Shown here: in pieces, positions 1 to 64,000 of the stretch | Layout of the letters: each line of letters opens with the position of its first letter | How positions within the stretch are numbered: the stretch's first letter is position 1 | Program-made: the position numbers and the translations under genes | The notes under the pieces: model-generated | What the model saw: only the letters and a program-made list of their open reading frames with translations | The model's database searches: none | What the model was told of the DNA's origin: nothing | From: Aridibaculum aurantiacum | Lineage (GTDB): Bacteria; Bacteroidota; Bacteroidia; Chitinophagales; Chitinophagaceae | Direction of reading: 5' to 3' | NCBI RefSeq assembly: GCF_017355875.1 | Contig: NZ_JAFEWC010000001.1 | Location: 930,001 to 994,000, forward strand | DNA: 64,000 nt

Positions 1-299
1 TCTATGATAAAGTAATTGCTAATGATGAATTCTGTTCGTGCTTCCAGGAATTTTGCGATAGCTTTTTGCAGGTTCTTTTCTTTTAAAGAAAGAGGCTCAA
101 CAGCGCGTTGGGCTTCTACGATCTTTTTAAGAACTGCTGCAAACAGGTTTAGCTTATCAGGAAAGTAATAATAAAGAGAAGCTTTGGATAGAGAAAGATC
201 ATCAGCTATTTCGTTCATGGTTGTTTTGGCAACACCAAAATGCGAAAATCTTTTTTGTGCTGCATCTATAATTGCATCTCTCTTATTATCATTGGCCAT
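1..299 (-). CDS. TetR/AcrR family transcriptional regulator (partial, C-terminus outside window)
   Basis: Reading the minus strand from an ATG at 299 gives about 99 residues without a stop up to the window edge. The N-terminus is a typical TetR DNA-binding domain: an amphipathic first helix (RDAIIDAAQKRFSHFGVAKT), then the helix-turn-helix around residues 27-46 with the family hallmark SKASLYYYFPDK. Proteins of this family are usually ligand-responsive dimeric repressors whose C-terminal domain, missing here, sets the ligand. It is transcribed divergently from the Old Yellow Enzyme gene at 453 with about 150 bp between the starts, so it may control that gene; this is inferred from position only. 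Confidence 0.85.
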   Translation of the reverse strand, partial: MANDNKRDAIIDAAQKRFSHFGVAKTTMNEIADDLSLSKASLYYYFPDKLNLFAAVLKKIVEAQRAVEPLSLKEKNLQKAIAKFLEARTEFIISNYFII

Positions 300-371
300 A
301 GCTCAAAAATAGTGGTAAATGCGTAAGGAGACTGCGCTACTATCTCAATAGGTTAAGCTAATCTTGCTACT

Positions 372-379
372 TATTTTTG
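372..379 (+). promoter_or_regulatory. Candidate -7 box (TATTTTTG) for the OYE gene
   Basis: The octamer TATTTTTG matches the Bacteroidota -7 consensus TAnnTTTG and lies in the 153-bp divergent spacer, 73 bp before the ATG at 453. No convincing -33 TTTG is seen at the expected distance, so the call is weak. Nothing else recognisable was found in the spacer. Confidence 0.35.
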
Positions 380-452
380 TACGAAACAAAATCGTCGTCT
401 CTTCACTTACGAAAACTGGCACATCTTTTTATCACTTCCCCCAAACAGTACT

Positions 453-1523
453 ATGACAGCTAAATTATTCCAGCCGATAACGTTCAGAAATATCACGCTT
501 AAGAACAGGATCGTTGTTTCGCCTATGTGTCAATATTCAAGTGCGGATGGTTATGCTAACGACTGGCACTTAGTGCATTTAGGTAGTCGTGCTGTGGGTG
601 GTGCTGGTTTAATAATATGTGAGGCCTCTGCAGTTACACCAGAGGGAAGAATTACGCCTGATGATTTGGGAATATGGAAAGATGACCACATTCCCATGTT
701 GCAGCGCATCACCTCTTTTATACATGAACATGGTTCGGTGGCGGGCATACAACTGGCACATGCCGGTAGAAAAGCCAGCACTACCAGCCCGTGGAAAGGT
801 CATAAAACTCTTCTGCCAGAAGAAGGAGGATGGCAAACGCTGGCACCATCTCCCATACCTTTTAATGAAGGTGATCCTGCGCCAAAAGAAATGACCAAAG
901 CTGACATCATGCAATGTGTGCACGATTTTAAAACCGCAGCATTGCGAAGTATACAGGCAGGTTTTAAAGTGATTGAAATACATGCTGCACACGGATACCT
1001 GATCAACGAGTTTTTGAGCCCGCTCACCAATCATAGGACCGATGAGTATGGTGGCTCATTTGAAAACAGGAACAGGTTTTTGCTGGAGGTGATAGACGCA
1101 GTCAGGGAAATTTGGGATGAAAGCCGGCCGCTGTTTGTACGCATATCAGCAACAGACTGGGTAGAAGGAGGTTTTACAATTGATGATGCAGTAGCCCTGG
1201 CTAATGTGCTTCAAACAAAGTCTGTGGATCTTATAGATTGTTCTTCAGGAGGCGTTTCTCCTTTGCAACAGATAACTGCCGGTCCATCGTACCAGGTGCC
1301 TTTTGCTGAAGCTATCAAGAAGCAAACAGGGATGGCTACCGGCGCTGTAGGTATCATTACCTCGGCACAACAAGCAGAAGGTATACTGGAACAGGGACAG
1401 GCAGATGTAGTGCTACTGGCGCGTGAATTTCTGCGTGATCCGCATTTTCCACTACATGCTGCAAGAGAACTTCAGCAAGATATTGCATGGCCTGTGCAAT
1501 ATGAAAGGGCGAAGAGAGGGTAG
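453..1523 (+). CDS. namA: Old Yellow Enzyme family NADH:flavin oxidoreductase (YqjM/XenA-like)
   Basis: A 356-residue single-domain FMN TIM barrel that reduces activated C=C bonds with NAD(P)H. Sequence hallmarks of the YqjM/XenA (class III) subgroup are present: SPMCQYS with Cys26 and Tyr28 that tune FMN and substrate binding, IQLAHAGRK near residue 99, the substrate-binding pair His177/His180 in HAAHGYL, SPLTNHRTDEYGGS, and a C-terminal QYERA that in YqjM contributes an arginine finger across the dimer. Length is normal; it carries the XenA-like segment around residues 108-140 (TSPWKGHK). A cytoplasmic role in electrophile or xenobiotic detoxification is inferred from the family. It is divergent from a TetR regulator, a common arrangement for such reductases. 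Confidence 0.92.
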   Translation: MTAKLFQPITFRNITLKNRIVVSPMCQYSSADGYANDWHLVHLGSRAVGGAGLIICEASAVTPEGRITPDDLGIWKDDHIPMLQRITSFIHEHGSVAGIQLAHAGRKASTTSPWKGHKTLLPEEGGWQTLAPSPIPFNEGDPAPKEMTKADIMQCVHDFKTAALRSIQAGFKVIEIHAAHGYLINEFLSPLTNHRTDEYGGSFENRNRFLLEVIDAVREIWDESRPLFVRISATDWVEGGFTIDDAVALANVLQTKSVDLIDCSSGGVSPLQQITAGPSYQVPFAEAIKKQTGMATGAVGIITSAQQAEGILEQGQADVVLLAREFLRDPHFPLHAARELQQDIAWPVQYERAKRG

Positions 1524-1524
1524 T

Positions 1525-1580
1525 GGGTCTGGATGCTAGATAGTGGATAACGGATGCTAGATGCTATATGATCGATGCCT
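1525..1580. repeat. Heptanucleotide tandem repeat, GATnnTn type
   Basis: Downstream of the OYE gene the spacer reads in exact 7-bp steps: GGGTCTG, GATGCTA, GATAGTG, GATAACG, GATGCTA, GATGCTA, TATGATC, GATGCCT. Three units are identical and the rest keep the GAT start, so this is a degenerate tandem array of period 7. It is non-coding and lies between convergent genes. No function is known to me. It belongs to the same kind of heptad array as those at 6061 and in the nuo spacers, but with a different word. Confidence 0.75.
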
Positions 1581-1656
1581 ACTTTACTACCAAACCTTCA
1601 TATTGAAAAAGGTAACGGCATTGATTGTAACTCTAACCACCATATAAAATCATCAA

Positions 1657-4600
1657 CTAGTTGCTCATTATCTCTTCCTTTGTTAGCTCAACGCTTACCA
1701 TCACTTGTTTTTTAGGAAGAATGATGTGAAAGCTGGTTCCTTTACCTGGCTTGCTTTCCACTTTTATATGCCCGTTGTGGTTCTCTATAATTTTTTTGCA
1801 AATGGCTAGTCCAATACCTGTTCCCTGGTACTCGCTATGGCTGTGTAAGCGCTGGAAGATTTTGAAGATCTTATCGACATACTTCTCATCGAAACCGATG
1901 CCGTTATCTTTTACCGAAATACATACAAAATCATCTGCCTGTATACCTAGTTCATTAGCCTCGTCTAAAGAGATCTCACATTCTTCAATAGCAAGCATTG
2001 GTTCCTCGCTGTTGTTAAACTTCAGTCCGTTGCTTATCAGGTTTTGAAACAGCTGGTGCATCTGGCCAGGAATGGCTTCAATAACCGGAAGCTTCGGAAT
2101 ATGAAAAGCAACCTTCTTCTCTTTAATGATGATCTCAAGATCCTCCAATATCCTGCTGAGGACATTGTTGAGATCTGTTTGTGTGAAATGAAGGTTTGTA
2201 TTGCTCAGCTTTGAGAAAGTCAGCACATCATCTATTAGTGTTTGCATACGCTGCGATGACCGGATCATTTTATCAAGATATCCAAGTTCATTGTCTTGAA
2301 GCTGGCTGTTTATCTTAGAATAAAGCAAGTTGCCATAAGTCTGTATTTTTCTCAATGGCTCTTTCAGATCGTGCGATGCTACAGACGCAAATTGCATCAG
2401 GTCGTAGTTCGACCGCTCCAACTCATTGTTGCTTGTTTTTAGTTGGTTCGATTTCAGGCGCAGATCCTCGTAACCCTTTGCCAGCAGTTCAAGTGCCTGC
2501 TTCTGCGTGGTGATATCTATAAATGTAAGCACCAATCCATCGTCCATTTTTACACCTATCAGTTGAAGCCAGCGCTCCTTTTTCTCGTAAAAATGTTCCA
2601 TGAAAAGTGTCTCACCTGAATGGATCACATGCACCAGCTTTTCAAAGATGTCTTTGCTTTCGTCAGGGAATTGGGTTCTAAAGCTTCTTCCAACAAGGTG
2701 GCCCGGTGGTAGGTCAAGAAAGTTTTCAGAGAATTTATTTGCCGCCAGCCATTCAAGGTCGGCTATTTGATTTTCTTCATTGCGAATAGCTTTAAAGGCC
2801 ATGATACCATTAAGCGAACTGTTGAACACGCTTTGTATCAGGCTATTCAATTGCTTCAGTTCAGTGATATCTACAAAAGTTATTACAGTACCATCTGAAG
2901 TAGAATCCTGTCGCAAGAAAGGATTGATCAGCATCCGGTATATAGCACCATCTCCTGTGGTAACCTCTTTTTCTATTTGTTCATCTGTACTAATCACTTG
3001 TTTTATATCAGCTATCAGGTCAATATCCTGCACGTTGTACGATATGTCACTGATCTTCCTGCCTATATCACTCTCCCTCAGGTTTACAAGTAATTTTGCC
3101 GAAGGAGAAAACCTGCGTATGATAAGGTTCTTATCAACCAGAAGTTGGCCAATGTTTGTGTTTAAGAAGTAATTGTTCAGGTCGTCGTTCAGTTCTATCA
3201 GCTCCTTTATCTTCAGCTGGTGTTCTGTATTTACAGTATGCAGTTCTTCATTCAGCGATTGCAGTTCTTCGTTGGTGCTTTGTAATTCTTCATTCGCTGA
3301 AATCATCTCCTCGTTGCTCGACTGCAATTCCTCGTTGCTTGTTTCCAGTTCTTCTACTACCGACTGAAGATTTTCTTTTGTCTCCTTTAGCTCTTGTTCC
3401 AGTTCATGTAAACGTTCCTGCAAATCATTGGAACCTTGCTCAACAGGATAATCCTTCTTTACCTTTTGCTGTTTTTCTTCTTCGCAGAGTACTATGTAAA
3501 TAAACGGCTGCACAAATTCATCTTGCTGCAGAAAAGGACGAACAATAATGGTTATTACACGTAAACTATTATTCTGGTCCCGGATCTTAATATTCTTCAC
3601 TACTACCTTCTCGCCATCCGTAGTAGCCCGACGAACTGCGGAGGTGATAGCAAGCGCCAGCTCCGGCGCCACAAGCTTTTGCAGGCTGAAATTGAAATTG
3701 GTATCAGGAAAGCTTAAGAAGTTTTTGAAGTTACCAGTTGCCTGTTTTACTTCCATGTCTTTGTCTACAAGGATGCCTGCAAAATTGAACGCCTCTGTTA
3801 CCGTTTCTGAAAATAGTTCAGGAAGAAAGTTCAGCGCGTTCTTCTGCTTAAAGGATTTTGTTTTTCCAAGGTACCGGTTATCCATCAGCATTGGTAACAT
3901 TCCATCATCCAACAGCTTGGCGCGCTCTACTGTTTTAAAGATCTTCCACTTTTTATTTACCTCTGTTACCTGCTCTTTCAAAATGCTGATGTTCTCTGAA
4001 GGTCCCAACATCAAAAAGCCTCCGCTGTTTAGCGCAAAGTGAAACTTCTTCAGGATCTTATGCTGCAATTCTGCATTCATATAAATGAGCATATTGCGGC
4101 ACGACACAAGGTCAACTTTGCAGAACGGTGGATCTTTAAGAACATCGTGTGGCGCAAACACCACCATCTTTCTTATAATGGGTGATATCCTGTAATAATC
4201 ACCTTCTGGCTTAAAATATTTCTCCAGCCATTCACCCGGAATATCGTTGGCTATTGTTTTAGGATAAATACCCCTGGATGCAACTTCAAGTGCAGCAGGG
4301 TCTATATCAGAAGCAAATATTTTTACCGTAACATCGGCTGCTTCATTTTTCTCCAGGTGGTCTTGTACCAGTATGGCCATTGAATAAGCCTCCTCACCTG
4401 TACTGCATGCTACTACCCAAATTTTTACCGAGCCTTCACCTCCTTGTTTATTAAGTATGGCAGGCATCACCTGCTGCCGTAGCGTATCAAAGGCCTCTCC
4501 ATCGCGGAAGAATTTGGTGACACCGATCAGAAAATCTTTACTCAGCTTTTTTACCTCTTCATTGTTCTTATTTAAGAAGTTGCGGTAGTCTACCAGGTTG

Positions 4601-5364
4601 ATGAAGTTGTTCTGCGTCATCCGCTTTACCAGGCGCCGGTTGATGGTAGGCCGCTTATAACTGCTGAAGTCATAGCCGGTTTCCATCTTTACTATTTCCA
4701 GTATCTCTTTCACTATGGTTTCATCCTTCCTGTTCAGTTCATTAAAAGCTTTCAGGAAAGGTGCTTCTACTATGAATTCAGTAAGCTCTCCGGGTATCAA
4801 TTCAGGTGGTAATATCAGGTCGGCATAGCCGGTGGCTATAGCGCTATTAGGCATGCCATCAAAGCGTGCTGAAACTGCATCCTGCACTATCACTATACCA
4901 CCATTATTTTTTATGGCTTCTATACCACGTGTGCCGTCGGTGCCTGTGCCAGACAATATGATCCCAATTGCCTTGTTACCTTTTTCCTTTGCAAGCGCAG
5001 TAAAAAAAGTGTCAATAGCTGTATTGGGCGCACGGTTATCTACTTTTTCCGTCAGCACTATCGTGTCCTTCGTCACGCTCATCAGCTTCTTGCTCGGAAT
5101 TAAGTAAATGTGGTTAGGAAGGAGCTTCATGCCGTCAGCAGCTTCTATAATTTTCATAGAAGTATGCTTGGCCAGCAGTTCAGGCATCAGGCTTTTATAG
5201 TCCGGAGAAAGATGCTGTATAACAACAAAAGAAAAATTGGTGTCAGCGGGCATGTTATCAAAAAGCTCGTGGATTGCTTCTAGCCCTCCAGCCGATGCAC
5301 CTATTCCAACTATATAATTACTGTTTATATTTTCTAGTTCTAAACCTACTTTATTGTCTGCCAT
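1657..5364 (-). CDS. CheB-CheR-PAS-histidine kinase fusion protein
   Basis: A 1235-residue cytoplasmic multidomain signalling protein. Residues 15-200 are a CheB methylesterase domain (IVGIGASAGG with catalytic Ser24, IQHLSPDY, SGTGTDGTRG). Residues 213-480 are a CheR methyltransferase (VTKFFRDGEAF, VACSTGEEAYSMA, SCRNMLIYM). Residues about 640-725 form a long coiled coil rich in repeated EELQS/NEE units. Two PAS domains follow (about 730-950). The end is HisKA (about 985-1050, SVASHDLKEPLRK) plus a HATPase_c domain with DNGIGF and GTGIGLAICK. Such CheB/CheR/PAS/kinase fusions are a known Bacteroidota architecture; no receiver domain is attached. A stand-alone receiver is transcribed divergently from 5437, 72 bp away, and is the obvious partner. 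No chemoreceptor, cheA or cheW is in the window, so the methylation target is unknown. Confidence 0.93.
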   Translation of the reverse strand: MADNKVGLELENINSNYIVGIGASAGGLEAIHELFDNMPADTNFSFVVIQHLSPDYKSLMPELLAKHTSMKIIEAADGMKLLPNHIYLIPSKKLMSVTKDTIVLTEKVDNRAPNTAIDTFFTALAKEKGNKAIGIILSGTGTDGTRGIEAIKNNGGIVIVQDAVSARFDGMPNSAIATGYADLILPPELIPGELTEFIVEAPFLKAFNELNRKDETIVKEILEIVKMETGYDFSSYKRPTINRRLVKRMTQNNFINLVDYRNFLNKNNEEVKKLSKDFLIGVTKFFRDGEAFDTLRQQVMPAILNKQGGEGSVKIWVVACSTGEEAYSMAILVQDHLEKNEAADVTVKIFASDIDPAALEVASRGIYPKTIANDIPGEWLEKYFKPEGDYYRISPIIRKMVVFAPHDVLKDPPFCKVDLVSCRNMLIYMNAELQHKILKKFHFALNSGGFLMLGPSENISILKEQVTEVNKKWKIFKTVERAKLLDDGMLPMLMDNRYLGKTKSFKQKNALNFLPELFSETVTEAFNFAGILVDKDMEVKQATGNFKNFLSFPDTNFNFSLQKLVAPELALAITSAVRRATTDGEKVVVKNIKIRDQNNSLRVITIIVRPFLQQDEFVQPFIYIVLCEEEKQQKVKKDYPVEQGSNDLQERLHELEQELKETKENLQSVVEELETSNEELQSSNEEMISANEELQSTNEELQSLNEELHTVNTEHQLKIKELIELNDDLNNYFLNTNIGQLLVDKNLIIRRFSPSAKLLVNLRESDIGRKISDISYNVQDIDLIADIKQVISTDEQIEKEVTTGDGAIYRMLINPFLRQDSTSDGTVITFVDITELKQLNSLIQSVFNSSLNGIMAFKAIRNEENQIADLEWLAANKFSENFLDLPPGHLVGRSFRTQFPDESKDIFEKLVHVIHSGETLFMEHFYEKKERWLQLIGVKMDDGLVLTFIDITTQKQALELLAKGYEDLRLKSNQLKTSNNELERSNYDLMQFASVASHDLKEPLRKIQTYGNLLYSKINSQLQDNELGYLDKMIRSSQRMQTLIDDVLTFSKLSNTNLHFTQTDLNNVLSRILEDLEIIIKEKKVAFHIPKLPVIEAIPGQMHQLFQNLISNGLKFNNSEEPMLAIEECEISLDEANELGIQADDFVCISVKDNGIGFDEKYVDKIFKIFQRLHSHSEYQGTGIGLAICKKIIENHNGHIKVESKPGKGTSFHIILPKKQVMVSVELTKEEIMSN

Positions 5365-5436
5365 GATACCTTCACTGAGGTCGTAAATGTATCAAATTAA
5401 TTGCTTGAATTTTCAAGATAATGCATCTTTGCCTAT

Positions 5437-5832
5437 ATGAAGAAGCCTCTCGATATCCTATTGATAGAAGATGATGTAGATGATGTAGATCTGCTTAAGG
5501 AAGCACTTGACGAAAATTCCATTGATTACCAGATAGAGGTGATAATGGAAGGGGATAAAGTGTCCAATCATATACAGGATAGTACACACCTGCCCGGAAT
5601 TATTGTAATGGATCTAAATCTTCCAAAAGCTGATGGCAAAGAGGTACTGCAAGTGTTAAAATCTAATGGTCCTTTTTCAGATGTGCCTGTAATTGTTCTT
5701 ACTACTTCATCGTCCAAAGAAGATATAGATTACTGTTACAAAATGGGCGTGAATAAATTTATCACCAAGCCTGCTACCATTGAAGGGTGGAACGAGACCA
5801 TCAGCAAGATTTTAGATGTAGCTGGTGCTTAA
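5437..5832 (+). CDS. Single-domain response regulator (Rcp1-like receiver)
   Basis: A 131-residue stand-alone receiver with no output domain. All receiver residues are visible: acidic pocket E11-D12-D13, phospho-acceptor Asp59 in IIVMDLNLPK, switch Thr89/Thr90 and Lys111 in FITKPAT. The long beta4 region and the DDVDDVDLL start resemble Rcp1-type regulators that pair with PAS or phytochrome kinases. It is divergent from the CheB-CheR-kinase fusion with a 72-bp spacer, so phosphotransfer from that kinase is the simplest inference. What it does downstream (protein partner or phosphate sink) cannot be told from sequence. Confidence 0.92.
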   Translation: MKKPLDILLIEDDVDDVDLLKEALDENSIDYQIEVIMEGDKVSNHIQDSTHLPGIIVMDLNLPKADGKEVLQVLKSNGPFSDVPVIVLTTSSSKEDIDYCYKMGVNKFITKPATIEGWNETISKILDVAGA

Positions 5833-6060
5833 ACGTGGAGACTTGCAGTAGAGCTTTGATGAAGCTTTTGTTGCGACGCTCCGTTCGTCTTTATCTTTCA
5901 TGGCGGCACCATTTTGCACCTTTAAAAGGTCTACAAACGCAGTGGGTTTACAGGTTCATCATTCCAATATATTTTATGTGAGGACCCAAAATCAATTCAC
6001 CTATAAATGATCTTGATAATTACAGAAGCCACTATTGATGTGATGATATCTGATGAGAGA
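5833..6060. other. Non-coding spacer without recognised features
   Basis: Between the receiver gene and the heptad repeat that starts at 6061 there is no convincing reading frame, RNA gene or terminator. A weak dyad (gtagagcttt...aaagcttttg type) follows the receiver stop but has no clear T-run. Confidence 0.5.
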
Positions 6061-6133
6061 TTTTAGATTTTAGATTTCGGACTTTAGATTGCTGAACGCT
6101 GATACCTGATACCTCACGCCTCATACCTCACTC
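6061..6133. repeat. Two adjoining heptanucleotide arrays (TTTTAGA and CTGATAC/CTCATAC types)
   Basis: 6061-6088 reads TTTTAGA, TTTTAGA, TTTCGGA, CTTTAGA. After a 3-bp break 6092-6133 reads CTGAACG, CTGATAC, CTGATAC, CTCACGC, CTCATAC, CTCACTC. Both blocks keep strict 7-bp phasing with substitutions but no indels. They lie 40-110 bp upstream of the kinase gene at 6171, so they could be in its leader. The sequence is non-coding in this context. Confidence 0.8.
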
Positions 6134-6170
6134 CAATTCTGTAACTTGATTATCTCTTTTAAATTTAAGA

Positions 6171-8570
6171 ATGACAGTAACAGCACCCCAGTCACTTGGT
6201 TTCTTGAGCAGTGGCGGAGAGATGGGAAAACTGGTTCGCAACAACGATTGGAGTACAACCGCCATCGGCACTCCCGACACCTGGCCCCAGAGCTTACGCA
6301 GTATTGTAGGAATAATCCTCAACTCGCAGTTCCCAATGTTCGTGTGGTGGGGGCCTGAGCTGACAACAATCTATAACGATGCATACATACCCATAGCCGG
6401 CAAAAAGCACCCTACGCTTTTAGGAAACAGTGGTTCTAAAGCCTGGGCAGAGGCATGGGATGACCTTTCGCCGCTGGTGGAAAGGGTTTTCCAGGGGCAT
6501 TCAACCTGGAGCGAAGACCAGGTGCTGTATATCAACCGCCGCGGTTACAACGAAGAAACCTATTTCACCTTTTCGTACAGCCCATTGATGAATGACAATG
6601 GCCAGGTAGAAGGACTCTTCTGCGCCTGTATTGAAACTTCTGAAAAAGTTTTTGCTACGCGGAAAATAGAAGAAAGTGAACGAAACCTGCGGGCTACTAT
6701 CCTTCAATCGCCCGTAGCTATGTGTATTTTGAAAGGCCCATCGCTGGTGCTGGAGATCGCCAATACACGAATGTTTGAGCTGTGGGGAAAAGGCGCCGAT
6801 GAGCTGTTGCATAAACCAATTTTTGAGGGATTACATGAGGTACGAAACCAGGGATTGGAAGAAATCCTGGCGCATGTTTATAATACCGGCGAAACGTTTT
6901 CTGCAAGCGAAAGACCAATAGAACTGCCTCGCGGTGGCAAGTTGGAAATGTTATATGTGAATTTTGTTTACGAGCCTTTCAGGGATTCGGATGGCAGCAT
7001 TATTGGCATCATTGCCGTAGCCATAGATGTAACAGAACAGGTAGTAGCAAGGCTGAAAGTAGAAGAAAGCGAACAAGCCATGAAGCGGTTTAAATTCATG
7101 GCTGATAATGCACAGGATCCTTTCTTACTAATGCGCGAAGATGGTTCATTTGCTTACCTGAATAGAAAAGCATTGGAAGCATGGGGATATTCTGAGGATG
7201 AAGCAAATTCTTTAACCGTACCCGATGTTTTTCCCGACATGGATGATGAAGGTTTCAGCGAGCTTTTTGAAAAAGGACTGCATGAAAAACTACATCAACA
7301 GGAAACCCTGCACAAGCGAAAAGACGGCTATATATACCCGGTAGAGGTTAATATGGGATCTCTGGTGCTTGGTGGTAATCCTTATCTTTTTGCCATTGCC
7401 CGCGATATTACTGAACGAAAAAAACTGGAAGATGCCACTCGCGAAAGTGAGGCCCGTTACAGGCTGGCTGTAGAGTCGGCCCGGCTAGGAACTTTTCATG
7501 TAAATATGTTCAGGCAAACCATCATGTACTCTCCGCGGCTGGCCGAGATCTTTGGTTTTTCCGACATGCAGAATATGCCCTATAAAGCCTTTGTAGAAAC
7601 TTTACACCCGGAAGATGTACCTATACGAACAAGGGCACATGAAAATGCAAGGCACTCAGGCGAGCTTTTTTACGAAGCGCGTATCATACAGCCCGCTGGA
7701 GATGTAAGGTGGGTGCGCCTGAATGGTGCCCTCATCAACCAGGAAACTGAACCCGTTTTGATAGGAACTGTGCTGGACATAACTGAAGAAAAAAGAAACG
7801 CAGAACTGCTGGAGCAAAAGATTGAAGAACGAACCAACGAGCTCAGACAGGCGAATGAACAACTGAAGCAGTTTACTTATGCCGCTTCTCATGATCTGCA
7901 GGAGCCACTGCGCAAGATCAGCTTCTTTACCGACAGACTGCTTAGCAAAATAGGGCCGGATATAAGTGAAGAAAATGTACAGATAGCTGACCGCATCAGG
8001 GCTACCAGCAAAAGAATGCGCACGCTTATTGACGACCTGCTTAACTACTCCAATGCTTCTCTTGGTTCTGTTGGCTTTTCAGATGTGGATCTGAATACGG
8101 TGGTGCACGAGGTGCTGGATGATATGGAAGCCACAATAATTGAAAAGAATGCAACAGTAGAGGTGGGGAAACTGCCACAGGTAAAAGGGGATTACCGGCA
8201 GATGAAGCAACTGTTCCAAAACCTGGTGAGCAACGCGCTGAAGTACCATAAAAAAGATACACCGCCACGTGTTGTTATAGGCTGCCAGGTAGTACAAAGT
8301 GAATTGATGCCAGACCTGCTGCACACCAGTGACCGCGTAAAGAGCTTTTACGAACTAGAAGTAAGTGATAATGGTATCGGTTTCCAGCAGGAGCACCACA
8401 AGCGGATATTCGGACTGTTCCAGCGCTTGCACGGAAAATCAGAATATGAAGGCACAGGTGTAGGATTAGCTATTGTACAAAAGGTTATAGAGAACCATCA
8501 TGGTTTTATAACTGCAGAAAGTACTTATGGAGAGGGCGCAACTTTCAAGATTTATCTTCCTGAGAACTAA
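6171..8570 (+). CDS. Multi-PAS sensor histidine kinase
   Basis: A 799-residue soluble kinase with no membrane segment. Residues 1-165 form a divergent PAS-like N-terminal domain (motif FPMFVWWGPEL) common in Bacteroidota sensor kinases. Three further PAS/PAC units follow at about 170-300, 305-425 and 435-545. A short coiled coil leads to HisKA (about 563-630) with the phospho-acceptor His in AASHDLQEPLRK, then HATPase_c with NLVSNALKY, DNGIGF and GTGVGLAIVQK. No receiver or output domain is attached. The catalytic part is strongly similar to that of the kinase at 12566-15217, so the two are paralogues. ATG at 6171 was chosen because it directly precedes the conserved start; the frame continues slightly upstream without a better start. 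Its ligand and partner regulator are unknown. Confidence 0.92.
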   Translation: MTVTAPQSLGFLSSGGEMGKLVRNNDWSTTAIGTPDTWPQSLRSIVGIILNSQFPMFVWWGPELTTIYNDAYIPIAGKKHPTLLGNSGSKAWAEAWDDLSPLVERVFQGHSTWSEDQVLYINRRGYNEETYFTFSYSPLMNDNGQVEGLFCACIETSEKVFATRKIEESERNLRATILQSPVAMCILKGPSLVLEIANTRMFELWGKGADELLHKPIFEGLHEVRNQGLEEILAHVYNTGETFSASERPIELPRGGKLEMLYVNFVYEPFRDSDGSIIGIIAVAIDVTEQVVARLKVEESEQAMKRFKFMADNAQDPFLLMREDGSFAYLNRKALEAWGYSEDEANSLTVPDVFPDMDDEGFSELFEKGLHEKLHQQETLHKRKDGYIYPVEVNMGSLVLGGNPYLFAIARDITERKKLEDATRESEARYRLAVESARLGTFHVNMFRQTIMYSPRLAEIFGFSDMQNMPYKAFVETLHPEDVPIRTRAHENARHSGELFYEARIIQPAGDVRWVRLNGALINQETEPVLIGTVLDITEEKRNAELLEQKIEERTNELRQANEQLKQFTYAASHDLQEPLRKISFFTDRLLSKIGPDISEENVQIADRIRATSKRMRTLIDDLLNYSNASLGSVGFSDVDLNTVVHEVLDDMEATIIEKNATVEVGKLPQVKGDYRQMKQLFQNLVSNALKYHKKDTPPRVVIGCQVVQSELMPDLLHTSDRVKSFYELEVSDNGIGFQQEHHKRIFGLFQRLHGKSEYEGTGVGLAIVQKVIENHHGFITAESTYGEGATFKIYLPEN

Positions 8571-8631
8571 AATTTATTTGTACGTCATCCTGGTGATCAA
8601 CGAATGTTTTTTAGAAGGCGAAAAAAAAAAC

Positions 8632-8661
8632 TTTAAAGAAAGCTGCTGCCGCTTATATTTG
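8632..8661 (+). promoter_or_regulatory. Candidate promoter of the tRNA gene
   Basis: TATATTTG at 8654-8661 matches the Bacteroidota -7 box TAnnTTTG. A TTTA at 8632-8635 is placed 18 bp upstream where the -33 TTTG is expected. The tRNA begins 28 bp further on, a sensible distance for a short 5' leader. Confidence 0.5.
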
Positions 8662-8689
8662 CAGCCCGAAAAGCAGCCGCTTGAGGTTT

Positions 8690-8763
8690 GGCGAGGTAGC
8701 TCAGCTGGTTAGAGCATCGGATTCATAACCCGAAGGTCGGCAGTTCAAGTCTGCTCCTCGCTA
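8690..8763 (+). tRNA. tRNA with CAT anticodon, called tRNA-Met
   Basis: A complete cloverleaf can be folded. The acceptor stem is GGCGAGG with CCTCGCT, its first pair being G-T. The D stem is GCTC/GAGC with the loop AGCTGGTTA. The anticodon loop is TTCATAA (anticodon 8724-8726), the variable region AGGTC, and the T arm is GGCAG-TTCAAGT-CTGCT. The discriminator is A and CCA is not encoded. The C11-G24 D stem argues for an elongator rather than an initiator. The anticodon stem TCGGA/CCCGA has one A-C mismatch next to the loop. A lysidine-modified tRNA-Ile(CAT) cannot be excluded from sequence alone. Confidence 0.88.
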
Positions 8764-8766
8764 CAT

Positions 8767-8799
8767 AGCCCAAATTCTTACTTTATAAGAATTTGGGCT
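8767..8799 (+). terminator. Rho-independent terminator after the tRNA
   Basis: A perfect 14-bp stem (AGCCCAAATTCTTA with its complement) around a 5-nt loop is followed by TTTTTCTTTTTT. It begins 4 nt after the tRNA 3' end. Confidence 0.92.
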
Positions 8800-9034
8800 T
8801 TTTCTTTTTTAGCTATCTACAGGTAGTAGACAGTAATAAGCTTCCCCCTAAAGCCCTCTCATCATTCGAGATTCCTTCTGCAAAACCGGCTTCAGCCTTT
8901 GTGTTTCATTTTCTTACAATTGCAAATTTCCTTTCTTTCTACTGCTGCATACTTCACAGAGAATTAATGCGTTACTTTAAATTGTAGAGATTAAACTGTT
9001 GATGTAATTAGATTATTTAAACACGATTCTTTAG

Positions 9035-12000
9035 ATGAGTAGTAGGAGATGTTGGAAAGTATATGCGATACTACTTGTATATATTTTTTTAGCTAAAGTA
9101 GATACATCTGCACAACACCAATGGTACGAGCAAAAGCATACCCAGCGGTTGTGGAATAATCAAAACGGGTTGCCGCAGAATACTGTATTTGATATAGCTA
9201 AAGACGGAGAAGGTTTCGTATGGATAGCCACTGAAGAAGGATTGGCCCGTTTTGATGGTACTGAGATGAAGGTTTTTGACGACCAGAACATTGCTGGTCT
9301 TTCCTCCAATACATTTTACGACCTGGAACCTTCATTTAAAAAAAATGCAGTATGGGCCGCTTCAGAGTCTTCGGTTCTGCTGGTGAACAAACGGGTTAAA
9401 CATACATATGATCTAAGTGCTAAAGTAGGTGGCGCCCGTATCAACAATATCTCAGAAGGTGCAAACGGGCGGCTGTGGATCGGCACCAGCACCGGCCAAT
9501 TGTTTTACATACAGGATCACCTGGTGAAGGAGGTGGATGTATGGAAAACTGATGACAAAAAGAGCATACAGGTGCTTCAGGCACTGGGGAATGACCTGCT
9601 AATTGGAACCGATAAAGGACTTTATAAACTTCTACATACAGGCAGTAAGGCAGAACTGGTGGCAGGAACCGAAAAGGAATATGTTCGCGCACTGGCCATT
9701 GATAAAGATGGTTCTATTTGGATAGGAACAAAAGACAATGGCTTATTCAACCTGGGCCATAATCAACGACTTCACGTAACAGAAAAAGATGGACTGAAAG
9801 AATCCTTCATCACTTGCCTTGCCATTTCGCCGGCTGGTGATCTATGGATAGGCACCAGCAGTTCGGGCGTGCAGGTGTTGCAAGCAAAAGCCAATTTCAA
9901 AGATGAAGATCTTTATACCGCTGATGGTGTCCGCAGCATATTCTTTGGTGCAAATAGTCTCACCTGGTTGGGTACCTCAGCTTCAGGATTGGTGCAGCTG
10001 AAACCTGCAGAAGTCCAAATGCTTTCTCCAAAGTTTAAGCTATCCTCCAACCTGGTGGTACCAGTCTTTCAGCATGATAATGGAGATATATGGGTTGGTA
10101 CAGCAGGAGAGGGAATAAGTATTATTAACCGTGCCGGCACCCGGTATATCAATAAGAAAAATGGGTTGTCGCACAATCTTATATTAACCATCTACGGTAA
10201 TAAGGATTTTACTTATATCGGTACACCAAAAGGGCTTGACAGGTACAACAACAAAACAGGCAGAGTGGACAAGCACTTTGCACAGCAAGATGGGCTGGTA
10301 AGCAATATTGTTCAGATGGTTTTTATCGGTAGTGATAACCGGACATGGATCGGAACAAGGAACGGAGGTTTGCATCTTTTATCCAACAATAAGATTATTA
10401 AGATCAAGTTACCAGAAGCATTCTTACTTACCGATATTACCAGTGCTTATGAAGATTCAAAACATAATATGTGGATTGGATCGAGAGGTAGCGGCATGAT
10501 CAAAATTGAACCAAACGGCCGCATGCTATCTTTTTTACCAAAGACAATACTTGGGTGCGAGTTGATTGATGACTTTTGTGAGAGCAGCAATGGCCGTATG
10601 CTAATGGCTACGGAAAAAGGCCTGTTGGTGTACAATGGATCTAAGTTTTTGTTGGTGAACAGTTCAAAAGGTTTGCGCTACAATAGCATCTTCAGAATTA
10701 TTGATGATGGTAAAGGATCTATATGGCTTAGTGGAAACCATGGTTTGCAGCGCATGAAACTTCACGACCTGGAAATGCTGGAAAAGCAGCAGGTAAACCA
10801 GGTGCCTGTACGCTTGTTCAATAGCCAGGACGGCATGTTGAATGGAGAAGTTAATGGAGGTATTTTCCCTGCCGGTTACAAGCTGCACGATGGAACTATC
10901 TGGTTTCCTACTGTGGATGGTGTAGCCATAGTGGATCCTGCAAGAGTGGCAGAACCAGCGGTGGATTTAGAAACAGATATTCTTAGAATAAGCTATGGCG
11001 ACAAGGTAGATGCTACGCTAAAGGATGTACGCATTCCGCCTGGTGTTTACAATATCCAGGTGAAATATACCAGCATAGACTTCTTAAACCCAAACAGTAT
11101 CCAGTATCATTACCGGTTGGTGGGAATGGATGATAAATGGATAGCTGCAGGAAACAGGCGTGAGGCCTTTTTCAGTAAACTTGATCCAGGTACATATACT
11201 TTTGAAGTAAAGGCGGAGCAGTTTAACCATTTCTCCAAGCCGGCGAGTTTTACTTTCCAGGTGCAGCCATTTTTTTACCAAACCGCGTGGTTCAGAGTTT
11301 TGATGGTTTTGCTTTTGTTTGCTGCCGGTTTCCTCTTTAAACAAATACAGACAAACAGGAGAGAAGGAGGAAGACTAAAGGCGTTGGTAGATGAGCAAAC
11401 ATACGAACTAAAGAAAAGTAACGAGCGCTTTAAATACGCAGCACAGGCCAGTTCTGATGCTATCTGGGAGTGGGATCTGCAGCAGAATTCTATATCGTGG
11501 GGCGATGGCTTTATGCGCTTATTTGGTTATCCATTTACCAGCTCAAATGATCCCTTGTTTTCGATGCAGAAATCCATACATCCACAGGATGTAGAAAGGG
11601 TACTAAAAGGTATAAAAGATCAGCTTGAGGGTACAGAAACACTATGGCAGGATGAATTCAGGTATTTAAAAGCAGATGGTTCATATGCGTTTGTAGAGGA
11701 CAAAGGATTTATAGTACGCAATGAAGATGGAAAGCCTGTAAGAATGATCGGCGCGATGCAAGACATCACTACCAGGAAGCAAACGGAGCTGGAGCGAGAA
11801 ATGATCATCCAGGAACTGACCCAAAGCAACAACGACCTGAAGCAGTTCTCTTTTATAGCTTCTCATAACCTGCGGGCGCCACTCTCTAACATTACTGGTT
11901 TGTTGCGCCTGTTGGATCATAGCCAGCTAGGAGAAGATAATGTCCCACTGTTACAAATGATAGAAGCTTCTACGCAGGGCCTGCAGCAGACAATTGATGA

Positions 12001-12565
12001 TGTAACGAGGATACTGGTAATTAAGAACAATCCTGATACACATTTATCATGGATACCTGTGCAAGAGGTGCTGGATAAAGTAACCTCCACTTTCATTAGC
12101 CCGCTTAGCGATATTTCTGCAGTAATTCATAAAGACCTGCAGGTGGATCACTTGTACTATAACAGGAGTTACCTGGAAAGCATTTTCCTAAATCTTATTT
12201 CAAATGCAATAAAGTTCCGGTCGGGTGCAAGAAGCCTGGTGATAAACATCTCAACCTATTGTTCTGATGATGGCAAAGTAGTGCTTACATTTTCTGACAA
12301 TGGTATAGGTTTAAATGTAGAACAGTACAAAGACAGGTTGTTTGGTTTTCACCAGCGATTCCATGAAGAGAAAGAAGGTAAGGGCCTCGGTCTGTTCATC
12401 ATAAAGTCGCAGGTGAATGCACTAGGAGGTAAGGTAGAGGTACAAAGCGAAGTGGCCAAGGGTACCACGTTCATCATCACCTTTCACCACAACTGTACAC
12501 AGGAACCGCTGGTAGAAAATGTAAATGTGGAAAGGGGCTTACCTGTAGAAATTGAAACCGCCTGA
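9035..12565 (+). CDS. Reg_prop beta-propeller sensor histidine kinase with Y_Y_Y and PAS domains
   Basis: A 1176-residue membrane sensor. A signal peptide (about 1-27) is followed by a periplasmic two-component propeller with about ten repeats of the GxiWIGTxxGL type (for example GFVWIATEEGL, GSIWIGTKDNGL, NRTWIGTRNGGL, GTIWFPTVDGV). Next come a Y_Y_Y domain (about 680-745, IQYHYRLVGMDDKW), one transmembrane helix (about 752-770), a PAS domain (about 800-925), HisKA (about 932-995) and HATPase_c (DNGIGL, GKGLGLFI). The H-box reads FIASHNLRAPLSN, the Asn replacing the usual Asp. Unlike many propeller sensors in this phylum it has no receiver or AraC output domain, so a separate regulator is needed. 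Propeller sensors often detect polysaccharide breakdown products, but no carbohydrate locus is adjacent. Confidence 0.92.
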   Translation: MSSRRCWKVYAILLVYIFLAKVDTSAQHQWYEQKHTQRLWNNQNGLPQNTVFDIAKDGEGFVWIATEEGLARFDGTEMKVFDDQNIAGLSSNTFYDLEPSFKKNAVWAASESSVLLVNKRVKHTYDLSAKVGGARINNISEGANGRLWIGTSTGQLFYIQDHLVKEVDVWKTDDKKSIQVLQALGNDLLIGTDKGLYKLLHTGSKAELVAGTEKEYVRALAIDKDGSIWIGTKDNGLFNLGHNQRLHVTEKDGLKESFITCLAISPAGDLWIGTSSSGVQVLQAKANFKDEDLYTADGVRSIFFGANSLTWLGTSASGLVQLKPAEVQMLSPKFKLSSNLVVPVFQHDNGDIWVGTAGEGISIINRAGTRYINKKNGLSHNLILTIYGNKDFTYIGTPKGLDRYNNKTGRVDKHFAQQDGLVSNIVQMVFIGSDNRTWIGTRNGGLHLLSNNKIIKIKLPEAFLLTDITSAYEDSKHNMWIGSRGSGMIKIEPNGRMLSFLPKTILGCELIDDFCESSNGRMLMATEKGLLVYNGSKFLLVNSSKGLRYNSIFRIIDDGKGSIWLSGNHGLQRMKLHDLEMLEKQQVNQVPVRLFNSQDGMLNGEVNGGIFPAGYKLHDGTIWFPTVDGVAIVDPARVAEPAVDLETDILRISYGDKVDATLKDVRIPPGVYNIQVKYTSIDFLNPNSIQYHYRLVGMDDKWIAAGNRREAFFSKLDPGTYTFEVKAEQFNHFSKPASFTFQVQPFFYQTAWFRVLMVLLLFAAGFLFKQIQTNRREGGRLKALVDEQTYELKKSNERFKYAAQASSDAIWEWDLQQNSISWGDGFMRLFGYPFTSSNDPLFSMQKSIHPQDVERVLKGIKDQLEGTETLWQDEFRYLKADGSYAFVEDKGFIVRNEDGKPVRMIGAMQDITTRKQTELEREMIIQELTQSNNDLKQFSFIASHNLRAPLSNITGLLRLLDHSQLGEDNVPLLQMIEASTQGLQQTIDDVTRILVIKNNPDTHLSWIPVQEVLDKVTSTFISPLSDISAVIHKDLQVDHLYYNRSYLESIFLNLISNAIKFRSGARSLVINISTYCSDDGKVVLTFSDNGIGLNVEQYKDRLFGFHQRFHEEKEGKGLGLFIIKSQVNALGGKVEVQSEVAKGTTFIITFHHNCTQEPLVENVNVERGLPVEIETA

Positions 12566-15217
12566 TCATGAAGGCAATCCTACAGAGAATGTGGCTCCGA
12601 CACCTGGTTCGCCTTTGGCTGAAATGTAGCCATGGTGGTTCTTTACCACTTTCTCTACTATAGCCAGTCCTACGCCAGTGCCTTCGTATTCTGCACGACC
12701 ATGCAATCGCTGAAACACCTGGAAGATCTTTTCAGCATATTCCTGCGAAAAGCCTATACCATTATCTGTTACATCTACCTGTTCAAACGTCTTCTTTTCA
12801 TCAGGCCGCAGCAATACATCTTTTACTTGTTTGGCAGAAATATGAATGATTGGCGCCACTTCCTGTTTGCGGTATTTCAAAGCGTTGCCCAGCAGGTTTT
12901 GAAACATCTGCCTTAGCTGTCTTTCATCACCATTTACCTCTGGAAGATCGCCCACATGTATTACTGCTTTGGTGTCTGCAATACTTGTTTCCAGGTCGCT
13001 AATTACTTGTTGTACCACGTTGTTCAGGTCCACCTGTTCAAATTTCAGTGGCTCTACGCTAACGCGGCTATACGTCAGCAGGTCGTTTATAAGCGTACGC
13101 ATTCTTTCGGTGGCGCTCTCTATCCTGTCGAACATGCGCTGTTGATTAGGTGCAAGCCCATCATACATATCCATCTTCAGTTTCTCTGCAAACGTGTGGA
13201 TCTTCCTTAGCGGCTCCTGGAGGTCGTGTGATGCAGCATAGGCAAACTCTTCAAGACTTGCATTGGAGCGGCGCAGCTCTTCAATGGTTTGTTCTAACTG
13301 GTGCTGTACGGTCCGTAGTTCTGTATGGTCAGTAAATGATACCAGCAGGTGCTCACCAACCTTTACACACTGCAGGTCAAGGTACCGCTCTGTGCCCTGT
13401 ACATCAACATAAATTTCCTGGCGCATTGTCTCCCCAGACAGGTACGACTGTTTGTACATTTCAAAAACACCATTCTCCTTGTACTGCGGAAACCATTTAC
13501 TTCCCAATTCACCTTGTAGTGTTTCTGGTAATTCGCCTACATACGATGAAATAGTTGGGTTGGCCATCAGGAATTTGAAGTCTATTAGTTCTTCGTTCTC
13601 GTCGTATACAGGCAAAAGCGTGAACATACCAGTTTGCGCAGCATTAAAAACTGTTTTCATTTCTGCCGCTGCTCTTTCCAGTTCCAGTTGCGCCTGCTTT
13701 ATAGATGTAACATCTGTGAAAATGTGAATGACCCTGTCTTTGTCCATCCTCGAAATGGTAAGTTCCAGCCACCTGCCCGTTAGCTCCAGGAAGTACTGCA
13801 GCAATGATGGTTCACCTGTTTCAAGCGTTTTATTATACAGCTGTGAATACGTTGAGTTCATTATTTCCGGGTCCAGTTCAGTGGCCGTTTTTGAGAACAA
13901 AACTTCTTTAGGCAGACCTATGTATTGTACAGCTGCATCATTGGCTAAGATAGTCCTGGCATCTATCACCTGTTCATCCTTGTCGCGTATTACTTCCGTT
14001 ACAGATATACCATTCGAAGAATGCATAAGAATGCTATTGAGCAGGTTTTTTTGGCGCTCTACTTCTATGGCTGCTTGCTTATCTTTCGATATATCGGCGA
14101 AGGTTACTACCACGCCATCACCCAGTTTTACAGACGAAGTGTCGTACCATGCATCAAGACCCTCACCCTGGTATCTCACTTCAAAGCGTTGCGAGATACC
14201 TGTTTCTATAACTTCACAATGTTTTTCAAAAGCACCCGTTGGCTTGGCAGTAGGAAAAAGTTCCATCATTGTTTTGCCTATAACTTCCTCTGCACTTTTA
14301 CCGATCATGTTGGTATACATCGTATTTATCTGTGTATACCTAAGGTCAATGATCTTCCCCGCTTCGTTACGTACAGCATCGCATGTAAATACACAGTTGA
14401 AAGAACTGTTGAGTATGGTAGAAAGTCTTTGGGTTTGCGCCTTTAGCGCCTGGTGCGATTTCTTTTCTTCATTGATGTCTGAAAGCAGGATAAGAAAACC
14501 ATCACCCAATTTTACCACTGATAGCTGCAGCCATGCATTGGTATTAGGCGAGAAGTATTCCAGCGAAAAAGGTTCACCTGACTCTACTATATGTACGTAT
14601 TTTTCAAACAACTCTAGGGCAGAAACTTGCTTCAGTATTTCCTTGAAGGTCTTTTCTTTTCGATCCTTTTCTGGTATGCCGGTAAGCTCGTGCAGAACAT
14701 CGTTGTAAAGCTTGATCCTGAAATCATCGATGATGCCATCATCATCTCTTATAGCTTCGTATACCACTATGCCAGTAGGAGCATGATCCACAATGGCGTT
14801 CAGTAGTTGTGATTTTTCTTTTTCCTTTCTTTCTGCTTCGCGTTGTTCATTGCGATCGCGTGTAGTGCTCAAAACACCGCCTTCGTACATGCGGCGCACC
14901 GTTTCATATTGCCTATTGGAATGATGTGCAATGAATGAATATTCTTTTACCTCGCCAGTTACAAATACTGATAAAAAGTGCTGGAAATTTGCCGGTGCAC
15001 TTTCATGCGAAGGAACACCATCTTTTAAGATCTGTAAGCCCACCAGTTCTCCTTTAGGATGTTGCAATCCATTAACAGCTGGCCTGTTAGCATATTCTAC
15101 TTTGAAGTCAACAACTTCATTTTGATCGTTATAAACCGGAAGTACCCATATTATGGGATCTGCTATCATGTCTAATATAGGAGCATGAAAGCTATTGTTA
15201 GCGATTCGTGTTGCCAT
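12566..15217 (-). CDS. Five-PAS sensor histidine kinase
   Basis: An 883-residue soluble kinase. It has five consecutive PAS domains of the same subtype (starting near residues 12, 133, 258, 385 and 512), each opening with a segment like NSSxNGIxVxExIRDxDGxIxDFR, so they look like internal duplications. HisKA follows near residue 650 (AASHDLQEPLRK) and HATPase_c from about 770 (DNGIGF, GTGVGLAIVEK). No transmembrane helix and no receiver are present. Its catalytic half is a close paralogue of that at 6171. The gene is convergent with the propeller kinase and the two stop codons abut in the palindrome TGATCA (12563-12568), leaving no space for a terminator between them. Confidence 0.92.
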   Translation of the reverse strand: MATRIANNSFHAPILDMIADPIIWVLPVYNDQNEVVDFKVEYANRPAVNGLQHPKGELVGLQILKDGVPSHESAPANFQHFLSVFVTGEVKEYSFIAHHSNRQYETVRRMYEGGVLSTTRDRNEQREAERKEKEKSQLLNAIVDHAPTGIVVYEAIRDDDGIIDDFRIKLYNDVLHELTGIPEKDRKEKTFKEILKQVSALELFEKYVHIVESGEPFSLEYFSPNTNAWLQLSVVKLGDGFLILLSDINEEKKSHQALKAQTQRLSTILNSSFNCVFTCDAVRNEAGKIIDLRYTQINTMYTNMIGKSAEEVIGKTMMELFPTAKPTGAFEKHCEVIETGISQRFEVRYQGEGLDAWYDTSSVKLGDGVVVTFADISKDKQAAIEVERQKNLLNSILMHSSNGISVTEVIRDKDEQVIDARTILANDAAVQYIGLPKEVLFSKTATELDPEIMNSTYSQLYNKTLETGEPSLLQYFLELTGRWLELTISRMDKDRVIHIFTDVTSIKQAQLELERAAAEMKTVFNAAQTGMFTLLPVYDENEELIDFKFLMANPTISSYVGELPETLQGELGSKWFPQYKENGVFEMYKQSYLSGETMRQEIYVDVQGTERYLDLQCVKVGEHLLVSFTDHTELRTVQHQLEQTIEELRRSNASLEEFAYAASHDLQEPLRKIHTFAEKLKMDMYDGLAPNQQRMFDRIESATERMRTLINDLLTYSRVSVEPLKFEQVDLNNVVQQVISDLETSIADTKAVIHVGDLPEVNGDERQLRQMFQNLLGNALKYRKQEVAPIIHISAKQVKDVLLRPDEKKTFEQVDVTDNGIGFSQEYAEKIFQVFQRLHGRAEYEGTGVGLAIVEKVVKNHHGYISAKGEPGVGATFSVGLPS

Positions 15218-15351
15218 AAATTATAACGCAATTTAAGGCTATTCAAATAAGCATATTCTGCCAAATTAAAACCAGGAATACGGCTACATATTCAATGAAT
15301 TTTGTGCAATATTGATGCTGATAGTCACTCTAAATCTTTAAAAGATAAAGT

Positions 15352-15687
15352 ATGGGAACAATGTTGCAAGCTGCATGTTCTTGCGGCTACACTTCAGGTA
15401 GTTTGATGTATGGGATTGGCTTTGCATATTTTGAAACAGGTTCATATTGGGAGCTGGCGTATTGCGATCAATGTAGTGTGGTGAAAACAGTTGATGGAAA
15501 AAAGAAGAAGGTGTGCGGTAAGTGTAAAAACCAGCTGCAGGTTTACAAAAAGAAAGGAGCTTCAATAGATGAGGATTCAATGCCTCACCTGCCAGCATGC
15601 GATGAGTTTGAAGATGGCCAATCATATCACTGCCCCAGGTGTAAAGAAGAGAAGCTTATTTTCCAGTCTTGCGGGTGTTGGGATTGA
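15352..15687 (+). CDS. Cysteine-rich zinc-ribbon-like hypothetical protein
   Basis: A 111-residue protein with no family I recognise. Four cysteine clusters are visible: CSC near residue 9, CDQC near 39, CGKC near 55, and CPRC near 94 followed by CGC at the end (SCGCWD). Their spacing suggests one or two zinc ribbons or rubredoxin-like knuckles. There is no signal peptide or membrane segment, so it is probably cytoplasmic. It stands alone between two minus-strand genes and ends in front of a strong terminator hairpin. Nucleic-acid binding or a metal-binding scaffold role would be a guess. Confidence 0.7.
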   Translation: MGTMLQAACSCGYTSGSLMYGIGFAYFETGSYWELAYCDQCSVVKTVDGKKKKVCGKCKNQLQVYKKKGASIDEDSMPHLPACDEFEDGQSYHCPRCKEEKLIFQSCGCWD

Positions 15688-15705
15688 TAACCGTTGTAAA
15701 AACTA

Positions 15706-15729
15706 AACCCCCTGGAGAGCCAGGGGGTT
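15706..15729. terminator. Terminator hairpin between convergent genes
   Basis: AACCCCCTGG-agag-CCAGGGGGTT is a perfect 10-bp stem with a 4-nt loop. On the minus strand it is followed by TTAGTTTTT, and on the plus strand by no T-run, so it mainly serves the CoA-transferase gene; it may also stop read-through from the gene ending at 15687. Confidence 0.8.
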
Positions 15730-15791
15730 GTAAACTATACACATGAGAAAAAACTTCTTGTTAGTGGGAACATCTGTTCCGGTTGCAATAC

Positions 15792-17000
15792 TTAGGCTGG
15801 CACCATAGGTGCGCTTGTACTGCGTATTGATCTGAACCTTCCATATTCTGTCACCACCCAATGCACATGGCCTCTTGTAGTTACCACACCCGCTCCTTCT
15901 TTCAGAAAAGGAACAATGCGTGAATGTCCTTTAGAAGTAGTGGAGGGTAATGCAATGATGGGCTTTCCGCCTTCTGACAATGAGGCTCCACGAATGAAAT
16001 CCATTTGTCCGCCAATTCCAGAGAATTGGTACGTGCCAATTGAATCTGCACAAACCTGTCCTGTAAGATCTAATTCGATAGCGCTGTTGATAGCTGTAAC
16101 CTTTGGGTTTCGCCTAATAACAGCTGTATCATTTACATAAGCTATATCCATCACCCTTATTGCAGGGTTATCATCTACATAATCATATAATCTTCGTGTG
16201 CCGGCTACAAATCCTGTTACAGATTTTCCGCGGTTGATGGCTTTCCGACTGTTATCAATTATGCCTTTATTCAACAGGTCTATAACGCCGTCCGACATCA
16301 TCTCAGTATGTAGGCCGAGGTTTTTATGACCATCTAAATTTTTTAAAACCTGGTCAGGAATCACACCTATTCCCATTTGCAAGGTTGCTCCATCTTCTAT
16401 CAATGATGCTATATTTCTTCCTATTGCTTCTACACATGCGCTTAACTTGTGCGCATAGTCAACTTCAGGAAGTGCACTCTCATGATAAACAAAATGGTGG
16501 ATCTTGCTGGTATGGATAAATCCCTGCCCATGTGTACGAGGCATCAATGGATTTACTTGTGCAATCACTATTGTGGCTACTTCTACCGCTGCTTTTGCCA
16601 CATCAACCGAAGTGCCCAGCGAGCAGTATCCATGTTCATCGGGAACAGACACCTGTATCAGCGCTACATCAAGCGGCATTATACCGTTGCGGAACAATTG
16701 TGGTATCTGGCTAAGAAACACCGGCACATAATCGCCATCGATGCTGTTCACAACTTCTCTTGTATTAGCCGAAACAAATAAGGCATTTACAAAAAAGCTG
16801 GAGCTGTACTGTGGGTTGCTGAAATCCAGGTCGCCCATGTTAGTGATGCTCACTAATTCTACATCACTCAATTCATGATACCTGGCCTGCATTGCTTTTA
16901 TAAGAACTACCGGCGTTGCGGGTCCTCCATGAAGAAAGACCCTGTTGCCACTCCTGATCTCCTCTACTGCTTCTTGTGCTGTACTGTATCTCATTTCCAT
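15792..17000 (-). CDS. Acetyl-CoA hydrolase / 4-hydroxybutyrate CoA-transferase family protein, C-terminus shortened
   Basis: A 402-residue family I CoA-transferase-like protein that would move CoA between acetate or another short acid and an acyl-CoA. Family landmarks include FLHGGPATP near residue 24, VSVPDEHGYCSLG, GATLQMGIGVIPD, the catalytic-region stretch HTEMMSDGVIDL, and QFSGIGGQMDFIRGA near 330. Relatives continue after HVHWVVTEYG with a motif like VAYLYGKxLRERAxALIxIAHPD for about 30 residues. Here the protein instead ends with RFRSIRSTSAPMVPA. The other two frames downstream do not restore the missing motif, so this is not a simple frameshift. It may be a truncated or altered enzyme. 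The alternative start ATG at 16994 is equally possible. A candidate TGA-N6-TCA site lies 53 bp upstream. Confidence 0.85.
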   Translation of the reverse strand: MEMRYSTAQEAVEEIRSGNRVFLHGGPATPVVLIKAMQARYHELSDVELVSITNMGDLDFSNPQYSSSFFVNALFVSANTREVVNSIDGDYVPVFLSQIPQLFRNGIMPLDVALIQVSVPDEHGYCSLGTSVDVAKAAVEVATIVIAQVNPLMPRTHGQGFIHTSKIHHFVYHESALPEVDYAHKLSACVEAIGRNIASLIEDGATLQMGIGVIPDQVLKNLDGHKNLGLHTEMMSDGVIDLLNKGIIDNSRKAINRGKSVTGFVAGTRRLYDYVDDNPAIRVMDIAYVNDTAVIRRNPKVTAINSAIELDLTGQVCADSIGTYQFSGIGGQMDFIRGASLSEGGKPIIALPSTTSKGHSRIVPFLKEGAGVVTTRGHVHWVVTEYGRFRSIRSTSAPMVPA

Positions 17001-17217
17001 GGCAAAAATGCAAGCTGCAGGACAGGCAAAAACTGATAAACGTCAACAATGCGAAATATTTTCACTGATTGTTCTACACGTTTATTGTTATCTAAATCTT
17101 TTTAATGATTGGTGAAAGCTGTTTGCAATTATTACCTGCCATATGATTACACGCATAAAAAAATTCTATTAGCCCAACTAGTTTTATATGATACCAAACC
17201 TCTAAAACCTGAATTTT

Positions 17218-17772
17218 ATGAACCTTAAGATTTACTTTTTGCCTGCAGTTGCATTGTCCATTTTGGTAGCCTGCAACCAGGGAACTGAAACAGTTGAAAG
17301 TCCTACATCTATTGCATCAGCCGGTGCCGGCCAGGCATCTGTACAGGATGATGATTCACAAAAGGATATTGTAAAAATCGCTGTGGGGAGCAAAGAACAT
17401 ACAACATTGGTGAAAGCCGTACAGGCTGCAGATCTTGTTAACTCATTATCCAATGCTGGTCCTTTTACCGTATTTGCACCAGTAAATGCGGCCTTCGATA
17501 AACTGCCTGCAGGTACCGTAGAAGGCTTGCTGGAACCAAGTAAAAAAGCAGACCTGCAGAATGTATTGGAATACCATGTAGGCGTTGGTGTTCTTAAAAC
17601 TGATCTGCTTGTAGATGGGCAAAGCCTGGGACAGGTAAATGGAAAAAATATTACGATCAGCAAAAAAGATGGTAAGATAGTGGTGAATGGTACTGCAAAT
17701 ATTATTGCTTCCATTCCTGCTTCTAATGGTATTATTCATGTGATAGATGCTGTATTGTTACCGCCACAATAA
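17218..17772 (+). CDS. Fasciclin-domain lipoprotein
   Basis: A 184-residue exported protein. The N-terminus has a lipoprotein signal (hydrophobic stretch ending ILVACN, lipid-accepting Cys19), then a low-complexity linker to about residue 48, then one complete FAS1 domain (about 50-184). FAS1 hallmarks are visible: GPFTVFAPVNAAFDKLP (H1 box), LQNVLEYHVGVGVL, and VNGTANIIASIPASNGIIHVIDAVLLP (H2 box). Such proteins are usually surface or periplasmic adhesion proteins. It is monocistronic, with a strong terminator 24 bp after the stop. Confidence 0.92.
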   Translation: MNLKIYFLPAVALSILVACNQGTETVESPTSIASAGAGQASVQDDDSQKDIVKIAVGSKEHTTLVKAVQAADLVNSLSNAGPFTVFAPVNAAFDKLPAGTVEGLLEPSKKADLQNVLEYHVGVGVLKTDLLVDGQSLGQVNGKNITISKKDGKIVVNGTANIIASIPASNGIIHVIDAVLLPPQ

Positions 17773-17795
17773 CAGCATGTATGGCTCAAATAGGG

Positions 17796-17815
17796 AAGGC
17801 CGCAATTGCGGCCTT
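17796..17815 (+). terminator. Terminator after the fasciclin gene
   Basis: The palindrome AAGGCCGCAATTGCGGCCTT is followed by TTTCTTTTTC. It separates this gene from the convergent haemoglobin gene. Confidence 0.88.
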
Positions 17816-17840
17816 TTTCTTTTTCTTTAAACCCAAATGA

Positions 17841-18239
17841 TCAGTAAATACTAGAACTGGCTTCGGCCTGGTGTAAGATCTTTAATTGCATAACAGTAGA
17901 AATAGAATGCGCTCTTTGCTTGGCCAGTTCTGCTTTCTCTCCCTCAAATAACTCATCTACAGTTTGTACAAAGAGGCGCAGCCAAACTGCAAAATGTTCC
18001 TTCGTAAGCTTCCTGAAAAAATGCAACTGGCTATGTACCTGCATAGGGTTGCCAGTATAACCGCCGGTATAAAACAAAACATTCATCCAAAACTTATCCA
18101 GCAGTTGCAGGTGCTGATCCCATTTGTTTTCCAATGCATATTCAAATAGTGGCGCCAGCATTTCATCCTGCAGCACCTTGCCATAAAACTGGCGTACCAA
18201 TAGCTTTACCTCTTCCTCTCCATTAATTGTTGTTTTCAT
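17841..18239 (-). CDS. Group III truncated haemoglobin
   Basis: A 132-residue globin of the truncated group III (P) type. The sequence shows VRQFYGKVLQDEMLAPLF (helices A/B), DKFWMNVLFYTGGYTGNPMQVHSQL with the distal-side Trp/Tyr region, and the proximal helix around HFAVWLRLFVQTVDELF, with the heme-binding His in EHFAVW. Such globins bind O2 or NO, and several are linked to NO detoxification. It is the last gene of the nos operon, starting 1 nt after nosY ends, so it is probably co-transcribed with and serves in NO/N2O metabolism; this role is inferred from context. Confidence 0.88.
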   Translation of the reverse strand: MKTTINGEEEVKLLVRQFYGKVLQDEMLAPLFEYALENKWDQHLQLLDKFWMNVLFYTGGYTGNPMQVHSQLHFFRKLTKEHFAVWLRLFVQTVDELFEGEKAELAKQRAHSISTVMQLKILHQAEASSSIY

Positions 18240-18240
18240 A

Positions 18241-19008
18241 CTAAAGGTCTTTTTTATTGAAACGATTTATTGCCAGCCATGTTGGCGAAATGATCCACAG
18301 CAGTATGACCACGCTTATGAATACATAGCCATACCAGCCCGTAAAGAAGTCGGCGAATACTGCACCTGTATAACCCATCATTGCAGACATATCCATTTGC
18401 AGCAGTACCAATATGCGGCTAAGATCAATTGGATTAAGCGCTGTAAGTGCAATGGATGCCTGCTCTAAAGGATAATCGCTGAACTGGTAAATAATGAACA
18501 GCAGCAATGCATCAAATATGATACTAAAGTAAAACCATAATAAAATAGAAACACCTATTCCTTTTGCTTTATCGCGGGTTATAACACTAGCCAATAATGC
18601 CAATGCAACAAAGATGGCCGTCAACAGTATAGCTGAAATAACCAGTACCAGGCCTGTGATACTCTGGTCGTAGATCAGCACAGGTAAGCCAATACCTACC
18701 AATACTGCCATGATCAACGATAAGGTTAATCCTGTATATAAACTACTGATAAGGCTTGTGCGCTTGACCGGTTGCGATACCAATAGCTCTATGAATTCTG
18801 CAGAATTATAAACATAGATGGTAGAAAAGATAATGCTAAGCAAAGGAACTATGAGCAATGAAACATTCATTAAGCTCAGTAAACCTTTTGCTGAATTGTC
18901 TTCGAGGCTGAACATGCCAAACGACAATAGCAAAAGGAAGATCGTATAGCCGATAACAATCTTGTTGCGCACTATATCGATGATAACATATTTGATTAGC
19001 TTCTTCAT
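18241..19008 (-). CDS. nosY: NosY, ABC transporter permease for nitrous oxide reductase maturation
   Basis: A 255-residue ABC-2 type permease with six hydrophobic segments (about 12-30, 50-72, 95-118, 127-148, 155-180 and 225-248). The start RNKIVIGYTIFLLLLSFGMF and the FIELLVSQPVKRTSL motif fit NosY. With NosF it forms the transporter that, together with NosD and NosL, supplies copper or sulfur species for assembly of the CuZ and CuA centres of NosZ. It lies 1 nt from nosF upstream and 1 nt from the globin gene downstream, so the three are tightly coupled. Confidence 0.88.
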   Translation of the reverse strand: MKKLIKYVIIDIVRNKIVIGYTIFLLLLSFGMFSLEDNSAKGLLSLMNVSLLIVPLLSIIFSTIYVYNSAEFIELLVSQPVKRTSLISSLYTGLTLSLIMAVLVGIGLPVLIYDQSITGLVLVISAILLTAIFVALALLASVITRDKAKGIGVSILLWFYFSIIFDALLLFIIYQFSDYPLEQASIALTALNPIDLSRILVLLQMDMSAMMGYTGAVFADFFTGWYGYVFISVVILLWIISPTWLAINRFNKKDL

Positions 19009-19009
19009 A

Positions 19010-19714
19010 TCAATTGTTTTGCATTACAAAAGCAATAGCCTTTGAAAGTTGTTTTTGGCCTGTGTCTTCCTGTAGCTGGTCAAAAGATTTATGAAACTTC
19101 AGCCTGCCATCCTGCATGTAAATGATCTGCGTGATAATATCATCCAGGTCACTTAGGACATGCGATGTAATAAGTATAAGTTTTCCATTCTTCTTTTCCT
19201 TCCTGATCTTGCTTTTAAGTATCTCTGTAGATACAGGATCTAAGCCTGCTGTAGGCTCATCCAGTATCAGTACATCTGGCCTGAACATGAACGCAAGACA
19301 GGCGCCTACCTTTTGCCTGGTACCGCCCGATAAAGTACTCATTCTTTTATCCATCAGTTTAGGTAGGTCAAATTCCTCTACCAGTTCTTCATCCAAAGGC
19401 TGGTCAGATTTGCGCAGGTCTTTCATCATATCTATCACCTGGCTGATCTTCATGTTGTCAGGAAACCTGCCGATCTGCGGCATATAACCTATCCGGCTCC
19501 TGTACTGCCAGTCGTGCTTTATGTTGTGGTTGTTGAATGTGATGAAGCCACTATCTGGTACCACCATTCCAAGGAGACACTTGATAAAAGTAGTTTTACC
19601 TGAACCATTCGGTCCTATCAAGGCTATGCTCTCTCCCTTATTGCACGACACGTTGATTGAATCAAGTGCTGTAAGCTTTCCAAACTTCTTCGTAACATTT
19701 GTTGCTAGTATCAT
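19010..19714 (-). CDS. nosF: NosF, ABC transporter ATP-binding protein
   Basis: A 234-residue ATPase with all motifs: Walker A GPNGSGKTT (about 34-42), Q-loop in YMPQIG, signature LSGGTRQK (about 137), Walker B VLILDEP (about 157-163), and switch His in TSHVLSD. It energises the NosFY(D) transporter for NosZ copper-centre maturation. It lies between nosD and nosY on the same strand, consistent with the conserved nosDFY order. Confidence 0.92.
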   Translation of the reverse strand: MILATNVTKKFGKLTALDSINVSCNKGESIALIGPNGSGKTTFIKCLLGMVVPDSGFITFNNHNIKHDWQYRSRIGYMPQIGRFPDNMKISQVIDMMKDLRKSDQPLDEELVEEFDLPKLMDKRMSTLSGGTRQKVGACLAFMFRPDVLILDEPTAGLDPVSTEILKSKIRKEKKNGKLILITSHVLSDLDDIITQIIYMQDGRLKFHKSFDQLQEDTGQKQLSKAIAFVMQNN

Positions 19715-19763
19715 ACAGACATTTGTTTTGAATTTTCATCATGGCACCAAAGCTGCTTTACTG

Positions 19764-20993
19764 CTACTTCAGTGGTTTCATCAGTGGTGTCTCATCTTTC
19801 AGATCAATTGGAGTAATAGCAGGCACCACGCGTTCTGCTTTATCCATCACCTTTACCATAAAACTGCGAAGCAGGATAGAAGCAGCAGGTATTTTTTCTA
19901 CTACCATACTATACAGGCTTACCGGTTGATAAGGTATGTCGCCATAGTTGTCTTTGTTTCTATCGTAGCCTTCATATTTATCCCAGTAGTTAGTGCTAAA
20001 AGAATTTAATTGCACGCTGCCATTTGTGCCTACATCAAAAGTGTTGGCTATAAAGTTGTTTTTTGTAACAGTGTTATTTGCACAGCTCGATTGTACACGC
20101 AGCGCCCAACCATTGCTTTTAAAAAGGTTTTGAAAAATGTTGATCCTGTTGGTGCCCTCCATATACACGCCAACGGTGTTGTTGATAAATCTGTTGTACT
20201 TAATAACACCATCTGAAATTTCTTTCAAGAGAATACCATATGCTGCACTGCCCCAATTGTCTTCAAAATGATTGGCTATCATCATCACTTGTTTTGAGAA
20301 CATAACAGCTACACCTGCTCCATTATTTTTAAAAGAATTATTCATGTAGATGTCGTTGTTGCTAAACATGAAGTGTAAGCCATACCGAATGTTTTCAAAG
20401 CTGTTGTTGCCTTGTATAACAGAGTTGGTAACAAACTCAAAGTAGATCCCATCGCGGTGACCGCTGAGCGTGTTGTTTCTAATTCTTATGTTGTCGCTCT
20501 TCCAGCAGTGTATAGCATTGCCTGATTGAATTTCATTTACAGGATTTCCCTTCACTATGTTCTCTTCAATTGTTGTCCAGCTGGCATTCTGCAGGTAAAT
20601 GCCAAATGAATTGTTGTGCAGTTTGTTTTTGCGTATAGTAACATAGCTGCTATTGATCACCTTCACCGCTGCCCAATCATATGAACTAGAGTATCCGCTG
20701 TTGTTGATTTCAAAGCCTTCTATAATTACATTGTTTGCCTCTACCTGTAGTATCTCTCTTTTGTTTTCTCCATCCAGTACAGGCCAATTAATTCCTCTTA
20801 AGTGCAGTGGCTTGTTTACAAGAAAAGAATTGCCTTTATAGATGCCTGGATATACATGAATGATATCACCTGCACTAGCAGCAGCTATAGCCTGCTCAAT
20901 AGCAGGATATTTTTTACCTTTTCCTACTTCAAGTGTAGCACCATCAGTTGCTGCAAATACAAACAAGAACAGTATGGTCAATAGCTGCTTCAT
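19764..20993 (-). CDS. nosD: NosD, periplasmic copper-processing beta-helix protein
   Basis: A secreted right-handed parallel beta-helix protein of about 409 residues. It has a signal peptide (MKQLLTILFLFVFAATDG) and many CASH-type repeats with the pattern xIxxNxFxNNxxGIYLxxS between residues 100 and 330. NosD works with NosF, NosY and NosL in delivering copper to NosZ. The ATG at 20993 was chosen because it opens directly into the signal peptide and sits 2 nt after the nosL stop; an ATG nine codons earlier would overlap nosL and add a charged stretch before the signal. Spacing to nosF is 49 bp. Confidence 0.92.
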   Translation of the reverse strand: MKQLLTILFLFVFAATDGATLEVGKGKKYPAIEQAIAAASAGDIIHVYPGIYKGNSFLVNKPLHLRGINWPVLDGENKREILQVEANNVIIEGFEINNSGYSSSYDWAAVKVINSSYVTIRKNKLHNNSFGIYLQNASWTTIEENIVKGNPVNEIQSGNAIHCWKSDNIRIRNNTLSGHRDGIYFEFVTNSVIQGNNSFENIRYGLHFMFSNNDIYMNNSFKNNGAGVAVMFSKQVMMIANHFEDNWGSAAYGILLKEISDGVIKYNRFINNTVGVYMEGTNRINIFQNLFKSNGWALRVQSSCANNTVTKNNFIANTFDVGTNGSVQLNSFSTNYWDKYEGYDRNKDNYGDIPYQPVSLYSMVVEKIPAASILLRSFMVKVMDKAERVVPAITPIDLKDETPLMKPLK

Positions 20994-20995
20994 GA

Positions 20996-21994
20996 TTATC
21001 GCTTTTCTATTTCTTGCCACGATAGAATAGTACTGCTGTTTGATGCAGCAGCTTTTTCTGCATCTGCTTTATCAGTAAATGCAGCGGTATTGCCACCCAT
21101 CGGACTGCGCAATTCTTCACCATGAACAAACAGTAATTCTTCTGCTTTCACCAGTTCTTTTTTGCCGCTAAAATCCTGGATGTATACTGTTCCTTTTGCC
21201 GTTGATTTATTTAAATAAGCCTGCAAGCAAAGCAGGTCATCAAACCTGAATACTTTTCCTTTTGTAGTTACCCACTCGCTGCCAAAGCGTTTATCCATGA
21301 TGGTCATTTTGCAGTGTTCACATGCATCGCTTCCATATTTTATAGCCTGTGGTTGGGTTGAACAACTTTGTAACATCACAAGCAAAACAAACGCAGGTAC
21401 AACTTGCATTTTAGCAGGCAGCCACTTAGGCTGAACCAGTAGAAAGAAGGCTGCTGCCAGCAATAAACCAGCACCTATAAATAACCATCCGCCAATGTCG
21501 GGAATTGAGTAAGCGCCAAAATTCAACAACTCTTTAAAACCTATGAGCGGTGGCTGGTAAGCCATGCCCGGAACTTGTATAGCAGCATTGGGATCAAGAT
21601 TATGCCCGTAATTATATTCCCAACGGTAGAAGTCTGCCATGGAGACTATAGCTACTAACATAAACAATGCGATATACATGTAGTAGAACTTTTTGTTGTT
21701 GATTAAGGCTGCTACAAATGCAAGCAATACGAGTCCTGAAATAATGTATGGAAGCAAAGTGAATTCAATGAAGTTGGAGGTGTCCAGGTGCTGCATACCG
21801 ATGTAGTGGTTTAATGTATTGATGATGTCTATATCTCCGGCAAGACCATTAGCATAAATAAGCATGGTTAAGCCTTCAGGATACTGTGGTGCATCCAGTT
21901 CTATACGCCATATAGGTAGAAATATAGCACCCGCCAGTATGATAGCAGCTGATGCTACTAGTATTCTTGCCCACCTGTTACTATTGTTCTTCAT
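20996..21994 (-). CDS. nosL: NosL copper chaperone fused to an N-terminal membrane domain
   Basis: About 332 residues in two parts. The first 200 residues have four or five transmembrane helices (first helix about 10-30, others near 80-105, 108-130, 165-190) with the soluble segment IWRIELDAPQYPEGL. The C-terminal part (about 205-332) is a NosL domain with the Cu(I)-binding type motif ACEHCKMTIMDKRFGSE and FRFDDLLCLQ. At the joint, MQVVPAFVLLVMLQSC looks like a complete lipoprotein signal with a lipobox Cys, so the C-terminal domain resembles a stand-alone NosL lipoprotein in frame behind a membrane protein. ATG at 21994 was chosen; the two preceding codons open with GTG. NosL delivers copper to NosZ. 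The fusion is visible; whether an internal start also yields free NosL is unknown. Confidence 0.87.
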   Translation of the reverse strand: MKNNSNRWARILVASAAIILAGAIFLPIWRIELDAPQYPEGLTMLIYANGLAGDIDIINTLNHYIGMQHLDTSNFIEFTLLPYIISGLVLLAFVAALINNKKFYYMYIALFMLVAIVSMADFYRWEYNYGHNLDPNAAIQVPGMAYQPPLIGFKELLNFGAYSIPDIGGWLFIGAGLLLAAAFFLLVQPKWLPAKMQVVPAFVLLVMLQSCSTQPQAIKYGSDACEHCKMTIMDKRFGSEWVTTKGKVFRFDDLLCLQAYLNKSTAKGTVYIQDFSGKKELVKAEELLFVHGEELRSPMGGNTAAFTDKADAEKAAASNSSTILSWQEIEKR

Positions 21995-22015
21995 ACACAC
22001 AGTTTTTAAAAAAAG

Positions 22016-22044
22016 GATAAGGGGGTGCTTGCCCCCCCCTTATC
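22016..22044 (-). terminator. Rho-independent terminator between nosZ and nosL
   Basis: On the minus strand, GATAAGGGGG pairs with CCCCCTTATC around a C/G-rich loop, followed by CCTTTTTTTAAAAA. It lies 11 bp after the nosZ stop and 22 bp before nosL, so it could attenuate transcription and give more nosZ than accessory mRNA. Confidence 0.75.
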
Positions 22045-22054
22045 ATGGTTGTAT

Positions 22055-24073
22055 TTATTTCTTAGCCTTACCTGTGCTGCCGCCTGCAGGTGCTTTAGAA
22101 GCTGTATTGCTACCGTTGTTGGTGCCCATGCTCCATGCTAATGGTACATTAGAATTTGCCGGGGAAACTCTTACATATCCCTGCATCTCCTGGTGTAGTG
22201 CGCTACAGAAGTCAGTACAGTAGATAGGGAAGATGCCCACACGATCTGGAACCCATTTAAGTGTCGATGTTTCACCAGGCATAATCAGAAGCTCTGCATT
22301 GGCTGCACCTTTTACAGCAAAGCCATGCGGTACATCCCAATCTTGCTCAAGGTTCGTAACATGGAAATACACTTCATCTCCAAGCCTGATACCTTCTATG
22401 TTATCGGGCGAAAAATGTGAGCGTATAGCAGTAGCGTATACATGCACTTTGTTTCCTTCACGTACTACCTTGGTTTCACCTTCACCTTTCGCTACACGTG
22501 GATGCTCGTTCTCTTCTATCTTATATATTTTAGTAGAGTTCTTAGACACTTTTTCTGCGGCAATAGCTTGTGCGTAATGCGGTTCACCAATGGTCGGAAA
22601 GTCTAAGATCAATTGCATTTTCTCGCCACTGATGTCGAATATCTGCGCACTCTGCGAAAGCTCTGGTCCTGTAGGCAGGTAACGATCTTTGGTGATCTTG
22701 TTATACGCTACCAGGTATTTGGCATTTGGTTTTCTTGAGTCGCCACCAGGTATCATCAGGTGACCAATAGAATAGTAAGTAGGAACGCGATCTAGAACTT
22801 TCAGATCTTTGATGTTCCATTTCACTACTTCTGAAGAAACAAAGAAAGAAGTGTAAGCATTTCCTTTACCATCGAATTGTGTGTGTAAAGGTCCAAGACC
22901 CGGCTTAGGTACCTCGCCATACAAAGCAGCTTCGTACTTGATGATTGGAATACCATCGTATTCTCCATCATATTGTTTGCCTTCTATAGCTTTTATCATT
23001 TTCTGATAAGAGAAAACAGGAATAAGAGCCGCCAGTTTACCACTGCCTACCATGTATTCTCCTGTAGGATCCACATCAATGCCGTGAGGAGATTTAGGAC
23101 AAGGGATCATGTAGCAGATATCTTTCAGAACTGTAGGATCCAGTGAGAGCACCTCTGTACGTATTTCAGATTTGGTAGAGTGTGTTTTCTCATCATAGAT
23201 ATTATGCGCATACTTCACCTGCTTCTTTACACCCTTACCTGCTTTTATATATTCTTCTGCTTTCTTCCAGTTCACTGCCATCACGAAGTCTTTATCCCGT
23301 TGTGATGCATTAACCTCCAGCAATGTGTTTGCTTTTTCGGAATTATAGCAGCTGAAGAAAAACCATCCATGGCTAGGACCTTTACCTGCAGAAGCAAGAT
23401 CGAAGTTTACACCTGGTGTTTGTAGTTGGAAAGCAATGTCCATATTGCCGCTGTTCTTATCAATGCCAATAAAGCTGATGGTGCCTTTAAAGTTTTCTTT
23501 GTAAGTGTTAATTGGAACATCAGGATTATCTGTAGGCACACTAAAACGAGTACCTGCTACTACATATTCGGTATTCTCTGTCAGGTAAGGAGAAGAGTGA
23601 TTGCCTGCACTATTCGGCAGTTCAATGATCTCTGCTGTGCGGAAAGTTTTAAGATCAATACGTGCTACACGTGGTGTGTTGTTACCATTTGCAAACACCC
23701 ATCTTCCATCTGTTTCGCCATTTGTTTGTGATATCTGGGTATGATGGAGATCGTCCCATGGTGTGAAGCCATGCGAAGTGGTAAGCATGCCTTTTGTTTC
23801 TTCGCTGTAGCCATAGCCTTTTTCAGGGTCTACAGAGAATACAGGAATAACTCTTAACAATCTTCCGCTAGGAAGACCGTATACAGACATCTGGCCGCTA
23901 AAGCCACCAGAAACGAAGTTGTAAAATTCATCGTGTTTACCGGGGGCTACATAAGCTTTTTGAGCAGCGTCGCCGCCTACTGCGCTTGCATTAGATTTTG
24001 GTTTACAAGAACCAAAAGGTAAGGCTGTTGCCAGGGCTACGGAAGCCAATGCAATCGTTGTTCTAAATTTCAT
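22055..24073 (-). CDS. nosZ: Nitrous oxide reductase NosZ, clade II (Sec-dependent)
   Basis: A 672-residue periplasmic multicopper enzyme that reduces N2O to N2. It starts with a Sec-type or lipoprotein signal ending LPFGSCKPK and has no twin-arginine motif, as in clade II enzymes. A seven-bladed propeller follows with CuZ ligands in DDLHHTQISQTNGETDGRW, GPSHGWFFFSC, PKSPHGIDVDPTGEY, GPLHTQFDGKGNAY and EPHYAQA. The C-terminal cupredoxin domain has the CuA motif CTDFCSALHQEM near residues 615-630. The length is normal and no disruption is seen. It is preceded by a cytochrome c gene that probably feeds electrons and is followed by nosLDFY. No nosR or nosX is present, typical of clade II clusters. 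Confidence 0.96.
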   Translation of the reverse strand: MKFRTTIALASVALATALPFGSCKPKSNASAVGGDAAQKAYVAPGKHDEFYNFVSGGFSGQMSVYGLPSGRLLRVIPVFSVDPEKGYGYSEETKGMLTTSHGFTPWDDLHHTQISQTNGETDGRWVFANGNNTPRVARIDLKTFRTAEIIELPNSAGNHSSPYLTENTEYVVAGTRFSVPTDNPDVPINTYKENFKGTISFIGIDKNSGNMDIAFQLQTPGVNFDLASAGKGPSHGWFFFSCYNSEKANTLLEVNASQRDKDFVMAVNWKKAEEYIKAGKGVKKQVKYAHNIYDEKTHSTKSEIRTEVLSLDPTVLKDICYMIPCPKSPHGIDVDPTGEYMVGSGKLAALIPVFSYQKMIKAIEGKQYDGEYDGIPIIKYEAALYGEVPKPGLGPLHTQFDGKGNAYTSFFVSSEVVKWNIKDLKVLDRVPTYYSIGHLMIPGGDSRKPNAKYLVAYNKITKDRYLPTGPELSQSAQIFDISGEKMQLILDFPTIGEPHYAQAIAAEKVSKNSTKIYKIEENEHPRVAKGEGETKVVREGNKVHVYATAIRSHFSPDNIEGIRLGDEVYFHVTNLEQDWDVPHGFAVKGAANAELLIMPGETSTLKWVPDRVGIFPIYCTDFCSALHQEMQGYVRVSPANSNVPLAWSMGTNNGSNTASKAPAGGSTGKAKK

Positions 24074-24096
24074 ATTTGTTATTTGAGGTGAGGGTA

Positions 24097-24576
24097 TTAT
24101 TTAACGCCATCTACTTTGCGCATGTACTCGTACACCTGCCTTGCTTCTTCATCAGTTAGGTTTTGGTTGGGCATGCGCACCAGGCATATTTCAAGTGATT
24201 TAATAGCTTCAGGATCTTTTTCCAACATCTCTTCGGTGTTGGTTATAAAGTTCATGATCCATTCAGGTGTTCTTCTTTTTGTTACATCTTTCCAGCCTGG
24301 CCCTACAAGCTTTTCGTCGCTTAGCTTATGGCACGACAGGCATTTTGTTTTAGATACCGCTTCACCTTTATCGGCCATGGAGTGATCAAGTGCTGCAGGC
24401 ACTTCTACATTTTGAAATTTGCCAATGCCTTTAGGATTGGCTGCGGCTACAGTGCTGGCTGCAGTTGGCTCGCCTTTTGGTTCAGTGCCGGGTATGGGTT
24501 TGTGTTCGCCGCCGCCACAAGCATATATGGCTATGGCTGCAATTGCTACAAAAGTTGAAGTGATTAACTTTTTCAT
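24097..24576 (-). CDS. Lipoprotein cytochrome c, probable electron donor to NosZ
   Basis: A 159-residue monohaem cytochrome c. It has a lipoprotein signal with lipobox IYAC (Cys20), a flexible Pro/Ala/Thr-rich linker to about residue 60, the haem motif CLSCH (about 79-83), LVGPGWKDV, and a Met ligand in VRMPNQNLTDEEA near residue 135, followed by the closing helix. It is the first gene of the nos operon, 23 bp before nosZ. In clade II nos clusters such cytochromes are thought to replace the NosR/NosX electron path. Direct electron transfer to NosZ is inferred. Confidence 0.9.
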   Translation of the reverse strand: MKKLITSTFVAIAAIAIYACGGGEHKPIPGTEPKGEPTAASTVAAANPKGIGKFQNVEVPAALDHSMADKGEAVSKTKCLSCHKLSDEKLVGPGWKDVTKRRTPEWIMNFITNTEEMLEKDPEAIKSLEICLVRMPNQNLTDEEARQVYEYMRKVDGVK

Positions 24577-24644
24577 TGCTTGTACTTTTTATTGTTAGTG
24601 TTGACTTGTAAGTGCAAGAGTAATTTCAACTTCAGCCGCGCTTT

Positions 24645-24658
24645 ATGACTCAAATCAT
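24645..24658. promoter_or_regulatory. Candidate Crp/Fnr-family operator, site 1 (ATGACTCAAATCAT)
   Basis: This palindrome (ATGA...TCAT) matches 13 of 14 positions of the site at 25354-25367. It lies in the divergent spacer, 69 bp from the cytochrome c/nosZ start and 62 bp from the regulator start. The TGA-N6-TCA layout fits Crp/Fnr-type sites. Confidence 0.6.
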
Positions 24659-24673
24659 TTTCAAGCAAAAAGC

Positions 24674-24685
24674 TGATAACAATCA
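24674..24685. promoter_or_regulatory. Candidate FNR-box-like operator, site 2 (TGATAACAATCA)
   Basis: TGAT-N4-ATCA matches eight of ten positions of the classical TTGAT-N4-ATCAA box. It is centred about 41 bp upstream of the Crp/Fnr gene start. Directly beyond it ATCTAAAA...TTTTAGAT (24685-24704) forms a separate AT-rich dyad that could be in the leader. Confidence 0.5.
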
Positions 24686-24720
24686 TCTAAAATCTTTTTT
24701 AGATCAGTGACTTTTGATGT

Positions 24721-25353
24721 ATGCCAAATGAAACACCTGTCATGCAGTTTGAAGAAGTGATCAATTCTGACCTTTTATTAGCGTGGGGTGGTAATCTTAA
24801 GCATTATGAAAAGGATGCACTTATTTTTTTAGAGGACCAGCATCCACGTTTTTACCACCAGGTAGTGGAGGGCAAAATAAAGATGTATAGTACTACCGAA
24901 GAAGGAAAAGAATTCATTCAAGGTTTTTTTTCTCCCGGTCAAAGTTTTGGCGAGCCGCCTTTATTTACACCTGGTGTATATCCTGCTTCAGCCATTGCAG
25001 TAGAGCCATCTATTGTCATACGGTTGCATGTTGATAGCTTCAAACAATTATTGAAAGATAATTTTGATATACATTATAAAGTGACCTGCATGATGGCGCA
25101 GCGCATTTTGAATAAAGCAAATAATTTAAAAGAAATATCCTGTAATAATCCTGCGCATCGCATTCTTTCTATTCTAAAAACTTATAAAAAGGATCGTGCT
25201 GATGCAGCTACCAACCAAAGAATTAGAATTGATTTTACACGACAGGAAATAGCAGATATGAGCGGCCTGCGCGTGGAAACAGTTATCAGAACGATGCGGC
25301 ACCTTCACGATGATAATATTCTCGTTATCGAAAAAGGGAAAGTTTATTACTAG
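24721..25353 (+). CDS. Crp/Fnr family transcriptional regulator
   Basis: A 210-residue regulator. Residues about 20-125 are a cNMP-binding-type jelly roll (VVEGKIKMYSTTEEGKEF, FFSPGQSFGEPPLF); residues about 150-208 are a Crp winged helix-turn-helix with RIDFTRQEIADMSGLRVETVIRTMRHL. It lacks the N-terminal four-cysteine cluster of FNR, so it is not an Fe-S oxygen sensor of that kind. It may be a DNR-like haem or effector-binding sensor of NO or low oxygen; this is inferred from the neighbourhood. It sits divergent from the nos operon and upstream of the NO-defence genes, with matching palindromes in both promoter regions. Confidence 0.92.
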   Translation: MPNETPVMQFEEVINSDLLLAWGGNLKHYEKDALIFLEDQHPRFYHQVVEGKIKMYSTTEEGKEFIQGFFSPGQSFGEPPLFTPGVYPASAIAVEPSIVIRLHVDSFKQLLKDNFDIHYKVTCMMAQRILNKANNLKEISCNNPAHRILSILKTYKKDRADAATNQRIRIDFTRQEIADMSGLRVETVIRTMRHLHDDNILVIEKGKVYY

Positions 25354-25367
25354 ATGATTCAAATCAT
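25354..25367. promoter_or_regulatory. Candidate Crp/Fnr-family operator, site 3 (ATGATTCAAATCAT)
   Basis: A palindrome with perfect 6-bp arms (ATGATT/AATCAT) begins right after the regulator stop codon and 47 bp before the next start. It differs from site 1 by a single base. The two copies are the best internal evidence for a shared regulator of the nos operon and the 25415-29192 genes. Confidence 0.65.
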
Positions 25368-25414
25368 AAAAGCTATTCTTTGAATGGTTTCATTTTGCTT
25401 ATCAATACGGCAGA

Positions 25415-26632
25415 ATGAATAAGTGGTATAAGGTAGCGTTGTTTAATTTGGTAGTACTTGCTTTTTTAGGCTTTGTACTTCGATATAAAATTAATTTTCC
25501 ACTAGATTTTATTGAGCAAAAAAAACTATTGCATGCTCATTCACATTTTGCTTTCGGTGGTTGGATCAGCTTTTTGTTGCAGCTATTGATCATCAGTAGT
25601 TTTAGTAAAAGATCAGCTCCTTCATCTGCAGGTTGGAATAAGTTCTTTCTGGTTTCTACTGGGGTTAATTATGCAATGATATTCAGCTTTGCGTTGCAAG
25701 GGTATTCACCTTTATCTATCGTATTATCAACTGTCAGCCTGCTGCTTTCTTACTATTTTATTTACAAAATATACGGTGAAGTAAAAGATAATATCATGGA
25801 TGTTAGCTCCAGGTTTATTATGACTGCATTGTTCTTTTTGGCATTGTCATCTCTTGGTCCTTATGCGCTGGCTTATATGATAGCTACTAAGAATTTAGAT
25901 CCCTATCATTATCATAATGCTTTGTATTTCTTCCTGCACTTCCAATATAATGGCTGGTTCACATTTGCAGTATTAGGTTTTCTTTTTAAAAAAGTAGAAA
26001 ATATTAAAGGTTATAAATTATCCTTTGGAAAAGGGTTTTTTTATACAATGGTTTTTTCTATTGTTCCGGCTTATTTTCTTACCACGCTATGGCATAAGAT
26101 GCCGCAATGGGTGGTAGTAAATAATGTAGTAGCAGCTGTATTTCAGCTTATTGCAATTGGGTTGTTTGTTTTATTGATAAAGAAAAGTTTAAAAAATATA
26201 TTCAGGGGATTGCCTGCATTGTCCAGAATGTTGTATTGGCTTTCTATCACAGCATTTTTATTAAAAGCTATACTGCAGTGTGTGAGTGCGCATCCGCAGG
26301 TAGGTCATATAGCATTTACTTATCGGCCTATTATAGTTGGCTACCTGCATCTTGTTTTCCTTGTTTTTGTATCGTTTTACCTTCTAGGTATGTTGGCAGA
26401 GGCAGCCATTATACCTGTAAATAAAGTAATGGCACGGGGTGGTTTGTTGCTGTTCACTCTTACGGTTTTGGTAAATGAAGTGCTGCTCGGAGTGCAGGGA
26501 GTAGGTTCTCTTATGGGAAATTATTTTCCGTCATCCAATACTGCGCTTTTCATCAATACAATCTTTATCACCATCGCTGCTACGTTCATTTTTTTATCAG
26601 CTACATCAAAATCTCGTTTACAACAATTTTAA
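25415..26632 (+). CDS. 12-helix membrane protein, heme-copper-oxidase-like, function unknown
   Basis: A 405-residue polytopic protein with about 12 hydrophobic helices. Histidines cluster where heme-copper oxidase or NorB subunits place metal ligands: HAHSHFAFGGW at the start of helix 2, DPYHYHN...LHFQYNGW around helix 6, and YRPIIVGYLHL in helix 10. This layout resembles CcoN/NorB-type catalytic subunits but the canonical HxH and HH pairs are incomplete, so haem binding is plausible, not shown. It lies behind a Crp/Fnr-type palindrome and 10 bp before the Ric gene, in an NO/N2O locus. A role in NO or respiratory metabolism is inferred from context only. Confidence 0.65.
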   Translation: MNKWYKVALFNLVVLAFLGFVLRYKINFPLDFIEQKKLLHAHSHFAFGGWISFLLQLLIISSFSKRSAPSSAGWNKFFLVSTGVNYAMIFSFALQGYSPLSIVLSTVSLLLSYYFIYKIYGEVKDNIMDVSSRFIMTALFFLALSSLGPYALAYMIATKNLDPYHYHNALYFFLHFQYNGWFTFAVLGFLFKKVENIKGYKLSFGKGFFYTMVFSIVPAYFLTTLWHKMPQWVVVNNVVAAVFQLIAIGLFVLLIKKSLKNIFRGLPALSRMLYWLSITAFLLKAILQCVSAHPQVGHIAFTYRPIIVGYLHLVFLVFVSFYLLGMLAEAAIIPVNKVMARGGLLLFTLTVLVNEVLLGVQGVGSLMGNYFPSSNTALFINTIFITIAATFIFLSATSKSRLQQF

Positions 26633-26642
26633 ATAAATCAAT

Positions 26643-27650
26643 ATGCAAACAACAACAATAGAAACAGCACCTGTTTCTACAGAAGAATTAAATAAATCAC
26701 ATGGAGCCAGGTTGCTAAATGTGACACTTCTTGAGCCAAGGCTAAAACATTCTACTATTTTCAACTGGTTTGATGAACTGCAGCCGGGTGAGGCATTCTG
26801 TATTCTAAATGATCATGATCCTAAGCCGCTATACTACCAGATGATTGCTGAGCGTGGTAATGTATTTGGTTGGCAGTACCTGCAGAAAGGGCCTGTATGG
26901 TGGGAAGTTCAAATAAAAAAGAATGATGCAGACCAAGGCCCAACAGTAGGTGCTATTGCTGCATCTGATATGCGTAAAGCAGAAGTATTTAAAAAGTATG
27001 GAATTGATTTTTGCTGTGGTGGCAAAAAGTCGCTGAAGCAGGCATGTGCCGAAAAAAACCTGGATACCGAAATAGTAGAACGTGAACTACAAGTAGTTGC
27101 TTCGCAGCAGAACCAACCAGTTTTCGACTTCAGCCGTTGGGATGCTGATTTCCTGGTTGATTACATCTACAACCAGCACCACACTTACTATTACAAGGAA
27201 GGTCCGGTTATTTCTGACCTGTTACATAAAGTGGCTACACGACATGGCAATCACCATCCTGAGCTGCTTTTGCTTGCCGAGTTGTATCAAACACTAGAGC
27301 ATGAACTAGCCGCTCATTTCACCAAAGAAGAACGAGTGCTGTTTCCAATGATAAAGCATATGGTACATGTGCGCAATACTGGTGGCGAGTTGCCGGTTGA
27401 ACTTCAACAGGTAGAAACGCCTGTGCAAATGATGGAAGCTGATCATGAAGGAGCAGGAGAGATACTGAAGCAGATGAGGCAGATAACGAATGATTTTACA
27501 CCGCCAGCTAATGCTTGCAGCAGCTTTGGATTATTGTACTTTAAATTGGGTGCTTTGGAAGCTGATCTGCACCAGCATATTCACCTTGAGAATAATATTC
27601 TTTTTCCTAAAGCTGTAGAATTGGAAAAGCAGCTGCTAAATAAACAATAA
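26643..27650 (+). CDS. ric: Iron-sulfur cluster repair di-iron protein (Ric/ScdA/YtfE) with N-terminal DUF2249 domain
   Basis: A 335-residue cytoplasmic fusion. Residues about 20-92 are a DUF2249 domain (ILNDHDPKPLYYQM, FGWQYLQKGPVWWEV). Residues about 100-157 are the DUF542/ScdA_N domain with the diagnostic KYGIDFCCGGKKSL. Residues about 170-325 are a haemerythrin domain with di-iron ligands in YNQHH, RHGNHHPEL, HFTKEERVLFP, EADHEGAG and HIHLENNILFP. Ric proteins repair Fe-S clusters damaged by NO and oxidants. DUF2249 is usually a separate gene in denitrification loci, so the three-domain form is notable. It overlaps the next start by 1 nt (TAATG), showing translational coupling. Confidence 0.93.
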   Translation: MQTTTIETAPVSTEELNKSHGARLLNVTLLEPRLKHSTIFNWFDELQPGEAFCILNDHDPKPLYYQMIAERGNVFGWQYLQKGPVWWEVQIKKNDADQGPTVGAIAASDMRKAEVFKKYGIDFCCGGKKSLKQACAEKNLDTEIVERELQVVASQQNQPVFDFSRWDADFLVDYIYNQHHTYYYKEGPVISDLLHKVATRHGNHHPELLLLAELYQTLEHELAAHFTKEERVLFPMIKHMVHVRNTGGELPVELQQVETPVQMMEADHEGAGEILKQMRQITNDFTPPANACSSFGLLYFKLGALEADLHQHIHLENNILFPKAVELEKQLLNKQ

Positions 27651-28135
27651 TGCAAAAGCCTATAAAGCGATCTAAGCAATTGGTACACCTGTCACGAGAC
27701 CATCATGATGGTTTGCTGGTGGTATGGAAAGTAAGACAAGGTATAAACAAGCAGGTTGCACCACAGGTGCTTGCTCAATTTCTTCAGCATGAATTTGCTG
27801 AACACCTGGCGCCTCATTTTTTGGATGAAGAAAGCCTGCTGTTTGCCAATGCACCTGCTGATGATGCTTTAACGGCTGAAGCTGTGCAACAACATTTTAG
27901 TCTTCGGCAGTTGGTAAACAAGCTGCTACAGGAACCTTCACTGGAAAATATAGAAGGTTTCATCAACTTGCTGGAACAGCACATAAGGTTTGAAGAGCGG
28001 CAACTGTTTGCACATTATGAAAGTATTTTTCCTGCAGAGCAGCTGAAGGAGATAGAAGCGCAATTGGACGCTTCTCATGCAGTGAAAAAACCTTGTACAT
28101 GGAACAATCAATTTTGGCTGCGCGAAAAGAAGTAG
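27650..28135 (+). CDS. Haemerythrin-domain protein
   Basis: A 161-residue four-helix HHE protein. Iron-ligand motifs are LSRDHHDGLLVVWK near residue 13, FLQHEFAEHLAPHFLDEESLLF near 44-65 and LLEQHIRFEERQLFAHYE near 108-125. It would bind a di-iron site and possibly O2 or NO. It overlaps the Ric gene by 1 nt and precedes the membrane gene by 1 nt, so it belongs to the same operon. A role in NO or oxygen handling is inferred. Confidence 0.88.
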   Translation: MQKPIKRSKQLVHLSRDHHDGLLVVWKVRQGINKQVAPQVLAQFLQHEFAEHLAPHFLDEESLLFANAPADDALTAEAVQQHFSLRQLVNKLLQEPSLENIEGFINLLEQHIRFEERQLFAHYESIFPAEQLKEIEAQLDASHAVKKPCTWNNQFWLREKK

Positions 28136-28136
28136 T

Positions 28137-29192
28137 ATGAAGATGAACCCGCTCTTTATATTGCCTTTCATACTTGCTTCATTGATTGTTGCACTTCTTA
28201 GCGGGCTTGTGCGCATAGGCTGGAGCTTACCTGTTTCTCATACTGCCGGTCATCATGGTGCCATCATGATCGGCAGTTTTTTATCGTCGCTCATTATGCT
28301 GGAGCGTGCTGTTACTTTTAAGAATAAATGGATACTGCTGTTGCCACTGTTGAATGCTATCAGCATTATCTTTTTCCTGCGAGGAGACATTGCCATTGCA
28401 TTGTATCTTTTAATTGCTGGCAGTGCAGGTTTTGCTGCTATGTGCCTGTACTTTATCTATACATACAAAGACGCGTATTACTATTTGTTTTTCATTGGTG
28501 CGTCCTGCCTATTGATTGGGAATGTAATGCTGCTACAATCAAACTTTTACCCACAGGCTGCACCGTGGTGGATGGGATTCCTTCTATTTACAATAGTTGC
28601 TGAACGGTTAGAATTAACACGCTTCCTGCAGTTGCCCCGCGGTAGCCACCTAATGCTTTATGCAGCACTGGCTATTGTAATTGCAGGGCTTGTTATTCCT
28701 TTTCACATGCATGGCGATTGGATCTTTGCTTCAGGACTGGTGCTTACTGCTTGTTGGCTGCTTCGGTACGATATGGCTTTCAAATCGATGAAGAAGGCGG
28801 GTCAGCACCGCTACTCGGCACTGTTGCTCATCACGGGCTATGCATGGTTGTTATTTGCTGCTATGTTCTTGTTTGCTGGATCTGAAAATCCTTTTTTATA
28901 CGATGCGACCTTGCATGCGTTTTTCATTGGTTTTGTCTTCTCAATGATTTTTTCTCATTCTCCCATCATTTTACCTGCAGTGCTGCGATTGCCGGTAAAG
29001 CCCTACAGGCCGTTTTTGTACGTATGGTTTGTTTTGCTGCAGGTGTCGCTGGTGCTACGTATGGTGGCTGATGCAGCGGTAATGGTGGAGCTGCGTCGTA
29101 TTGCAGGCATGATTAACGGCTTGGTGATCCTCTTCTTTTTTATATCGATGATGGTGATACTGAAAATAGAGCTGGCAAAACGTAAACATTAG
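28137..29192 (+). CDS. NnrS-like polytopic membrane protein
   Basis: A 351-residue protein with about ten to twelve hydrophobic helices. Motifs SHTAGHHGAIMIGSFLSSLIMLERA near residue 34 and DATLHAFFIGFVFSMIFSHSPIILPAVLRLP near 255-285 resemble the conserved histidine-containing helices of NnrS, a haem- and copper-containing protein that eases nitrosative stress. It is shorter than proteobacterial NnrS (about 400 residues), so family membership is likely, not certain. It is the last gene of the regulator-HCO-like-Ric-HHE unit, and its stop overlaps that of the convergent DUF59 gene by 4 nt. Confidence 0.7.
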   Translation: MKMNPLFILPFILASLIVALLSGLVRIGWSLPVSHTAGHHGAIMIGSFLSSLIMLERAVTFKNKWILLLPLLNAISIIFFLRGDIAIALYLLIAGSAGFAAMCLYFIYTYKDAYYYLFFIGASCLLIGNVMLLQSNFYPQAAPWWMGFLLFTIVAERLELTRFLQLPRGSHLMLYAALAIVIAGLVIPFHMHGDWIFASGLVLTACWLLRYDMAFKSMKKAGQHRYSALLLITGYAWLLFAAMFLFAGSENPFLYDATLHAFFIGFVFSMIFSHSPIILPAVLRLPVKPYRPFLYVWFVLLQVSLVLRMVADAAVMVELRRIAGMINGLVILFFFISMMVILKIELAKRKH

Positions 29193-29485
29193 CTAAATGC
29201 CAGTGCTTCCCTTGCTTCCGCACTCATCATGCTGTTATTCCATTTGGGTTGGTAAACTACATGAACGTGTACATCTTTTACGCCGGGCACTTCGCGTACT
29301 GCTGTTTCTACTTCCTGTGGTAAATATGCAGCGGCCGGGCAGGTGGCAGTGGTAAGCGTCATAATGATGAATACTTCAGCATTTGGCCGTACTTCTACTT
29401 CGTAAATCAGTCCCAGGTTGTAAATGTCTACAGGTATCTCAGGATCGTAAATTGTTTTAATCTTTTCTATTATTTCAGCTTTCAT
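29189..29485 (-). CDS. DUF59 (MIP18/SufT/PaaD-like) metal-sulfur cluster assembly factor
   Basis: A 98-residue protein with the DUF59 fold: YDPEIPVDIYNLGLIYEVEV near residue 13 and LTTATCPAAAYLPQEVETAVREVPGV with the conserved Cys near 50, then HVVYQPKWNNSMMS. Such proteins act as Fe-S assembly or trafficking factors. The ATG at 29485 was chosen because the upstream in-frame start would be TTG. It lies next to the NO-damage repair genes, which suggests but does not prove a link to Fe-S repair. Confidence 0.9.
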   Translation of the reverse strand: MKAEIIEKIKTIYDPEIPVDIYNLGLIYEVEVRPNAEVFIIMTLTTATCPAAAYLPQEVETAVREVPGVKDVHVHVVYQPKWNNSMMSAEAREALAFS

Positions 29486-29589
29486 ATTCAACAGGTAAGG
29501 GAATGGTTAACCGAGGATACGAAATACGGTCTTGTAGCTTCTTCTGCAGCTGACAGATTTCATTTTTTTTGCTGACAATCGTCCTGTTT

Positions 29590-29616
29590 TTGCCCCCGCT
29601 CTAAAGCTACTTTTGA
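29590..29616 (+). promoter_or_regulatory. Candidate promoter for the gene at 29661
   Basis: TACTTTTG at 29609-29616 matches TAnnTTTG, with a TTTG at 29590-29593 upstream; the 15-bp gap is shorter than the usual 17-23 bp. The start codon is 44 bp downstream. Confidence 0.4.
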
Positions 29617-29660
29617 CTTTTTAGAAGAATACGATAACTGAACATTTATTAATTAATAAT

Positions 29661-30044
29661 ATGGAGCTGAACATAAATAATGATACAGTGGTTAAGAACC
29701 TCCAGGCACAGTTCAACAACCTGTATCCATATTTGAAGATAGAGTTCCTTGCTGCCCCTAAACGGCAGAATGGGTACTCACGGGCGGAGAAGGTACCGGC
29801 ATCCGCTACCTTCAGGGCTCTGTATACATTGGATAAAGAGGTTGCCATTGATGTAAATCGTAACCGGACTGTGGCGGAGGTTGAACATGATTTTAAGGAA
29901 AATACCGGGTTGTCTATCCAGCTTTACCGCAAGTCGGGTAATGTGTGGATTGAGACTTCACTGACAGATGATTGGACGCTGGGCCGGCAAAACGACGCCG
30001 GCGAGGTGTTGAGTTTTTATCATCTTCAAAAAAGTACCGGGTAA
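29661..30044 (+). CDS. Conserved hypothetical protein
   Basis: A 127-residue soluble protein with no signal peptide or membrane helix. I do not recognise a named domain. Visible features are a basic central stretch (APKRQNGYSRAEKVPASATFRA), a segment VAEVEHDFKENTGLSIQLYRKSGNVWIET, and a final stretch DDWTLGRQNDAGEVLSF, giving an alternating alpha/beta look. Proteins with this YRKSGxVWIETSxTDDWTLxxQN pattern appear familiar from Bacteroidota hypothetical genes, but no function is known to me. It is monocistronic with its own promoter-like box and a terminator at 30047-30078. Confidence 0.8.
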   Translation: MELNINNDTVVKNLQAQFNNLYPYLKIEFLAAPKRQNGYSRAEKVPASATFRALYTLDKEVAIDVNRNRTVAEVEHDFKENTGLSIQLYRKSGNVWIETSLTDDWTLGRQNDAGEVLSFYHLQKSTG

Positions 30045-30046
30045 AT

Positions 30047-30078
30047 AAAAAAGGCGGCCACAAGGACCGCTTTTTTTA
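30047..30078. terminator. Terminator between convergent genes
   Basis: AAAAAAGGCGGCC-acaa-GGACCGCTTTTTTT forms a stem with one bulged A and has T-runs in both directions, so it can serve both the hypothetical gene and the minus-strand regulator ending at 30090. Confidence 0.82.
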
Positions 30079-30089
30079 TGTAATGTTCT

Positions 30090-31145
30090 CTACAGCATAT
30101 TTCGCAGCTTCTTCTCATTCAGTACCTGGATCTTTCCAGTTTGAATATCTATCAGCTTCTCATCTTTAAAATCGCCCAATGTCCTGATCAATGACTCTGT
30201 TGCTATGCCTATAGCCTGTGCCATATTCTCACGCGACATCTTCAAGATCGGGTTGTCATTTTCATTCTCTTTATACTTCTCGTGCAGCTGTATAAGCCCG
30301 TAAGCTACTTTCTGCCTTACAGAATTATAAGCAAGGTTTAGCAGGTCTTCTTCTTTATCAAGAATGTTATGCGTAATGATCTTGATGAACTGGCGTGCAA
30401 TGGTCATATCGTTTGTTACCAGTTGTACAAAATCATCTTTAGGAATCACCATTACCTGTGTGTCTTCCAGCACCTGCGCATCTTCTTTATAGTTGGTCTC
30501 TTCTAAAATAGGAATGTAACCAAAGAAGTCGCCTTCGCCTACAATGCCGGTTATGAGTTCTTTGCCATCGTTGTTGGTCCGCGAAATTTTTACTTTACCG
30601 GAAACAACATAGTACAAAGCTTTAGGGCGTTCGCCTTCTTTATATATGTAGAACTTCTTTTTAAAACTGCGAATGTCTCTCTCCTCTGATGTCAGCTGTA
30701 CCTTACCTGTTTCTTTTGCACTATTAAGAAAATCGGTAAAGCCTTCCAGCCCATCTTTGAAATGCTGCTGCAGCATCTCGCTTTTCTTTAGCCGTACCTC
30801 TATTGCATTCAGCAGTTCTATTCCATCAAAAGGTTTGGTGATGTAATCGTCTGCACCCATTTCCATCCCTTTCCTGAAATCAGATTTTTCTGACTTGGCA
30901 GTAAGGAAAATAAATGGAATGGAAGATGTTTCCTTGTGTTTGCTCAATAGGTGGAAGACACCATAGCCATCCAGTACAGGCATCATGATGTCGCAGATGA
31001 TCAGGTCTGGCTTTTCCTGCAGCGCTTTTTCTACTCCTATTTTTCCATTCTCGGCAGTTACTACTTCGTAATTACTTAACTCCAGTATCTCCGCCGTATT
31101 CTCCCTTACTTCATCGTTGTCTTCAATTATCAGTACTTTTTTCAT
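30090..31145 (-). CDS. Response regulator with receiver, cNMP-binding and Crp-type DNA-binding domains
   Basis: A 351-residue fusion. Residues 1-122 are a receiver (acidic E8/D9, phospho-acceptor Asp52 in IICDIMMP, Lys in YITKPFDG). Residues about 165-270 are a cNMP-binding jelly roll (VVSGKVKISRTNNDGKELITG, VGEGDFFGYIPI). Residues about 275-350 are a Crp helix-turn-helix (MSRENMAQAIGIATESLIRTLGDF). It would respond to phosphorylation by the kinase encoded just upstream, whose 3' end it overlaps by 23 nt. Replacing the usual DNA-binding domain by a full Crp/Fnr module is a known but minority architecture; it could integrate two signals. The target genes are unknown. Confidence 0.93.
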   Translation of the reverse strand: MKKVLIIEDNDEVRENTAEILELSNYEVVTAENGKIGVEKALQEKPDLIICDIMMPVLDGYGVFHLLSKHKETSSIPFIFLTAKSEKSDFRKGMEMGADDYITKPFDGIELLNAIEVRLKKSEMLQQHFKDGLEGFTDFLNSAKETGKVQLTSEERDIRSFKKKFYIYKEGERPKALYYVVSGKVKISRTNNDGKELITGIVGEGDFFGYIPILEETNYKEDAQVLEDTQVMVIPKDDFVQLVTNDMTIARQFIKIITHNILDKEEDLLNLAYNSVRQKVAYGLIQLHEKYKENENDNPILKMSRENMAQAIGIATESLIRTLGDFKDEKLIDIQTGKIQVLNEKKLRNML

Positions 31146-32436
31146 TTGGTGGTTGTATGGTTGTGTTATTAGGAATATGTACTATGAACGTAGTGCCTTC
31201 ATTCAATTTGCTCTGCAGTTCTATCCTTCCCTGCATTAGTTCCAGGTATTTAGATACAATGTGCAATCCAAGGCCGGTACCCTGGATATTGCTGGCATTT
31301 TTAGCCCTAAAAAATCTTTCAAATAAATGCTCCTGGTCTTCTTCTGAAATGCCAATGCCTTTATCTGAAACTTTAATAATGAGTTCCTCGTCGTTCAGTT
31401 CAAAACTAACATCTACTACTGCGTCGTCAGGTGAAAATTTTATTGCATTAGAAATAAGGTTCAGCAATATGTTTCGCAGGAAATTTTTGTCGATATAAAC
31501 ATCTTTCTCCCCGTTATGATGCAGTGCTATCTTCTGCCCAACTTTTAGCAGTGCCTGCATCTCCTGTATTACATTTTGTATTTCATCTAAGAATGCATCG
31601 TAAGGCATTAATTCCAGGTGGGTTTGTATAAGCCCTTCCTCCAGTTTGCCAAGCGAAAGAAAATCTTCTAAGATGCTCTTCATCCCTGCTACAGCATTTT
31701 TTATACGCTGAATATGCTTCTCAGCTTTTTTATTTCCGTCGGCCTCTATGTACTTCTGCAGCAGGTATGCCGATGATAAGATGGTACTAAGGGGTGTGCG
31801 AAATTCATGCGAAGCCATGGTTACGAACCTCGATTTCAATTCACTCAATTCCTTTTCATTTTCCAGCGCCTCGCTCAGCTCATCTTTCGATTTTTCCAGC
31901 TCTGCCAGTATCTCCCGCAGCATCTTAGTTCTGTCTTCTACCTTTTCTTCCAGCTGGCTGTTCAGCTTTATTATTTTATCTGCTGTTTGTTCCAGTTCAG
32001 CTTTCTGATCCATTACCACGGATTCGTGTTCCTTTCTTACGGTAATGTCAACAATGAAAGCTATGGTGTAATTGTCGCCGTCAATAGAGTAGTGGCTAAG
32101 GCTGACTTCTACAGGAAATTCCTTTCCATCTTTGTTTAGTCCATGCAGGTCGCGGCCTGCACCCATAGCGCGTGGCTCCGGGTGCGCATTAAAGGAATCG
32201 CGGTAGTGAACATGCTTGTGGTGGTACTTTCTAGGAATAAGCACTTCTACCAGTTGCCCTGTTAGCTCTTCTTTAGTATAACCAAACTGCTGCTCGGCAT
32301 ACCTGTTGAAGTTAATGATCCTGCCATCGGTGCCGGTAATGATTATGCCAATTGTGGCGTGGTTAAATAAGGCTTCAAATTGCTGAACCATCTTCAGGTT
32401 CTCCGGCTCAAAATTGTTCTCTTTTCTAAACGGCAT
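31123..32436 (-). CDS. PAS-domain sensor histidine kinase
   Basis: A 437-residue soluble kinase. One PAS/PAC domain at about 15-140 (FNHATIGIIITGTDGRIINFN, FGYTKEELTGQ, and the PEPRAMGAGRDL loop found in FixL-like PAS domains), a coiled coil at about 140-200 (EKVEDRTKMLREILAELEKSK), HisKA with MASHEFRTPLSTI near residue 210 and HATPase_c with NLISNAIKF, DKGIGI and GTGLGLHIV. It ends inside the start region of the receiver-Crp gene (23-nt overlap), so the two form a translationally coupled two-component pair. No haem-binding His was identified in the PAS domain. Confidence 0.92.
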   Translation of the reverse strand: MPFRKENNFEPENLKMVQQFEALFNHATIGIIITGTDGRIINFNRYAEQQFGYTKEELTGQLVEVLIPRKYHHKHVHYRDSFNAHPEPRAMGAGRDLHGLNKDGKEFPVEVSLSHYSIDGDNYTIAFIVDITVRKEHESVVMDQKAELEQTADKIIKLNSQLEEKVEDRTKMLREILAELEKSKDELSEALENEKELSELKSRFVTMASHEFRTPLSTILSSAYLLQKYIEADGNKKAEKHIQRIKNAVAGMKSILEDFLSLGKLEEGLIQTHLELMPYDAFLDEIQNVIQEMQALLKVGQKIALHHNGEKDVYIDKNFLRNILLNLISNAIKFSPDDAVVDVSFELNDEELIIKVSDKGIGISEEDQEHLFERFFRAKNASNIQGTGLGLHIVSKYLELMQGRIELQSKLNEGTTFIVHIPNNTTIQPPNEKSTDN

Positions 32437-32614
32437 TTTTTCTCCCTATAGTTTTGCGTGCTTATTATGTAAAAATAGTAGGAAATAAAGCTGGTAAAGG
32501 AAACAGTTGTCATGTTTTTTACAAGTGAAAAAGTCATTACCGTGCCGGCAGAAGCAAAGGGTAGTAGCAAAAGAGTTTACAGCAGAAAAGATACCTTCAG
32601 CAAAATTTTCAAGA

Positions 32615-34111
32615 ATGACATCGATGGCTGACTATAATATATATAAGGAGAAGATGCAGAAAATTGCAGATGTGCGCTATGCTACCGCAGTTTTGCAGTG
32701 GGACCAGGAAACGTATCTTCCTGCACAAGGTGCCACACACCGTTCGCGGCAGGTGGCCACACTGTCGGAGCTGGCACATACAATGTTCACTGATGCTGAA
32801 TTAGGCAACCTCCTCAACCAATTGAAAACAGCTGACCTGCAGCCGGACGAGCGGCGTAATGTAGACCTGTCGCAGGAGGATTATGAAAAGCAAACAAAGT
32901 TCACACCTGCATTTGTAAGAAAGATGAGTGAAGCTGTGTCGGCAGCCTTTCATGCATGGGTAGAGGCAAGAAAGCAGAATGATTTTTCTGTTTTTGAACC
33001 AGCACTTACAGAACTGGTGGCACTAAAGCGGCAGGAAGCAGAACTGCTGGGTTATAAAGAACATCCGTATGATGCATTGCTCAATGAATTTGAGAAAGGT
33101 ATGACCGTGCAACAACTGGATGCAATTTTCAATGGTGTAAAAGAGCCTTTGCGCCAGTTGCTACAGCAGGTGCAGCAACAGCCTGAACCCGCAGATGATT
33201 TTCTGCACCAGCATTTTCCAAAGCAACAGCAGTGGGAGTGGGGCATGTACCTGGCTAAACAACTAGGTTTCGATTTTGAAGCCGGACGACAAGATATTTC
33301 TGAGCATCCGTTCACCATCAACTTTGGCAGCCGCGATGTCCGCATTACAACGCGCATTGATGAAAAGGACTTCACCAATATGACATGGAGTACCATTCAC
33401 GAGGTGGGACACGCGCTGTACGAGCAAGGACTGCCGGAGGAGATGTATGGGCTGCCGCTGGGTGAATATGCATCACTTGGTATTCATGAGTCGCAGTCAA
33501 GGCTATGGGAGAACTGTGTTGGCAGGAGCAAGACCTTTTGGAAATATTATCTTCCTGTACTGAAACAATATTTCCCGGAGCAGTTACAGGAGGTGGAGCT
33601 GGATGCTTTTGTGAGGGCCATCAACAAAATCAAACCTTCTTTCATACGAACCGAAGCGGACGAACTGACGTATCATTTCCACGTGATTGTAAGGTATGAG
33701 CTGGAAAAGCGGCTGATAGAGGGTTCGCTGCAGGTAAAAGATATTCCGTCTTATTGGAATGAGCAGTACCAGCAACTGCTGGGTGTTACTGTTCCTGGTG
33801 ATAAGCAAGGTTGCCTGCAGGATGTACATTGGGGCCATGGCAGCTTTGGCTATTTTCCGACCTATAGCCTTGGCAGTTTTTATGCTGCGCAGCTATGGAA
33901 GCAGGCGCTGAAAGAACTGGATGGCCTGGAAGATGAGATAAGCAATACCGGTAATTGCCAGCGGCTTTTGGAGTGGCTGAGGCAGAAGGTACACCTTCAT
34001 GGCAGGCGCTACACCAGTGGCGAACTCTGTGAGTTGGTTACTGATGAAAAGCTGAACAGCCAGATATTTCTGAATTACTTGCAGGAAAAAATTAATAGTT
34101 TGCAACCTTAA
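32615..34111 (+). CDS. Carboxypeptidase M32
   Basis: A zinc metallocarboxypeptidase of about 498 residues (M32, Taq carboxypeptidase family) that trims C-terminal residues from peptides in the cytoplasm. The catalytic motif HEVGH is at about residues 262-266 within STIHEVGHALYEQG; other family landmarks are ATAVLQWDQETYLP near residue 20, LGEYASLGIHESQSRLWEN, IRTEADELTYHFHVIVRYELE and WGHGSFGYFPTYSLGSFYAAQLW. The frame is open upstream to 32507, but the family begins near KEKMQKIADV, so ATG at 32615 (or 32624) was chosen. It lies head-to-head with the kinase gene. Confidence 0.93.
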   Translation: MTSMADYNIYKEKMQKIADVRYATAVLQWDQETYLPAQGATHRSRQVATLSELAHTMFTDAELGNLLNQLKTADLQPDERRNVDLSQEDYEKQTKFTPAFVRKMSEAVSAAFHAWVEARKQNDFSVFEPALTELVALKRQEAELLGYKEHPYDALLNEFEKGMTVQQLDAIFNGVKEPLRQLLQQVQQQPEPADDFLHQHFPKQQQWEWGMYLAKQLGFDFEAGRQDISEHPFTINFGSRDVRITTRIDEKDFTNMTWSTIHEVGHALYEQGLPEEMYGLPLGEYASLGIHESQSRLWENCVGRSKTFWKYYLPVLKQYFPEQLQEVELDAFVRAINKIKPSFIRTEADELTYHFHVIVRYELEKRLIEGSLQVKDIPSYWNEQYQQLLGVTVPGDKQGCLQDVHWGHGSFGYFPTYSLGSFYAAQLWKQALKELDGLEDEISNTGNCQRLLEWLRQKVHLHGRRYTSGELCELVTDEKLNSQIFLNYLQEKINSLQP

Positions 34112-34120
34112 CCTGTTGTT

Positions 34121-34543
34121 ATGAAGCAATTTCTCCTTGTCGTTGCCGGTGCATTTTTTATGATGATAGCTCCTTCATGTTCAAAAGACAAGATGCAGCA
34201 GAAAGTAGAAGACCTAGTGGTGCAGGTAATGATTGACGGTGTATGGAAAGTGACCAAGTACGAAGAAGGAACCGATGATCAGACAGCACTTTTTACCGAT
34301 TGGGAATCGCAGTTTTTTGAAAACAGGACATGTAAAGCAAAAAACATAGTAACCAACGTGGAAGTGCCGGGTACATGGGAAGGCAGTTATGCAACCCAAA
34401 CGATGACAGGAAATTTCAATAATCATCCCCCCATCAATAAGCTGAACGGAACGTGGAAGATCATCAGGAGCAACTACACAGTAGGTGAATTTAGCCGCGA
34501 GTTGAACGGTGTAGTGTATAAGTTAAGCATTCAAAAAAAGTAA
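34121..34543 (+). CDS. Small lipoprotein, lipocalin-like, function unknown
   Basis: A 140-residue protein with a lipoprotein signal (MKQFLLVVAGAFFMMIAPSC, lipidated Cys20). The mature part opens with VMIDGVWKVTKYEEGTDDQTALF and contains NRTCKAKNI, GTWEGSYATQTM and LNGTWKIIRSNYTVGEF, a GxWKV...GTWxI pattern reminiscent of small lipocalin-like Bacteroidota lipoproteins. It starts 9 bp after the M32 peptidase and ends before a terminator, so the two may be co-transcribed. Function is unknown. Confidence 0.8.
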   Translation: MKQFLLVVAGAFFMMIAPSCSKDKMQQKVEDLVVQVMIDGVWKVTKYEEGTDDQTALFTDWESQFFENRTCKAKNIVTNVEVPGTWEGSYATQTMTGNFNNHPPINKLNGTWKIIRSNYTVGEFSRELNGVVYKLSIQKK

Positions 34544-34565
34544 TATAAAAGCTAAAATGAAGAAG

Positions 34566-34593
34566 TCCCTGCTCTGTGAGCGGGGATTTTTTT
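34566..34593 (+). terminator. Terminator after the lipoprotein gene
   Basis: TCCCTGCTC-tgt-GAGCGGGGA, with one mismatch in the stem, is followed by a run of seven T. Confidence 0.85.
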
Positions 34594-34703
34594 ATGCCCC
34601 TATGAGTCAAAAAGTAGCTGGGCGGTAAAATAAATAGGTCGATTATAAGTTATAGAAGGGTATCCTATTCCCGATTTTGTATTAACCGAATTCCAGTAAT
34701 TCT

Positions 34704-37700
34704 ATGAAAGCCAGAAAAAGATGGCTGCAGTTGTTGCAGTTATTGCTTATTGTTTCTTTTGCATCCACTGCTTCGGCACAGTTAACAGCTAACTTTTCGG
34801 CTACAACTACCAGTGGTTGTCCTCCGCTGATCGTGAATTTCCAGGATCAGTCTACAGGCAATCCTACATCATGGCGGTGGGACCTGGGAAATGGTACACA
34901 ATCAGTGGTAGCCAACCCTATAGGCACATACTTTGACCCCGGCACATATACAGTAAAGCTGGTGGTTCGCAATGTCAGCAACAATGCTGACTCTATTGTT
35001 CGTACACAATATATTACCGTGCATGCGCTTCCGCAGCCGGCTTTTACAGCTTCGGATACAATAGGTTGTTTTCCGTTACGAGTTCAGTTTACAGATAATA
35101 GTACTGCAGGTGCTGGCACCATAAGTTCATGGCAGTGGGATTTTGGTGATGGAAATATTTCTAACCAGCGTAATCCATTACATACCTACAATTCTGCAGG
35201 TAATTTTACTGTTATACTAAATACCGTTAACAGCTTTGGCTGCGCAAGGGTACTTACAAAACCTTTATACATCAGAACTACAGGTGGTGTAAGAGCAGAT
35301 TTCACACATAGTAACCCTGCCAGTTGCCAGCCTCCTACACCCGTTAGCTTTACCAACACTTCTACAGGTACAGGTGTCATGAGTTATATATGGCATTTTG
35401 GTGATGGAAATACTTCAACCCAGGCAAACCCGGTGCATAATTACACTGCAGTGGGTGTATATACAGTTCGATTGATCGCTGTAAGTCCTAATGGTTGTAC
35501 AGATACTATTGTAAAACCTAATTTAATAACCGTTGGTGCAGTGCAGGCTAATTTTACTCGTCCTGATACAGTATGTGTGGGTGCAGGAGCAAGATTTACA
35601 AATACTTCTACGCCTACTATTGTGAGCTCATATTGGACGTTCGGCGATGGAACCAACTCTTCTGAAAACAACCCACAAAAGGTTTATACAACTCCAGGTG
35701 TATACCAGGTAAAACTGGTAAATGATTTTGGTGCATGTAGAGACTCTATTACCAGGTCAATAGTAGTGGTAGCGAAACCAACAGCATCATTTACAGCTTC
35801 TGCTACCAACTCGTGCCAAACACCTTTTACGGTAACGTTTACCAATGCGTCAACCGGTGCTACAAGCTATAGGTGGACCTTTAGCAACGGCTTTTCTTCT
35901 ACAGCACAAAATCCAACAACTACTTTTTCCCAACCAGGCAATTATACCATCACACTGATTGCGCGCAATGCATCTGGCTGTGCCGATACAATGCAGGTGG
36001 TGAGTATGATAACAGTTAGTCCGCCTAGAGTAACTGCTATCAACAACCTGAATGTGCGCGGTTGTATTCCTTATACTGTTACACCCGTAGCAAATGTTCA
36101 AAGTGCATATCCTATCGCTTCGTACAACTGGGATTTTGGAGATGGCGGAACCTCTACTGACATCAATCCTTCACATACTTATACGGTTCCGGGAATTTAT
36201 ACAGTGAAACTCGTAGTTACTACCAGCAATGGCTGCCGCGACTCAATGGTAGTGCAATCAGCAGCTATGGTGGGTAGTAAGCCAACTGCAAACTTTGCTG
36301 CAGCACCACTTGATGTATGTGCCTATGTCCCTGTTTACTTTGGTGATAGCTCTACCAATGGACCTATTCACGAATGGCTCTGGGATTTTGGTGATGGCGC
36401 TACATCTACTTTGCAGCACCCTAACCATTATTATGATGATACAGGTCACTTCACCATCAGGCTCGTGGTTTTCAACTATGGTTGTTCCGATACACTTGAA
36501 CTAAGAGATTATGTTTACATAAGACCTCCTATAGCCAATTTCGATACTGCTTTTAATTGTAATGATCCGCTTACCCGCAGGTTTACCGACAGGTCAATTG
36601 GAGCAACAGCATGGTCATGGGAATTTGGCGACGGTAACACTTCTACTGTTGCTAGCCCTACACATACTTATGCTGCGCCCGGCGTATACCGCGTAAGGCT
36701 AACGGTGACCAATGGCAACTGTAGTCACTCACGTGAAAGAGATGTGATGGTGATAAATGAAGGTGGACAATTGCAGGTGTCGGATTCTATTGGCTGCCGC
36801 AATACCAACTTCAATTTCCATGTCGCGAATATCAATGGTGGAAATATTGCAAACTATACCTGGTTCTTTGATAGCATTACAGGCCCGGGTGTAGCAGGTG
36901 GAGCAATTAGTATGTCAAGGGTTTATACTGAAGCTGGTAATTACCCCGCTGCAGTAGAAATGACAGACTTGCTAGGCTGTAGAGATACTTTATTCACTCG
37001 TGTACCTGTGGTTATTTTTGGACCTAGAGCAGATTTTACAGCAACACCTAGTGGTACCTGTTTCAATACAGTGGTTACATTTCATGACGCTACTCAAACC
37101 GATGGTACTCACCCTGTAGTTAGTTGGACCTGGCACTATGGCGATGGTACAGTTACCAATTATACAGCGCCACCATTTACACATACATACACTAACAATG
37201 GCGTCTACGATAGTAAGCTTGTTGTAGAAGATAGCTATGGCTGTAAAGACAGTATCGTACGGAATAGTGTAGTTACTATATCGAGGCCGGTAGCTGACTT
37301 CAGCATTTCAGATAGTCTGAAGTGTCCTTCTGCTGAAGTGGCTTTTACAAACAATTCTACTGGTGGATTCGATGTTGCCTACCTGTGGAGCTTTGGCGAT
37401 GGCAACTCATCTACTGACGTTAATCCGATATATGCATATCCAGCACAAGGAACTTATACAGTGAAGCTTGTAATGACAGATAGGTATGGCTGTTCAGATT
37501 CAACAGAAAGAACCATCAGGATATATAATCCTACAGCCAATTTTTTGATGAGCGATTCATTTTCAAGTTGTCCGCCATTGCTGGTAAACTTTACCAACCA
37601 GTCGGCTAATTACGTGGCTGTAAACTGGGATTTTGGTGATGGTGGTAATTCTCAATTGGAGAACCCATCGCGCATGTACACTTATCCTGGAATTTATAAT

Positions 37701-39521
37701 GTAAGGCTTACGGTTACTAACACAGGAGGTTGTACTGATACCATCAGCAATACAATTACCATTCAAGGTCCTACAGGTGTATTTAGCTATTCGCCGCTAA
37801 CTATATGTTCGCAGGGTGAGGTGAGCTTTACTGCTGTTGCAGATAATGCTGTAAACTACATCTGGGATTTCAATGATGGAAATATAGAATTTGGAACGCA
37901 GCCTACCACCACACACATGTACAGCAATGGAGGCACCTATTTTCCAAAGCTGATCCTAGAAGATGCAGCGGGTTGTAAAGTGCCTTTGGTAGGACTGGAT
38001 ACAATAAGAGTTTTAGAGGTACAAACGCATATACTGGCACAGCCGCGGTTGATCTGTGATAGTGGCATAGTTGCCTTTAGCGACAGTACCATAACAAATG
38101 ACCCGGTGGCAAGCTACCAGTGGAATTTTGGTGACGGTGCTACAGCTACCGGTAGTAACCCTACGCATAACTATAACACCACTGGCTGGTTCAATGTATC
38201 GCTGATCACTACCACGCAATTTGGTTGCGCTGACACTGCTGTGTACAACAACTTCATTAAAATTGCTTCATCTCCACGCGTTACCATTTTAGGCGATACT
38301 GCCGCTTGTGAGCCTGCAGTATTCACCTTCCAGGGAGGTTTGGTTGCTCCTGATACATCTTCCATTTCATGGTCATGGAACTTTGGAAATGGAAACGTTA
38401 TCCTGGGTCAAAATCCGACAGCACAATCGTTTGCTGCACCGGGTAATTATCCTGTTCAACTGTCAGTTGTAAATAGTGATGGGTGTACAGCTACGGTAGC
38501 TACAACTGCTGTTGTTCATCCACGTCCGGTGGTGAATGCAGGTATAGATACCACCATCTGCCGCTTCGATAGTTATACGCTTAATGCAACGGGTGCCAGT
38601 TCGTATACATGGGCAGCAAATTCATCTTTAAGCTGTACCGACTGTGCATCTCCTGTAATAACACCAACCGGAAGGGATACATACTATGTTACCGGCACTT
38701 CAGCATTTGGTTGTGTAAATTCAGACTCTGTCACGATCAATGTAAAACAGCCTTTCACTGTTTCTGTCAGCAGGAATGACACCCTGTGTGTGGGAGAGAC
38801 AAGATTGCTGCATGCAAGGGGTGCAGAATTTTACAACTGGACACCAGCAAGATGGTTGGATAATCCAACAAGTGCCTCACCACGTGCAAGACCTGACAGT
38901 ACCATTACTTATACAGTAGTGGGATCAGATGATCATGATTGCTTCACGGATAGTGCATTTGTTACACTTACTGTATTCCCAATTCCTAGAATTGAAATAT
39001 TGAATGGCGATGTGATAACGATGATGGTAGGATCCAGTCAAACGATTAACACGCGTAGCTCTCCTGATGTAACCAGCTGGAGGTGGATGCCAAGCCAGTT
39101 TTTAAGTTGCGCTACATGTCCTCAACCAGTTACTACACCTAACCAGGAGATAACTTATTCTGTACTGGCTTCCAATGATGGTAGGTGTATAGCCCGCGAC
39201 CAGGTGGTGGTGAAGCTGATTTGCGATAATGCCAACATCTATGTTCCTAATACATTCTCGCCTAATGGCGATGGCATGAACGATGTGTTCTATCCAAGAG
39301 GCACAGGATTGTATACAATCAAGAGTATGCGGATCTTCAACCGCTGGGGTCAAATGCTATTTGAAAAAGTGAATATATCAGCGAATAATGCATCGCAGGG
39401 TTGGGATGGAAAGTTCAATGGGCAGCAGGTACAGACGGATGTATACGTATATGTAATTGAAGCAATCTGCGATAACAATACCATTGTTCCTATCAAAGGC
39501 AACGTAACACTACTGAGATAG
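34704..39521 (+). CDS. Giant PKD-repeat surface protein with T9SS type B C-terminal domain
   Basis: A 1605-residue secreted protein. A signal peptide ends near TASAQ (residue 25). About fifteen PKD repeats follow to about residue 1280, each with a WxFGDG-type core (for example WQWDFGDGNIS, YIWHFGDGNTS, WSWEFGDGNTS); the units near residues 725 and 1225 are degenerate. Three further Ig-like units with paired cysteines (SCTDC, SCATC) follow. The last about 90 residues are the gliding-motility-associated C-terminal domain (VPNTFSPNGDGMNDVF, IFNRWGQMLFE, WDGKFNGQ, VYVYVIEA), the type B signal for T9SS export. A PorP/SprF gene follows, as for SprB-like adhesins. A role in adhesion or gliding is inferred. 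Confidence 0.95.
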   Translation: MKARKRWLQLLQLLLIVSFASTASAQLTANFSATTTSGCPPLIVNFQDQSTGNPTSWRWDLGNGTQSVVANPIGTYFDPGTYTVKLVVRNVSNNADSIVRTQYITVHALPQPAFTASDTIGCFPLRVQFTDNSTAGAGTISSWQWDFGDGNISNQRNPLHTYNSAGNFTVILNTVNSFGCARVLTKPLYIRTTGGVRADFTHSNPASCQPPTPVSFTNTSTGTGVMSYIWHFGDGNTSTQANPVHNYTAVGVYTVRLIAVSPNGCTDTIVKPNLITVGAVQANFTRPDTVCVGAGARFTNTSTPTIVSSYWTFGDGTNSSENNPQKVYTTPGVYQVKLVNDFGACRDSITRSIVVVAKPTASFTASATNSCQTPFTVTFTNASTGATSYRWTFSNGFSSTAQNPTTTFSQPGNYTITLIARNASGCADTMQVVSMITVSPPRVTAINNLNVRGCIPYTVTPVANVQSAYPIASYNWDFGDGGTSTDINPSHTYTVPGIYTVKLVVTTSNGCRDSMVVQSAAMVGSKPTANFAAAPLDVCAYVPVYFGDSSTNGPIHEWLWDFGDGATSTLQHPNHYYDDTGHFTIRLVVFNYGCSDTLELRDYVYIRPPIANFDTAFNCNDPLTRRFTDRSIGATAWSWEFGDGNTSTVASPTHTYAAPGVYRVRLTVTNGNCSHSRERDVMVINEGGQLQVSDSIGCRNTNFNFHVANINGGNIANYTWFFDSITGPGVAGGAISMSRVYTEAGNYPAAVEMTDLLGCRDTLFTRVPVVIFGPRADFTATPSGTCFNTVVTFHDATQTDGTHPVVSWTWHYGDGTVTNYTAPPFTHTYTNNGVYDSKLVVEDSYGCKDSIVRNSVVTISRPVADFSISDSLKCPSAEVAFTNNSTGGFDVAYLWSFGDGNSSTDVNPIYAYPAQGTYTVKLVMTDRYGCSDSTERTIRIYNPTANFLMSDSFSSCPPLLVNFTNQSANYVAVNWDFGDGGNSQLENPSRMYTYPGIYNVRLTVTNTGGCTDTISNTITIQGPTGVFSYSPLTICSQGEVSFTAVADNAVNYIWDFNDGNIEFGTQPTTTHMYSNGGTYFPKLILEDAAGCKVPLVGLDTIRVLEVQTHILAQPRLICDSGIVAFSDSTITNDPVASYQWNFGDGATATGSNPTHNYNTTGWFNVSLITTTQFGCADTAVYNNFIKIASSPRVTILGDTAACEPAVFTFQGGLVAPDTSSISWSWNFGNGNVILGQNPTAQSFAAPGNYPVQLSVVNSDGCTATVATTAVVHPRPVVNAGIDTTICRFDSYTLNATGASSYTWAANSSLSCTDCASPVITPTGRDTYYVTGTSAFGCVNSDSVTINVKQPFTVSVSRNDTLCVGETRLLHARGAEFYNWTPARWLDNPTSASPRARPDSTITYTVVGSDDHDCFTDSAFVTLTVFPIPRIEILNGDVITMMVGSSQTINTRSSPDVTSWRWMPSQFLSCATCPQPVTTPNQEITYSVLASNDGRCIARDQVVVKLICDNANIYVPNTFSPNGDGMNDVFYPRGTGLYTIKSMRIFNRWGQMLFEKVNISANNASQGWDGKFNGQQVQTDVYVYVIEAICDNNTIVPIKGNVTLLR

Positions 39522-39571
39522 TAATTGCAGCCAGGAACTGAAGGAAATGCTTTATTTAAAAGAAGAAGTGC

Positions 39572-39612
39572 AAGCCACTTCCCGATCATATTACATGGAT
39601 GGGAAGTGGCTT
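39572..39612 (+). terminator. Terminator after the PKD protein gene
   Basis: AAGCCACTTCCC pairs perfectly with GGGAAGTGGCTT (12 bp) around a 17-nt loop, followed by TTTTGC. It separates the adhesin from the PorP/SprF gene, which therefore needs its own promoter or read-through. Confidence 0.85.
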
Positions 39613-39793
39613 TTTTGCATAGCCTGCTCCTTTAGAGCATGTGTATAATCAGGAGGAATATCTTCTGCAATAGCTCTTGGTTCCTAACTATTTATTGCCC
39701 TTGTAGTACAGCTCTACATGTTGAAGGAAATCTCTGTTGTTTTCCAATAAAAGAGCAAATGGTGCGTTATACACTTATCCAATATCCGTCAAT

Positions 39794-40828
39794 ATGACCA
39801 CTTTAACCAGGCTTTTCATGGTTGCTGTTGCTATAGTTATAGCTACTGCGGCCGGTGCACAGGACGTGCACTTTTCACAGTTCTTCGAGGCGCCACTATT
39901 ACGTAATCCTTCTCTTGCTGGTATCTTTTCAGGAGACATACGCTTCCAGGGGGTGTACCGCAGCCAGTGGGGCAGTGTTACAGTTCCGTACAATACGGGT
40001 TCATTCAATTTTGAATACAAAAAACCAATTGGCCGTGGCGACGATTTTATCACCACAGGTCTCCAGGTGGTTTACGATAAAGCTGGAACAACCAACTTTA
40101 CTACATCGAGCGTTTTGCCTGCTGTTAACTACCATAAATCTTTAAGCTCAGACAGGACCAAATATTTATCGCTTGGTTTCATGGGTGGACTAGTGCAGCG
40201 CAGGATCGATCGTAGTAAAATGACAACGAACAATCATTTTGATGGTCGTGGATACAATCCATCCTTGGCAGATGGAGAGACTTTCCTAAATCCGAATTAT
40301 ACCTATGTGGATGGAAGCGTAGGATTGTCGTTCAATAGCTCGATGGGTGCCAATGAAGAAGATAATTACTACCTGGGTGTGGCTTATCACCATTTCAATA
40401 ATCCCAAGAACTCCTTTTACAAGAATCCTGAAATTGAAATGAACGCGAAGTGGGTAGCCTCTGCGGGTGTTCGGTATGCACTTAACGAAACTTCTTATTT
40501 CACCTTGCAGGCAGATCATACGGTTCAAGGTTCTTATTCTGAAACAATAGGTGGAGCATTGTATTCCTATAAATTAGGCGGAGAAGATTATGATAGCCCA
40601 TTGTATACCGTGCATTTTGGCGCTTTCCTAAGGTGGAAAGATGCAATCATTCCGGTAGTAAAACTTGATTACAATCCATTTTCTATAGCCCTTAGTTATG
40701 ATGTGAATGTAAGTGCTCTAAAAACTGCCAGCCAGAGCAGGGGCGGGATGGAATTGTCAGTAACCTATTCTGGTTTTTTCGACAGGGATAACAGCACCAG
40801 GAATGCGGTAGTTTGCCCAAGGTTCTAA
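39794..40828 (+). CDS. PorP/SprF family type IX secretion membrane protein
   Basis: A 344-residue outer-membrane beta-barrel protein. It has a signal peptide (MTTLTRLFMVAVAIVIATAAGAQ) and the PorP/SprF opening DVHFSQFFEAPLLRNPSLAGIF, then alternating amphipathic strands (YRSQWGSVTVPYNTGSFNFEY, YLSLGFMGGLVQRRID, YYLGVAYHHFNNP) and a final aromatic-rich strand. The ATG at 39794 was chosen because it begins the signal peptide; the frame is open upstream to 39737. PorP/SprF proteins act with the T9SS in export or surface anchoring of a particular cargo. Here the cargo is most likely the PKD protein just upstream. Confidence 0.93.
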   Translation: MTTLTRLFMVAVAIVIATAAGAQDVHFSQFFEAPLLRNPSLAGIFSGDIRFQGVYRSQWGSVTVPYNTGSFNFEYKKPIGRGDDFITTGLQVVYDKAGTTNFTTSSVLPAVNYHKSLSSDRTKYLSLGFMGGLVQRRIDRSKMTTNNHFDGRGYNPSLADGETFLNPNYTYVDGSVGLSFNSSMGANEEDNYYLGVAYHHFNNPKNSFYKNPEIEMNAKWVASAGVRYALNETSYFTLQADHTVQGSYSETIGGALYSYKLGGEDYDSPLYTVHFGAFLRWKDAIIPVVKLDYNPFSIALSYDVNVSALKTASQSRGGMELSVTYSGFFDRDNSTRNAVVCPRF

Positions 40829-40848
40829 GATTAAATATTACAAGCTTT

Positions 40849-40873
40849 AAGGTTTCTCCAAAAGAGAAACCTT
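40849..40873 (+). terminator. Terminator after the PorP/SprF gene
   Basis: AAGGTTTCTC-caaaa-GAGAAACCTT is a perfect 10-bp stem followed by TTCTTATT. Confidence 0.82.
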
Positions 40874-40940
40874 TTCTTATTGGATGATTTTTTTCCTGTT
40901 GATCATTTAAGACTATTTTGCTCACTTAACAACAAAAGCA

Positions 40941-41405
40941 ATGGAAGTAGGACAAAAAGTACCGGCAATCACTTTATTCAATACCGAAAAGCAGGAGGTT
41001 TCGCTCAATCAATTAGGCACAAATGCGTTGTTGTTGTTTTTCCCCCTGGCGTTTACCAGCGTTTGTACAGCTGAGCTGTGTGGAATCAGGGATGACATAA
41101 TGCGGTACAAGAACCTCAATGCAACAGTTTATGGCATATCTGTAGACTCGCTCTACACACTTGCCAAATTCAAAGAAGAGCAGGGCTTAAATTTTCCTTT
41201 ACTCAGCGACTTTAACAAGGAGGCGTCACGTGCCTTTGATGTACTATACGATACGTTTGCATTCGGCATGCAAGGTGTAAGCAAAAGAGCTGCATTTGTG
41301 ATTGATAAAGAAGGAGTGGTGCAATATGCGGAGGTTTGTGCCAACGCCGGCGACCTGCCTGATTTCGCAAAAATTAATCAGTTGCTTGAGCAATTAAAGG
41401 GATAA
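40941..41405 (+). CDS. Peroxiredoxin (AhpC/TSA family, AhpE-like)
   Basis: A 154-residue thioredoxin-fold peroxidase. The peroxidatic Cys is in FPLAFTSVCTAELC (Cys42) and a second Cys lies five residues later (Cys47), a layout seen in AhpE-like and some BCP-like peroxiredoxins. Other landmarks are GQKVPAITLFNTEK at the start, VYGISVDSLYTLAKF and FPLLSDFN. It reduces H2O2 or organic peroxides in the cytoplasm. There is no signal peptide. It is flanked by terminators, so it is probably monocistronic. Confidence 0.92.
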   Translation: MEVGQKVPAITLFNTEKQEVSLNQLGTNALLLFFPLAFTSVCTAELCGIRDDIMRYKNLNATVYGISVDSLYTLAKFKEEQGLNFPLLSDFNKEASRAFDVLYDTFAFGMQGVSKRAAFVIDKEGVVQYAEVCANAGDLPDFAKINQLLEQLKG

Positions 41406-41511
41406 GGGCACGTTATACTTAAGCCATCTATCACATATGTGGGTGATTTCTGGCTAAACTTTTGCATGGTGTGCAGTAAATACCTAATTTTATTTTATTG
41501 AGGGTGAGCGT

Positions 41512-41853
41512 ATGAAATATATCTACTTAATCTTATTATTGAGCTTTTCACTTTTTGCCAATGCGCAAGCTGGCAAAGGTATAGATGCGCACCCGGAGCT
41601 TATGTCGGTAAAAGCTGTAAAGTTTTACCCAAATCCTGCAACTACAGTCATTCATTTCGAACTTCTTGACCGCTCTGAAAGGGGCTATACTTTGCAGATC
41701 TACAATTTTGTAGGTAAAAAAGTATTTGAAGCAGTTGAAATTGCCCATAAAACGACTATTCCTCTAAATGATTACTTCCGTGGCGTGTACATCTACCAGT
41801 TACGCGACCGTACGGGTAAAGTAGTTGAGTCAGGCAAATTCCAGGTGAAGTAA
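41512..41853 (+). CDS. Small secreted protein with T9SS type A sorting domain
   Basis: A 113-residue protein with a signal peptide (about 1-20, ending FANAQA) and a C-terminal sorting domain that makes up most of the mature protein: KFYPNPATTVIHFEL, YTLQIYNFVGKKVFE, IPLNDYFRGVYIYQLRDRTGKVVESGKFQVK. This is the classic type A T9SS signal, normally attached to a larger cargo; here almost nothing precedes it. It may be a minimal surface peptide or the remnant of a longer cargo. Confidence 0.9.
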   Translation: MKYIYLILLLSFSLFANAQAGKGIDAHPELMSVKAVKFYPNPATTVIHFELLDRSERGYTLQIYNFVGKKVFEAVEIAHKTTIPLNDYFRGVYIYQLRDRTGKVVESGKFQVK

Positions 41854-41912
41854 TAGCGCAGGTATTTTCTTAAAACATAGCTTCCAGGTAATTATAGTTC
41901 CCATTAAAAGGG

Positions 41913-41959
41913 AAGACCCGATCCAGCAACTTTTTGATTAGTTTGCCAGGTCGGGTCTT
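41913..41959. terminator. Bidirectional terminator between convergent genes
   Basis: AAGACCCGA at 41913-41921 pairs with TCGGGTCTT at 41951-41959, extended by imperfect TCCAGC/GCCAGG pairs, and is followed by TTTATTTTAT. It lies between the T9SS protein gene and the minus-strand methyltransferase. Confidence 0.78.
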
Positions 41960-41979
41960 TTTATTTTATCTGGTTCGAA

Positions 41980-42612
41980 CTAATTCTTCTTAAAAACCAG
42001 CGTCAGGATTCTGGGTAATCCATTCCTGTTGTTGTCATCGAAGTATTCTTCTACTTCTACTATGCTGAAGCCATTGTTTCGGGCTGCTGACGTAAAGTCG
42101 GATATATGGTGGTTGAAGCAAGTAACCACATTCAATCCTTCTTCGGTTTCGAAGCGGGCTTTGGAGCCGCTATATTGTTTGAAAGGATGTAATTCACTTA
42201 CATAAACAAAGGCATTGGCTTTGGTCACCCGATTTACCTTTTCAAAAACCTCGTCCAGGTTTTCTATATGCTCCAGTACAAGGCTGAAGGTTACCAGGTC
42301 AAACTCCTGCTCACTTGCAAAACTCCAGTCGCGGGTTATGTCAGCTTGTATAAAATTTACTTTACCTGGTATAGCCTTACTTTTTGCTTTTGAAAGCATT
42401 TCTTCAGAAAGGTCAATAGCTGTTACATGATCAGCTTTTGTAACCAGCCATTCAGTATTCTTACCAGTTCCACAGCCAACCTCCAAACAACTACTGAAGT
42501 CGATCTTGCTTAAGGTTGTTCTTAGCGATATCGCCTCCAGGTCCCTTGTTTTATTTTCATTGGTATCGTACTGATCTGCCCAGATGTTGTATGCTTCTTT
42601 AACGTTCATCAT
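41980..42612 (-). CDS. Class I SAM-dependent methyltransferase
   Basis: A 210-residue Rossmann-fold methyltransferase. Motif I is LEVGCGTGKNTEWL near residue 43, followed by AIDLSEEMLSKAK (motif II acidic residue), VNFIQADI, and FDLVTFSLVLEHIENLDEVF. It ends with a C-terminal strand pair EEYFDDNNRNGLPRILTLVFKK. The substrate cannot be read from sequence; small-molecule methyltransferases of the UbiE/Methyltransf_11 type are closest. The start at 42612 (or the next codon at 42609) was preferred because the upstream extension is not like the family. It lies 64 bp downstream of yebC on the same strand. Confidence 0.88.
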   Translation of the reverse strand: MMNVKEAYNIWADQYDTNENKTRDLEAISLRTTLSKIDFSSCLEVGCGTGKNTEWLVTKADHVTAIDLSEEMLSKAKSKAIPGKVNFIQADITRDWSFASEQEFDLVTFSLVLEHIENLDEVFEKVNRVTKANAFVYVSELHPFKQYSGSKARFETEEGLNVVTCFNHHISDFTSAARNNGFSIVEVEEYFDDNNRNGLPRILTLVFKKN

Positions 42613-42675
42613 GTTATTGAAAAAGTTTTTAAGCAGATATTCAAAGTGCAGCTTTCGCTGCACTTCCCAATGTTT

Positions 42676-43386
42676 TTATTTCAGGTTGTGGTATACCTTC
42701 TGAACATCTTCGTCCTGCTCCAGGCGGTCTACCAATTCTAATACTTCTTTTGCCTGGTCTTCGGGTAGTTCTACAGTAGTGGTAGGAATACGTGTAAGCT
42801 CTGCACTCAATGCTGTAATTCCTTTTTCATCCAAGGCTTTACTCATTGTGCCAAATTCTTCGTAGGGCGTGCGCAGGATGATGTTGCCTTCTTCATCTTC
42901 TCCTATCTCTTCTAGTCCATGATCAATCAGCTCCAGCTCCAGTTCTTCCATGTCCAGCCCTTCATTCTTTATCTTGAATTCGCCCATGCGATTGAAGGTA
43001 AAAGCTACAGAGCCACTGGTGCCAAGGCTGCCATCGCTCTTCCTGAAATGCATGCGTACATTGGCAACGGTACGGGTAGGATTATCAGTAGCTGTTTCTA
43101 CCATGATGGCTACACCATGAGGGCCATAACCTTCATACACTACTTCCTCGTAGTTGGTGATGTCCTTGCCCAGCGCTCTTTTGATGGCTGCTTCTACACG
43201 GTCCTTAGGCATGTTTACGCCCTTGGCGTTGATCATACAACGGCGAAGTGCAGGGTTAACATCAGGATCGGGTCCGCCAGCTTTTACAGCGATAGCTATT
43301 TCTTTTCCAATGCGGGTAAATTGTTTGGCCATGCGGTCCCAACGGGCAAACATGGTTGATTTACGTACTTCGAATATCCTTCCCAT
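42676..43386 (-). CDS. yebC: YebC/PmpR family regulator (TACO1-like)
   Basis: A 236-residue member of the YebC/TACO1 family. It opens with the Bacteroidota version [20 protein letters not shown] and contains [58 protein letters not shown], and [17 protein letters not shown]. Family members bind DNA as regulators or relieve ribosome stalling at proline stretches; which applies here is unknown. The ATG at 43386 was chosen because the family begins MGR; the open frame continues 32 codons upstream without matching it. Confidence 0.93.
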
Positions 43387-43572
43387 ACAGGGTTTATTAT
43401 TTAGATGAAATAATGGTTGATTAGAACCTGGTTGCTGCCGGAAGTGCTGCACAACGCGGTGCAGTACAAGTGAGTGACACAACGATGCCAGGTGAGGTTA
43501 CAAAAGCTTGTTCCCAACTATATCTAACCGGTTTTAAGCGCTGCGAAAATACATTTATGGCTGAAAATAAAA

Positions 43573-43590
43573 AACCGCCCGAAGGCGGTT
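43573..43590 (-). terminator. Terminator of the amino acid permease gene
   Basis: On the minus strand AACCGCC-ttcg-GGCGGTT is a 7-bp stem with a tetraloop-like TTCG, followed by TTTTTATTTT. It begins 6 bp after the permease stop codon. Confidence 0.88.
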
Positions 43591-43595
43591 AGTAT

Positions 43596-45131
43596 TTATT
43601 TCTTTTCGAAATCGGATGCGTGAGGAAGAATATCTCCCGGCACTCTCAGTTTGCTGTTTTTTCTGCTATATAAGAAATAGACCAACAACCCTAAGATCAT
43701 CCAACCAAAAGCTACCTGTAACGTGCGGCTATCGATGGCTATGATCATACCAGCACAAATGATGGCACCTAAGAATGATACAACCGGTGCAGCTGGTGTT
43801 CTGAAAGGTCTTTTGATTTCTGGTGCTTTAACGCGTAATATCCAAACACCAATACTTACCAGTACAAATGCAAACAAGGTTCCAAAGCTGGTAAGATCAC
43901 CAGCTACGTGACCTGGTACAAAAGCAGCAAATAATCCTACGAATACAAACAGTATCCAGTTGGCTTTGTAAGGTGTTTTGTACTTAGGATGTATTTCTCC
44001 AAAAGCTTTAGGAATAAGCCCGTCATTGCTCATGGTATAAAAGATACGGCTTTGTCCCATCAGCATCACAAGGATAACAGAAGAGAAACCAGCAAGAATA
44101 GCTATTGTAACAGCTGTGGAAAGCCACTCATAGCCAATCATATATTTTGAAATAGCATAGGCTACAGATGCTTCACGACCTTTTTCAGGATCTACAAAAT
44201 CTGTCCATGGTGCTACACCTGTAAGTACGTGTCCAAAAAGGAGATAAAGAATAGTACAAACCAATAATGATCCTAGGATACCAATAGGCATATCACGTTT
44301 AGGATTTTTAGCTTCCTGCGCAGCAGTACTTACGGCATCAAAACCAATAAACGCAAAGAATACTATGGCTGCTCCTCCAAGTATACCACCCCATCCGTGT
44401 TTGAAGAAACCATTGTAATTCACGATTTCTTTGCCTGCATTATCTAGTACAGGTGGTGTACCTTCTGGTATCAGGTATGGTGTGTGGTGTTCAGGCTTTA
44501 TGAATTGCCAGCCGATAGCAATGAATAATACAACAATGGCAACTTTGATAAATACAATGATAGCATTTACCAAAGCACTCTCTTGTGTCCCCCTGATTAG
44601 AAGAAGTGTGAGCAAAAACAATATAACTAAGGCTGGAGCATTAATGATACCCTGGTGTGTTATTCCGGCAGTATCAGTAAAACTCTCAAAAGGGGAGTGG
44701 GACCATTCATAGGGAATGCCGCCTCCTAACAGCTTGTTTAAATATTCACTCCATGCAATAGAAACAGTAGCGGCACCCAGTGCATATTCCATAATCAAGG
44801 CCCAGCCGATGATCCATGCTACCAACTCACCCATGGTTACGTACGAGTAGGCATACGCACTACCGGCAATAGGGATCATAGAAGCAAATTCGGCATAACA
44901 TAAACCGGCAAATGCACAACCAACAGCAGCTATAATAAACGATATTGTAACAGCAGGTCCTGCAGCCTGCCCTGCAGCTGCGGCTGTACGGACAAAAAGA
45001 CCAGCACCAATAATGGCACCAATACCAAGTGCTACCAGGTTGCCGGCGCCAAGGGTTCTTTTCAATCCCTTTTCGCTATCAGCAGCCTGCGCCATTATCT
45101 GGTCCAGGGGTTTCCTTGCAAATAAACTCAT
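43596..45131 (-). CDS. Amino acid permease (APC superfamily, cationic amino acid transporter type)
   Basis: A 511-residue inner-membrane transporter with about 12-13 helices. The APC signature GNLVALGIGAIIGAGLFVRTAAAAGQAAGPA is at residues 30-60, followed by YAEFASMIPIAGSAYAYSYVTMGELVAWIIGWALIMEYA, GFDAVSTAAQEAKNPKRDMP near 265, and a helix pair with GFSSVILVMLMGQSRIFYTMSNDGLIP. It most resembles the CAT (YfnA-like) branch that imports amino acids with protons. A long periplasmic loop lies near residues 200-245. It is monocistronic with its own terminator and divergent from the symporter gene at 45276. Confidence 0.93.
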   Translation of the reverse strand: MSLFARKPLDQIMAQAADSEKGLKRTLGAGNLVALGIGAIIGAGLFVRTAAAAGQAAGPAVTISFIIAAVGCAFAGLCYAEFASMIPIAGSAYAYSYVTMGELVAWIIGWALIMEYALGAATVSIAWSEYLNKLLGGGIPYEWSHSPFESFTDTAGITHQGIINAPALVILFLLTLLLIRGTQESALVNAIIVFIKVAIVVLFIAIGWQFIKPEHHTPYLIPEGTPPVLDNAGKEIVNYNGFFKHGWGGILGGAAIVFFAFIGFDAVSTAAQEAKNPKRDMPIGILGSLLVCTILYLLFGHVLTGVAPWTDFVDPEKGREASVAYAISKYMIGYEWLSTAVTIAILAGFSSVILVMLMGQSRIFYTMSNDGLIPKAFGEIHPKYKTPYKANWILFVFVGLFAAFVPGHVAGDLTSFGTLFAFVLVSIGVWILRVKAPEIKRPFRTPAAPVVSFLGAIICAGMIIAIDSRTLQVAFGWMILGLLVYFLYSRKNSKLRVPGDILPHASDFEKK

Positions 45132-45275
45132 AAAGGTGTATAGGTTTTTTTATTAGCTGCCAAAATAAGGATTTATTCAAAACAGCCTATTTTTCTTTTG
45201 CCATTTCAGCTGTCTTTACAAGGCTGCAAGGCTTTCATTTTAAATACTATATTGCACGCCAAACAAAGTAGATAC

Positions 45276-46694
45276 ATGCACGATTCGCAGCCGTCAAAAA
45301 AGAACAGGCTTACACTGTATATAATAATAGCTTTAGTACTTGGAATTGGATTAGGATTTTTTCTCAACCTAAACTACGTAGCTGAAGAGAACACCACACT
45401 CGCCACTTCAGAAGCAAAACTGAAAGAGCTGAATTCCTCTATCAGGAATGCAACGGATACTACTTCGGCAGCATTTCGTTCGCTGCTGGCACAAAAGGCC
45501 GAGCAAGCTTCTATAAAAAATGAAGTGCTTGCTGCCCGCGATAAAAAAGTAGAACCTTTTTCTATACTTGCCGACATCTTCCTTCGCCTTATAAAAATGA
45601 TTGTAGCGCCACTTGTATTTAGTACGTTGGTGGTAGGTGTAGCTAAAGTTGGCGATATAAAAGCTGTAGGTAGAATTGGTGGAAAGACTTTGTTATGGTT
45701 CGTGTCTGCATCATTACTTAGCCTGGCGCTGGGTATGGTGCTGGTAAATATATTTCAACCCGGTATTGCTATGAACTTGCCTGTGCCTGAGTTAGGCGAG
45801 GAAACTGGGATCAAAAGAGCTGTATTTAGCCTAAAGGATTTCCTGTATCATATCTTCCCTGCCAGTGTATTTGAAGCTATGGCCAAAAATGAGATACTGC
45901 AGATTGTAGTGTTTTCATTGTTTTTTGGTGTGGCTACAGCAGCTATAGGCGAACCAGGCCAATTGGTTATAAAAGCCTTTGATGCTATTGCGCATGTTAT
46001 TTTAAAAGTAACAGGCTACGTGATGAACCTTGCGCCGCTGGCTGTTTTTGGAGCTATGACAGCTATCATTGCAAAACAAGGTATAGGCATTCTTACCACT
46101 TATTCCATATTCATTGGTGAATTTTACCTGGGGCTACTCATATTGTGGCTGGTGCTCATGCTGGCAGGTGGTCTGTTTATAGGTAAAAGAGTAATTACTC
46201 TGGTAAAGCGTGTTCGTGAGCCTGCCATACTTGCATTTAGTACATCAAGTAGTGAGGCTGCATTTCCTAAAACGATGATGGAACTGGAGCGATTTGGATG
46301 TAAGGATAAGATTGTGAGTTTTGTATTGCCGCTGGGTTATTCATTCAATTTGGATGGCAGTATGATGTACATGACATTTGCTTCGTTATTCATTGCGCAG
46401 TCCTACGGCATCCAACTTGATTTTGGTACACAGGTAAGTATGCTGCTGGTACTAATGCTTACAAGTAAAGGTATAGCTGGTGTGCCACGTGCTTCGCTGG
46501 TAGTTATTGCTGGTACTTTGGCAACATTCAATATACCAGAAGCAGGATTGGCCTTATTATTAGGCATAGATCCATTGCTTGATATGGGCAGAAGTGCTAC
46601 CAATGTAATTGGTAATAGTATTGCTACCGCTGTAGTAAGCAAGTGGGAAAATTCACTGGAAGGAAATGTAGACCCTATAATAGATATTGATTAA
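45276..46694 (+). CDS. Dicarboxylate/amino acid:cation symporter (DAACS, GltP/DctA-like)
   Basis: A 472-residue transporter. Core motifs are complete: the serine-rich hairpin AFSTSSSEAAFPKT near residue 325, SFNLDGSMMYMTFASLF, the second hairpin LTSKGIAGVPRASLVV near 402, and MGRSATNVIGNSIATAVVSKWE near the end. It imports glutamate/aspartate or C4-dicarboxylates with Na+ or H+. A charged insert of about 75 residues (about 33-107) follows the first helix and precedes the usual second helix, longer than in the classical transporters. ATG at 45276 was chosen because it opens the family-like N-terminus. DedA follows after 17 bp. Confidence 0.93.
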   Translation: MHDSQPSKKNRLTLYIIIALVLGIGLGFFLNLNYVAEENTTLATSEAKLKELNSSIRNATDTTSAAFRSLLAQKAEQASIKNEVLAARDKKVEPFSILADIFLRLIKMIVAPLVFSTLVVGVAKVGDIKAVGRIGGKTLLWFVSASLLSLALGMVLVNIFQPGIAMNLPVPELGEETGIKRAVFSLKDFLYHIFPASVFEAMAKNEILQIVVFSLFFGVATAAIGEPGQLVIKAFDAIAHVILKVTGYVMNLAPLAVFGAMTAIIAKQGIGILTTYSIFIGEFYLGLLILWLVLMLAGGLFIGKRVITLVKRVREPAILAFSTSSSEAAFPKTMMELERFGCKDKIVSFVLPLGYSFNLDGSMMYMTFASLFIAQSYGIQLDFGTQVSMLLVLMLTSKGIAGVPRASLVVIAGTLATFNIPEAGLALLLGIDPLLDMGRSATNVIGNSIATAVVSKWENSLEGNVDPIIDID

Positions 46695-46711
46695 GATTTT
46701 ACTGAATAAAT

Positions 46712-47401
46712 ATGTTTGATATATTCCTGGTCACGTTTCGTGACCTTCTGAACCCGGAGTTTTATATACAGAATGGTGGCTTGTGGTTACTGCTCTTTAT
46801 TGTATTTGCCGAGACTGGTTTATTTGCGGGTTTCTTCCTGCCTGGCGACAGCCTGCTGTTTGTTGCAGGCATTTATAGTTTTGAACTTGCCAACGAGATC
46901 ATTACTACCAATAATGAATACATGGCCCTGCTGGTTCTAATGGCTTTAATAACCGTAGCCGGTGTGATTGGTAATACAGTTGGCTACTGGTTTGGTAGTA
47001 AAAGTGGCCCTTACCTCTTTAGAAGAAAAGATACCTTTTTCTACAAGAAGAAGTACCTGTTCCAGGCAAAGGACTTCTACGATAAGCATGGTGGCGGAGC
47101 TATCATATTTGCAAGGTTCCTGCCTATCATCCGCACATTTGCTCCTATAGTAGCAGGTATAGTAGGCATGGACAAAAAGAAGTTTGCTTTTTTCAATGTA
47201 GTGGGATGTATAGCATGGGTGGTGAGTATGATTGTTGCCGGTCACTTTTTATATACATTTTTCCTTAAACAATTCAACTTCGACCTGAAGTCGCACCTCG
47301 AGATCATTGTGCTTTGTATTGTTGCTGTAACTACGGTTCCTGTTATTATCAAGCTTGTGTTTGGTAAAACAAAGACCACTGTTGACGATCTGCCTAAATA
47401 A
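46712..47401 (+). CDS. DedA family membrane protein
   Basis: A 229-residue inner-membrane protein of the DedA/SNARE-associated family. Landmarks are FAETGLFAGFFLPGDSLLFVAG (residues 33-54, with the conserved E and PGD), GNTVGYWFGSKSGP, FYDKHGGGAIIFARFLPIIRTFAPIVAGIVGMDKKKF with the essential arginines, and VVGCIAWVVSMIVAGHFL. DedA proteins are linked to lipid (undecaprenyl phosphate or phospholipid) flipping and envelope homeostasis. It lies between the symporter and an MFS gene, 9 bp before the latter, so a transcription unit is likely. Confidence 0.92.
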   Translation: MFDIFLVTFRDLLNPEFYIQNGGLWLLLFIVFAETGLFAGFFLPGDSLLFVAGIYSFELANEIITTNNEYMALLVLMALITVAGVIGNTVGYWFGSKSGPYLFRRKDTFFYKKKYLFQAKDFYDKHGGGAIIFARFLPIIRTFAPIVAGIVGMDKKKFAFFNVVGCIAWVVSMIVAGHFLYTFFLKQFNFDLKSHLEIIVLCIVAVTTVPVIIKLVFGKTKTTVDDLPK

Positions 47402-47410
47402 CTTGCTTCC

Positions 47411-48631
47411 ATGAATAAGCCTGCTTATGGTATCTTCTCTATTCCTGTAATTGTAGGTGCCTTAGGTTATTTTGTAGATATCTACGATCTGCTGCTGTTC
47501 GGCATTGTCCGCATTCCCAGTTTGCGCTCTTTAGGACTGAGCGAAGAAGCTATACGTACCGTTGGTGAGTTCATCATCAGCATGCAAATGGCCGGGCTGA
47601 TGATAGGAGGCATATTGTGGGGCATCATGGGCGACCGCAAAGGAAGGCTTAGCGTGTTGTTTGGTTCTATTCTTCTTTATTCTCTTGCTAACATAGCTAA
47701 TGGTATGGTGCAAACGGTAAACCAGTATGCGCTGCTTCGTTTTATTGCAGGTATTGGTTTAGCGGGTGAGTTAGGTGCAGGTATCACATTGGTTTCTGAA
47801 TTACTGTCAAAAGAAAAGCGTGGAATAGGAACATCTATGGTGGCGGGTATAGGCTTGACCGGCGCAGTGGTGGCTTATTATACTTCACGCGAATTTGATT
47901 GGCGAACCTGCTACTACATTGGTGGCGGCATGGGACTGCTGCTGCTCATACTGCGTGTTAGCGTGTTTGAAAGTGGCATGTTCAAAAGCATCAAAGAGAT
48001 GAACGTGCAGCGCGGAAACATTCTTATGTTCTTCAACAAACGTAGCCGCTTTTATACTTATATAAAATGTATCCTTATTGGCCTGCCAACGTGGTTTGTA
48101 ATTGGGGTGCTGGTTACCTTCTCTAACAATTTTGCTGTAGAATTTGGTATTACAGAACCAGTCGATCCGGGACGCGCCATCATGTTTGCTTATGTTGGAA
48201 TTTCTATTGGGGATATATTGATAGGACTGGTGAGCCAGTGGCTTCGCAGCAGGAAAAAAGCCTTGTACATTTTCTACGGTCTGACCATCCTGTTCATGGG
48301 ACTTTTCTTTATCCAGCGCGATGGTTCTGCATCGCAGATGTACTTTATCTGCGCAGGTCTGGGTTTTGGTACCGGCTTCTGGGCAATTTTTGTAACCATG
48401 GCTGCCGAACAATTTGGCACCAACATCAGAGCTACTGCAGCTACCACTGTTCCTAATATGGTTCGGGGATCGCTGCCTCTGATCATCATTCTGTTTAAAT
48501 GGCTAAGAGAGGCAACTGATTATATAACCGGTGGAATAATCACTGGAGCAATCATAATGGTTATTACTATTACAGCAGCTTATTTTACAAAAGAAACTTT
48601 TGGAAAAGACCTGAACTTCGTAGAGAAATAG
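47411..48631 (+). CDS. MFS transporter
   Basis: A 406-residue major facilitator with 12 predicted helices. The helix 2-3 motif is GILWGIMGDRKGRLSVLFGS (residues 66-85), helix 4 has LRFIAGIGLAGELGAGITLVSELLSKEKRG, a motif typical of the metabolite:H+ / sugar phosphate and aromatic acid branches, and the second half repeats it as ISIGDILIGLVSQWLRSRKKAL. The helix 1 acidic pair GYFVDIYDLLLFG resembles organic-acid transporters such as those for shikimate or alpha-ketoglutarate. The substrate is unknown. It starts 9 bp after dedA. Confidence 0.88.
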   Translation: MNKPAYGIFSIPVIVGALGYFVDIYDLLLFGIVRIPSLRSLGLSEEAIRTVGEFIISMQMAGLMIGGILWGIMGDRKGRLSVLFGSILLYSLANIANGMVQTVNQYALLRFIAGIGLAGELGAGITLVSELLSKEKRGIGTSMVAGIGLTGAVVAYYTSREFDWRTCYYIGGGMGLLLLILRVSVFESGMFKSIKEMNVQRGNILMFFNKRSRFYTYIKCILIGLPTWFVIGVLVTFSNNFAVEFGITEPVDPGRAIMFAYVGISIGDILIGLVSQWLRSRKKALYIFYGLTILFMGLFFIQRDGSASQMYFICAGLGFGTGFWAIFVTMAAEQFGTNIRATAATTVPNMVRGSLPLIIILFKWLREATDYITGGIITGAIIMVITITAAYFTKETFGKDLNFVEK

Positions 48632-48655
48632 CAGTATCAATTAGAAAAATAGCTG

Positions 48656-49687
48656 ATGCAGGAAAAGGAAACTATAGATGAAAAGGTGGCGCAAAAGCCG
48701 GTGAAGATCCTCATCATTCGCTTTAGTTCTATCGGCGACATTGTGCTTACCACACCGATTATACGATGTGTAAAACAACAGGTGCAAAATGCCGAAGTGC
48801 ATTATGTAACCAAGTACGCTTACCGCCACATATTGGAGCACAACCCATACATTGATAAACTGCACCTTCTACAGGACGACCTGCCGAATTTGATAAAAGA
48901 ACTGCAGCAGCAAAATTTTGACTTCATTATTGATCTGCACCACAACCTGCGTACTCTAAAGGTGAAGCGGGCTCTAAAGGCTAAGTCATATTCTTTCAAT
49001 AAACTGAACCTACACAAGTGGCTGCTGACAGCATTGAAAATAAACCTGCTTCCCAAGGTTCATATTGTAGATCGATATTTAGATACAGTTAAACCGCTTG
49101 GGGTAAAAAATGATGGTCAAGGATTGGATTATTTTCTTGGAAAGCACGATCATGTGCCGGATGATCACATACCACACTCTCATTATTTTGGCTACATAGC
49201 CGTAGTGATAGGCGCAGCGCATAACACCAAAAAGCTGCCCATTCACAAGCTGCAGGAGTTTTGCAAAAGCATAGACTATCCAATTATTCTACTAGGCGGA
49301 CCTGAAGATAGAAAAGATGGTGATGCTATAGCGGCTGTAGATGATGTGAAGGTTTACAACTCATGCGGCAAGTTTACTTTGAATGAAAGTGCCGACCTGG
49401 TGCGGCGGGCAAAGCTGGTGGTAACGCATGACACAGGATTGATGCATATTGCTGCTGCTTTTAAAAAACCCATCATCAGCGTGTGGGGCAATACGGTTCC
49501 TTCGTTTGGTATGACACCTTTTTATGGTTTCGCTTCTCAAACCGAAGATAGGATGGAGGTGAAAAACTTGTGGTGCAGGCCGTGCAGTAAAATTGGCTAC
49601 AGTCGTTGCCCTTTAGGACATTTTAAATGCATGGAGAAACACGATATACAAGAGATGGTTATGCGTGCAATAGCAAAAGTGAAATAA
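48656..49687 (+). CDS. Glycosyltransferase family 9 (heptosyltransferase-like)
   Basis: A 343-residue GT-B glycosyltransferase. The N-terminal domain opens with KILIIRFSSIGDIVLTTPIIRCVKQQ (residues 17-42), the donor domain has VVIGAAHNTKKLP, IILLGGPEDRKDGDAI, and AKLVVTHDTGLMHIAAAFKKPIISVWGNT near 255-285. The C-terminus has the cysteine-rich WCRPCSKIGYSRCPLGHFKCM found in Bacteroidota GT9 proteins. It probably adds a sugar to lipooligosaccharide core or another envelope glycan. It follows the MFS gene by 24 bp. Confidence 0.92.
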   Translation: MQEKETIDEKVAQKPVKILIIRFSSIGDIVLTTPIIRCVKQQVQNAEVHYVTKYAYRHILEHNPYIDKLHLLQDDLPNLIKELQQQNFDFIIDLHHNLRTLKVKRALKAKSYSFNKLNLHKWLLTALKINLLPKVHIVDRYLDTVKPLGVKNDGQGLDYFLGKHDHVPDDHIPHSHYFGYIAVVIGAAHNTKKLPIHKLQEFCKSIDYPIILLGGPEDRKDGDAIAAVDDVKVYNSCGKFTLNESADLVRRAKLVVTHDTGLMHIAAAFKKPIISVWGNTVPSFGMTPFYGFASQTEDRMEVKNLWCRPCSKIGYSRCPLGHFKCMEKHDIQEMVMRAIAKVK

Positions 49688-49764
49688 TAACAGCATCAAG
49701 AGCAGTTACCATTTCACCTTCAGCAAAAAGATTTGTATAAGTAGCAGCAGTAGCTACAGGTATT

Positions 49765-50262
49765 TTAGATGTCGGCGTTCAACTTCTTCAGTAATTTATT
49801 CCCACCTTCATTCTGTTCATCCAAAAGGTCATTGATCCAATGCATTACTTTTCCTGCTACCACACCACCAATAAAATAGTAAGCAGTGGTGAGAATCTTC
49901 TTTTTATCAGTTTCACCGGTATGTTTTGCATTTAGTGCATTGGATAGTCCAGGCGCATAAACAGCACTAAGTCCTGCAAGTATTCCTTGCATGCCACCTT
50001 GCACTTCAGGTTGTTTATCGTTGGCACCCGCAATACTAAAGTAGATGGTATTGCTAAGCAGGTCTGCACTTAATGCCTCTTTGTACAGTTGGTTTTGTGG
50101 AGGCACCTCGGAGTCAAAAGCCTCGTGCGCTTCAGCTACAACTTCCTGCCCCAGCAGATCTATCCGTGGAGCCTCTTTATCATATCTTTTTACGAGTTCA
50201 TTTAAAAGTGTAACTGCGCAGGCTCCTGCAAACCCACCAGCGATAGATGATAATATTCTCAT
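49765..50262 (-). CDS. Hypothetical membrane-associated protein
   Basis: A 165-residue protein I do not recognise. It has a glycine/alanine-rich hydrophobic start (SSIAGGFAGACAVTLLNELVKRYD), a second one near residue 75 (SNTIYFSIAG), GGMQGILAGLSAVYAPGLSNAL near 90 and TTAYYFIGGVVAGKVMHWINDLL near 125-147. These look like glycine-zipper membrane segments. The hydrophilic link contains PRIDLLGQEVVAEAHEAFDSE. It is alone on the minus strand between two plus-strand units. Proteins of this layout occur widely in Bacteroidota without known function. Confidence 0.75.
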   Translation of the reverse strand: MRILSSIAGGFAGACAVTLLNELVKRYDKEAPRIDLLGQEVVAEAHEAFDSEVPPQNQLYKEALSADLLSNTIYFSIAGANDKQPEVQGGMQGILAGLSAVYAPGLSNALNAKHTGETDKKKILTTAYYFIGGVVAGKVMHWINDLLDEQNEGGNKLLKKLNADI

Positions 50263-50451
50263 ATTCAGGAATTATTTTCTGTAAATACTAAAATATAGTG
50301 CCAATACAAATGATCATAATCGGAACTATAGAAGCAGCCAGTAAAGCTGCACCTGTTTAAAGTTTATGGAAAATTTACAGCAGCAGCATCTAAAGATCAA
50401 ACCACGGCGCCGGGTTCTACACAACATTAATCAAACTAAAAACCAGTTGTT

Positions 50452-51273
50452 ATGAAACCCGAAGTGATTCTTCAAAGCGATCTTTTAGATATTATTTTTT
50501 ACAACCGCAACCAGGAATATGGTGCGTATAAGCTCCGCAAAGAGTACAACAGCCGCATGGCTAAAGCAATGCTTTTTACATTGGCCTTTGTTTTACTATT
50601 AGTGTTCTTGAAATCTGTAAATGGAAAACAAGATCCAGATCATCAGAAAGCAGTGACCATACCTGTGGTAGATGTAAAGATCCAGGACGTTGAGTTGCCT
50701 GAAAAGAAAATTGTGAAGCATGTAAAGCCGGTAGCACCAAAACAAATAGCACAAGTAGCTAATCCTTCTATCAAGATAGTTCCGGATCACATGGCTGATA
50801 AAGATGTAAAAACCCAGCGCGAACTAGAGGAGAGGGTGATTGGAGTGGTGGATGTAGATGGTGTAGATGGTAGAGATGGTCCTCCGTTATTGCCACCATC
50901 TGATGGCGTAGAAGGAGGAACAATTGCCAAGATTATAGAGGAAGAAGCACCTAAAGAAATGCAGCCATTAACGATCGCTGAAGAGATGCCTGAGTTTCCG
51001 GGTGGAGTGGCTGCACTACACAAGTTTTTACTGCGTCACCTTAGGCACCCTGAGGACCTGGAGGATGGTCAGAAAGTTGTAGTAAGAATAAAATTTGTAG
51101 TGGATGCAGAAGGTGCTATCAACCAATTGCAGGTATTAGAAACAGGAGCAGGTTTGGAAACAGAAGTTTTACGTGTAGTGAAGAAAATGCCAAGGTGGAA
51201 ACCAGGCAGGCAGAACGGTAGATATGTTCCGGTATATTTTCAACTGCCTGTTACGTTCGTAGGCCAGAATTGA
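50452..51273 (+). CDS. Energy transducer TonB
   Basis: A 273-residue inner-membrane protein. An N-terminal cytoplasmic stretch typical of Bacteroidota TonB (LLDIIFYNRNQEYGAYKLRKEYNSR) precedes one helix (about 40-58), a Pro/Lys/Val-rich periplasmic linker (60-180), and the C-terminal TonB domain (about 188-271: PEFPGGVAALHKFLLRHLRHP, VVVRIKFVVDAEGAINQLQVL, WKPGRQNGRYVPVYFQLPVTF). It carries energy from the proton motive force to outer-membrane receptors. No exbB or exbD is adjacent in the window. It is followed by a small membrane gene, a PstS-like gene and a TPR gene, an arrangement I associate with Bacteroidota TonB/ExbBD loci. Confidence 0.92.
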   Translation: MKPEVILQSDLLDIIFYNRNQEYGAYKLRKEYNSRMAKAMLFTLAFVLLLVFLKSVNGKQDPDHQKAVTIPVVDVKIQDVELPEKKIVKHVKPVAPKQIAQVANPSIKIVPDHMADKDVKTQRELEERVIGVVDVDGVDGRDGPPLLPPSDGVEGGTIAKIIEEEAPKEMQPLTIAEEMPEFPGGVAALHKFLLRHLRHPEDLEDGQKVVVRIKFVVDAEGAINQLQVLETGAGLETEVLRVVKKMPRWKPGRQNGRYVPVYFQLPVTFVGQN

Positions 51274-51373
51274 TAGAAAACTTCTAACGTTATAACATTT
51301 TACTTGCAGTTGCTTGACTGTTTCCACTAAAGCTTCTAACAAAATAATTTATATTGCGCAACACCTTTTAATA

Positions 51374-51604
51374 ATGGAAAACGAAAACAGGCAAAACAGA
51401 TCGAAAGGATATACAATGATGCGCTCCACGCTTGATTTTGCTATGGGCATCTTGTATATAGGTGTAGGCTTACTAATGTTTTTCCCCGAAAAGCTCGGAT
51501 TGGATATGGAAGGATTTGACGAAACCATCAGGCGAATTTTTGGAGGATTGTGCATGGTGTATGGCGCATGGAGATTGTACCGTGGATTCAGGAAAGACTA
51601 CTAG
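51374..51604 (+). CDS. Small two-helix membrane protein, function unknown
   Basis: A 76-residue protein starting MENENRQNRSKGYTMMR. It has one clear hydrophobic helix (about 22-40, DFAMGILYIGVGLLMFFP) and a weaker one near residue 60 (FGGLCMVYGAWRLYRGF). The start at 51374 was chosen because the upstream frame extension (from 51314) lies in the spacer and lacks membrane-protein character. It lies between tonB and the PstS-like gene, 2 bp before the latter, where a small membrane protein is often seen in this gene arrangement. Its role is unknown. Confidence 0.78.
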   Translation: MENENRQNRSKGYTMMRSTLDFAMGILYIGVGLLMFFPEKLGLDMEGFDETIRRIFGGLCMVYGAWRLYRGFRKDY

Positions 51605-51606
51605 GA

Positions 51607-52527
51607 ATGAAAAAAATCTTATCATTTATCATACTCGTTTCATTTCTTACAGTTAGTTGTAATAACACCAGCAACAAAAACGAAGAAATACGAGAGACAA
51701 CATCAAAGGGTAGAATACGAATAAGTGTTGACGAAAGCTTTCAACCGGTAATGCAAGAGCAGTTGAAAGTTTTTCATTCAGCTTATCCTAATGCTACCGT
51801 TATTGCCGAATACAAGCCCGAGGCGGAATGCCTGCGTGATCTGCAAAATGATAGCACCAGGATGATAGTAATATCCAGGGGACTTACTGCTGGAGAAGAC
51901 AAATTTTACCAGGAAAAACTTAAGTACCGGCCGGTATACGATGAAGTGGCCGAAGACGCCGTGGCAGTGGTAGTGAACACTTCCCAAGCCGACAGTGTTT
52001 TTACACTTGATGAAATACGTGCGCTACTGCTTGGTACCAGCAAAAAGAATCTAAATGTGGCAGTAGATGGTAACTCTGCAACAAGCACCGTCAGGTATTT
52101 GATAGACTCGGTGCTACAAGGTAAACCACTTGGTAAAAATGTAACCGGAGCAAAAAGTAGTGAAGACCTAATCAATTATATTGCAACCACACCTGGTGCT
52201 ATTGGTTTTGTGGGCGTAAGCTGGGTAACAAACCCTCAATCGCAACAACAAGAGCAGGCGCTGCAAAAAGTAAAGATGGCGCTGCTGGAATGTAAAAACT
52301 ATTGTGAAAGTGATGAATTTGCCCGCCCATCACAACAAACAATTATGTTTCGGCAATACCCTTTGGTACGTGGCTTGCACTATGTGCTTAAGGAAAACTT
52401 CTCAGGTTTAGGTTCTGGATTAGTAAATTTTATGACGCTGGAAAGAGGGCAGTTAATATTTAGAAGAGCTTTACTTGTACCAATGCAAATGCAATTTAAC
52501 AGAAGGAGAACAAACCTTACCGAATAA
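51607..52527 (+). CDS. PstS-like phosphate ABC transporter substrate-binding lipoprotein
   Basis: A 306-residue exported protein with a lipoprotein signal (MKKILSFIILVSFLTVSC, lipidated Cys18). The mature part has the PBP-like type II fold seen in PstS-like proteins: GRIRISVDESFQPVMQEQLKVFHSAYP, DSTRMIVISRGLT, DAVAVVVNTSQADSVFTLDEIRALLLG near residue 118, TATSTVRYLIDSVL and TTPGAIGFVGVSW. It probably binds phosphate or another oxyanion, but no pstCAB is present, and in TonB loci of this phylum its role is not established. ATG at 51607 was chosen for the signal peptide. It overlaps no neighbour; the TPR gene follows by 49 bp. Confidence 0.85.
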   Translation: MKKILSFIILVSFLTVSCNNTSNKNEEIRETTSKGRIRISVDESFQPVMQEQLKVFHSAYPNATVIAEYKPEAECLRDLQNDSTRMIVISRGLTAGEDKFYQEKLKYRPVYDEVAEDAVAVVVNTSQADSVFTLDEIRALLLGTSKKNLNVAVDGNSATSTVRYLIDSVLQGKPLGKNVTGAKSSEDLINYIATTPGAIGFVGVSWVTNPQSQQQEQALQKVKMALLECKNYCESDEFARPSQQTIMFRQYPLVRGLHYVLKENFSGLGSGLVNFMTLERGQLIFRRALLVPMQMQFNRRRTNLTE

Positions 52528-52576
52528 TAACCATCAAAGAAAAACAACAACTACAAAAACAAGTAACACTACGAAC

Positions 52577-54247
52577 ATGAAGAGACTCTCATTTTTCATC
52601 CTATCGCTAGTAATGGCAGCACAAACACTTGTTGCACAAACGATAGATGAGGCAAAGCAATCATTGTACTATGGACGTACAACCAGTGCCAGAGCCACTT
52701 TAGATAAATTAATTTCAGCAAATCCTAAAAATGCCGAAGCTATATATTGGCTGGGTCAAACCCACCTGGCAAATGATGATGTAGCAGGAGCAAGAACGGT
52801 TTACCAGAATGCATTGAACGCTGGCGTGAACGACCCGATCATTTGGGTTGGTATGGGCCATGTGGAAATGTTGCAAGGTCAGAAAGATGCAGCCCGTCAA
52901 AGGTTTGAATCAGCTATCACAAACAGCATGCGTAAGGTAAAAAGGGAGAATGTTGAAGATGTAAACATTCTTACAGCTATTGGTCGTGCTAATGCTGATG
53001 GCCCAAGTACAATAGGAGATCCTATTTATGCTGTTGAAAAGCTGAAAAGAGCAGTCCAACTGGATCCTAATAATGTAGATGCATTTATCAACCTTGGTAT
53101 CAACTACCTGAAAATAGGTAGCGACCGCGGCGGTGATGCTTACGAGGCTTTCACAAATGCTATTCGCGTACAAGCAAACAATGCAAGGGCAAGATTTCGC
53201 TTAGGTAAGATCTTCCAGAGCCAGGGTAATACCGAAAGGTTCCTTGAGTACTACAACCAGGCTGTTACCAGCGATCCTAATTATGGTCCTGGTTACCTGG
53301 AGCTGTACAACTACTACGCTAACCGCGATGTAAATAAAGCAAGAGAATACCTGGAGAAATATATTGCTAATTCTGACAGGAATTGCGAAACTGAGTTCTT
53401 CTACGCTGACTACTTGTTCCGTGCTGGTAAATACCAGGAGTCACTGAATAAAGCAAAAGAGCTGGAGGCAGGTATTTGTAAAGACTATCCTCGTATGAAA
53501 GTATTGTATGCTTATAACTACGACAGGCTGGGTGACAGCTTGCAGGCTAGGAGAAGCATTGAAAGCTATCTTTCTACAGCAGCGGCTGAAAAAATACAGC
53601 CTGCTGACTACGAACTGGCTGGTATGCTGATGTTGAAGTTTCCTGGTGAAGAAACAAAGGCTACTTCTTTTTTAGAAAAAGCTATGGCAGCAGATACAAC
53701 CACTTCTGGAAAGATATCTTACATCACTACTATCAGCGATGCATTGGGTAAGGCTGGACAATATGGTGAGCAACTTAACTGGATGAGAAGATTGGCTACT
53801 GTAAAGCAGCCGCTTACCAACAGGGACATGTATATTTTTGCTGATGCAGCAATCAGGGCACGTCAATACACTGCAGCAGATAGCATGAGCCGTGCTTACA
53901 TAGCTAAGTATCCTGACCAGGAATATGGTTACTCACTGTTGGTACGTACAGCTAAAGCAGCTGATACAGTATCTAACAATGCTTTTGATGAGGTAGAAAT
54001 GTATATTGATTTCCTAACCAAGCAAGATGCAGCTAAAAATGTAGATAAGATTAAAAGAGAATACTACTACATGGCTACTGTAGCTTCAGACAGGTTGAAG
54101 AACTACGGAACTGCGCTTGAAATTGTGAACCGCATCCTGGCTATCGATCCTAACGATGCTTTTGCTTCTCAAGCTAAAGCTCCATTAGAAAGAGCAGTTG
54201 CAGGACCTAAAGCGGCTCCAAAGGCAGCTCCTAAGAAGAAAGGATAA
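52577..54247 (+). CDS. Periplasmic tetratricopeptide-repeat protein
   Basis: A 556-residue secreted protein. A signal peptide (MKRLSFFILSLVMAAQTLVAQ) is followed by about ten TPR-like units, the clearest being AEAIYWLGQTHLANDDVAGARTVYQNAL (near 55), VDAFINLGINYLKI (near 175), ARARFRLGKIFQSQGNTERFLEYYNQAV (near 210) and YQESLNKAKELEAG. The tail is Lys/Ala/Pro-rich (APKAAPKKKG). Such proteins act as binding scaffolds. It closes the tonB - small membrane - PstS-like - TPR unit and is followed by a strong terminator. Confidence 0.9.
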   Translation: MKRLSFFILSLVMAAQTLVAQTIDEAKQSLYYGRTTSARATLDKLISANPKNAEAIYWLGQTHLANDDVAGARTVYQNALNAGVNDPIIWVGMGHVEMLQGQKDAARQRFESAITNSMRKVKRENVEDVNILTAIGRANADGPSTIGDPIYAVEKLKRAVQLDPNNVDAFINLGINYLKIGSDRGGDAYEAFTNAIRVQANNARARFRLGKIFQSQGNTERFLEYYNQAVTSDPNYGPGYLELYNYYANRDVNKAREYLEKYIANSDRNCETEFFYADYLFRAGKYQESLNKAKELEAGICKDYPRMKVLYAYNYDRLGDSLQARRSIESYLSTAAAEKIQPADYELAGMLMLKFPGEETKATSFLEKAMAADTTTSGKISYITTISDALGKAGQYGEQLNWMRRLATVKQPLTNRDMYIFADAAIRARQYTAADSMSRAYIAKYPDQEYGYSLLVRTAKAADTVSNNAFDEVEMYIDFLTKQDAAKNVDKIKREYYYMATVASDRLKNYGTALEIVNRILAIDPNDAFASQAKAPLERAVAGPKAAPKAAPKKKG

Positions 54248-54266
54248 ATTTTAAGTTCCTATATAG

Positions 54267-54290
54267 CTCCCCGCAAGTTTTTGCGGGGAG
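54267..54290 (+). terminator. Terminator after the TPR gene
   Basis: CTCCCCGCAA-gttt-TTGCGGGGAG is a perfect 10-bp stem followed by TTTTTATTTT. Confidence 0.93.
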
Positions 54291-54296
54291 TTTTTA

Positions 54297-54328
54297 TTTT
54301 AGGATGTACCTGCATCACCTTATTTTTG
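54297..54328 (+). promoter_or_regulatory. Candidate promoter of nuoA
   Basis: TATTTTTG at 54321-54328 matches TAnnTTTG. A TTTT at 54297-54300 lies 20 bp upstream in place of the -33 TTTG. The nuoA start follows after 17 bp, and the preceding terminator means nuoA needs its own promoter. Confidence 0.55.
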
Positions 54329-54345
54329 CCACCTAAATCAAGTGC

Positions 54346-54747
54346 ATGTATTTTTTACAAGCTGCTATCACTGGTGATGAAGCCAACTCGGCTGTTAATT
54401 ATTTACCTATAGGTATTCAATTGTTTTTTGCTATAGGATTTGTTGCCTTAATGATGCTGATGACGCACCTTTTGGGGCCCAAAAGGAATACCAGCGATAA
54501 ACTGGCAAACTTTGAAAGTGGAATTGAAGCAGTGGGTAATGCAAGGCAGCCAATGGCTGTAAAGTATTTCCTGGTAGCTATCCTCTTTGTTTTGTTTGAT
54601 GTAGAGATCATCTTCTTCTATCCTTATGCTGTAAATTTTAGAGAATTAGGCTGGGAAGGATTTGGTGCAGTGGCTATGTTTGTTAGTTTCTTTCTGGCAG
54701 GCTTCTACTACGTCATTAAGAAGGGTGCTTTGCAATGGGAAGATTAA
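54346..54747 (+). CDS. nuoA: NADH-quinone oxidoreductase subunit A
   Basis: A 133-residue membrane subunit of complex I with three helices (about 20-40, 75-97, 102-122). Family motifs are MTHLLGPKRNTSDKLANFESGIEAVG and MAVKYFLVAILFVLFDVEIIFFYPYAVNF with the conserved acidic residues near the quinone and proton path. It is the first nuo gene. A terminator-like hairpin and a 254-bp spacer separate it from nuoB, which is unusual for this operon. Confidence 0.95.
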   Translation: MYFLQAAITGDEANSAVNYLPIGIQLFFAIGFVALMMLMTHLLGPKRNTSDKLANFESGIEAVGNARQPMAVKYFLVAILFVLFDVEIIFFYPYAVNFRELGWEGFGAVAMFVSFFLAGFYYVIKKGALQWED

Positions 54748-54759
54748 AACATTATATAT

Positions 54760-54781
54760 AAAAGCAGGAATTCCTGCTTTT
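54760..54781 (+). terminator. Terminator-like hairpin between nuoA and nuoB
   Basis: AAAAGCAGGAATTCCTGCTTTT is a perfect 22-bp palindrome followed by TGTTTTTATAG, 12 bp after the nuoA stop. It has no real loop, so its efficiency is uncertain, but it fits a terminator or attenuator. Confidence 0.65.
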
Positions 54782-54875
54782 TGTTTTTATAGACTTTTGG
54801 ATCTGCAAAAAATATCAGTTGGTTATAGAATTCTGGAAGTTTGTTAAGCAGTGAAACGTTTTATTAACTAAATCA

Positions 54876-54910
54876 TTTTACCTCTAATTCAGCTGCTTAT
54901 ACTATTTTTG
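54876..54910 (+). promoter_or_regulatory. Candidate promoter of nuoB and downstream genes
   Basis: TATTTTTG at 54903-54910 fits the -7 box, with TTTTA at 54876-54880 22 bp upstream as a weak -33. It lies after the hairpin at 54760 and 91 bp before nuoB, leaving a leader of roughly 85 nt. Confidence 0.5.
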
Positions 54911-55001
54911 TGCCCATTTTGGTTCACAGAATTTCATTTACAACTTCCTGAAGAAACAAAGAATGGTTTTTGTGGTTGTTTAGAGATAAAATGAAAAAGA
55001 T

Positions 55002-55565
55002 ATGGCTCGTCCGGTAAGATTTAATATAAATGAAAAGGCACTAGAATCACCTGCCAGCTACATGGGAGAAGGATTTTCGGCAACCCGTTTAGAAGAAGTA
55101 GTGGGTTTAGCTCGTAAAAATTCTATCTGGCCGCTTCCTTTTGCAACCAGTTGTTGTGGTATTGAGTTCATGGCTACAATGGGTAGTCATTACGATCTGT
55201 CGCGCTTTGGTAGCGAAAGATTGGGCTTCTCGCCACGCCAGTGCGACCTGTTGATGGTAATGGGAACTATTGCAAAGAAGATGGCCCCTGTTGTAAAACA
55301 AGTATACCTGCAAATGGCTGAACCTCGTTGGGTGATGGCAGTAGGTGCTTGTGCTTGTTCAGGTGGAATATTCGATAGCTACAGTGTATTACAAGGTATA
55401 GACCAGGTGATCCCTGTGGATGTATACGTTCCTGGTTGTCCTCCGCGTCCTGAAGCTATTATTGATGGCGTACTGCGCATCCAGGACCTGGTAGGTAAAG
55501 AAGAATTGAGAAGGCGTGGTAGCGAAAGATACAAAGAGCTGATGAGCAGCTACGGAATAGAATAA
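55002..55565 (+). CDS. nuoB: NADH-quinone oxidoreductase subunit B
   Basis: A 187-residue subunit that holds the terminal 4Fe-4S cluster N2, which passes electrons to quinone. Ligands are visible: the vicinal Cys pair in FATSCCGIEFMA near residues 49-50, the Cys in VMAVGACACSGGIFDSY near 113-115, and the Cys in VYVPGCPPRPEAIIDG near 145. The length is normal. nuoC follows after 75 bp. Confidence 0.96.
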   Translation: MARPVRFNINEKALESPASYMGEGFSATRLEEVVGLARKNSIWPLPFATSCCGIEFMATMGSHYDLSRFGSERLGFSPRQCDLLMVMGTIAKKMAPVVKQVYLQMAEPRWVMAVGACACSGGIFDSYSVLQGIDQVIPVDVYVPGCPPRPEAIIDGVLRIQDLVGKEELRRRGSERYKELMSSYGIE

Positions 55566-55640
55566 ACTGAAAGCCTGGCATTTTTAGAATAGGCTTTAGG
55601 CCTGATAAAATTGCCAGCTTCTTCGTTTTAAAGTGAAAAA

Positions 55641-56231
55641 ATGAGTTTGACTAATCAACATGTAATACAACGCCTGCAGGAGAATTTTGGCGACAGTCTT
55701 TCAGGATTTGAAGAACCTTATGGTTTCCTGACTTTCATAGCACCTAAAGAATTAAACCTTAAGGTGCTTCAGTTTTTATACGACGACCAGGAGCTGCGGT
55801 TTCAATTCCTGACAGATATCACTGCTGTTCATTATCCTGACAGGAAAGGCGAAGAGTTAGCTGTTGTTTATCATCTTCATAACCTGGTCGACAACATACG
55901 TTTGCGTTTCAAGGTTTTCACCAATATAGAAACACCTGATGTATATAGTGCAACTGCATTATATGCAAGTGCTAATTGGATGGAAAGAGAAACGTATGAT
56001 TTCTTTGGAGTGAACTTCGTTGGTCATCCGGATCTGCGCAGAATATTGAATGTGGATGAGATGGATTACTTCCCTATGCGGAAGGAGTATCCAATGGAAG
56101 ACCAGACCAGGATAGATAAAGACGATGAGATGTTTGGAAGAGGTGGTCACTACGACTATGGCAACATAAACGACGACCAAGGGAATACGATACCAGAGAG
56201 TGAACAGGGAAAGGATACTTATCCTGTGTAA
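55641..56231 (+). CDS. nuoC: NADH-quinone oxidoreductase subunit C
   Basis: A 196-residue 30-kDa-subunit protein of the peripheral arm. It contains FLTDITAVHYPDRKGEELAVVYHL near residue 54 and the signature ERETYDFFGVNFVGHPDLRRILN near 112-134, then YFPMRKEYPMEDQ. It is encoded separately from subunit D, not as a NuoCD fusion. The acidic C-terminal tail (DDEMFGRGGHYDYGN) is longer than in some relatives. Confidence 0.95.
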   Translation: MSLTNQHVIQRLQENFGDSLSGFEEPYGFLTFIAPKELNLKVLQFLYDDQELRFQFLTDITAVHYPDRKGEELAVVYHLHNLVDNIRLRFKVFTNIETPDVYSATALYASANWMERETYDFFGVNFVGHPDLRRILNVDEMDYFPMRKEYPMEDQTRIDKDDEMFGRGGHYDYGNINDDQGNTIPESEQGKDTYPV

Positions 56232-56236
56232 AAGAA

Positions 56237-56309
56237 AAAATGTACAAGTAAAAATTAGAAACGTGATGTGAATTTCCGGGAGTGCTGGTTTTACATTTTA
56301 CGTTTTACA
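56237..56309. repeat. Facing heptad repeats in the nuoC-nuoD spacer
   Basis: Left part in 7-bp steps: AAAATGT, ACAAGTA, AAAATTA, GAAACGT (56237-56264). Right part: TTTTACA, TTTTACG, TTTTACA (56289-56309). The arms are reverse-complementary in type and could pair imperfectly around a 24-nt centre. The nuoD start lies 11 bp beyond the right arm. Confidence 0.75.
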
Positions 56310-56320
56310 TTTTTAATGAT

Positions 56321-57559
56321 ATGAATTTAGCAGAACAACAGAAACATCATGTGCGGCTTCCGGATGGAAGTATAGAGAAGACTACAACTACTCTTAATTT
56401 GGGGCCAACGCACCCAGCCACGCATGGTGTGTTTCAAAATATACTAGAGCTGGATGGTGAGCGTATCGTTTCTGCAGAGCAGACGGTAGGGTATATCCAT
56501 CGTGCTTTTGAAAAGATTGCTGAGCGCCGTCCGCTGTACCAGATAACGCCGCTAACGGACCGCCTTAACTATTGCAGCAGCCCGATCAATAATATGGGCT
56601 GGCACCTTACCTGCGAAAAGTTATTAGGTGTGCAAACTCCTAAGCGTGTTGATTACCTGCGTATTATTATTATGGAACTGGCACGTATCTCTGATCACTT
56701 GATTTGTAACTCGGTGATTGGTGTGGATACTGGTGCCTTTACCGGCTTCTTGTATGTAATGCAGTACCGCGAGTTGATCTATGAGATATACGAAGAAGTT
56801 TGCGGATCAAGGCTTACAACCAATATTGGTCGTATAGGTGGTTTTGAAAGAGATTTCAATGATATAGCTTTTAGAAAACTGGAGAAATTCCTGAAAGAAT
56901 ATCCAGCAGTTCTAAAGGAATTTGAAAACCTGTTTGCACGTAACCGCATCTTCATGGAGCGTACAATGGGTGCGGGTCCTATAAGTGCAGAAAGGGCTTT
57001 GAATTATGGATTTACAGGTCCTAACCTGCGTGCTGCAGGTGTGGATTACGATGTACGTGTGCATACGCCTTACTCCAGCTACGAAGACTTTGATTTCAAT
57101 ATACCGGTTGGTAAAACTGGTGATGTATATGACAGGTTCCTGGTGCGCAACCAGGAGATGTGGGAGAGCCTGAAACTGATAGAAGCAGCTTACCGCAAGG
57201 TGCAGGATATGAAAGGAACAGCAGCTGATGTTTACCATGCTGATGTGCCTGAGTATTACCTACCGGCCAAAAAAGATGTGTACACTAAAATGGAAGCATT
57301 GATTTATCACTTCAAGATCATCATGGGTGAGATTGATATGCCTGCCGGGGAAGTGTACCATGCAGTAGAAGGCGGTAATGGCGAACTAGGATTTTACCTG
57401 ATAAGTGATGGAGGACGTGCACCATTCAGGCTGCACTTCCGCAGGCCTTGTTTTATCTACTACCAGGCTTTCAGCGAACTAACAAAAGGCAGCATGCTAA
57501 GCGATGCTATCATTGTTATGAGCTCGCTGAATTTGATTGCTGGAGAGATGGACGCTTAA
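56321..57559 (+). CDS. nuoD: NADH-quinone oxidoreductase subunit D
   Basis: A 412-residue 49-kDa-type subunit forming the quinone site with NuoB. Motifs are LNLGPTHPATHGVFQNILELDGE near residue 30, GYIHRAFEKIAE, LTDRLNYCSSPINNMGW, and the C-terminal VEGGNGELGFYLISDGGRAPFRLHFRRPCF. ATG at 56321 was chosen because it begins the family-like region; the frame upstream runs through the heptad repeat. The stop codon runs straight into the next heptad array. Confidence 0.95.
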   Translation: MNLAEQQKHHVRLPDGSIEKTTTTLNLGPTHPATHGVFQNILELDGERIVSAEQTVGYIHRAFEKIAERRPLYQITPLTDRLNYCSSPINNMGWHLTCEKLLGVQTPKRVDYLRIIIMELARISDHLICNSVIGVDTGAFTGFLYVMQYRELIYEIYEEVCGSRLTTNIGRIGGFERDFNDIAFRKLEKFLKEYPAVLKEFENLFARNRIFMERTMGAGPISAERALNYGFTGPNLRAAGVDYDVRVHTPYSSYEDFDFNIPVGKTGDVYDRFLVRNQEMWESLKLIEAAYRKVQDMKGTAADVYHADVPEYYLPAKKDVYTKMEALIYHFKIIMGEIDMPAGEVYHAVEGGNGELGFYLISDGGRAPFRLHFRRPCFIYYQAFSELTKGSMLSDAIIVMSSLNLIAGEMDA

Positions 57560-57633
57560 AAAATGAAAAATTTAAAATTAAAAATGTAAAACGGCAGCCT
57601 CAGGCTTTTTCATTTTACATTTTACATTTTGCA
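57560..57633. repeat. Facing heptad repeats (hairpin) in the nuoD-nuoE spacer
   Basis: The left arm directly follows the nuoD stop: AAAATGA, AAAATTT, AAAATTA, AAAATGT, AAAACGG (57560-57594). After CAGCCTCAGGC the right arm is TTTTTCA, TTTTACA, TTTTACA, TTTTGCA (57606-57633). The arms are complementary (AAAATGT/ACATTTT) and the centre holds AGCCT-C-AGGCT, so one long hairpin is possible. nuoE begins 7 bp later. Confidence 0.82.
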
Positions 57634-57639
57634 TTATAA

Positions 57640-58140
57640 ATGATACAATTTTCTCAGTACAAGCTTGATAAAGTAAAAGAGATAATAGAACGTTATCCTG
57701 AAGGAAAGCAGAAGAGCGCTTTGCTTCCTGTGCTTCACCTTGCGCAGGAAGAATTTGGTGGCTGGCTGGATGTACCGGTAATGGATTACGTGGCTGAGTT
57801 ACTCAACATCACTCCGATAGAGGTGTATGAAGTGGCTACCTTTTATAGCATGTACAATCTTAAACCTGTAGGGCGTTATGTATTTGAAGTTTGCCAGACA
57901 GGTCCTTGTATGGTAAGAGGCGCTGACAATATAATCAACTACATAAAAGAGAAGTTGAACATAGGAGTAGGTGAAACAACAGAAGATGGAATGTTTACAC
58001 TTAAAGTTGTTGAATGCCTGGGTGCTTGTGGTTATGCTCCCATGATGCAACTAGGGAAGATTTATAAAGAACACCTGACACCAGAAAAGGTGGACCAGAT
58101 CATTTCTGAATGCAGGAATTTTGCTGCTTCAAATAATTAA
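57640..58140 (+). CDS. nuoE: NADH-quinone oxidoreductase subunit E
   Basis: A 166-residue 24-kDa-type subunit with the 2Fe-2S cluster N1a. Cys ligands are in EVCQTGPCMVRGAD near residues 85-90 and VECLGACGYAPMMQ near 126-130. The N-terminal helical part (IIERYPEGKQKSALLPVLHLAQEEFGG) is complete. Two non-nuo genes lie between it and nuoF. Confidence 0.95.
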   Translation: MIQFSQYKLDKVKEIIERYPEGKQKSALLPVLHLAQEEFGGWLDVPVMDYVAELLNITPIEVYEVATFYSMYNLKPVGRYVFEVCQTGPCMVRGADNIINYIKEKLNIGVGETTEDGMFTLKVVECLGACGYAPMMQLGKIYKEHLTPEKVDQIISECRNFAASNN

Positions 58141-58146
58141 TAAACT

Positions 58147-58584
58147 ATGCAGAAACTTTCCCTTCTTGTTGTACTCTGCATGTTGAGTTTACTTGCATTT
58201 TCACAAGCTAAAGAAGAGCAGGTTTGGCAGCGGGTTGAACAACTGAATAGAGCAATTTTTGAAACCAAGGATAGTGCTGTCATTGTTAGCCTCATAAGTG
58301 ACAAAGCCAGCTACGGTCATTCTGGTGGAAATATAGAAGACAAGCAACTGATGGTTAAGGATGCGGTTGCGAATACGGCTAGTTATAAAGCTATTTCTTT
58401 AGAACGCATAAGTGTTCAGATACATAGAAGCAGAACAGCTGTAGTAAGGCATGTCTTACGTGCCACTACGGTAGATAAAGGAACAGAAACTCCTTTGAAC
58501 CTGCACATCCTGCAAGTTTGGGGAAAAGAAAAAGGAAGATGGATGTTGCTTGCTCGGCAGGCGGTAAGAATAAATCCTAAATAG
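58147..58584 (+). CDS. Secreted NTF2-like (SnoaL/DUF4440-type) protein
   Basis: A 145-residue protein with a signal peptide (MQKLSLLVVLCMLSLLAFSQA) and an NTF2-like fold: VWQRVEQLNRAIFETKDSAVIVSLISDKASYGHSGG near residue 26, then alternating strands ISVQIHRSRTAVVRHVLRATTV and LNLHILQVWGKEKGRWMLLARQAVR. Such domains bind small molecules or act as enzymes; the role here is unknown. It starts 6 bp after nuoE in the same direction, so it is probably co-transcribed, although a secreted protein has no obvious part in complex I. Confidence 0.85.
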   Translation: MQKLSLLVVLCMLSLLAFSQAKEEQVWQRVEQLNRAIFETKDSAVIVSLISDKASYGHSGGNIEDKQLMVKDAVANTASYKAISLERISVQIHRSRTAVVRHVLRATTVDKGTETPLNLHILQVWGKEKGRWMLLARQAVRINPK

Positions 58585-58600
58585 TAAAATTTTAGAAGTT

Positions 58601-59011
58601 ATGAACCTGACGCCTTACATCATATTCAACGGCAACTGCGAAGAAGCGCTGAACTTTTATGCGAAATGTTTGGATGGTGAAATAAAAGAGCTGATGCGAT
58701 TTGAAGGTTCACCGGCAGCAGATATGGCTGTAGACAAGCAGCAGGTGATGCATGCCATTTTTGTTGCGAAAGGAATTATGATCATGGCAAGCGACAGTGG
58801 CCAGGGCGCACCAACAGAAGTTGATGGTGGCAAGGTTCACTTGAGCATCAACTTTGGTACTGCAGAAGAGCAGGAAAAAGTGTTCAATGCTTTGAAAGAA
58901 GGAGGCAGGGAAACCATGCCACTGAATGATACTTTCTGGGGAGCACGCTTCGGAATGCTCACCGACAAGTTTGGTATCAACTGGATGTTTAATTACGATA
59001 AGCAAGGGTGA
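58601..59011 (+). CDS. VOC family protein (PhnB-like glyoxalase/bleomycin-resistance fold)
   Basis: A 136-residue protein of the PhnB-like VOC group: LTPYIIFNGNCEEALNFYAKCLDGEI at the start, VMHAIFVAKGIMIMASDSGQG near residue 50, and the C-terminal DTFWGARFGMLTDKFGINWMFNY with the conserved Trp-Gly. Members are dimeric and of varied or unknown activity. It lies 16 bp after the NTF2-like gene and before nuoF, within the nuo cluster, without an obvious functional tie. Confidence 0.9.
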   Translation: MNLTPYIIFNGNCEEALNFYAKCLDGEIKELMRFEGSPAADMAVDKQQVMHAIFVAKGIMIMASDSGQGAPTEVDGGKVHLSINFGTAEEQEKVFNALKEGGRETMPLNDTFWGARFGMLTDKFGINWMFNYDKQG

Positions 59012-59012
59012 T

Positions 59013-59085
59013 AAATGAAAAATTAAAAATGAAAAAGTAAAAAGTAGAAGCAAGCCGTTTTGCATTTTACATTTTGCATTTTTCA
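59013..59085. repeat. Facing heptad repeats (hairpin) upstream of nuoF
   Basis: Left arm in 7-bp steps after the stop at 59011: AAATGAA, AAATTAA, AAATGAA, AAAGTAA, AAAGTAG (59013-59047). The centre is AAGCAAGCCG. Right arm: TTTTGCA, TTTTACA, TTTTGCA, TTTTTCA (59058-59085). The arms are complementary in type. nuoF begins 14 bp beyond. Confidence 0.8.
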
Positions 59086-59099
59086 TTCTTTTTATAAAA

Positions 59100-60446
59100 A
59101 TGGCGCAAAAATTATTATTAGCAAACGATCACATTGAAGGCATTCGCTTTTACGATGCGTACCGCAAAAATGGCGGATATGCAGCGGTAGAAAAAGCGTT
59201 CAAAATGTCACCGAATGATATAGTTGAGGAGGTGAAGAAGAGCGGTCTTCGTGGCCGTGGTGGTGCGGGTTTCCCAACAGGATTGAAGTGGAGCTTTTTG
59301 GCTAAGCCGGAAGGTGTGCCTCGTTACCTGGTGTGCAATGCAGATGAGAGTGAGCCTGGAACATTTAAGGACAGGTACCTGATGGAGTTCATTCCTCACC
59401 TGCTCATCGAAGGATTGATTGTATCATCCTTTGCACTTGGCAGTAACAGGACCTACATCTACATCCGCGGTGAATATGCATGGATTGTAGACATACTCGA
59501 ACAAGCTATTGCTGAAGCCAACCAAAACGGATGGCTCGGTAAAAATATTCTAGGAACCGGCTTCGACTGCCAGATCTATGTGCAGCGAGGAGCAGGTGCT
59601 TATATCTGTGGTGAAGAAACTGCATTGATTGAAAGCCTGGAAGGGAAGCGTGGTAATCCACGTATCAAACCTCCGTTCCCGGCTATTAAAGGATTGTGGG
59701 ATTGCCCTACAGTGGTTAACAATGTTGAGACCTTAGCCGCTATTGTTCCAATCATGAACATGGGTGGCGAAGAGTATGCAAAGATTGGTGTAGGTAAATC
59801 AACAGGTACAAAATTGATCAGTGCGTGTGGCAACATCAACAAGCCAGGTGTCTATGAAATAGACATGACTGTTAGTGTTGAAGAGTTCATCTACAGCGAC
59901 GAATACTGCGGAGGTATACCTAACGGCAAAAGACTGAAAGCTTGTATCCCGGGAGGTTCTTCCGTACCTATTCTTCCTGCTAACCTGCTGCTAAAAACAG
60001 CAAAAGGCGAAACAAGATACATGAACTACGAGAGTCTTGCCGACGGTGGTTTCGCTACCGGAAGTATGATGGGTTCTGGCGGTTTTGAAGTATTAGACGA
60101 AGACCAGTGTATTGTAAAACATACATTGACTTTAGCCCGCTTCTACCACCACGAAAGCTGTGGCCAATGTAGCCCATGCCGTGAAGGTACAGGCTGGATG
60201 AAGCGTGTATTGTACAACCTGGAATTTGGTAAAGGAAAGCTGAGTGACATAGACCTGCTGTGGGATATCCAGAGAAGGATTGAAGGAAACACCATCTGTC
60301 CATTAGGCGATGCCGCCGCATGGCCAGTAGCAGCAGCCATCCGCCACTTCAGAGATGAATTTGAATGGCACGTAACACATGCAGAAGAAGCACAGACCAG
60401 GAATTTTGGATTGGCGCATTATGCGGATGAATTGCAAGCTGTGTAA
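59100..60446 (+). CDS. nuoF: NADH-quinone oxidoreductase subunit F
   Basis: A 448-residue 51-kDa-type subunit that oxidises NADH with FMN and passes electrons to cluster N3. Motifs are GLRGRGGAGFPTGLKW (NADH site, near residue 49), CNADESEPGTFKDRYLM (FMN), GAGAYICGEETALIESLEG near 165, and the 4Fe-4S ligands in HHESCGQCSPCREGTGWM near 350 plus TICPLGDAAAWP near 397. The length is normal. Its stop codon is the first part of a perfect 20-bp inverted repeat that flanks the next gene. Confidence 0.96.
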   Translation: MAQKLLLANDHIEGIRFYDAYRKNGGYAAVEKAFKMSPNDIVEEVKKSGLRGRGGAGFPTGLKWSFLAKPEGVPRYLVCNADESEPGTFKDRYLMEFIPHLLIEGLIVSSFALGSNRTYIYIRGEYAWIVDILEQAIAEANQNGWLGKNILGTGFDCQIYVQRGAGAYICGEETALIESLEGKRGNPRIKPPFPAIKGLWDCPTVVNNVETLAAIVPIMNMGGEEYAKIGVGKSTGTKLISACGNINKPGVYEIDMTVSVEEFIYSDEYCGGIPNGKRLKACIPGGSSVPILPANLLLKTAKGETRYMNYESLADGGFATGSMMGSGGFEVLDEDQCIVKHTLTLARFYHHESCGQCSPCREGTGWMKRVLYNLEFGKGKLSDIDLLWDIQRRIEGNTICPLGDAAAWPVAAAIRHFRDEFEWHVTHAEEAQTRNFGLAHYADELQAV

Positions 60447-60877
60447 ATGCAAAATGAAAAATGCAAAATGAAAAAATGACAACAGTCGAAGAAGGTGAAA
60501 AGCCTTATAACATTCGACATCGTTGTTTTCATTTTTCAAAGAGCGTTATTCATTTTGTAAAGAATTGCACATACGAGAAAATATATGTCTCCATGTTTGA
60601 CCAGCTTTTGAGAAGTGCAACTTCGATAGGAGCTAATATGGTAGAAGGAGGGGCTGGCAGTACAAACAAAGATTTCATCAACTTCATGCATATCAGCTTG
60701 AAGTCGACTAATGAAACAAAATATTGGCTGTGTTTGATTAGGGAGACATTAGTAGTAAATGAAAAGGTTGTAAATGATTTGATCAAGGAAGCAAATGAAC
60801 TATCGAAAATTATTGCTCAGATCATTATCAACGCAAAGAGGTAGGTTTTACATTTTACATTTTTCATTTTGCATTTA
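60444..60877. repeat. Perfect 20-bp inverted repeat flanking a four-helix-bundle gene
   Basis: TAAATGCAAAATGAAAAATG at 60444-60463 is repeated exactly in reverse complement at 60858-60877. Both ends are parts of heptad arrays. On the left these are AAAATGA, AAAATGC, AAAATGA (60451-60471); on the right TTTTACA, TTTTACA, TTTTTCA, TTTTGCA (60846-60873). The left copy starts with the nuoF stop codon and contains the putative start of the inner gene; the right copy ends 1 bp before the nuoG start codon. In the other nuo spacers similar arms face each other across only 10-24 bp. Here a 384-bp gene takes the place of that loop, so the unit looks like an insertion into, or an expanded form of, the spacer hairpin. 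Confidence 0.75.
60461..60844 (+). CDS. Four-helix-bundle protein (23S rRNA IVP / S23 family)
   Basis: A 127-residue protein (or 122 from the ATG at 60476) with the TIGR02436/S23 pattern: YNIRHRCFHFSKSVIHFVKNC, then FDQLLRSATSIGANMVEGGAGSTNKDFINFMHISLKSTNETKYWLCLIRET, the most conserved part, and a closing helix NDLIKEANELSKIIAQIIINAKR. Relatives are encoded inside intervening sequences of 23S rRNA genes, as dispersed chromosomal copies in Bacteroidota, and as the Avd partner in diversity-generating retroelements. Its function is unknown; nucleic-acid binding is likely since the bundle is basic in relatives. The gene sits between nuoF and nuoG, flanked by perfect inverted repeats. No reverse transcriptase is nearby. 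Confidence 0.9.
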   Translation: MQNEKMTTVEEGEKPYNIRHRCFHFSKSVIHFVKNCTYEKIYVSMFDQLLRSATSIGANMVEGGAGSTNKDFINFMHISLKSTNETKYWLCLIRETLVVNEKVVNDLIKEANELSKIIAQIIINAKR

Positions 60878-60878
60878 A

Positions 60879-61982
60879 ATGAGTGAACAATTATTTAAAG
60901 TAACCATAGACAACATCACCGTAGAAGTGGAGCCGGGGACGACGATCTTGCTGGCTGCGCGGAAGATTGGTGGTGATGTAACGCCGCCGGCGATGTGTTT
61001 TTACAGCAAGCTGAAGGGTAGTGGCGGTAAATGTCGTACATGTTTGGTGGAGGTAGCTGCAGGTTCTGCGGCCGACCCACGTCCAATGCCTAAGTTGGTG
61101 GCTAGCTGCCGTACCAATGTAATGGACGGAATGGTTGTAAAAAGCATCACCAGCGAAAAAGTATTGGATGCACGTAAAGGTGTGGTTGAATTCTTACTGC
61201 TTAACCACCCTCTGGATTGCCCTATATGCGACCAGGCCGGCGAATGTCACCTGCAGGATCTGAGCTACGAGCATGGCAGCGAAGGCACACGCTACGAGTT
61301 TCAGCGCAGGCTATTCGAGCGTGAGGACATCGGGCCTTACATCCAGCTGCACATGACACGTTGTATCCTTTGCTACCGCTGTACTTATGTAGCAGACCAG
61401 CTTACGGATAAGCGTGTGCACGGCATTCTGGATCGCGGCGAACACGCTGAGATATCAACTTATATATCTAAAGCCATCGACAACGACTTTAGCGGAAACA
61501 TGATTGACGTATGCCCGGTTGGAGCATTGACCGATCGCACCTTCCGCTTCAAGCAGCGTGTGTGGTTCCTGAAGCCGATGAACGCACACCGCGACTGCGA
61601 CAAATGCTGCGGCAAGGTGACGCTGTGGAACCGTGGAGATGAAGTTTTCCGTGTTACAGCACGCAAAGATGAATGGGGTGAAGTAGAGGATGTAGATGGC
61701 AAAACAGGATGGATCTGTAATACCTGCCGCTTCGACAAGAAGCGTTCAAGCGATTGGGTGATTGAAGGTCCACGTAAAATCAGCCGTCACTCTGTGATTT
61801 CTGCAGGCCACTACGAGAAAATAAAGAAGCCAACCGAGGTGATGGAGCAGTTGATGGGACAGAAGCCAAGACTGTTGATGGATATTCACCAGGTAAGCGA
61901 GGTAAACAAGCCGGGTGTACACCTGAGCGAGTTGCCCGGGCCGCCTAAAAAAGATGTATACGAAGGTGGTAACCAGCAGTAG
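60879..61982 (+). CDS. nuoG: NADH-quinone oxidoreductase subunit G, short form
   Basis: A 367-residue Fe-S subunit. Residues 1-95 are a 2Fe-2S ferredoxin domain (PAMCFY, GGKCRTCLVE, ASCRT). Next is the His/Cys 4Fe-4S motif HPLDCPICDQAGECHLQD near 110-125, then TRCILCYRCTYVADQ near 160 and MIDVCPVGALTDRTFRF near 215, and further Cys pairs DCDKCCG near 240 and WICNTCRFDKK near 277. The large molybdopterin-like domain of classical NuoG is absent. I know this short form from Bacteroidota complex I, so I do not regard it as a truncation. It starts 1 bp after the inverted repeat. Confidence 0.92.
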   Translation: MSEQLFKVTIDNITVEVEPGTTILLAARKIGGDVTPPAMCFYSKLKGSGGKCRTCLVEVAAGSAADPRPMPKLVASCRTNVMDGMVVKSITSEKVLDARKGVVEFLLLNHPLDCPICDQAGECHLQDLSYEHGSEGTRYEFQRRLFEREDIGPYIQLHMTRCILCYRCTYVADQLTDKRVHGILDRGEHAEISTYISKAIDNDFSGNMIDVCPVGALTDRTFRFKQRVWFLKPMNAHRDCDKCCGKVTLWNRGDEVFRVTARKDEWGEVEDVDGKTGWICNTCRFDKKRSSDWVIEGPRKISRHSVISAGHYEKIKKPTEVMEQLMGQKPRLLMDIHQVSEVNKPGVHLSELPGPPKKDVYEGGNQQ

Positions 61983-62005
61983 AAAATAATTCTGCTGCCG
62001 TTGGG

Positions 62006-62024
62006 CCTGCCTGCCGCAGGCAGG
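62006..62024. repeat. GC-rich palindrome in the nuoG-nuoH spacer
   Basis: CCTGCCTGC-c-GCAGGCAGG is a perfect 9-bp inverted repeat with a 1-nt centre, flanked by GGG and TCGCCC that extend it imperfectly. It is far more GC-rich than its surroundings and resembles a REP-type dispersed palindrome. A TTGTACA/TTGTACAA pair follows at about 62033-62048. Confidence 0.7.
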
Positions 62025-62104
62025 TCGCCCACTTGTACAGTTGTACAATACTCGGCAAGAGGAACGCACAAGAACAAAAAACAAAACAAGAAACTGAGAT
62101 ACTA

Positions 62105-63157
62105 ATGGTGCTTTTACAAGTTGATTGGGGCATAGTAATAGAAAAGTTGGTTCTTATTGGAGCTATCATCACCGGTTCATTGGTGATAGCCATGTATACC
62201 ACCTATGGCGAACGTAAAGTAGCTGCCATACTGCAAGACCGTAAAGGTCCTAACCGCGCAGGCCCACTAGGATTGCTGCAGCCGCTGGCGGATGGTTTAA
62301 AGCTTTTTTCTAAAGAGGAGATCATACCAAATACATCTAACAAGTTGTTGTTTGTGCTGGGGCCTTCACTGGCTATGCTTACTGCTATGATGACCAGTGC
62401 TGTAATACCTTGGGGCGACAAGTTGCATATCAACATGCTGGGTATCGATCGCGTTGTAAGTCTCCAGATTGCTGACATCAACATAGGCATACTCTTCATT
62501 TTTGGTGTAGTTAGTATGGGTGTTTATGGTATCATGATCGGTGGCTGGGCGAGTAACAACAAGTTTTCTTTGATGGCTGCTATGCGTGGAGCCTCACAGG
62601 TTATCAGTTACGAACTGGCAATGGGTATTTCGTTGATCGCTCTCTTGATGTTGAGTGGCACGCTGAGCTTGAAAGGCATTGTTCAGCAACAGATGGATGG
62701 CTACTGGAACATACTATACCAGCCGCTTGGCTTTTTCATCTTCCTTGTCTGTGCATTTGCCGAGTGTAACCGCGCACCTTTCGATCTTCCTGAAGCAGAG
62801 AATGAGCTGAACTTTGGATACCACCAGGAGTACTCAAGTATGAAACTAGGTTTCTACTTGTTTGCCGAATACATCAACCTGTTCATCAGCAGCGTGCTGT
62901 TGGCTACTTTATATTTCGGAGGATACGATATGCCGTTTGTAGACGAAAGAAATCTTTCTATCAATATGGCGGCATTGGTTGGTATTATAGCCCTATTGAT
63001 AAAGGTGCTTTTCTTCATCTTCCTGTTTATGTGGGTAAGATGGACATTGCCTCGCTTCAGGTACGACCAGCTGATGAACCTTGGCTGGAAGAGCCTGATA
63101 CCACTGGCACTGCTGAACATGTTTATTACCGGAGCAGTGATACTTTGGAGAGGATAG
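62105..63157 (+). CDS. nuoH: NADH-quinone oxidoreductase subunit H
   Basis: A 350-residue membrane subunit at the junction of the two arms, with eight or nine helices. Conserved loops are YGERKVAAILQDRKGPNRAGPLGLLQPLADGLKLFSKEEIIP (residues 34-75), FCAFAECNRAPFDLPEAENELNFGYHQEYSSMKLGFYLFAEY near 215-257, and WVRWTLPRFRYDQLMNLGWKSLIP near the end. ATG at 62105 was chosen because the family starts with the first membrane helix; the open frame from 62033 would add a hydrophilic extension that runs through spacer sequence. Confidence 0.95.
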   Translation: MVLLQVDWGIVIEKLVLIGAIITGSLVIAMYTTYGERKVAAILQDRKGPNRAGPLGLLQPLADGLKLFSKEEIIPNTSNKLLFVLGPSLAMLTAMMTSAVIPWGDKLHINMLGIDRVVSLQIADINIGILFIFGVVSMGVYGIMIGGWASNNKFSLMAAMRGASQVISYELAMGISLIALLMLSGTLSLKGIVQQQMDGYWNILYQPLGFFIFLVCAFAECNRAPFDLPEAENELNFGYHQEYSSMKLGFYLFAEYINLFISSVLLATLYFGGYDMPFVDERNLSINMAALVGIIALLIKVLFFIFLFMWVRWTLPRFRYDQLMNLGWKSLIPLALLNMFITGAVILWRG

Positions 63158-63164
63158 GAGATAA

Positions 63165-63379
63165 AGTTTGAGGTTTGAAGTTTGATGTTCGAAGTCAAAA
63201 TTCAAAAGTCAAAAAACTGAACCGTTGAGTTGTGAGAAGAAAGTTGAAGTGTGCGACGCAACGATGATGAGGAAGGATTCGCTGCTGGCTACATAAAGAT
63301 ATGTGAGCTTATAACGTGCGACACGTTTATTAGCAGCATTTGAAATGCAGGTTTTGCTTTTTGAATTTTGCCTTTTGAA
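63165..63379. repeat. Facing heptad repeats with a 131-bp core in the nuoH-nuoI spacer
   Basis: The 303-bp spacer between nuoH and nuoI holds no gene. 63165-63220 is eight exact heptads: AGTTTGA, GGTTTGA, AGTTTGA, TGTTCGA, AGTCAAA, ATTCAAA, AGTCAAA, AAACTGA. 63352-63379 is four more in the facing sense: TTTTGCT, TTTTGAA, TTTTGCC, TTTTGAA. The TTCAAAA and TTTTGAA words are complementary. The core at 63221-63351 has small dyads: ACGTG-cga-CACGT near 63313-63326, GCATTT-g-AAATGC at 63336-63348, and GCTGCT/AGCAGC. No reading frame of note is present in it. Confidence 0.78.
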
Positions 63380-63385
63380 TTAAAG

Positions 63386-63416
63386 TTGGAAGGATAGCAT
63401 TTGGAAAATATTTTTG
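63386..63416 (+). promoter_or_regulatory. Candidate promoter of nuoI
   Basis: TATTTTTG at 63409-63416 fits TAnnTTTG, with TTG at 63386-63388 and a 20-bp spacer. The nuoI start lies 45 bp downstream. It would restart transcription after the long repeat-filled spacer. Confidence 0.5.
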
Positions 63417-63460
63417 CAGCCTTAAAAAAGCTGGCGCTTATGAGCTAAAGCTTTAAAATT

Positions 63461-64000
63461 ATGCAGTTAACAAACAGAGTAAAAAGTGTAGATCGCAAGC
63501 CGATGTCGTTCCTGGAAAGGTTGTACCTGCCAGGCATCCTCAAGGGTATGATGATCACCTTTAGTCATATATTCAAAAAAACTCCCACCATCAGCTATCC
63601 TGAGCAGAAGCGCCCGTTTGCACAAACGTTTCGCGGACTGCATGTACTGAACAGGGATGAGCAGGGACGCGAAAAGTGTACAGCATGCGGATTGTGTGCC
63701 GTAGCTTGCCCGGCAGAAGCCATCACTATGGAAGCTGCAGAACGTGCACCAGGTGAAGAGAACCTATATCGTGAAGAGAAATATGCAGCCAAATATGAAG
63801 TGAATATGCTTCGCTGTATTTTCTGTGGATTATGTGAAGAGGCTTGTCCTAAAGATGCAGTCTATTTAAGTGAAACTTTTGCGCCTGCCAATTACGGCCG
63901 CAAAGGATTTATATATGGTAAAGAAGACCTGTTGATCCCTAACCCTGTTACCAATCCGGAAGGATACGAAAAGGCAAAGGGTGAAAGAGCACCTAAGACT
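63461..64000 (+). CDS. nuoI: NADH-quinone oxidoreductase subunit I (partial, 3' end outside window)
   Basis: From ATG at 63461, 180 residues are open to the last base of the window. The protein has a short amphipathic N-terminus (MSFLERLYLPGILKGMMITF), RPFAQTFRGLHVLNRDEQGREKCTACGLCAVACPAEAI with the first CxxCxxCxxxC cluster, and MLRCIFCGLCEEACPKDAVYLS with the second. These bind 4Fe-4S clusters N6a and N6b, which pass electrons towards NuoB. It is nearly complete: the family ends within a few residues of this point. The remaining nuo genes (J-N) would lie beyond the window. Confidence 0.95.
   Translation, partial: MQLTNRVKSVDRKPMSFLERLYLPGILKGMMITFSHIFKKTPTISYPEQKRPFAQTFRGLHVLNRDEQGREKCTACGLCAVACPAEAITMEAAERAPGEENLYREEKYAAKYEVNMLRCIFCGLCEEACPKDAVYLSETFAPANYGRKGFIYGKEDLLIPNPVTNPEGYEKAKGERAPKT

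Follow-up and report, generated by a model that had tools for sequence, protein, structure and literature searches.

S23/IVP proteins are known from the intervening sequences (IVS) of rRNA genes and from solved structures but are described as being without known function, and the S23p of Xanthomonas is reported to be a toroidal homopentamer (PMC4990558). In Coxiella, as described in the same source, the IVS consists of an S23 ORF within 28-bp terminal inverted repeats and is excised by RNase III; a tandem heptamer, GACAGAT, precedes the ORF in three or two copies depending on the strain, and RNase III cuts at the first repeat (PMC4990558). Here we describe an S23 gene that lies between facing arrays of a short tandem repeat (the arms; gene and arms together are called the cassette) in the nuo operon of Aridibaculum aurantiacum, within a window of 64,000 nt (C1:930001-994000), the whole stretch of DNA that was analysed. 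The cassette shares with the 23S rRNA IVS an S23 ORF within terminal inverted repeats, the heptamers and a sporadic presence at conserved sites, but differs from it in lying between protein-coding cistrons, in having arrays on both sides with a lineage-specific unit, in arms that carry no RNA-pairing signature and in being, as it appears, exchanged as a unit.

Heptamer repeats have also been described independently of S23. TAACTGA arrays occur in Beggiatoaceae, Cyanobacteria and some Bacteroidetes, are intergenic and mostly adjoin start codons (PMC4679880); 'S23' is not mentioned in the main text of that paper. The complement of TAACTGA fits AGTNNNN in right-arm orientation, and its adjacency to start codons is that of the right arms described below, from which we infer a link, but in contrast to the cassette arms the TAACTGA repeats are mainly direct and of one fixed sequence (PMC4679880). 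A Porphyromonas MITE with 23-nt repeats (PMC4596501) was also considered and judged, from its published description, to be unrelated. In the open-access literature, to which the search was confined, we found no report that connects S23 genes with facing heptad arrays other than in rRNA.

Other mobile or repeat-associated systems resemble the cassette in part. DNA transposons and insertion sequences contain a transposase gene, whereas the only ORF in the window's cassette is of the S23 kind, and for it Pfam gives PF05635 alone and neither a transposase nor a Y1 (HUH) domain. RAYT transposase genes are small genes flanked by REP palindromes, inverted repeats of their own type, with gene-less copies of the repeat elsewhere. 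The S23 cassette is like RAYT/REP in its small gene and own-type inverted repeats and differs in the missing Y1 domain. Of 14 S23-rich genomes, 13 contain Y1 transposases; as a partner these were rejected, since of five Y1_Tnp matches in the own genome the two that were examined sit among unrelated palindromes of their own. Avd (4dwl, 8ub7), the pentameric accessory protein of diversity-generating retroelements, has the S23 fold (Foldseek TMq of about 0.7, E-values 0.08-0.2), but in such a retroelement a reverse transcriptase stands beside the Avd-like gene and at the S23 locus it does not. Dependence on a reverse transcriptase, which the likeness to Avd might suggest, is disfavoured, as 8 of the 14 S23-rich genomes gave no RVT_1 match; the only one in the own genome (C1:2810463-2810900) is far from the window. 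A likeness in position is that of PF13366 (PDDEXK_3, 'GxxExxY') cassettes, in which a small gene also lies between facing arrays in the nuoF-nuoG spacer, but which encode a nuclease-superfamily protein and have a CACAGAG/CGCAAAG motif spaced at about 8-10 nt with no lag-7 peak.

The nuoF-nuoG cassette and its protein

The initial annotation of this DNA had described an S23/IVP gene of 122-127 aa, enclosed by an exact 20-bp inverted repeat and forming a unit that extends from the nuoF stop codon to 1 bp before the nuoG start; coordinates, family and borders were all confirmed (Table 1). The exact repeat (60444-60463 and 60858-60877) belongs to longer arms that are 370 nt apart. Their alignment score of 54 compares with a mean of 19 and a maximum of 35 in 5000 dinucleotide shuffles of both 60-nt ends, and the only other exact 20-bp inverted pair in the 64 kb is a local palindrome at 54760/54762. 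The locus is situated between cistrons, not inside an rRNA gene. Facing arms had likewise been noted in three other nuo spacers; these arms are real, but the gaps between them measure 14-28 nt, according to how the arms are aligned, and are thus slightly wider than the 10-24 given originally.

Table 1. Positions, in window coordinates, of the S23 cassette, its neighbours and the gene-less facing arrays of the nuo operon
Feature	Position	Strand	Remarks
nuoF, upstream cistron	59100..60446	+	Complex1_51K, NADH_4Fe-4S
left arm	60444..60475	+	heptad array of AATGCAA/AATGAAA units; starts at nuoF stop codon; 32 nt, 94% complementary to right arm
S23/IVP four-helix-bundle gene	60461..60844	+	127 aa, or 122 aa from the second ATG (60476)
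right arm	60846..60877	-	facing orientation of left-arm heptad array; ends 1 bp before nuoG start
nuoG, downstream cistron	60879..61982	+	Fer4_Nqo3, NADH-G_4Fe-4S_3, Fer2_4; ATG at 60879
facing arrays without gene	56236..56314	.	unit type as at S23 arms; arms 56236-56262 and 56288-56314
facing arrays without gene	57559..57652	.	unit type as at S23 arms; two inverted-repeat pairs
facing arrays without gene	59014..59087	.	unit type as at S23 arms; arms 59014-59043 and 59058-59087

The S23 gene matched PF05635 with 83.2 bits (cut-off 33.8) and TIGR02436 with 90.3 bits (cut-off 24), and no nuclease domain was detected in it by Pfam or NCBIfam profiles. An AlphaFold2 model made from 46 S23 proteins consisted of four helices (pLDDT 91). 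The nearest solved folds found by Foldseek were the S23-family structures 2rld and 2gsc, each with 5 chains, followed by Avd 4dwl, apart from one talin domain with a lower TM-score.

In relatives the gene is not a fixed part of the operon. Thirty nuoF-nuoG loci were fetched, our own included, and nuoF was in reach in 27 of them. S23 occupied three of these 27 spacers (G000, G003 and G012), a PF13366 (PD-(D/E)XK-type) gene was found in six (two of the six checked by Pfam) and other ORFs in three, while 15 held no ORF of 90 aa.

Facing arms around S23 genes and their repeat unit

The family is common in the host phylum, in which 116 of 148 genomes at least 95% complete gave an S23 match, with up to 16 per genome; the own genome has nine PF05635 matches. 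In order to detect arms, the 250 nt upstream of each S23 gene were aligned with the complement of the 300 nt downstream. Across 56 loci the true left-right pairs averaged 34.1 as against 19.0 for mismatched pairs, 43 exceeding the 95th and 30 the 99th percentile of the latter. For named loci from many phyla, 77 of 80 being used and three dropped for short flanks, the averages were 44.7 and 18.1, and 67 and 47 of the 77, respectively, exceeded the same percentiles. Arms were also present in 32 of 40 further loci picked from genomes rich in S23 genes. In the pooled set of 173 loci (three more were excluded for short flanks), a score of at least 28 was reached by 150 loci as against 4.9% of 6000 sampled mismatched pairs, and a score of at least 32 by 134 loci as against 2.1%. 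Twenty-three loci thus had no clear arms at the lower threshold, and with about 5% passing by chance a few of the 150 may be of that kind.

Eight of the nine S23 genes of the own genome were examined for flanking arms, a check proposed in the initial annotation: seven exceeded the 95th percentile of mismatched pairs, and the eighth (L001) has facing arms further out, 659 nt apart. With the gene missing from most nuoF-nuoG spacers of relatives, this check did not speak against the element. In 1.24 Mb sampled from this genome a score of at least 32 was obtained around only 3 of 116 other ORFs of 100-160 aa, but around 4 of 8 S23 genes found in the same way. On plasmids, an S23 query (L092) had 29 matches in 72,556 records, and all six cyanobacterial plasmid loci fetched had arms (six of the 29 records, about four of them independent); the same query had no match in 50,697 phage records. 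The outer borders of the arms lie close to the adjoining genes: an upstream stop codon was found at 119 of 134 loci examined, and in 95 of these the left outer end was within 15 nt of it; for the right arm, 72 of 103 loci had an ATG no more than 15 nt from the arm's end. The proposal that gene and arms form one small element related to the rRNA IVS is therefore supported and, with arms at 150 of 173 loci, general.

Left-arm identity was 0.645 at lag 7, 0.658 at lag 14 and 0.64 at lag 21, and 0.24-0.31 at all other lags up to 22 (118 of 136 loci); here, as in the phase-aligned unit, unit-similarity and orthologous-pair analyses, the arms were those selected by left-right similarity, which inflates within-locus values. 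When aligned in phase the unit consists of A-G-T (A 0.78, G 0.77, T 0.55) and then four positions of variable letter, with an information content above that of every one of 20 column-permuted controls. Within this frame the units are diverse, 100 distinct ones occurring among 111 arms after removal of near-duplicates. GACAGAT of Coxiella contains the A-G core, and the window's own unit, AATGCAA/AATGAAA, deviates from it. A plain period of 7 for all arms had to be dropped: the site studied in genus g57 (see below) has period 8, and of 147 loci with a called period (three of 150 were uncalled) 120 had period 7, 25 period 8, one period 9 and one period 6. Most arms have four or five units (86 of 134 left and 90 of 134 right arms), as counted in steps of 7 nt at all loci and thus approximately for those of period 8.

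Facing arms are complementary in any transcript, and S23 genes mostly lie in sense orientation; among 144 of 150 loci in which both neighbours were visible, the two neighbours both ran in the direction of S23 at 106 and both ran against it at 15, ORFs being called by length only. Together with the S23 gene, inverted repeats, heptamers and RNase III excision of the Coxiella IVS (PMC4990558), these features raise the possibility that the arms are kept by pairing in the transcript and that RNase III frees the S23 RNA from a polycistronic mRNA, as it does in 23S rRNA. The initial annotation had proposed such processing at the stem, but the mismatches between arms do not bear it out. They comprised 129 wobble-compatible as against 169 non-wobble transitions, and 137 as against 155 in a larger set, the equal-length arms of 150 loci, so that there was no G-U excess and hence no support for selection on an RNA hairpin. 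Moreover, the arms share a strand polarity (G exceeded C in 105 of 118 left arms), and the A-G grammar is equally strict in each of them (left, G 0.297 and C 0.107; right, C 0.298 and G 0.107). This even strictness and the lack of a G-U bias point to DNA rather than RNA as the form that would be recognised, and none of the 80 named S23 loci gave an rRNA match. We consider it unlikely that the arms are kept at the RNA level.

Inheritance and exchange of gene and arms

Between genomes, the similarity of left-arm units fell with the identity of the S23 proteins, from 0.64 (45 pairs with identities of 70% or more) through 0.46 (50-70%) to 0.42 (below 50%), and same-genome paralogues of less than 50% identity gave 0.44 (84 pairs), a 7-column profile being used for all loci including those of period 8. 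Derivation of all arms from one heptad common to the whole genome was rejected on this comparison (0.44 within a genome and 0.42 between genomes), and the single shared heptad that had been supposed gives way to a unit of its own for each S23 lineage. The period behaves likewise. It changed 10 times on the S23 tree as against a mean of 17.7 in 300 label shuffles (minimum 14, none of the 300 being as low); this tree was built from few columns for the 108 proteins that remained after thinning at 65% identity, and 51 of its 105 inner branches are unsupported. A clade with support 98 had period 8 in all eight of its proteins, although these come from three phyla, namely from the host phylum and named Bacteroidota, from a Lambdaproteobacterium (listed under Pseudomonadota) and from Desulfobacteraceae. 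As judged from these sequence comparisons, repeat period and unit follow the lineage of the S23 protein and not the host genome, which would fit binding of the arms by S23, as the initial annotation had suggested.

While the unit drifts, the two arms of a locus appear to stay matched. In orthologous pairs (50 of 52 hand-picked pairs, two being skipped for weak arms), the similarity of same-side arms across species fell from 0.83 at protein identities of at least 90% to 0.64 at 75-90% and 0.53 below 75%, whereas the left-right similarity within a locus was 0.65, 0.67 and 0.69 in the same bins; since arms were picked by left-right similarity, the constancy of the latter is partly built in, but the fall across species is not. 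At the g57 site, with fixed windows and some contribution from shared genome descent, CA-type and CT-type units agreed between left and right arms of 30 genomes (A/T position, Spearman 0.88), while the neighbouring A/G position was uncorrelated (Spearman 0.12), and the scores of the matched arms summed to 1189 as against 874 (standard deviation 48) with right arms permuted, a value not reached in 10,000 permutations. In genome G108 both arms of one locus (L312, compared with L292/L303) were altered yet matched each other at 29 of 30 positions, with flanks nearly unchanged, a rewriting between arms that was probably recent.

Such rewriting could also be expected if the arrays were products of slippage in tolerant spacers, homogenised by template switching between inverted repeats, with S23 as a passenger. 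Compatible with this are the eight exact copies in the right array of locus L296 and the 88 period-7 arrays in 1.24 Mb of the own genome, far more than its S23 genes. Passive repeats would, however, hardly account for a period and unit that follow the S23 lineage across phyla, for the rarity of facing arms at other genes of 100-160 aa or for arms that travel together with the gene in the exchanges described below. The A/T position kept in step while the A/G position is not also speaks against them, but homogenisation slower than transitions and faster than transversions could give the same pattern. Taken together, we regard a purely passive origin as quite improbable.

Over the whole set, descent of S23 is mainly vertical. 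Of 97 S23 pairs with at least 65% identity, 73 had homologous flanks on both sides, four on one side and 20 on neither. Pairs from one genome with at least 65% identity numbered only three among the S23 genes fetched (74%, 69% and 68%), all of one subfamily, and this scarcity of near-identical copies is unlike a multicopy transposon.

The one site studied in depth is that of genus g57, where the DNA surrounding one S23 site has a match in 120 of 121 genomes. Thirty genomes with S23 and 20 with a split flank match were sampled. All 20 fetched genomes whose flanks matched separately lacked S23 and had spacers of 57-211 nt; by eye, gene-less facing arrays, built of other units and some of them just three units long, were seen in at least 10 of these spacers, and an unrelated repeat in five. 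Presence or absence of S23 changed at least eight times on the flanking-gene tree of the 50 genomes (15 of 47 inner branches unsupported). The arm type, taken as the majority of units, with L343 (2:2 in its left arm) set aside, underwent eight changes on the flank tree and a single one on the tree of the S23 proteins (27 of 30, three being too short), and six of the eight exchanges rest on supported branches. Arm type agreed with the residue at position 86 of the protein in 29 of 29 cases, one of them a gap counted as 'not F/Y', and six independent pairs on well-supported branches all pointed in the same direction (sign test, p 0.031); as the link between arm type and protein type amounts to one change on the S23 tree, co-inheritance alone explains the association with this residue.

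The borders of the exchanges are sharp. In G208 and G081 the flanks adjacent to the cassette are about 100% identical upstream and 93-100% downstream, the match ends at the stop codon and the start codon, and S23 types and arms differ; two further pairs showed a similar pattern with lower flank identity. Within a 20-genome clade, near-minus-far divergence was -0.017 for swapped (84) and -0.013 for unswapped pairs (106), and with no raised divergence beside swapped cassettes ordinary import of a longer tract is unlikely. Two S23 types that swap together with their own arm types at sharp borders indicate that the gene and both arms constitute one genetic unit, and the cassette seems to be gained, lost and exchanged precisely at this site. 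Repeated gain and loss with precise borders at one fixed position, by which a homing-type element would be recognised, was thus found at the g57 site, which is a relative's and not the window's own. That S23 is instead an autoregulated stand-alone gene, a regulator or toxin-antitoxin-like, with the arms as operators and exchange by ordinary homologous recombination, would suit the low copy number, the mainly vertical inheritance and the matched sequences on both sides, but is very improbable in view of the presence/absence changes and swaps without raised divergence beside the cassette, of at least nine S23 genes among the matches listed that carry a stop codon, of the single S23-kind ORF in the window's cassette and of the gene-less facing arrays at the g57 site.

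A proposed mechanism and its implications

On the present evidence the nuoF-nuoG locus is probably a copy of a widespread element of S23 gene and facing arrays, in which an S23 pentamer would read its own arrays as DNA, which would behave in a homing-like manner and of which the rRNA IVS would be another form. The case for S23 gene and arms as an element appears strong, and recognition of its own arrays by S23 is likely, both being argued from comparison of sequences. The cassette usually occupies the whole interval between one cistron's stop codon and the start codon of the following cistron. The S23 homopentamer may recognise its arrays with perhaps one subunit per repeat, and the pentamer reported for Xanthomonas S23p would fit the roughly five units per arm. 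Such recognition could maintain the matched arms and could also, much as in homing, direct the cassette into spacers whether these are empty or already occupied, the strand-transfer or repair step that moves it being probably a host activity. The IVS of 23S rRNA would then be the S23 element seated in an rRNA helix instead of between cistrons.

A bolder version, which we put forward tentatively and hold to be somewhat doubtful, is that S23 elements form a distinct class of mobile elements without a recognisable transposase, in which the pentamer would count 7- or 8-nt repeats in DNA, one unit for each subunit, and by this recognition alone would lead host replication or repair to insert, remove or swap the cassette, with the rRNA IVS and the scattered heptamer arrays of Bacteroidota, Cyanobacteria and Beggiatoaceae as satellites.

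With the cassette the intervening sequences gain a general, inter-cistronic variant, which may even form a separate class, and the rRNA IVS is suggested to be a minor or special case of this much commoner inter-cistronic element. The matched arrays of each locus provide a predicted target sequence for its S23 protein, and S23 arrays may explain heptamer repeats for which, in several phyla, no cause has been given.

Short-period arrays and REP-like palindromes in the A. aurantiacum genome

In the 1.24 Mb sampled of this genome, the arrays were distributed by period as 88 of period 7 versus six of period 8 and three of period 9. The unit of the nuoF-nuoG S23 cassette (AATGCAA/AATGAAA), or one like it, was present in 21 of the arrays sampled, and a GTCAAAA/TTCAAAA-like unit, which is the unit of the nuo S23 gene in another genome (G012), in 21. 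The latter unit was found at none of the eight S23 genes of the A. aurantiacum genome that were compared. Two RAYT-like Y1_Tnp genes are surrounded by REP-like palindromes (GTTCCGTAGGAAC; CCTCGCCTTTAAAGGCGAGG), and within this genome these genes and palindromes constitute a repeat system separate from the S23 arrays.

Features and loci (G000, A. aurantiacum; C1, the contig of the window)
Feature	Locus	Genome	Position
RAYT-like Y1_Tnp gene	L228	G000	C1:904231-904677
RAYT-like Y1_Tnp gene	L243	G000	C3:313919-314371
Facing arrays, GTCAAAA unit, near window end		G000	window 63192-63214
Facing arrays, GTCAAAA unit, just past window end		G000	C1:994010-994081
PF13366-type gene, nuoF-nuoG	L036	G008	
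PF13366-type gene, nuoF-nuoG	L040	G018	
PF13366-type gene, nuoF-nuoG	L046	G045	
PF13366-type gene, nuoF-nuoG	L050	G050	
PF13366-type gene, nuoF-nuoG	L053	G019	
PF13366-type gene, nuoF-nuoG	L058	G010	
Short nuoF-nuoG spacer	L034	G005	
Short nuoF-nuoG spacer	L035	G009	
Short nuoF-nuoG spacer	L047	G049	
Short nuoF-nuoG spacer	L052	G046	
g57 site, CTCTCCAAAGGAGAGGGAG-like repeat	L358	G209	
g57 site, CTCTCCAAAGGAGAGGGAG-like repeat	L359	G270	
g57 site, CTCTCCAAAGGAGAGGGAG-like repeat	L361	G317	
g57 site, CTCTCCAAAGGAGAGGGAG-like repeat	L368	G292	

S23 sites in other genomes

At L296, in genome G119, an 8-nt unit (TTCAGGAG) occurs eight times in the right array without a mismatch, and the left arm is weak; these arrays have expanded on one side. 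An Anabaena plasmid carries an S23 cassette within a type I-D cas gene run, in the order cas6-S23-cas4-cas1d (L381), and a Nostoc plasmid an antisense cassette with ribonucleotide reductase genes on either side (L380). Where the g57 site, an S23 site of another genus, is empty, an unrelated CTCTCCAAAGGAGAGGGAG-like repeat occupies it in four genomes.

PF13366 genes with facing repeats

The nuoF-nuoG spacers of six genomes hold a PF13366-type gene (PD-(D/E)XK, GxxExxY), in most cases flanked, as judged by eye, by facing CGCAAAGG-like repeats. Four short nuoF-nuoG spacers have ends resembling, also by eye, the right arm of the PF13366 cassette, and are possibly remnants left by gene loss. Outside these spacers 30 PF13366 genes were taken, two of which were dropped because of short contigs, and in 18 of the 28 scored the gene lay between CACAGAG/CGCAAAG-like arms that face each other and exceed the 95th percentile. 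The PF13366 gene with its facing repeats is a second element class, parallel to the S23 cassettes.
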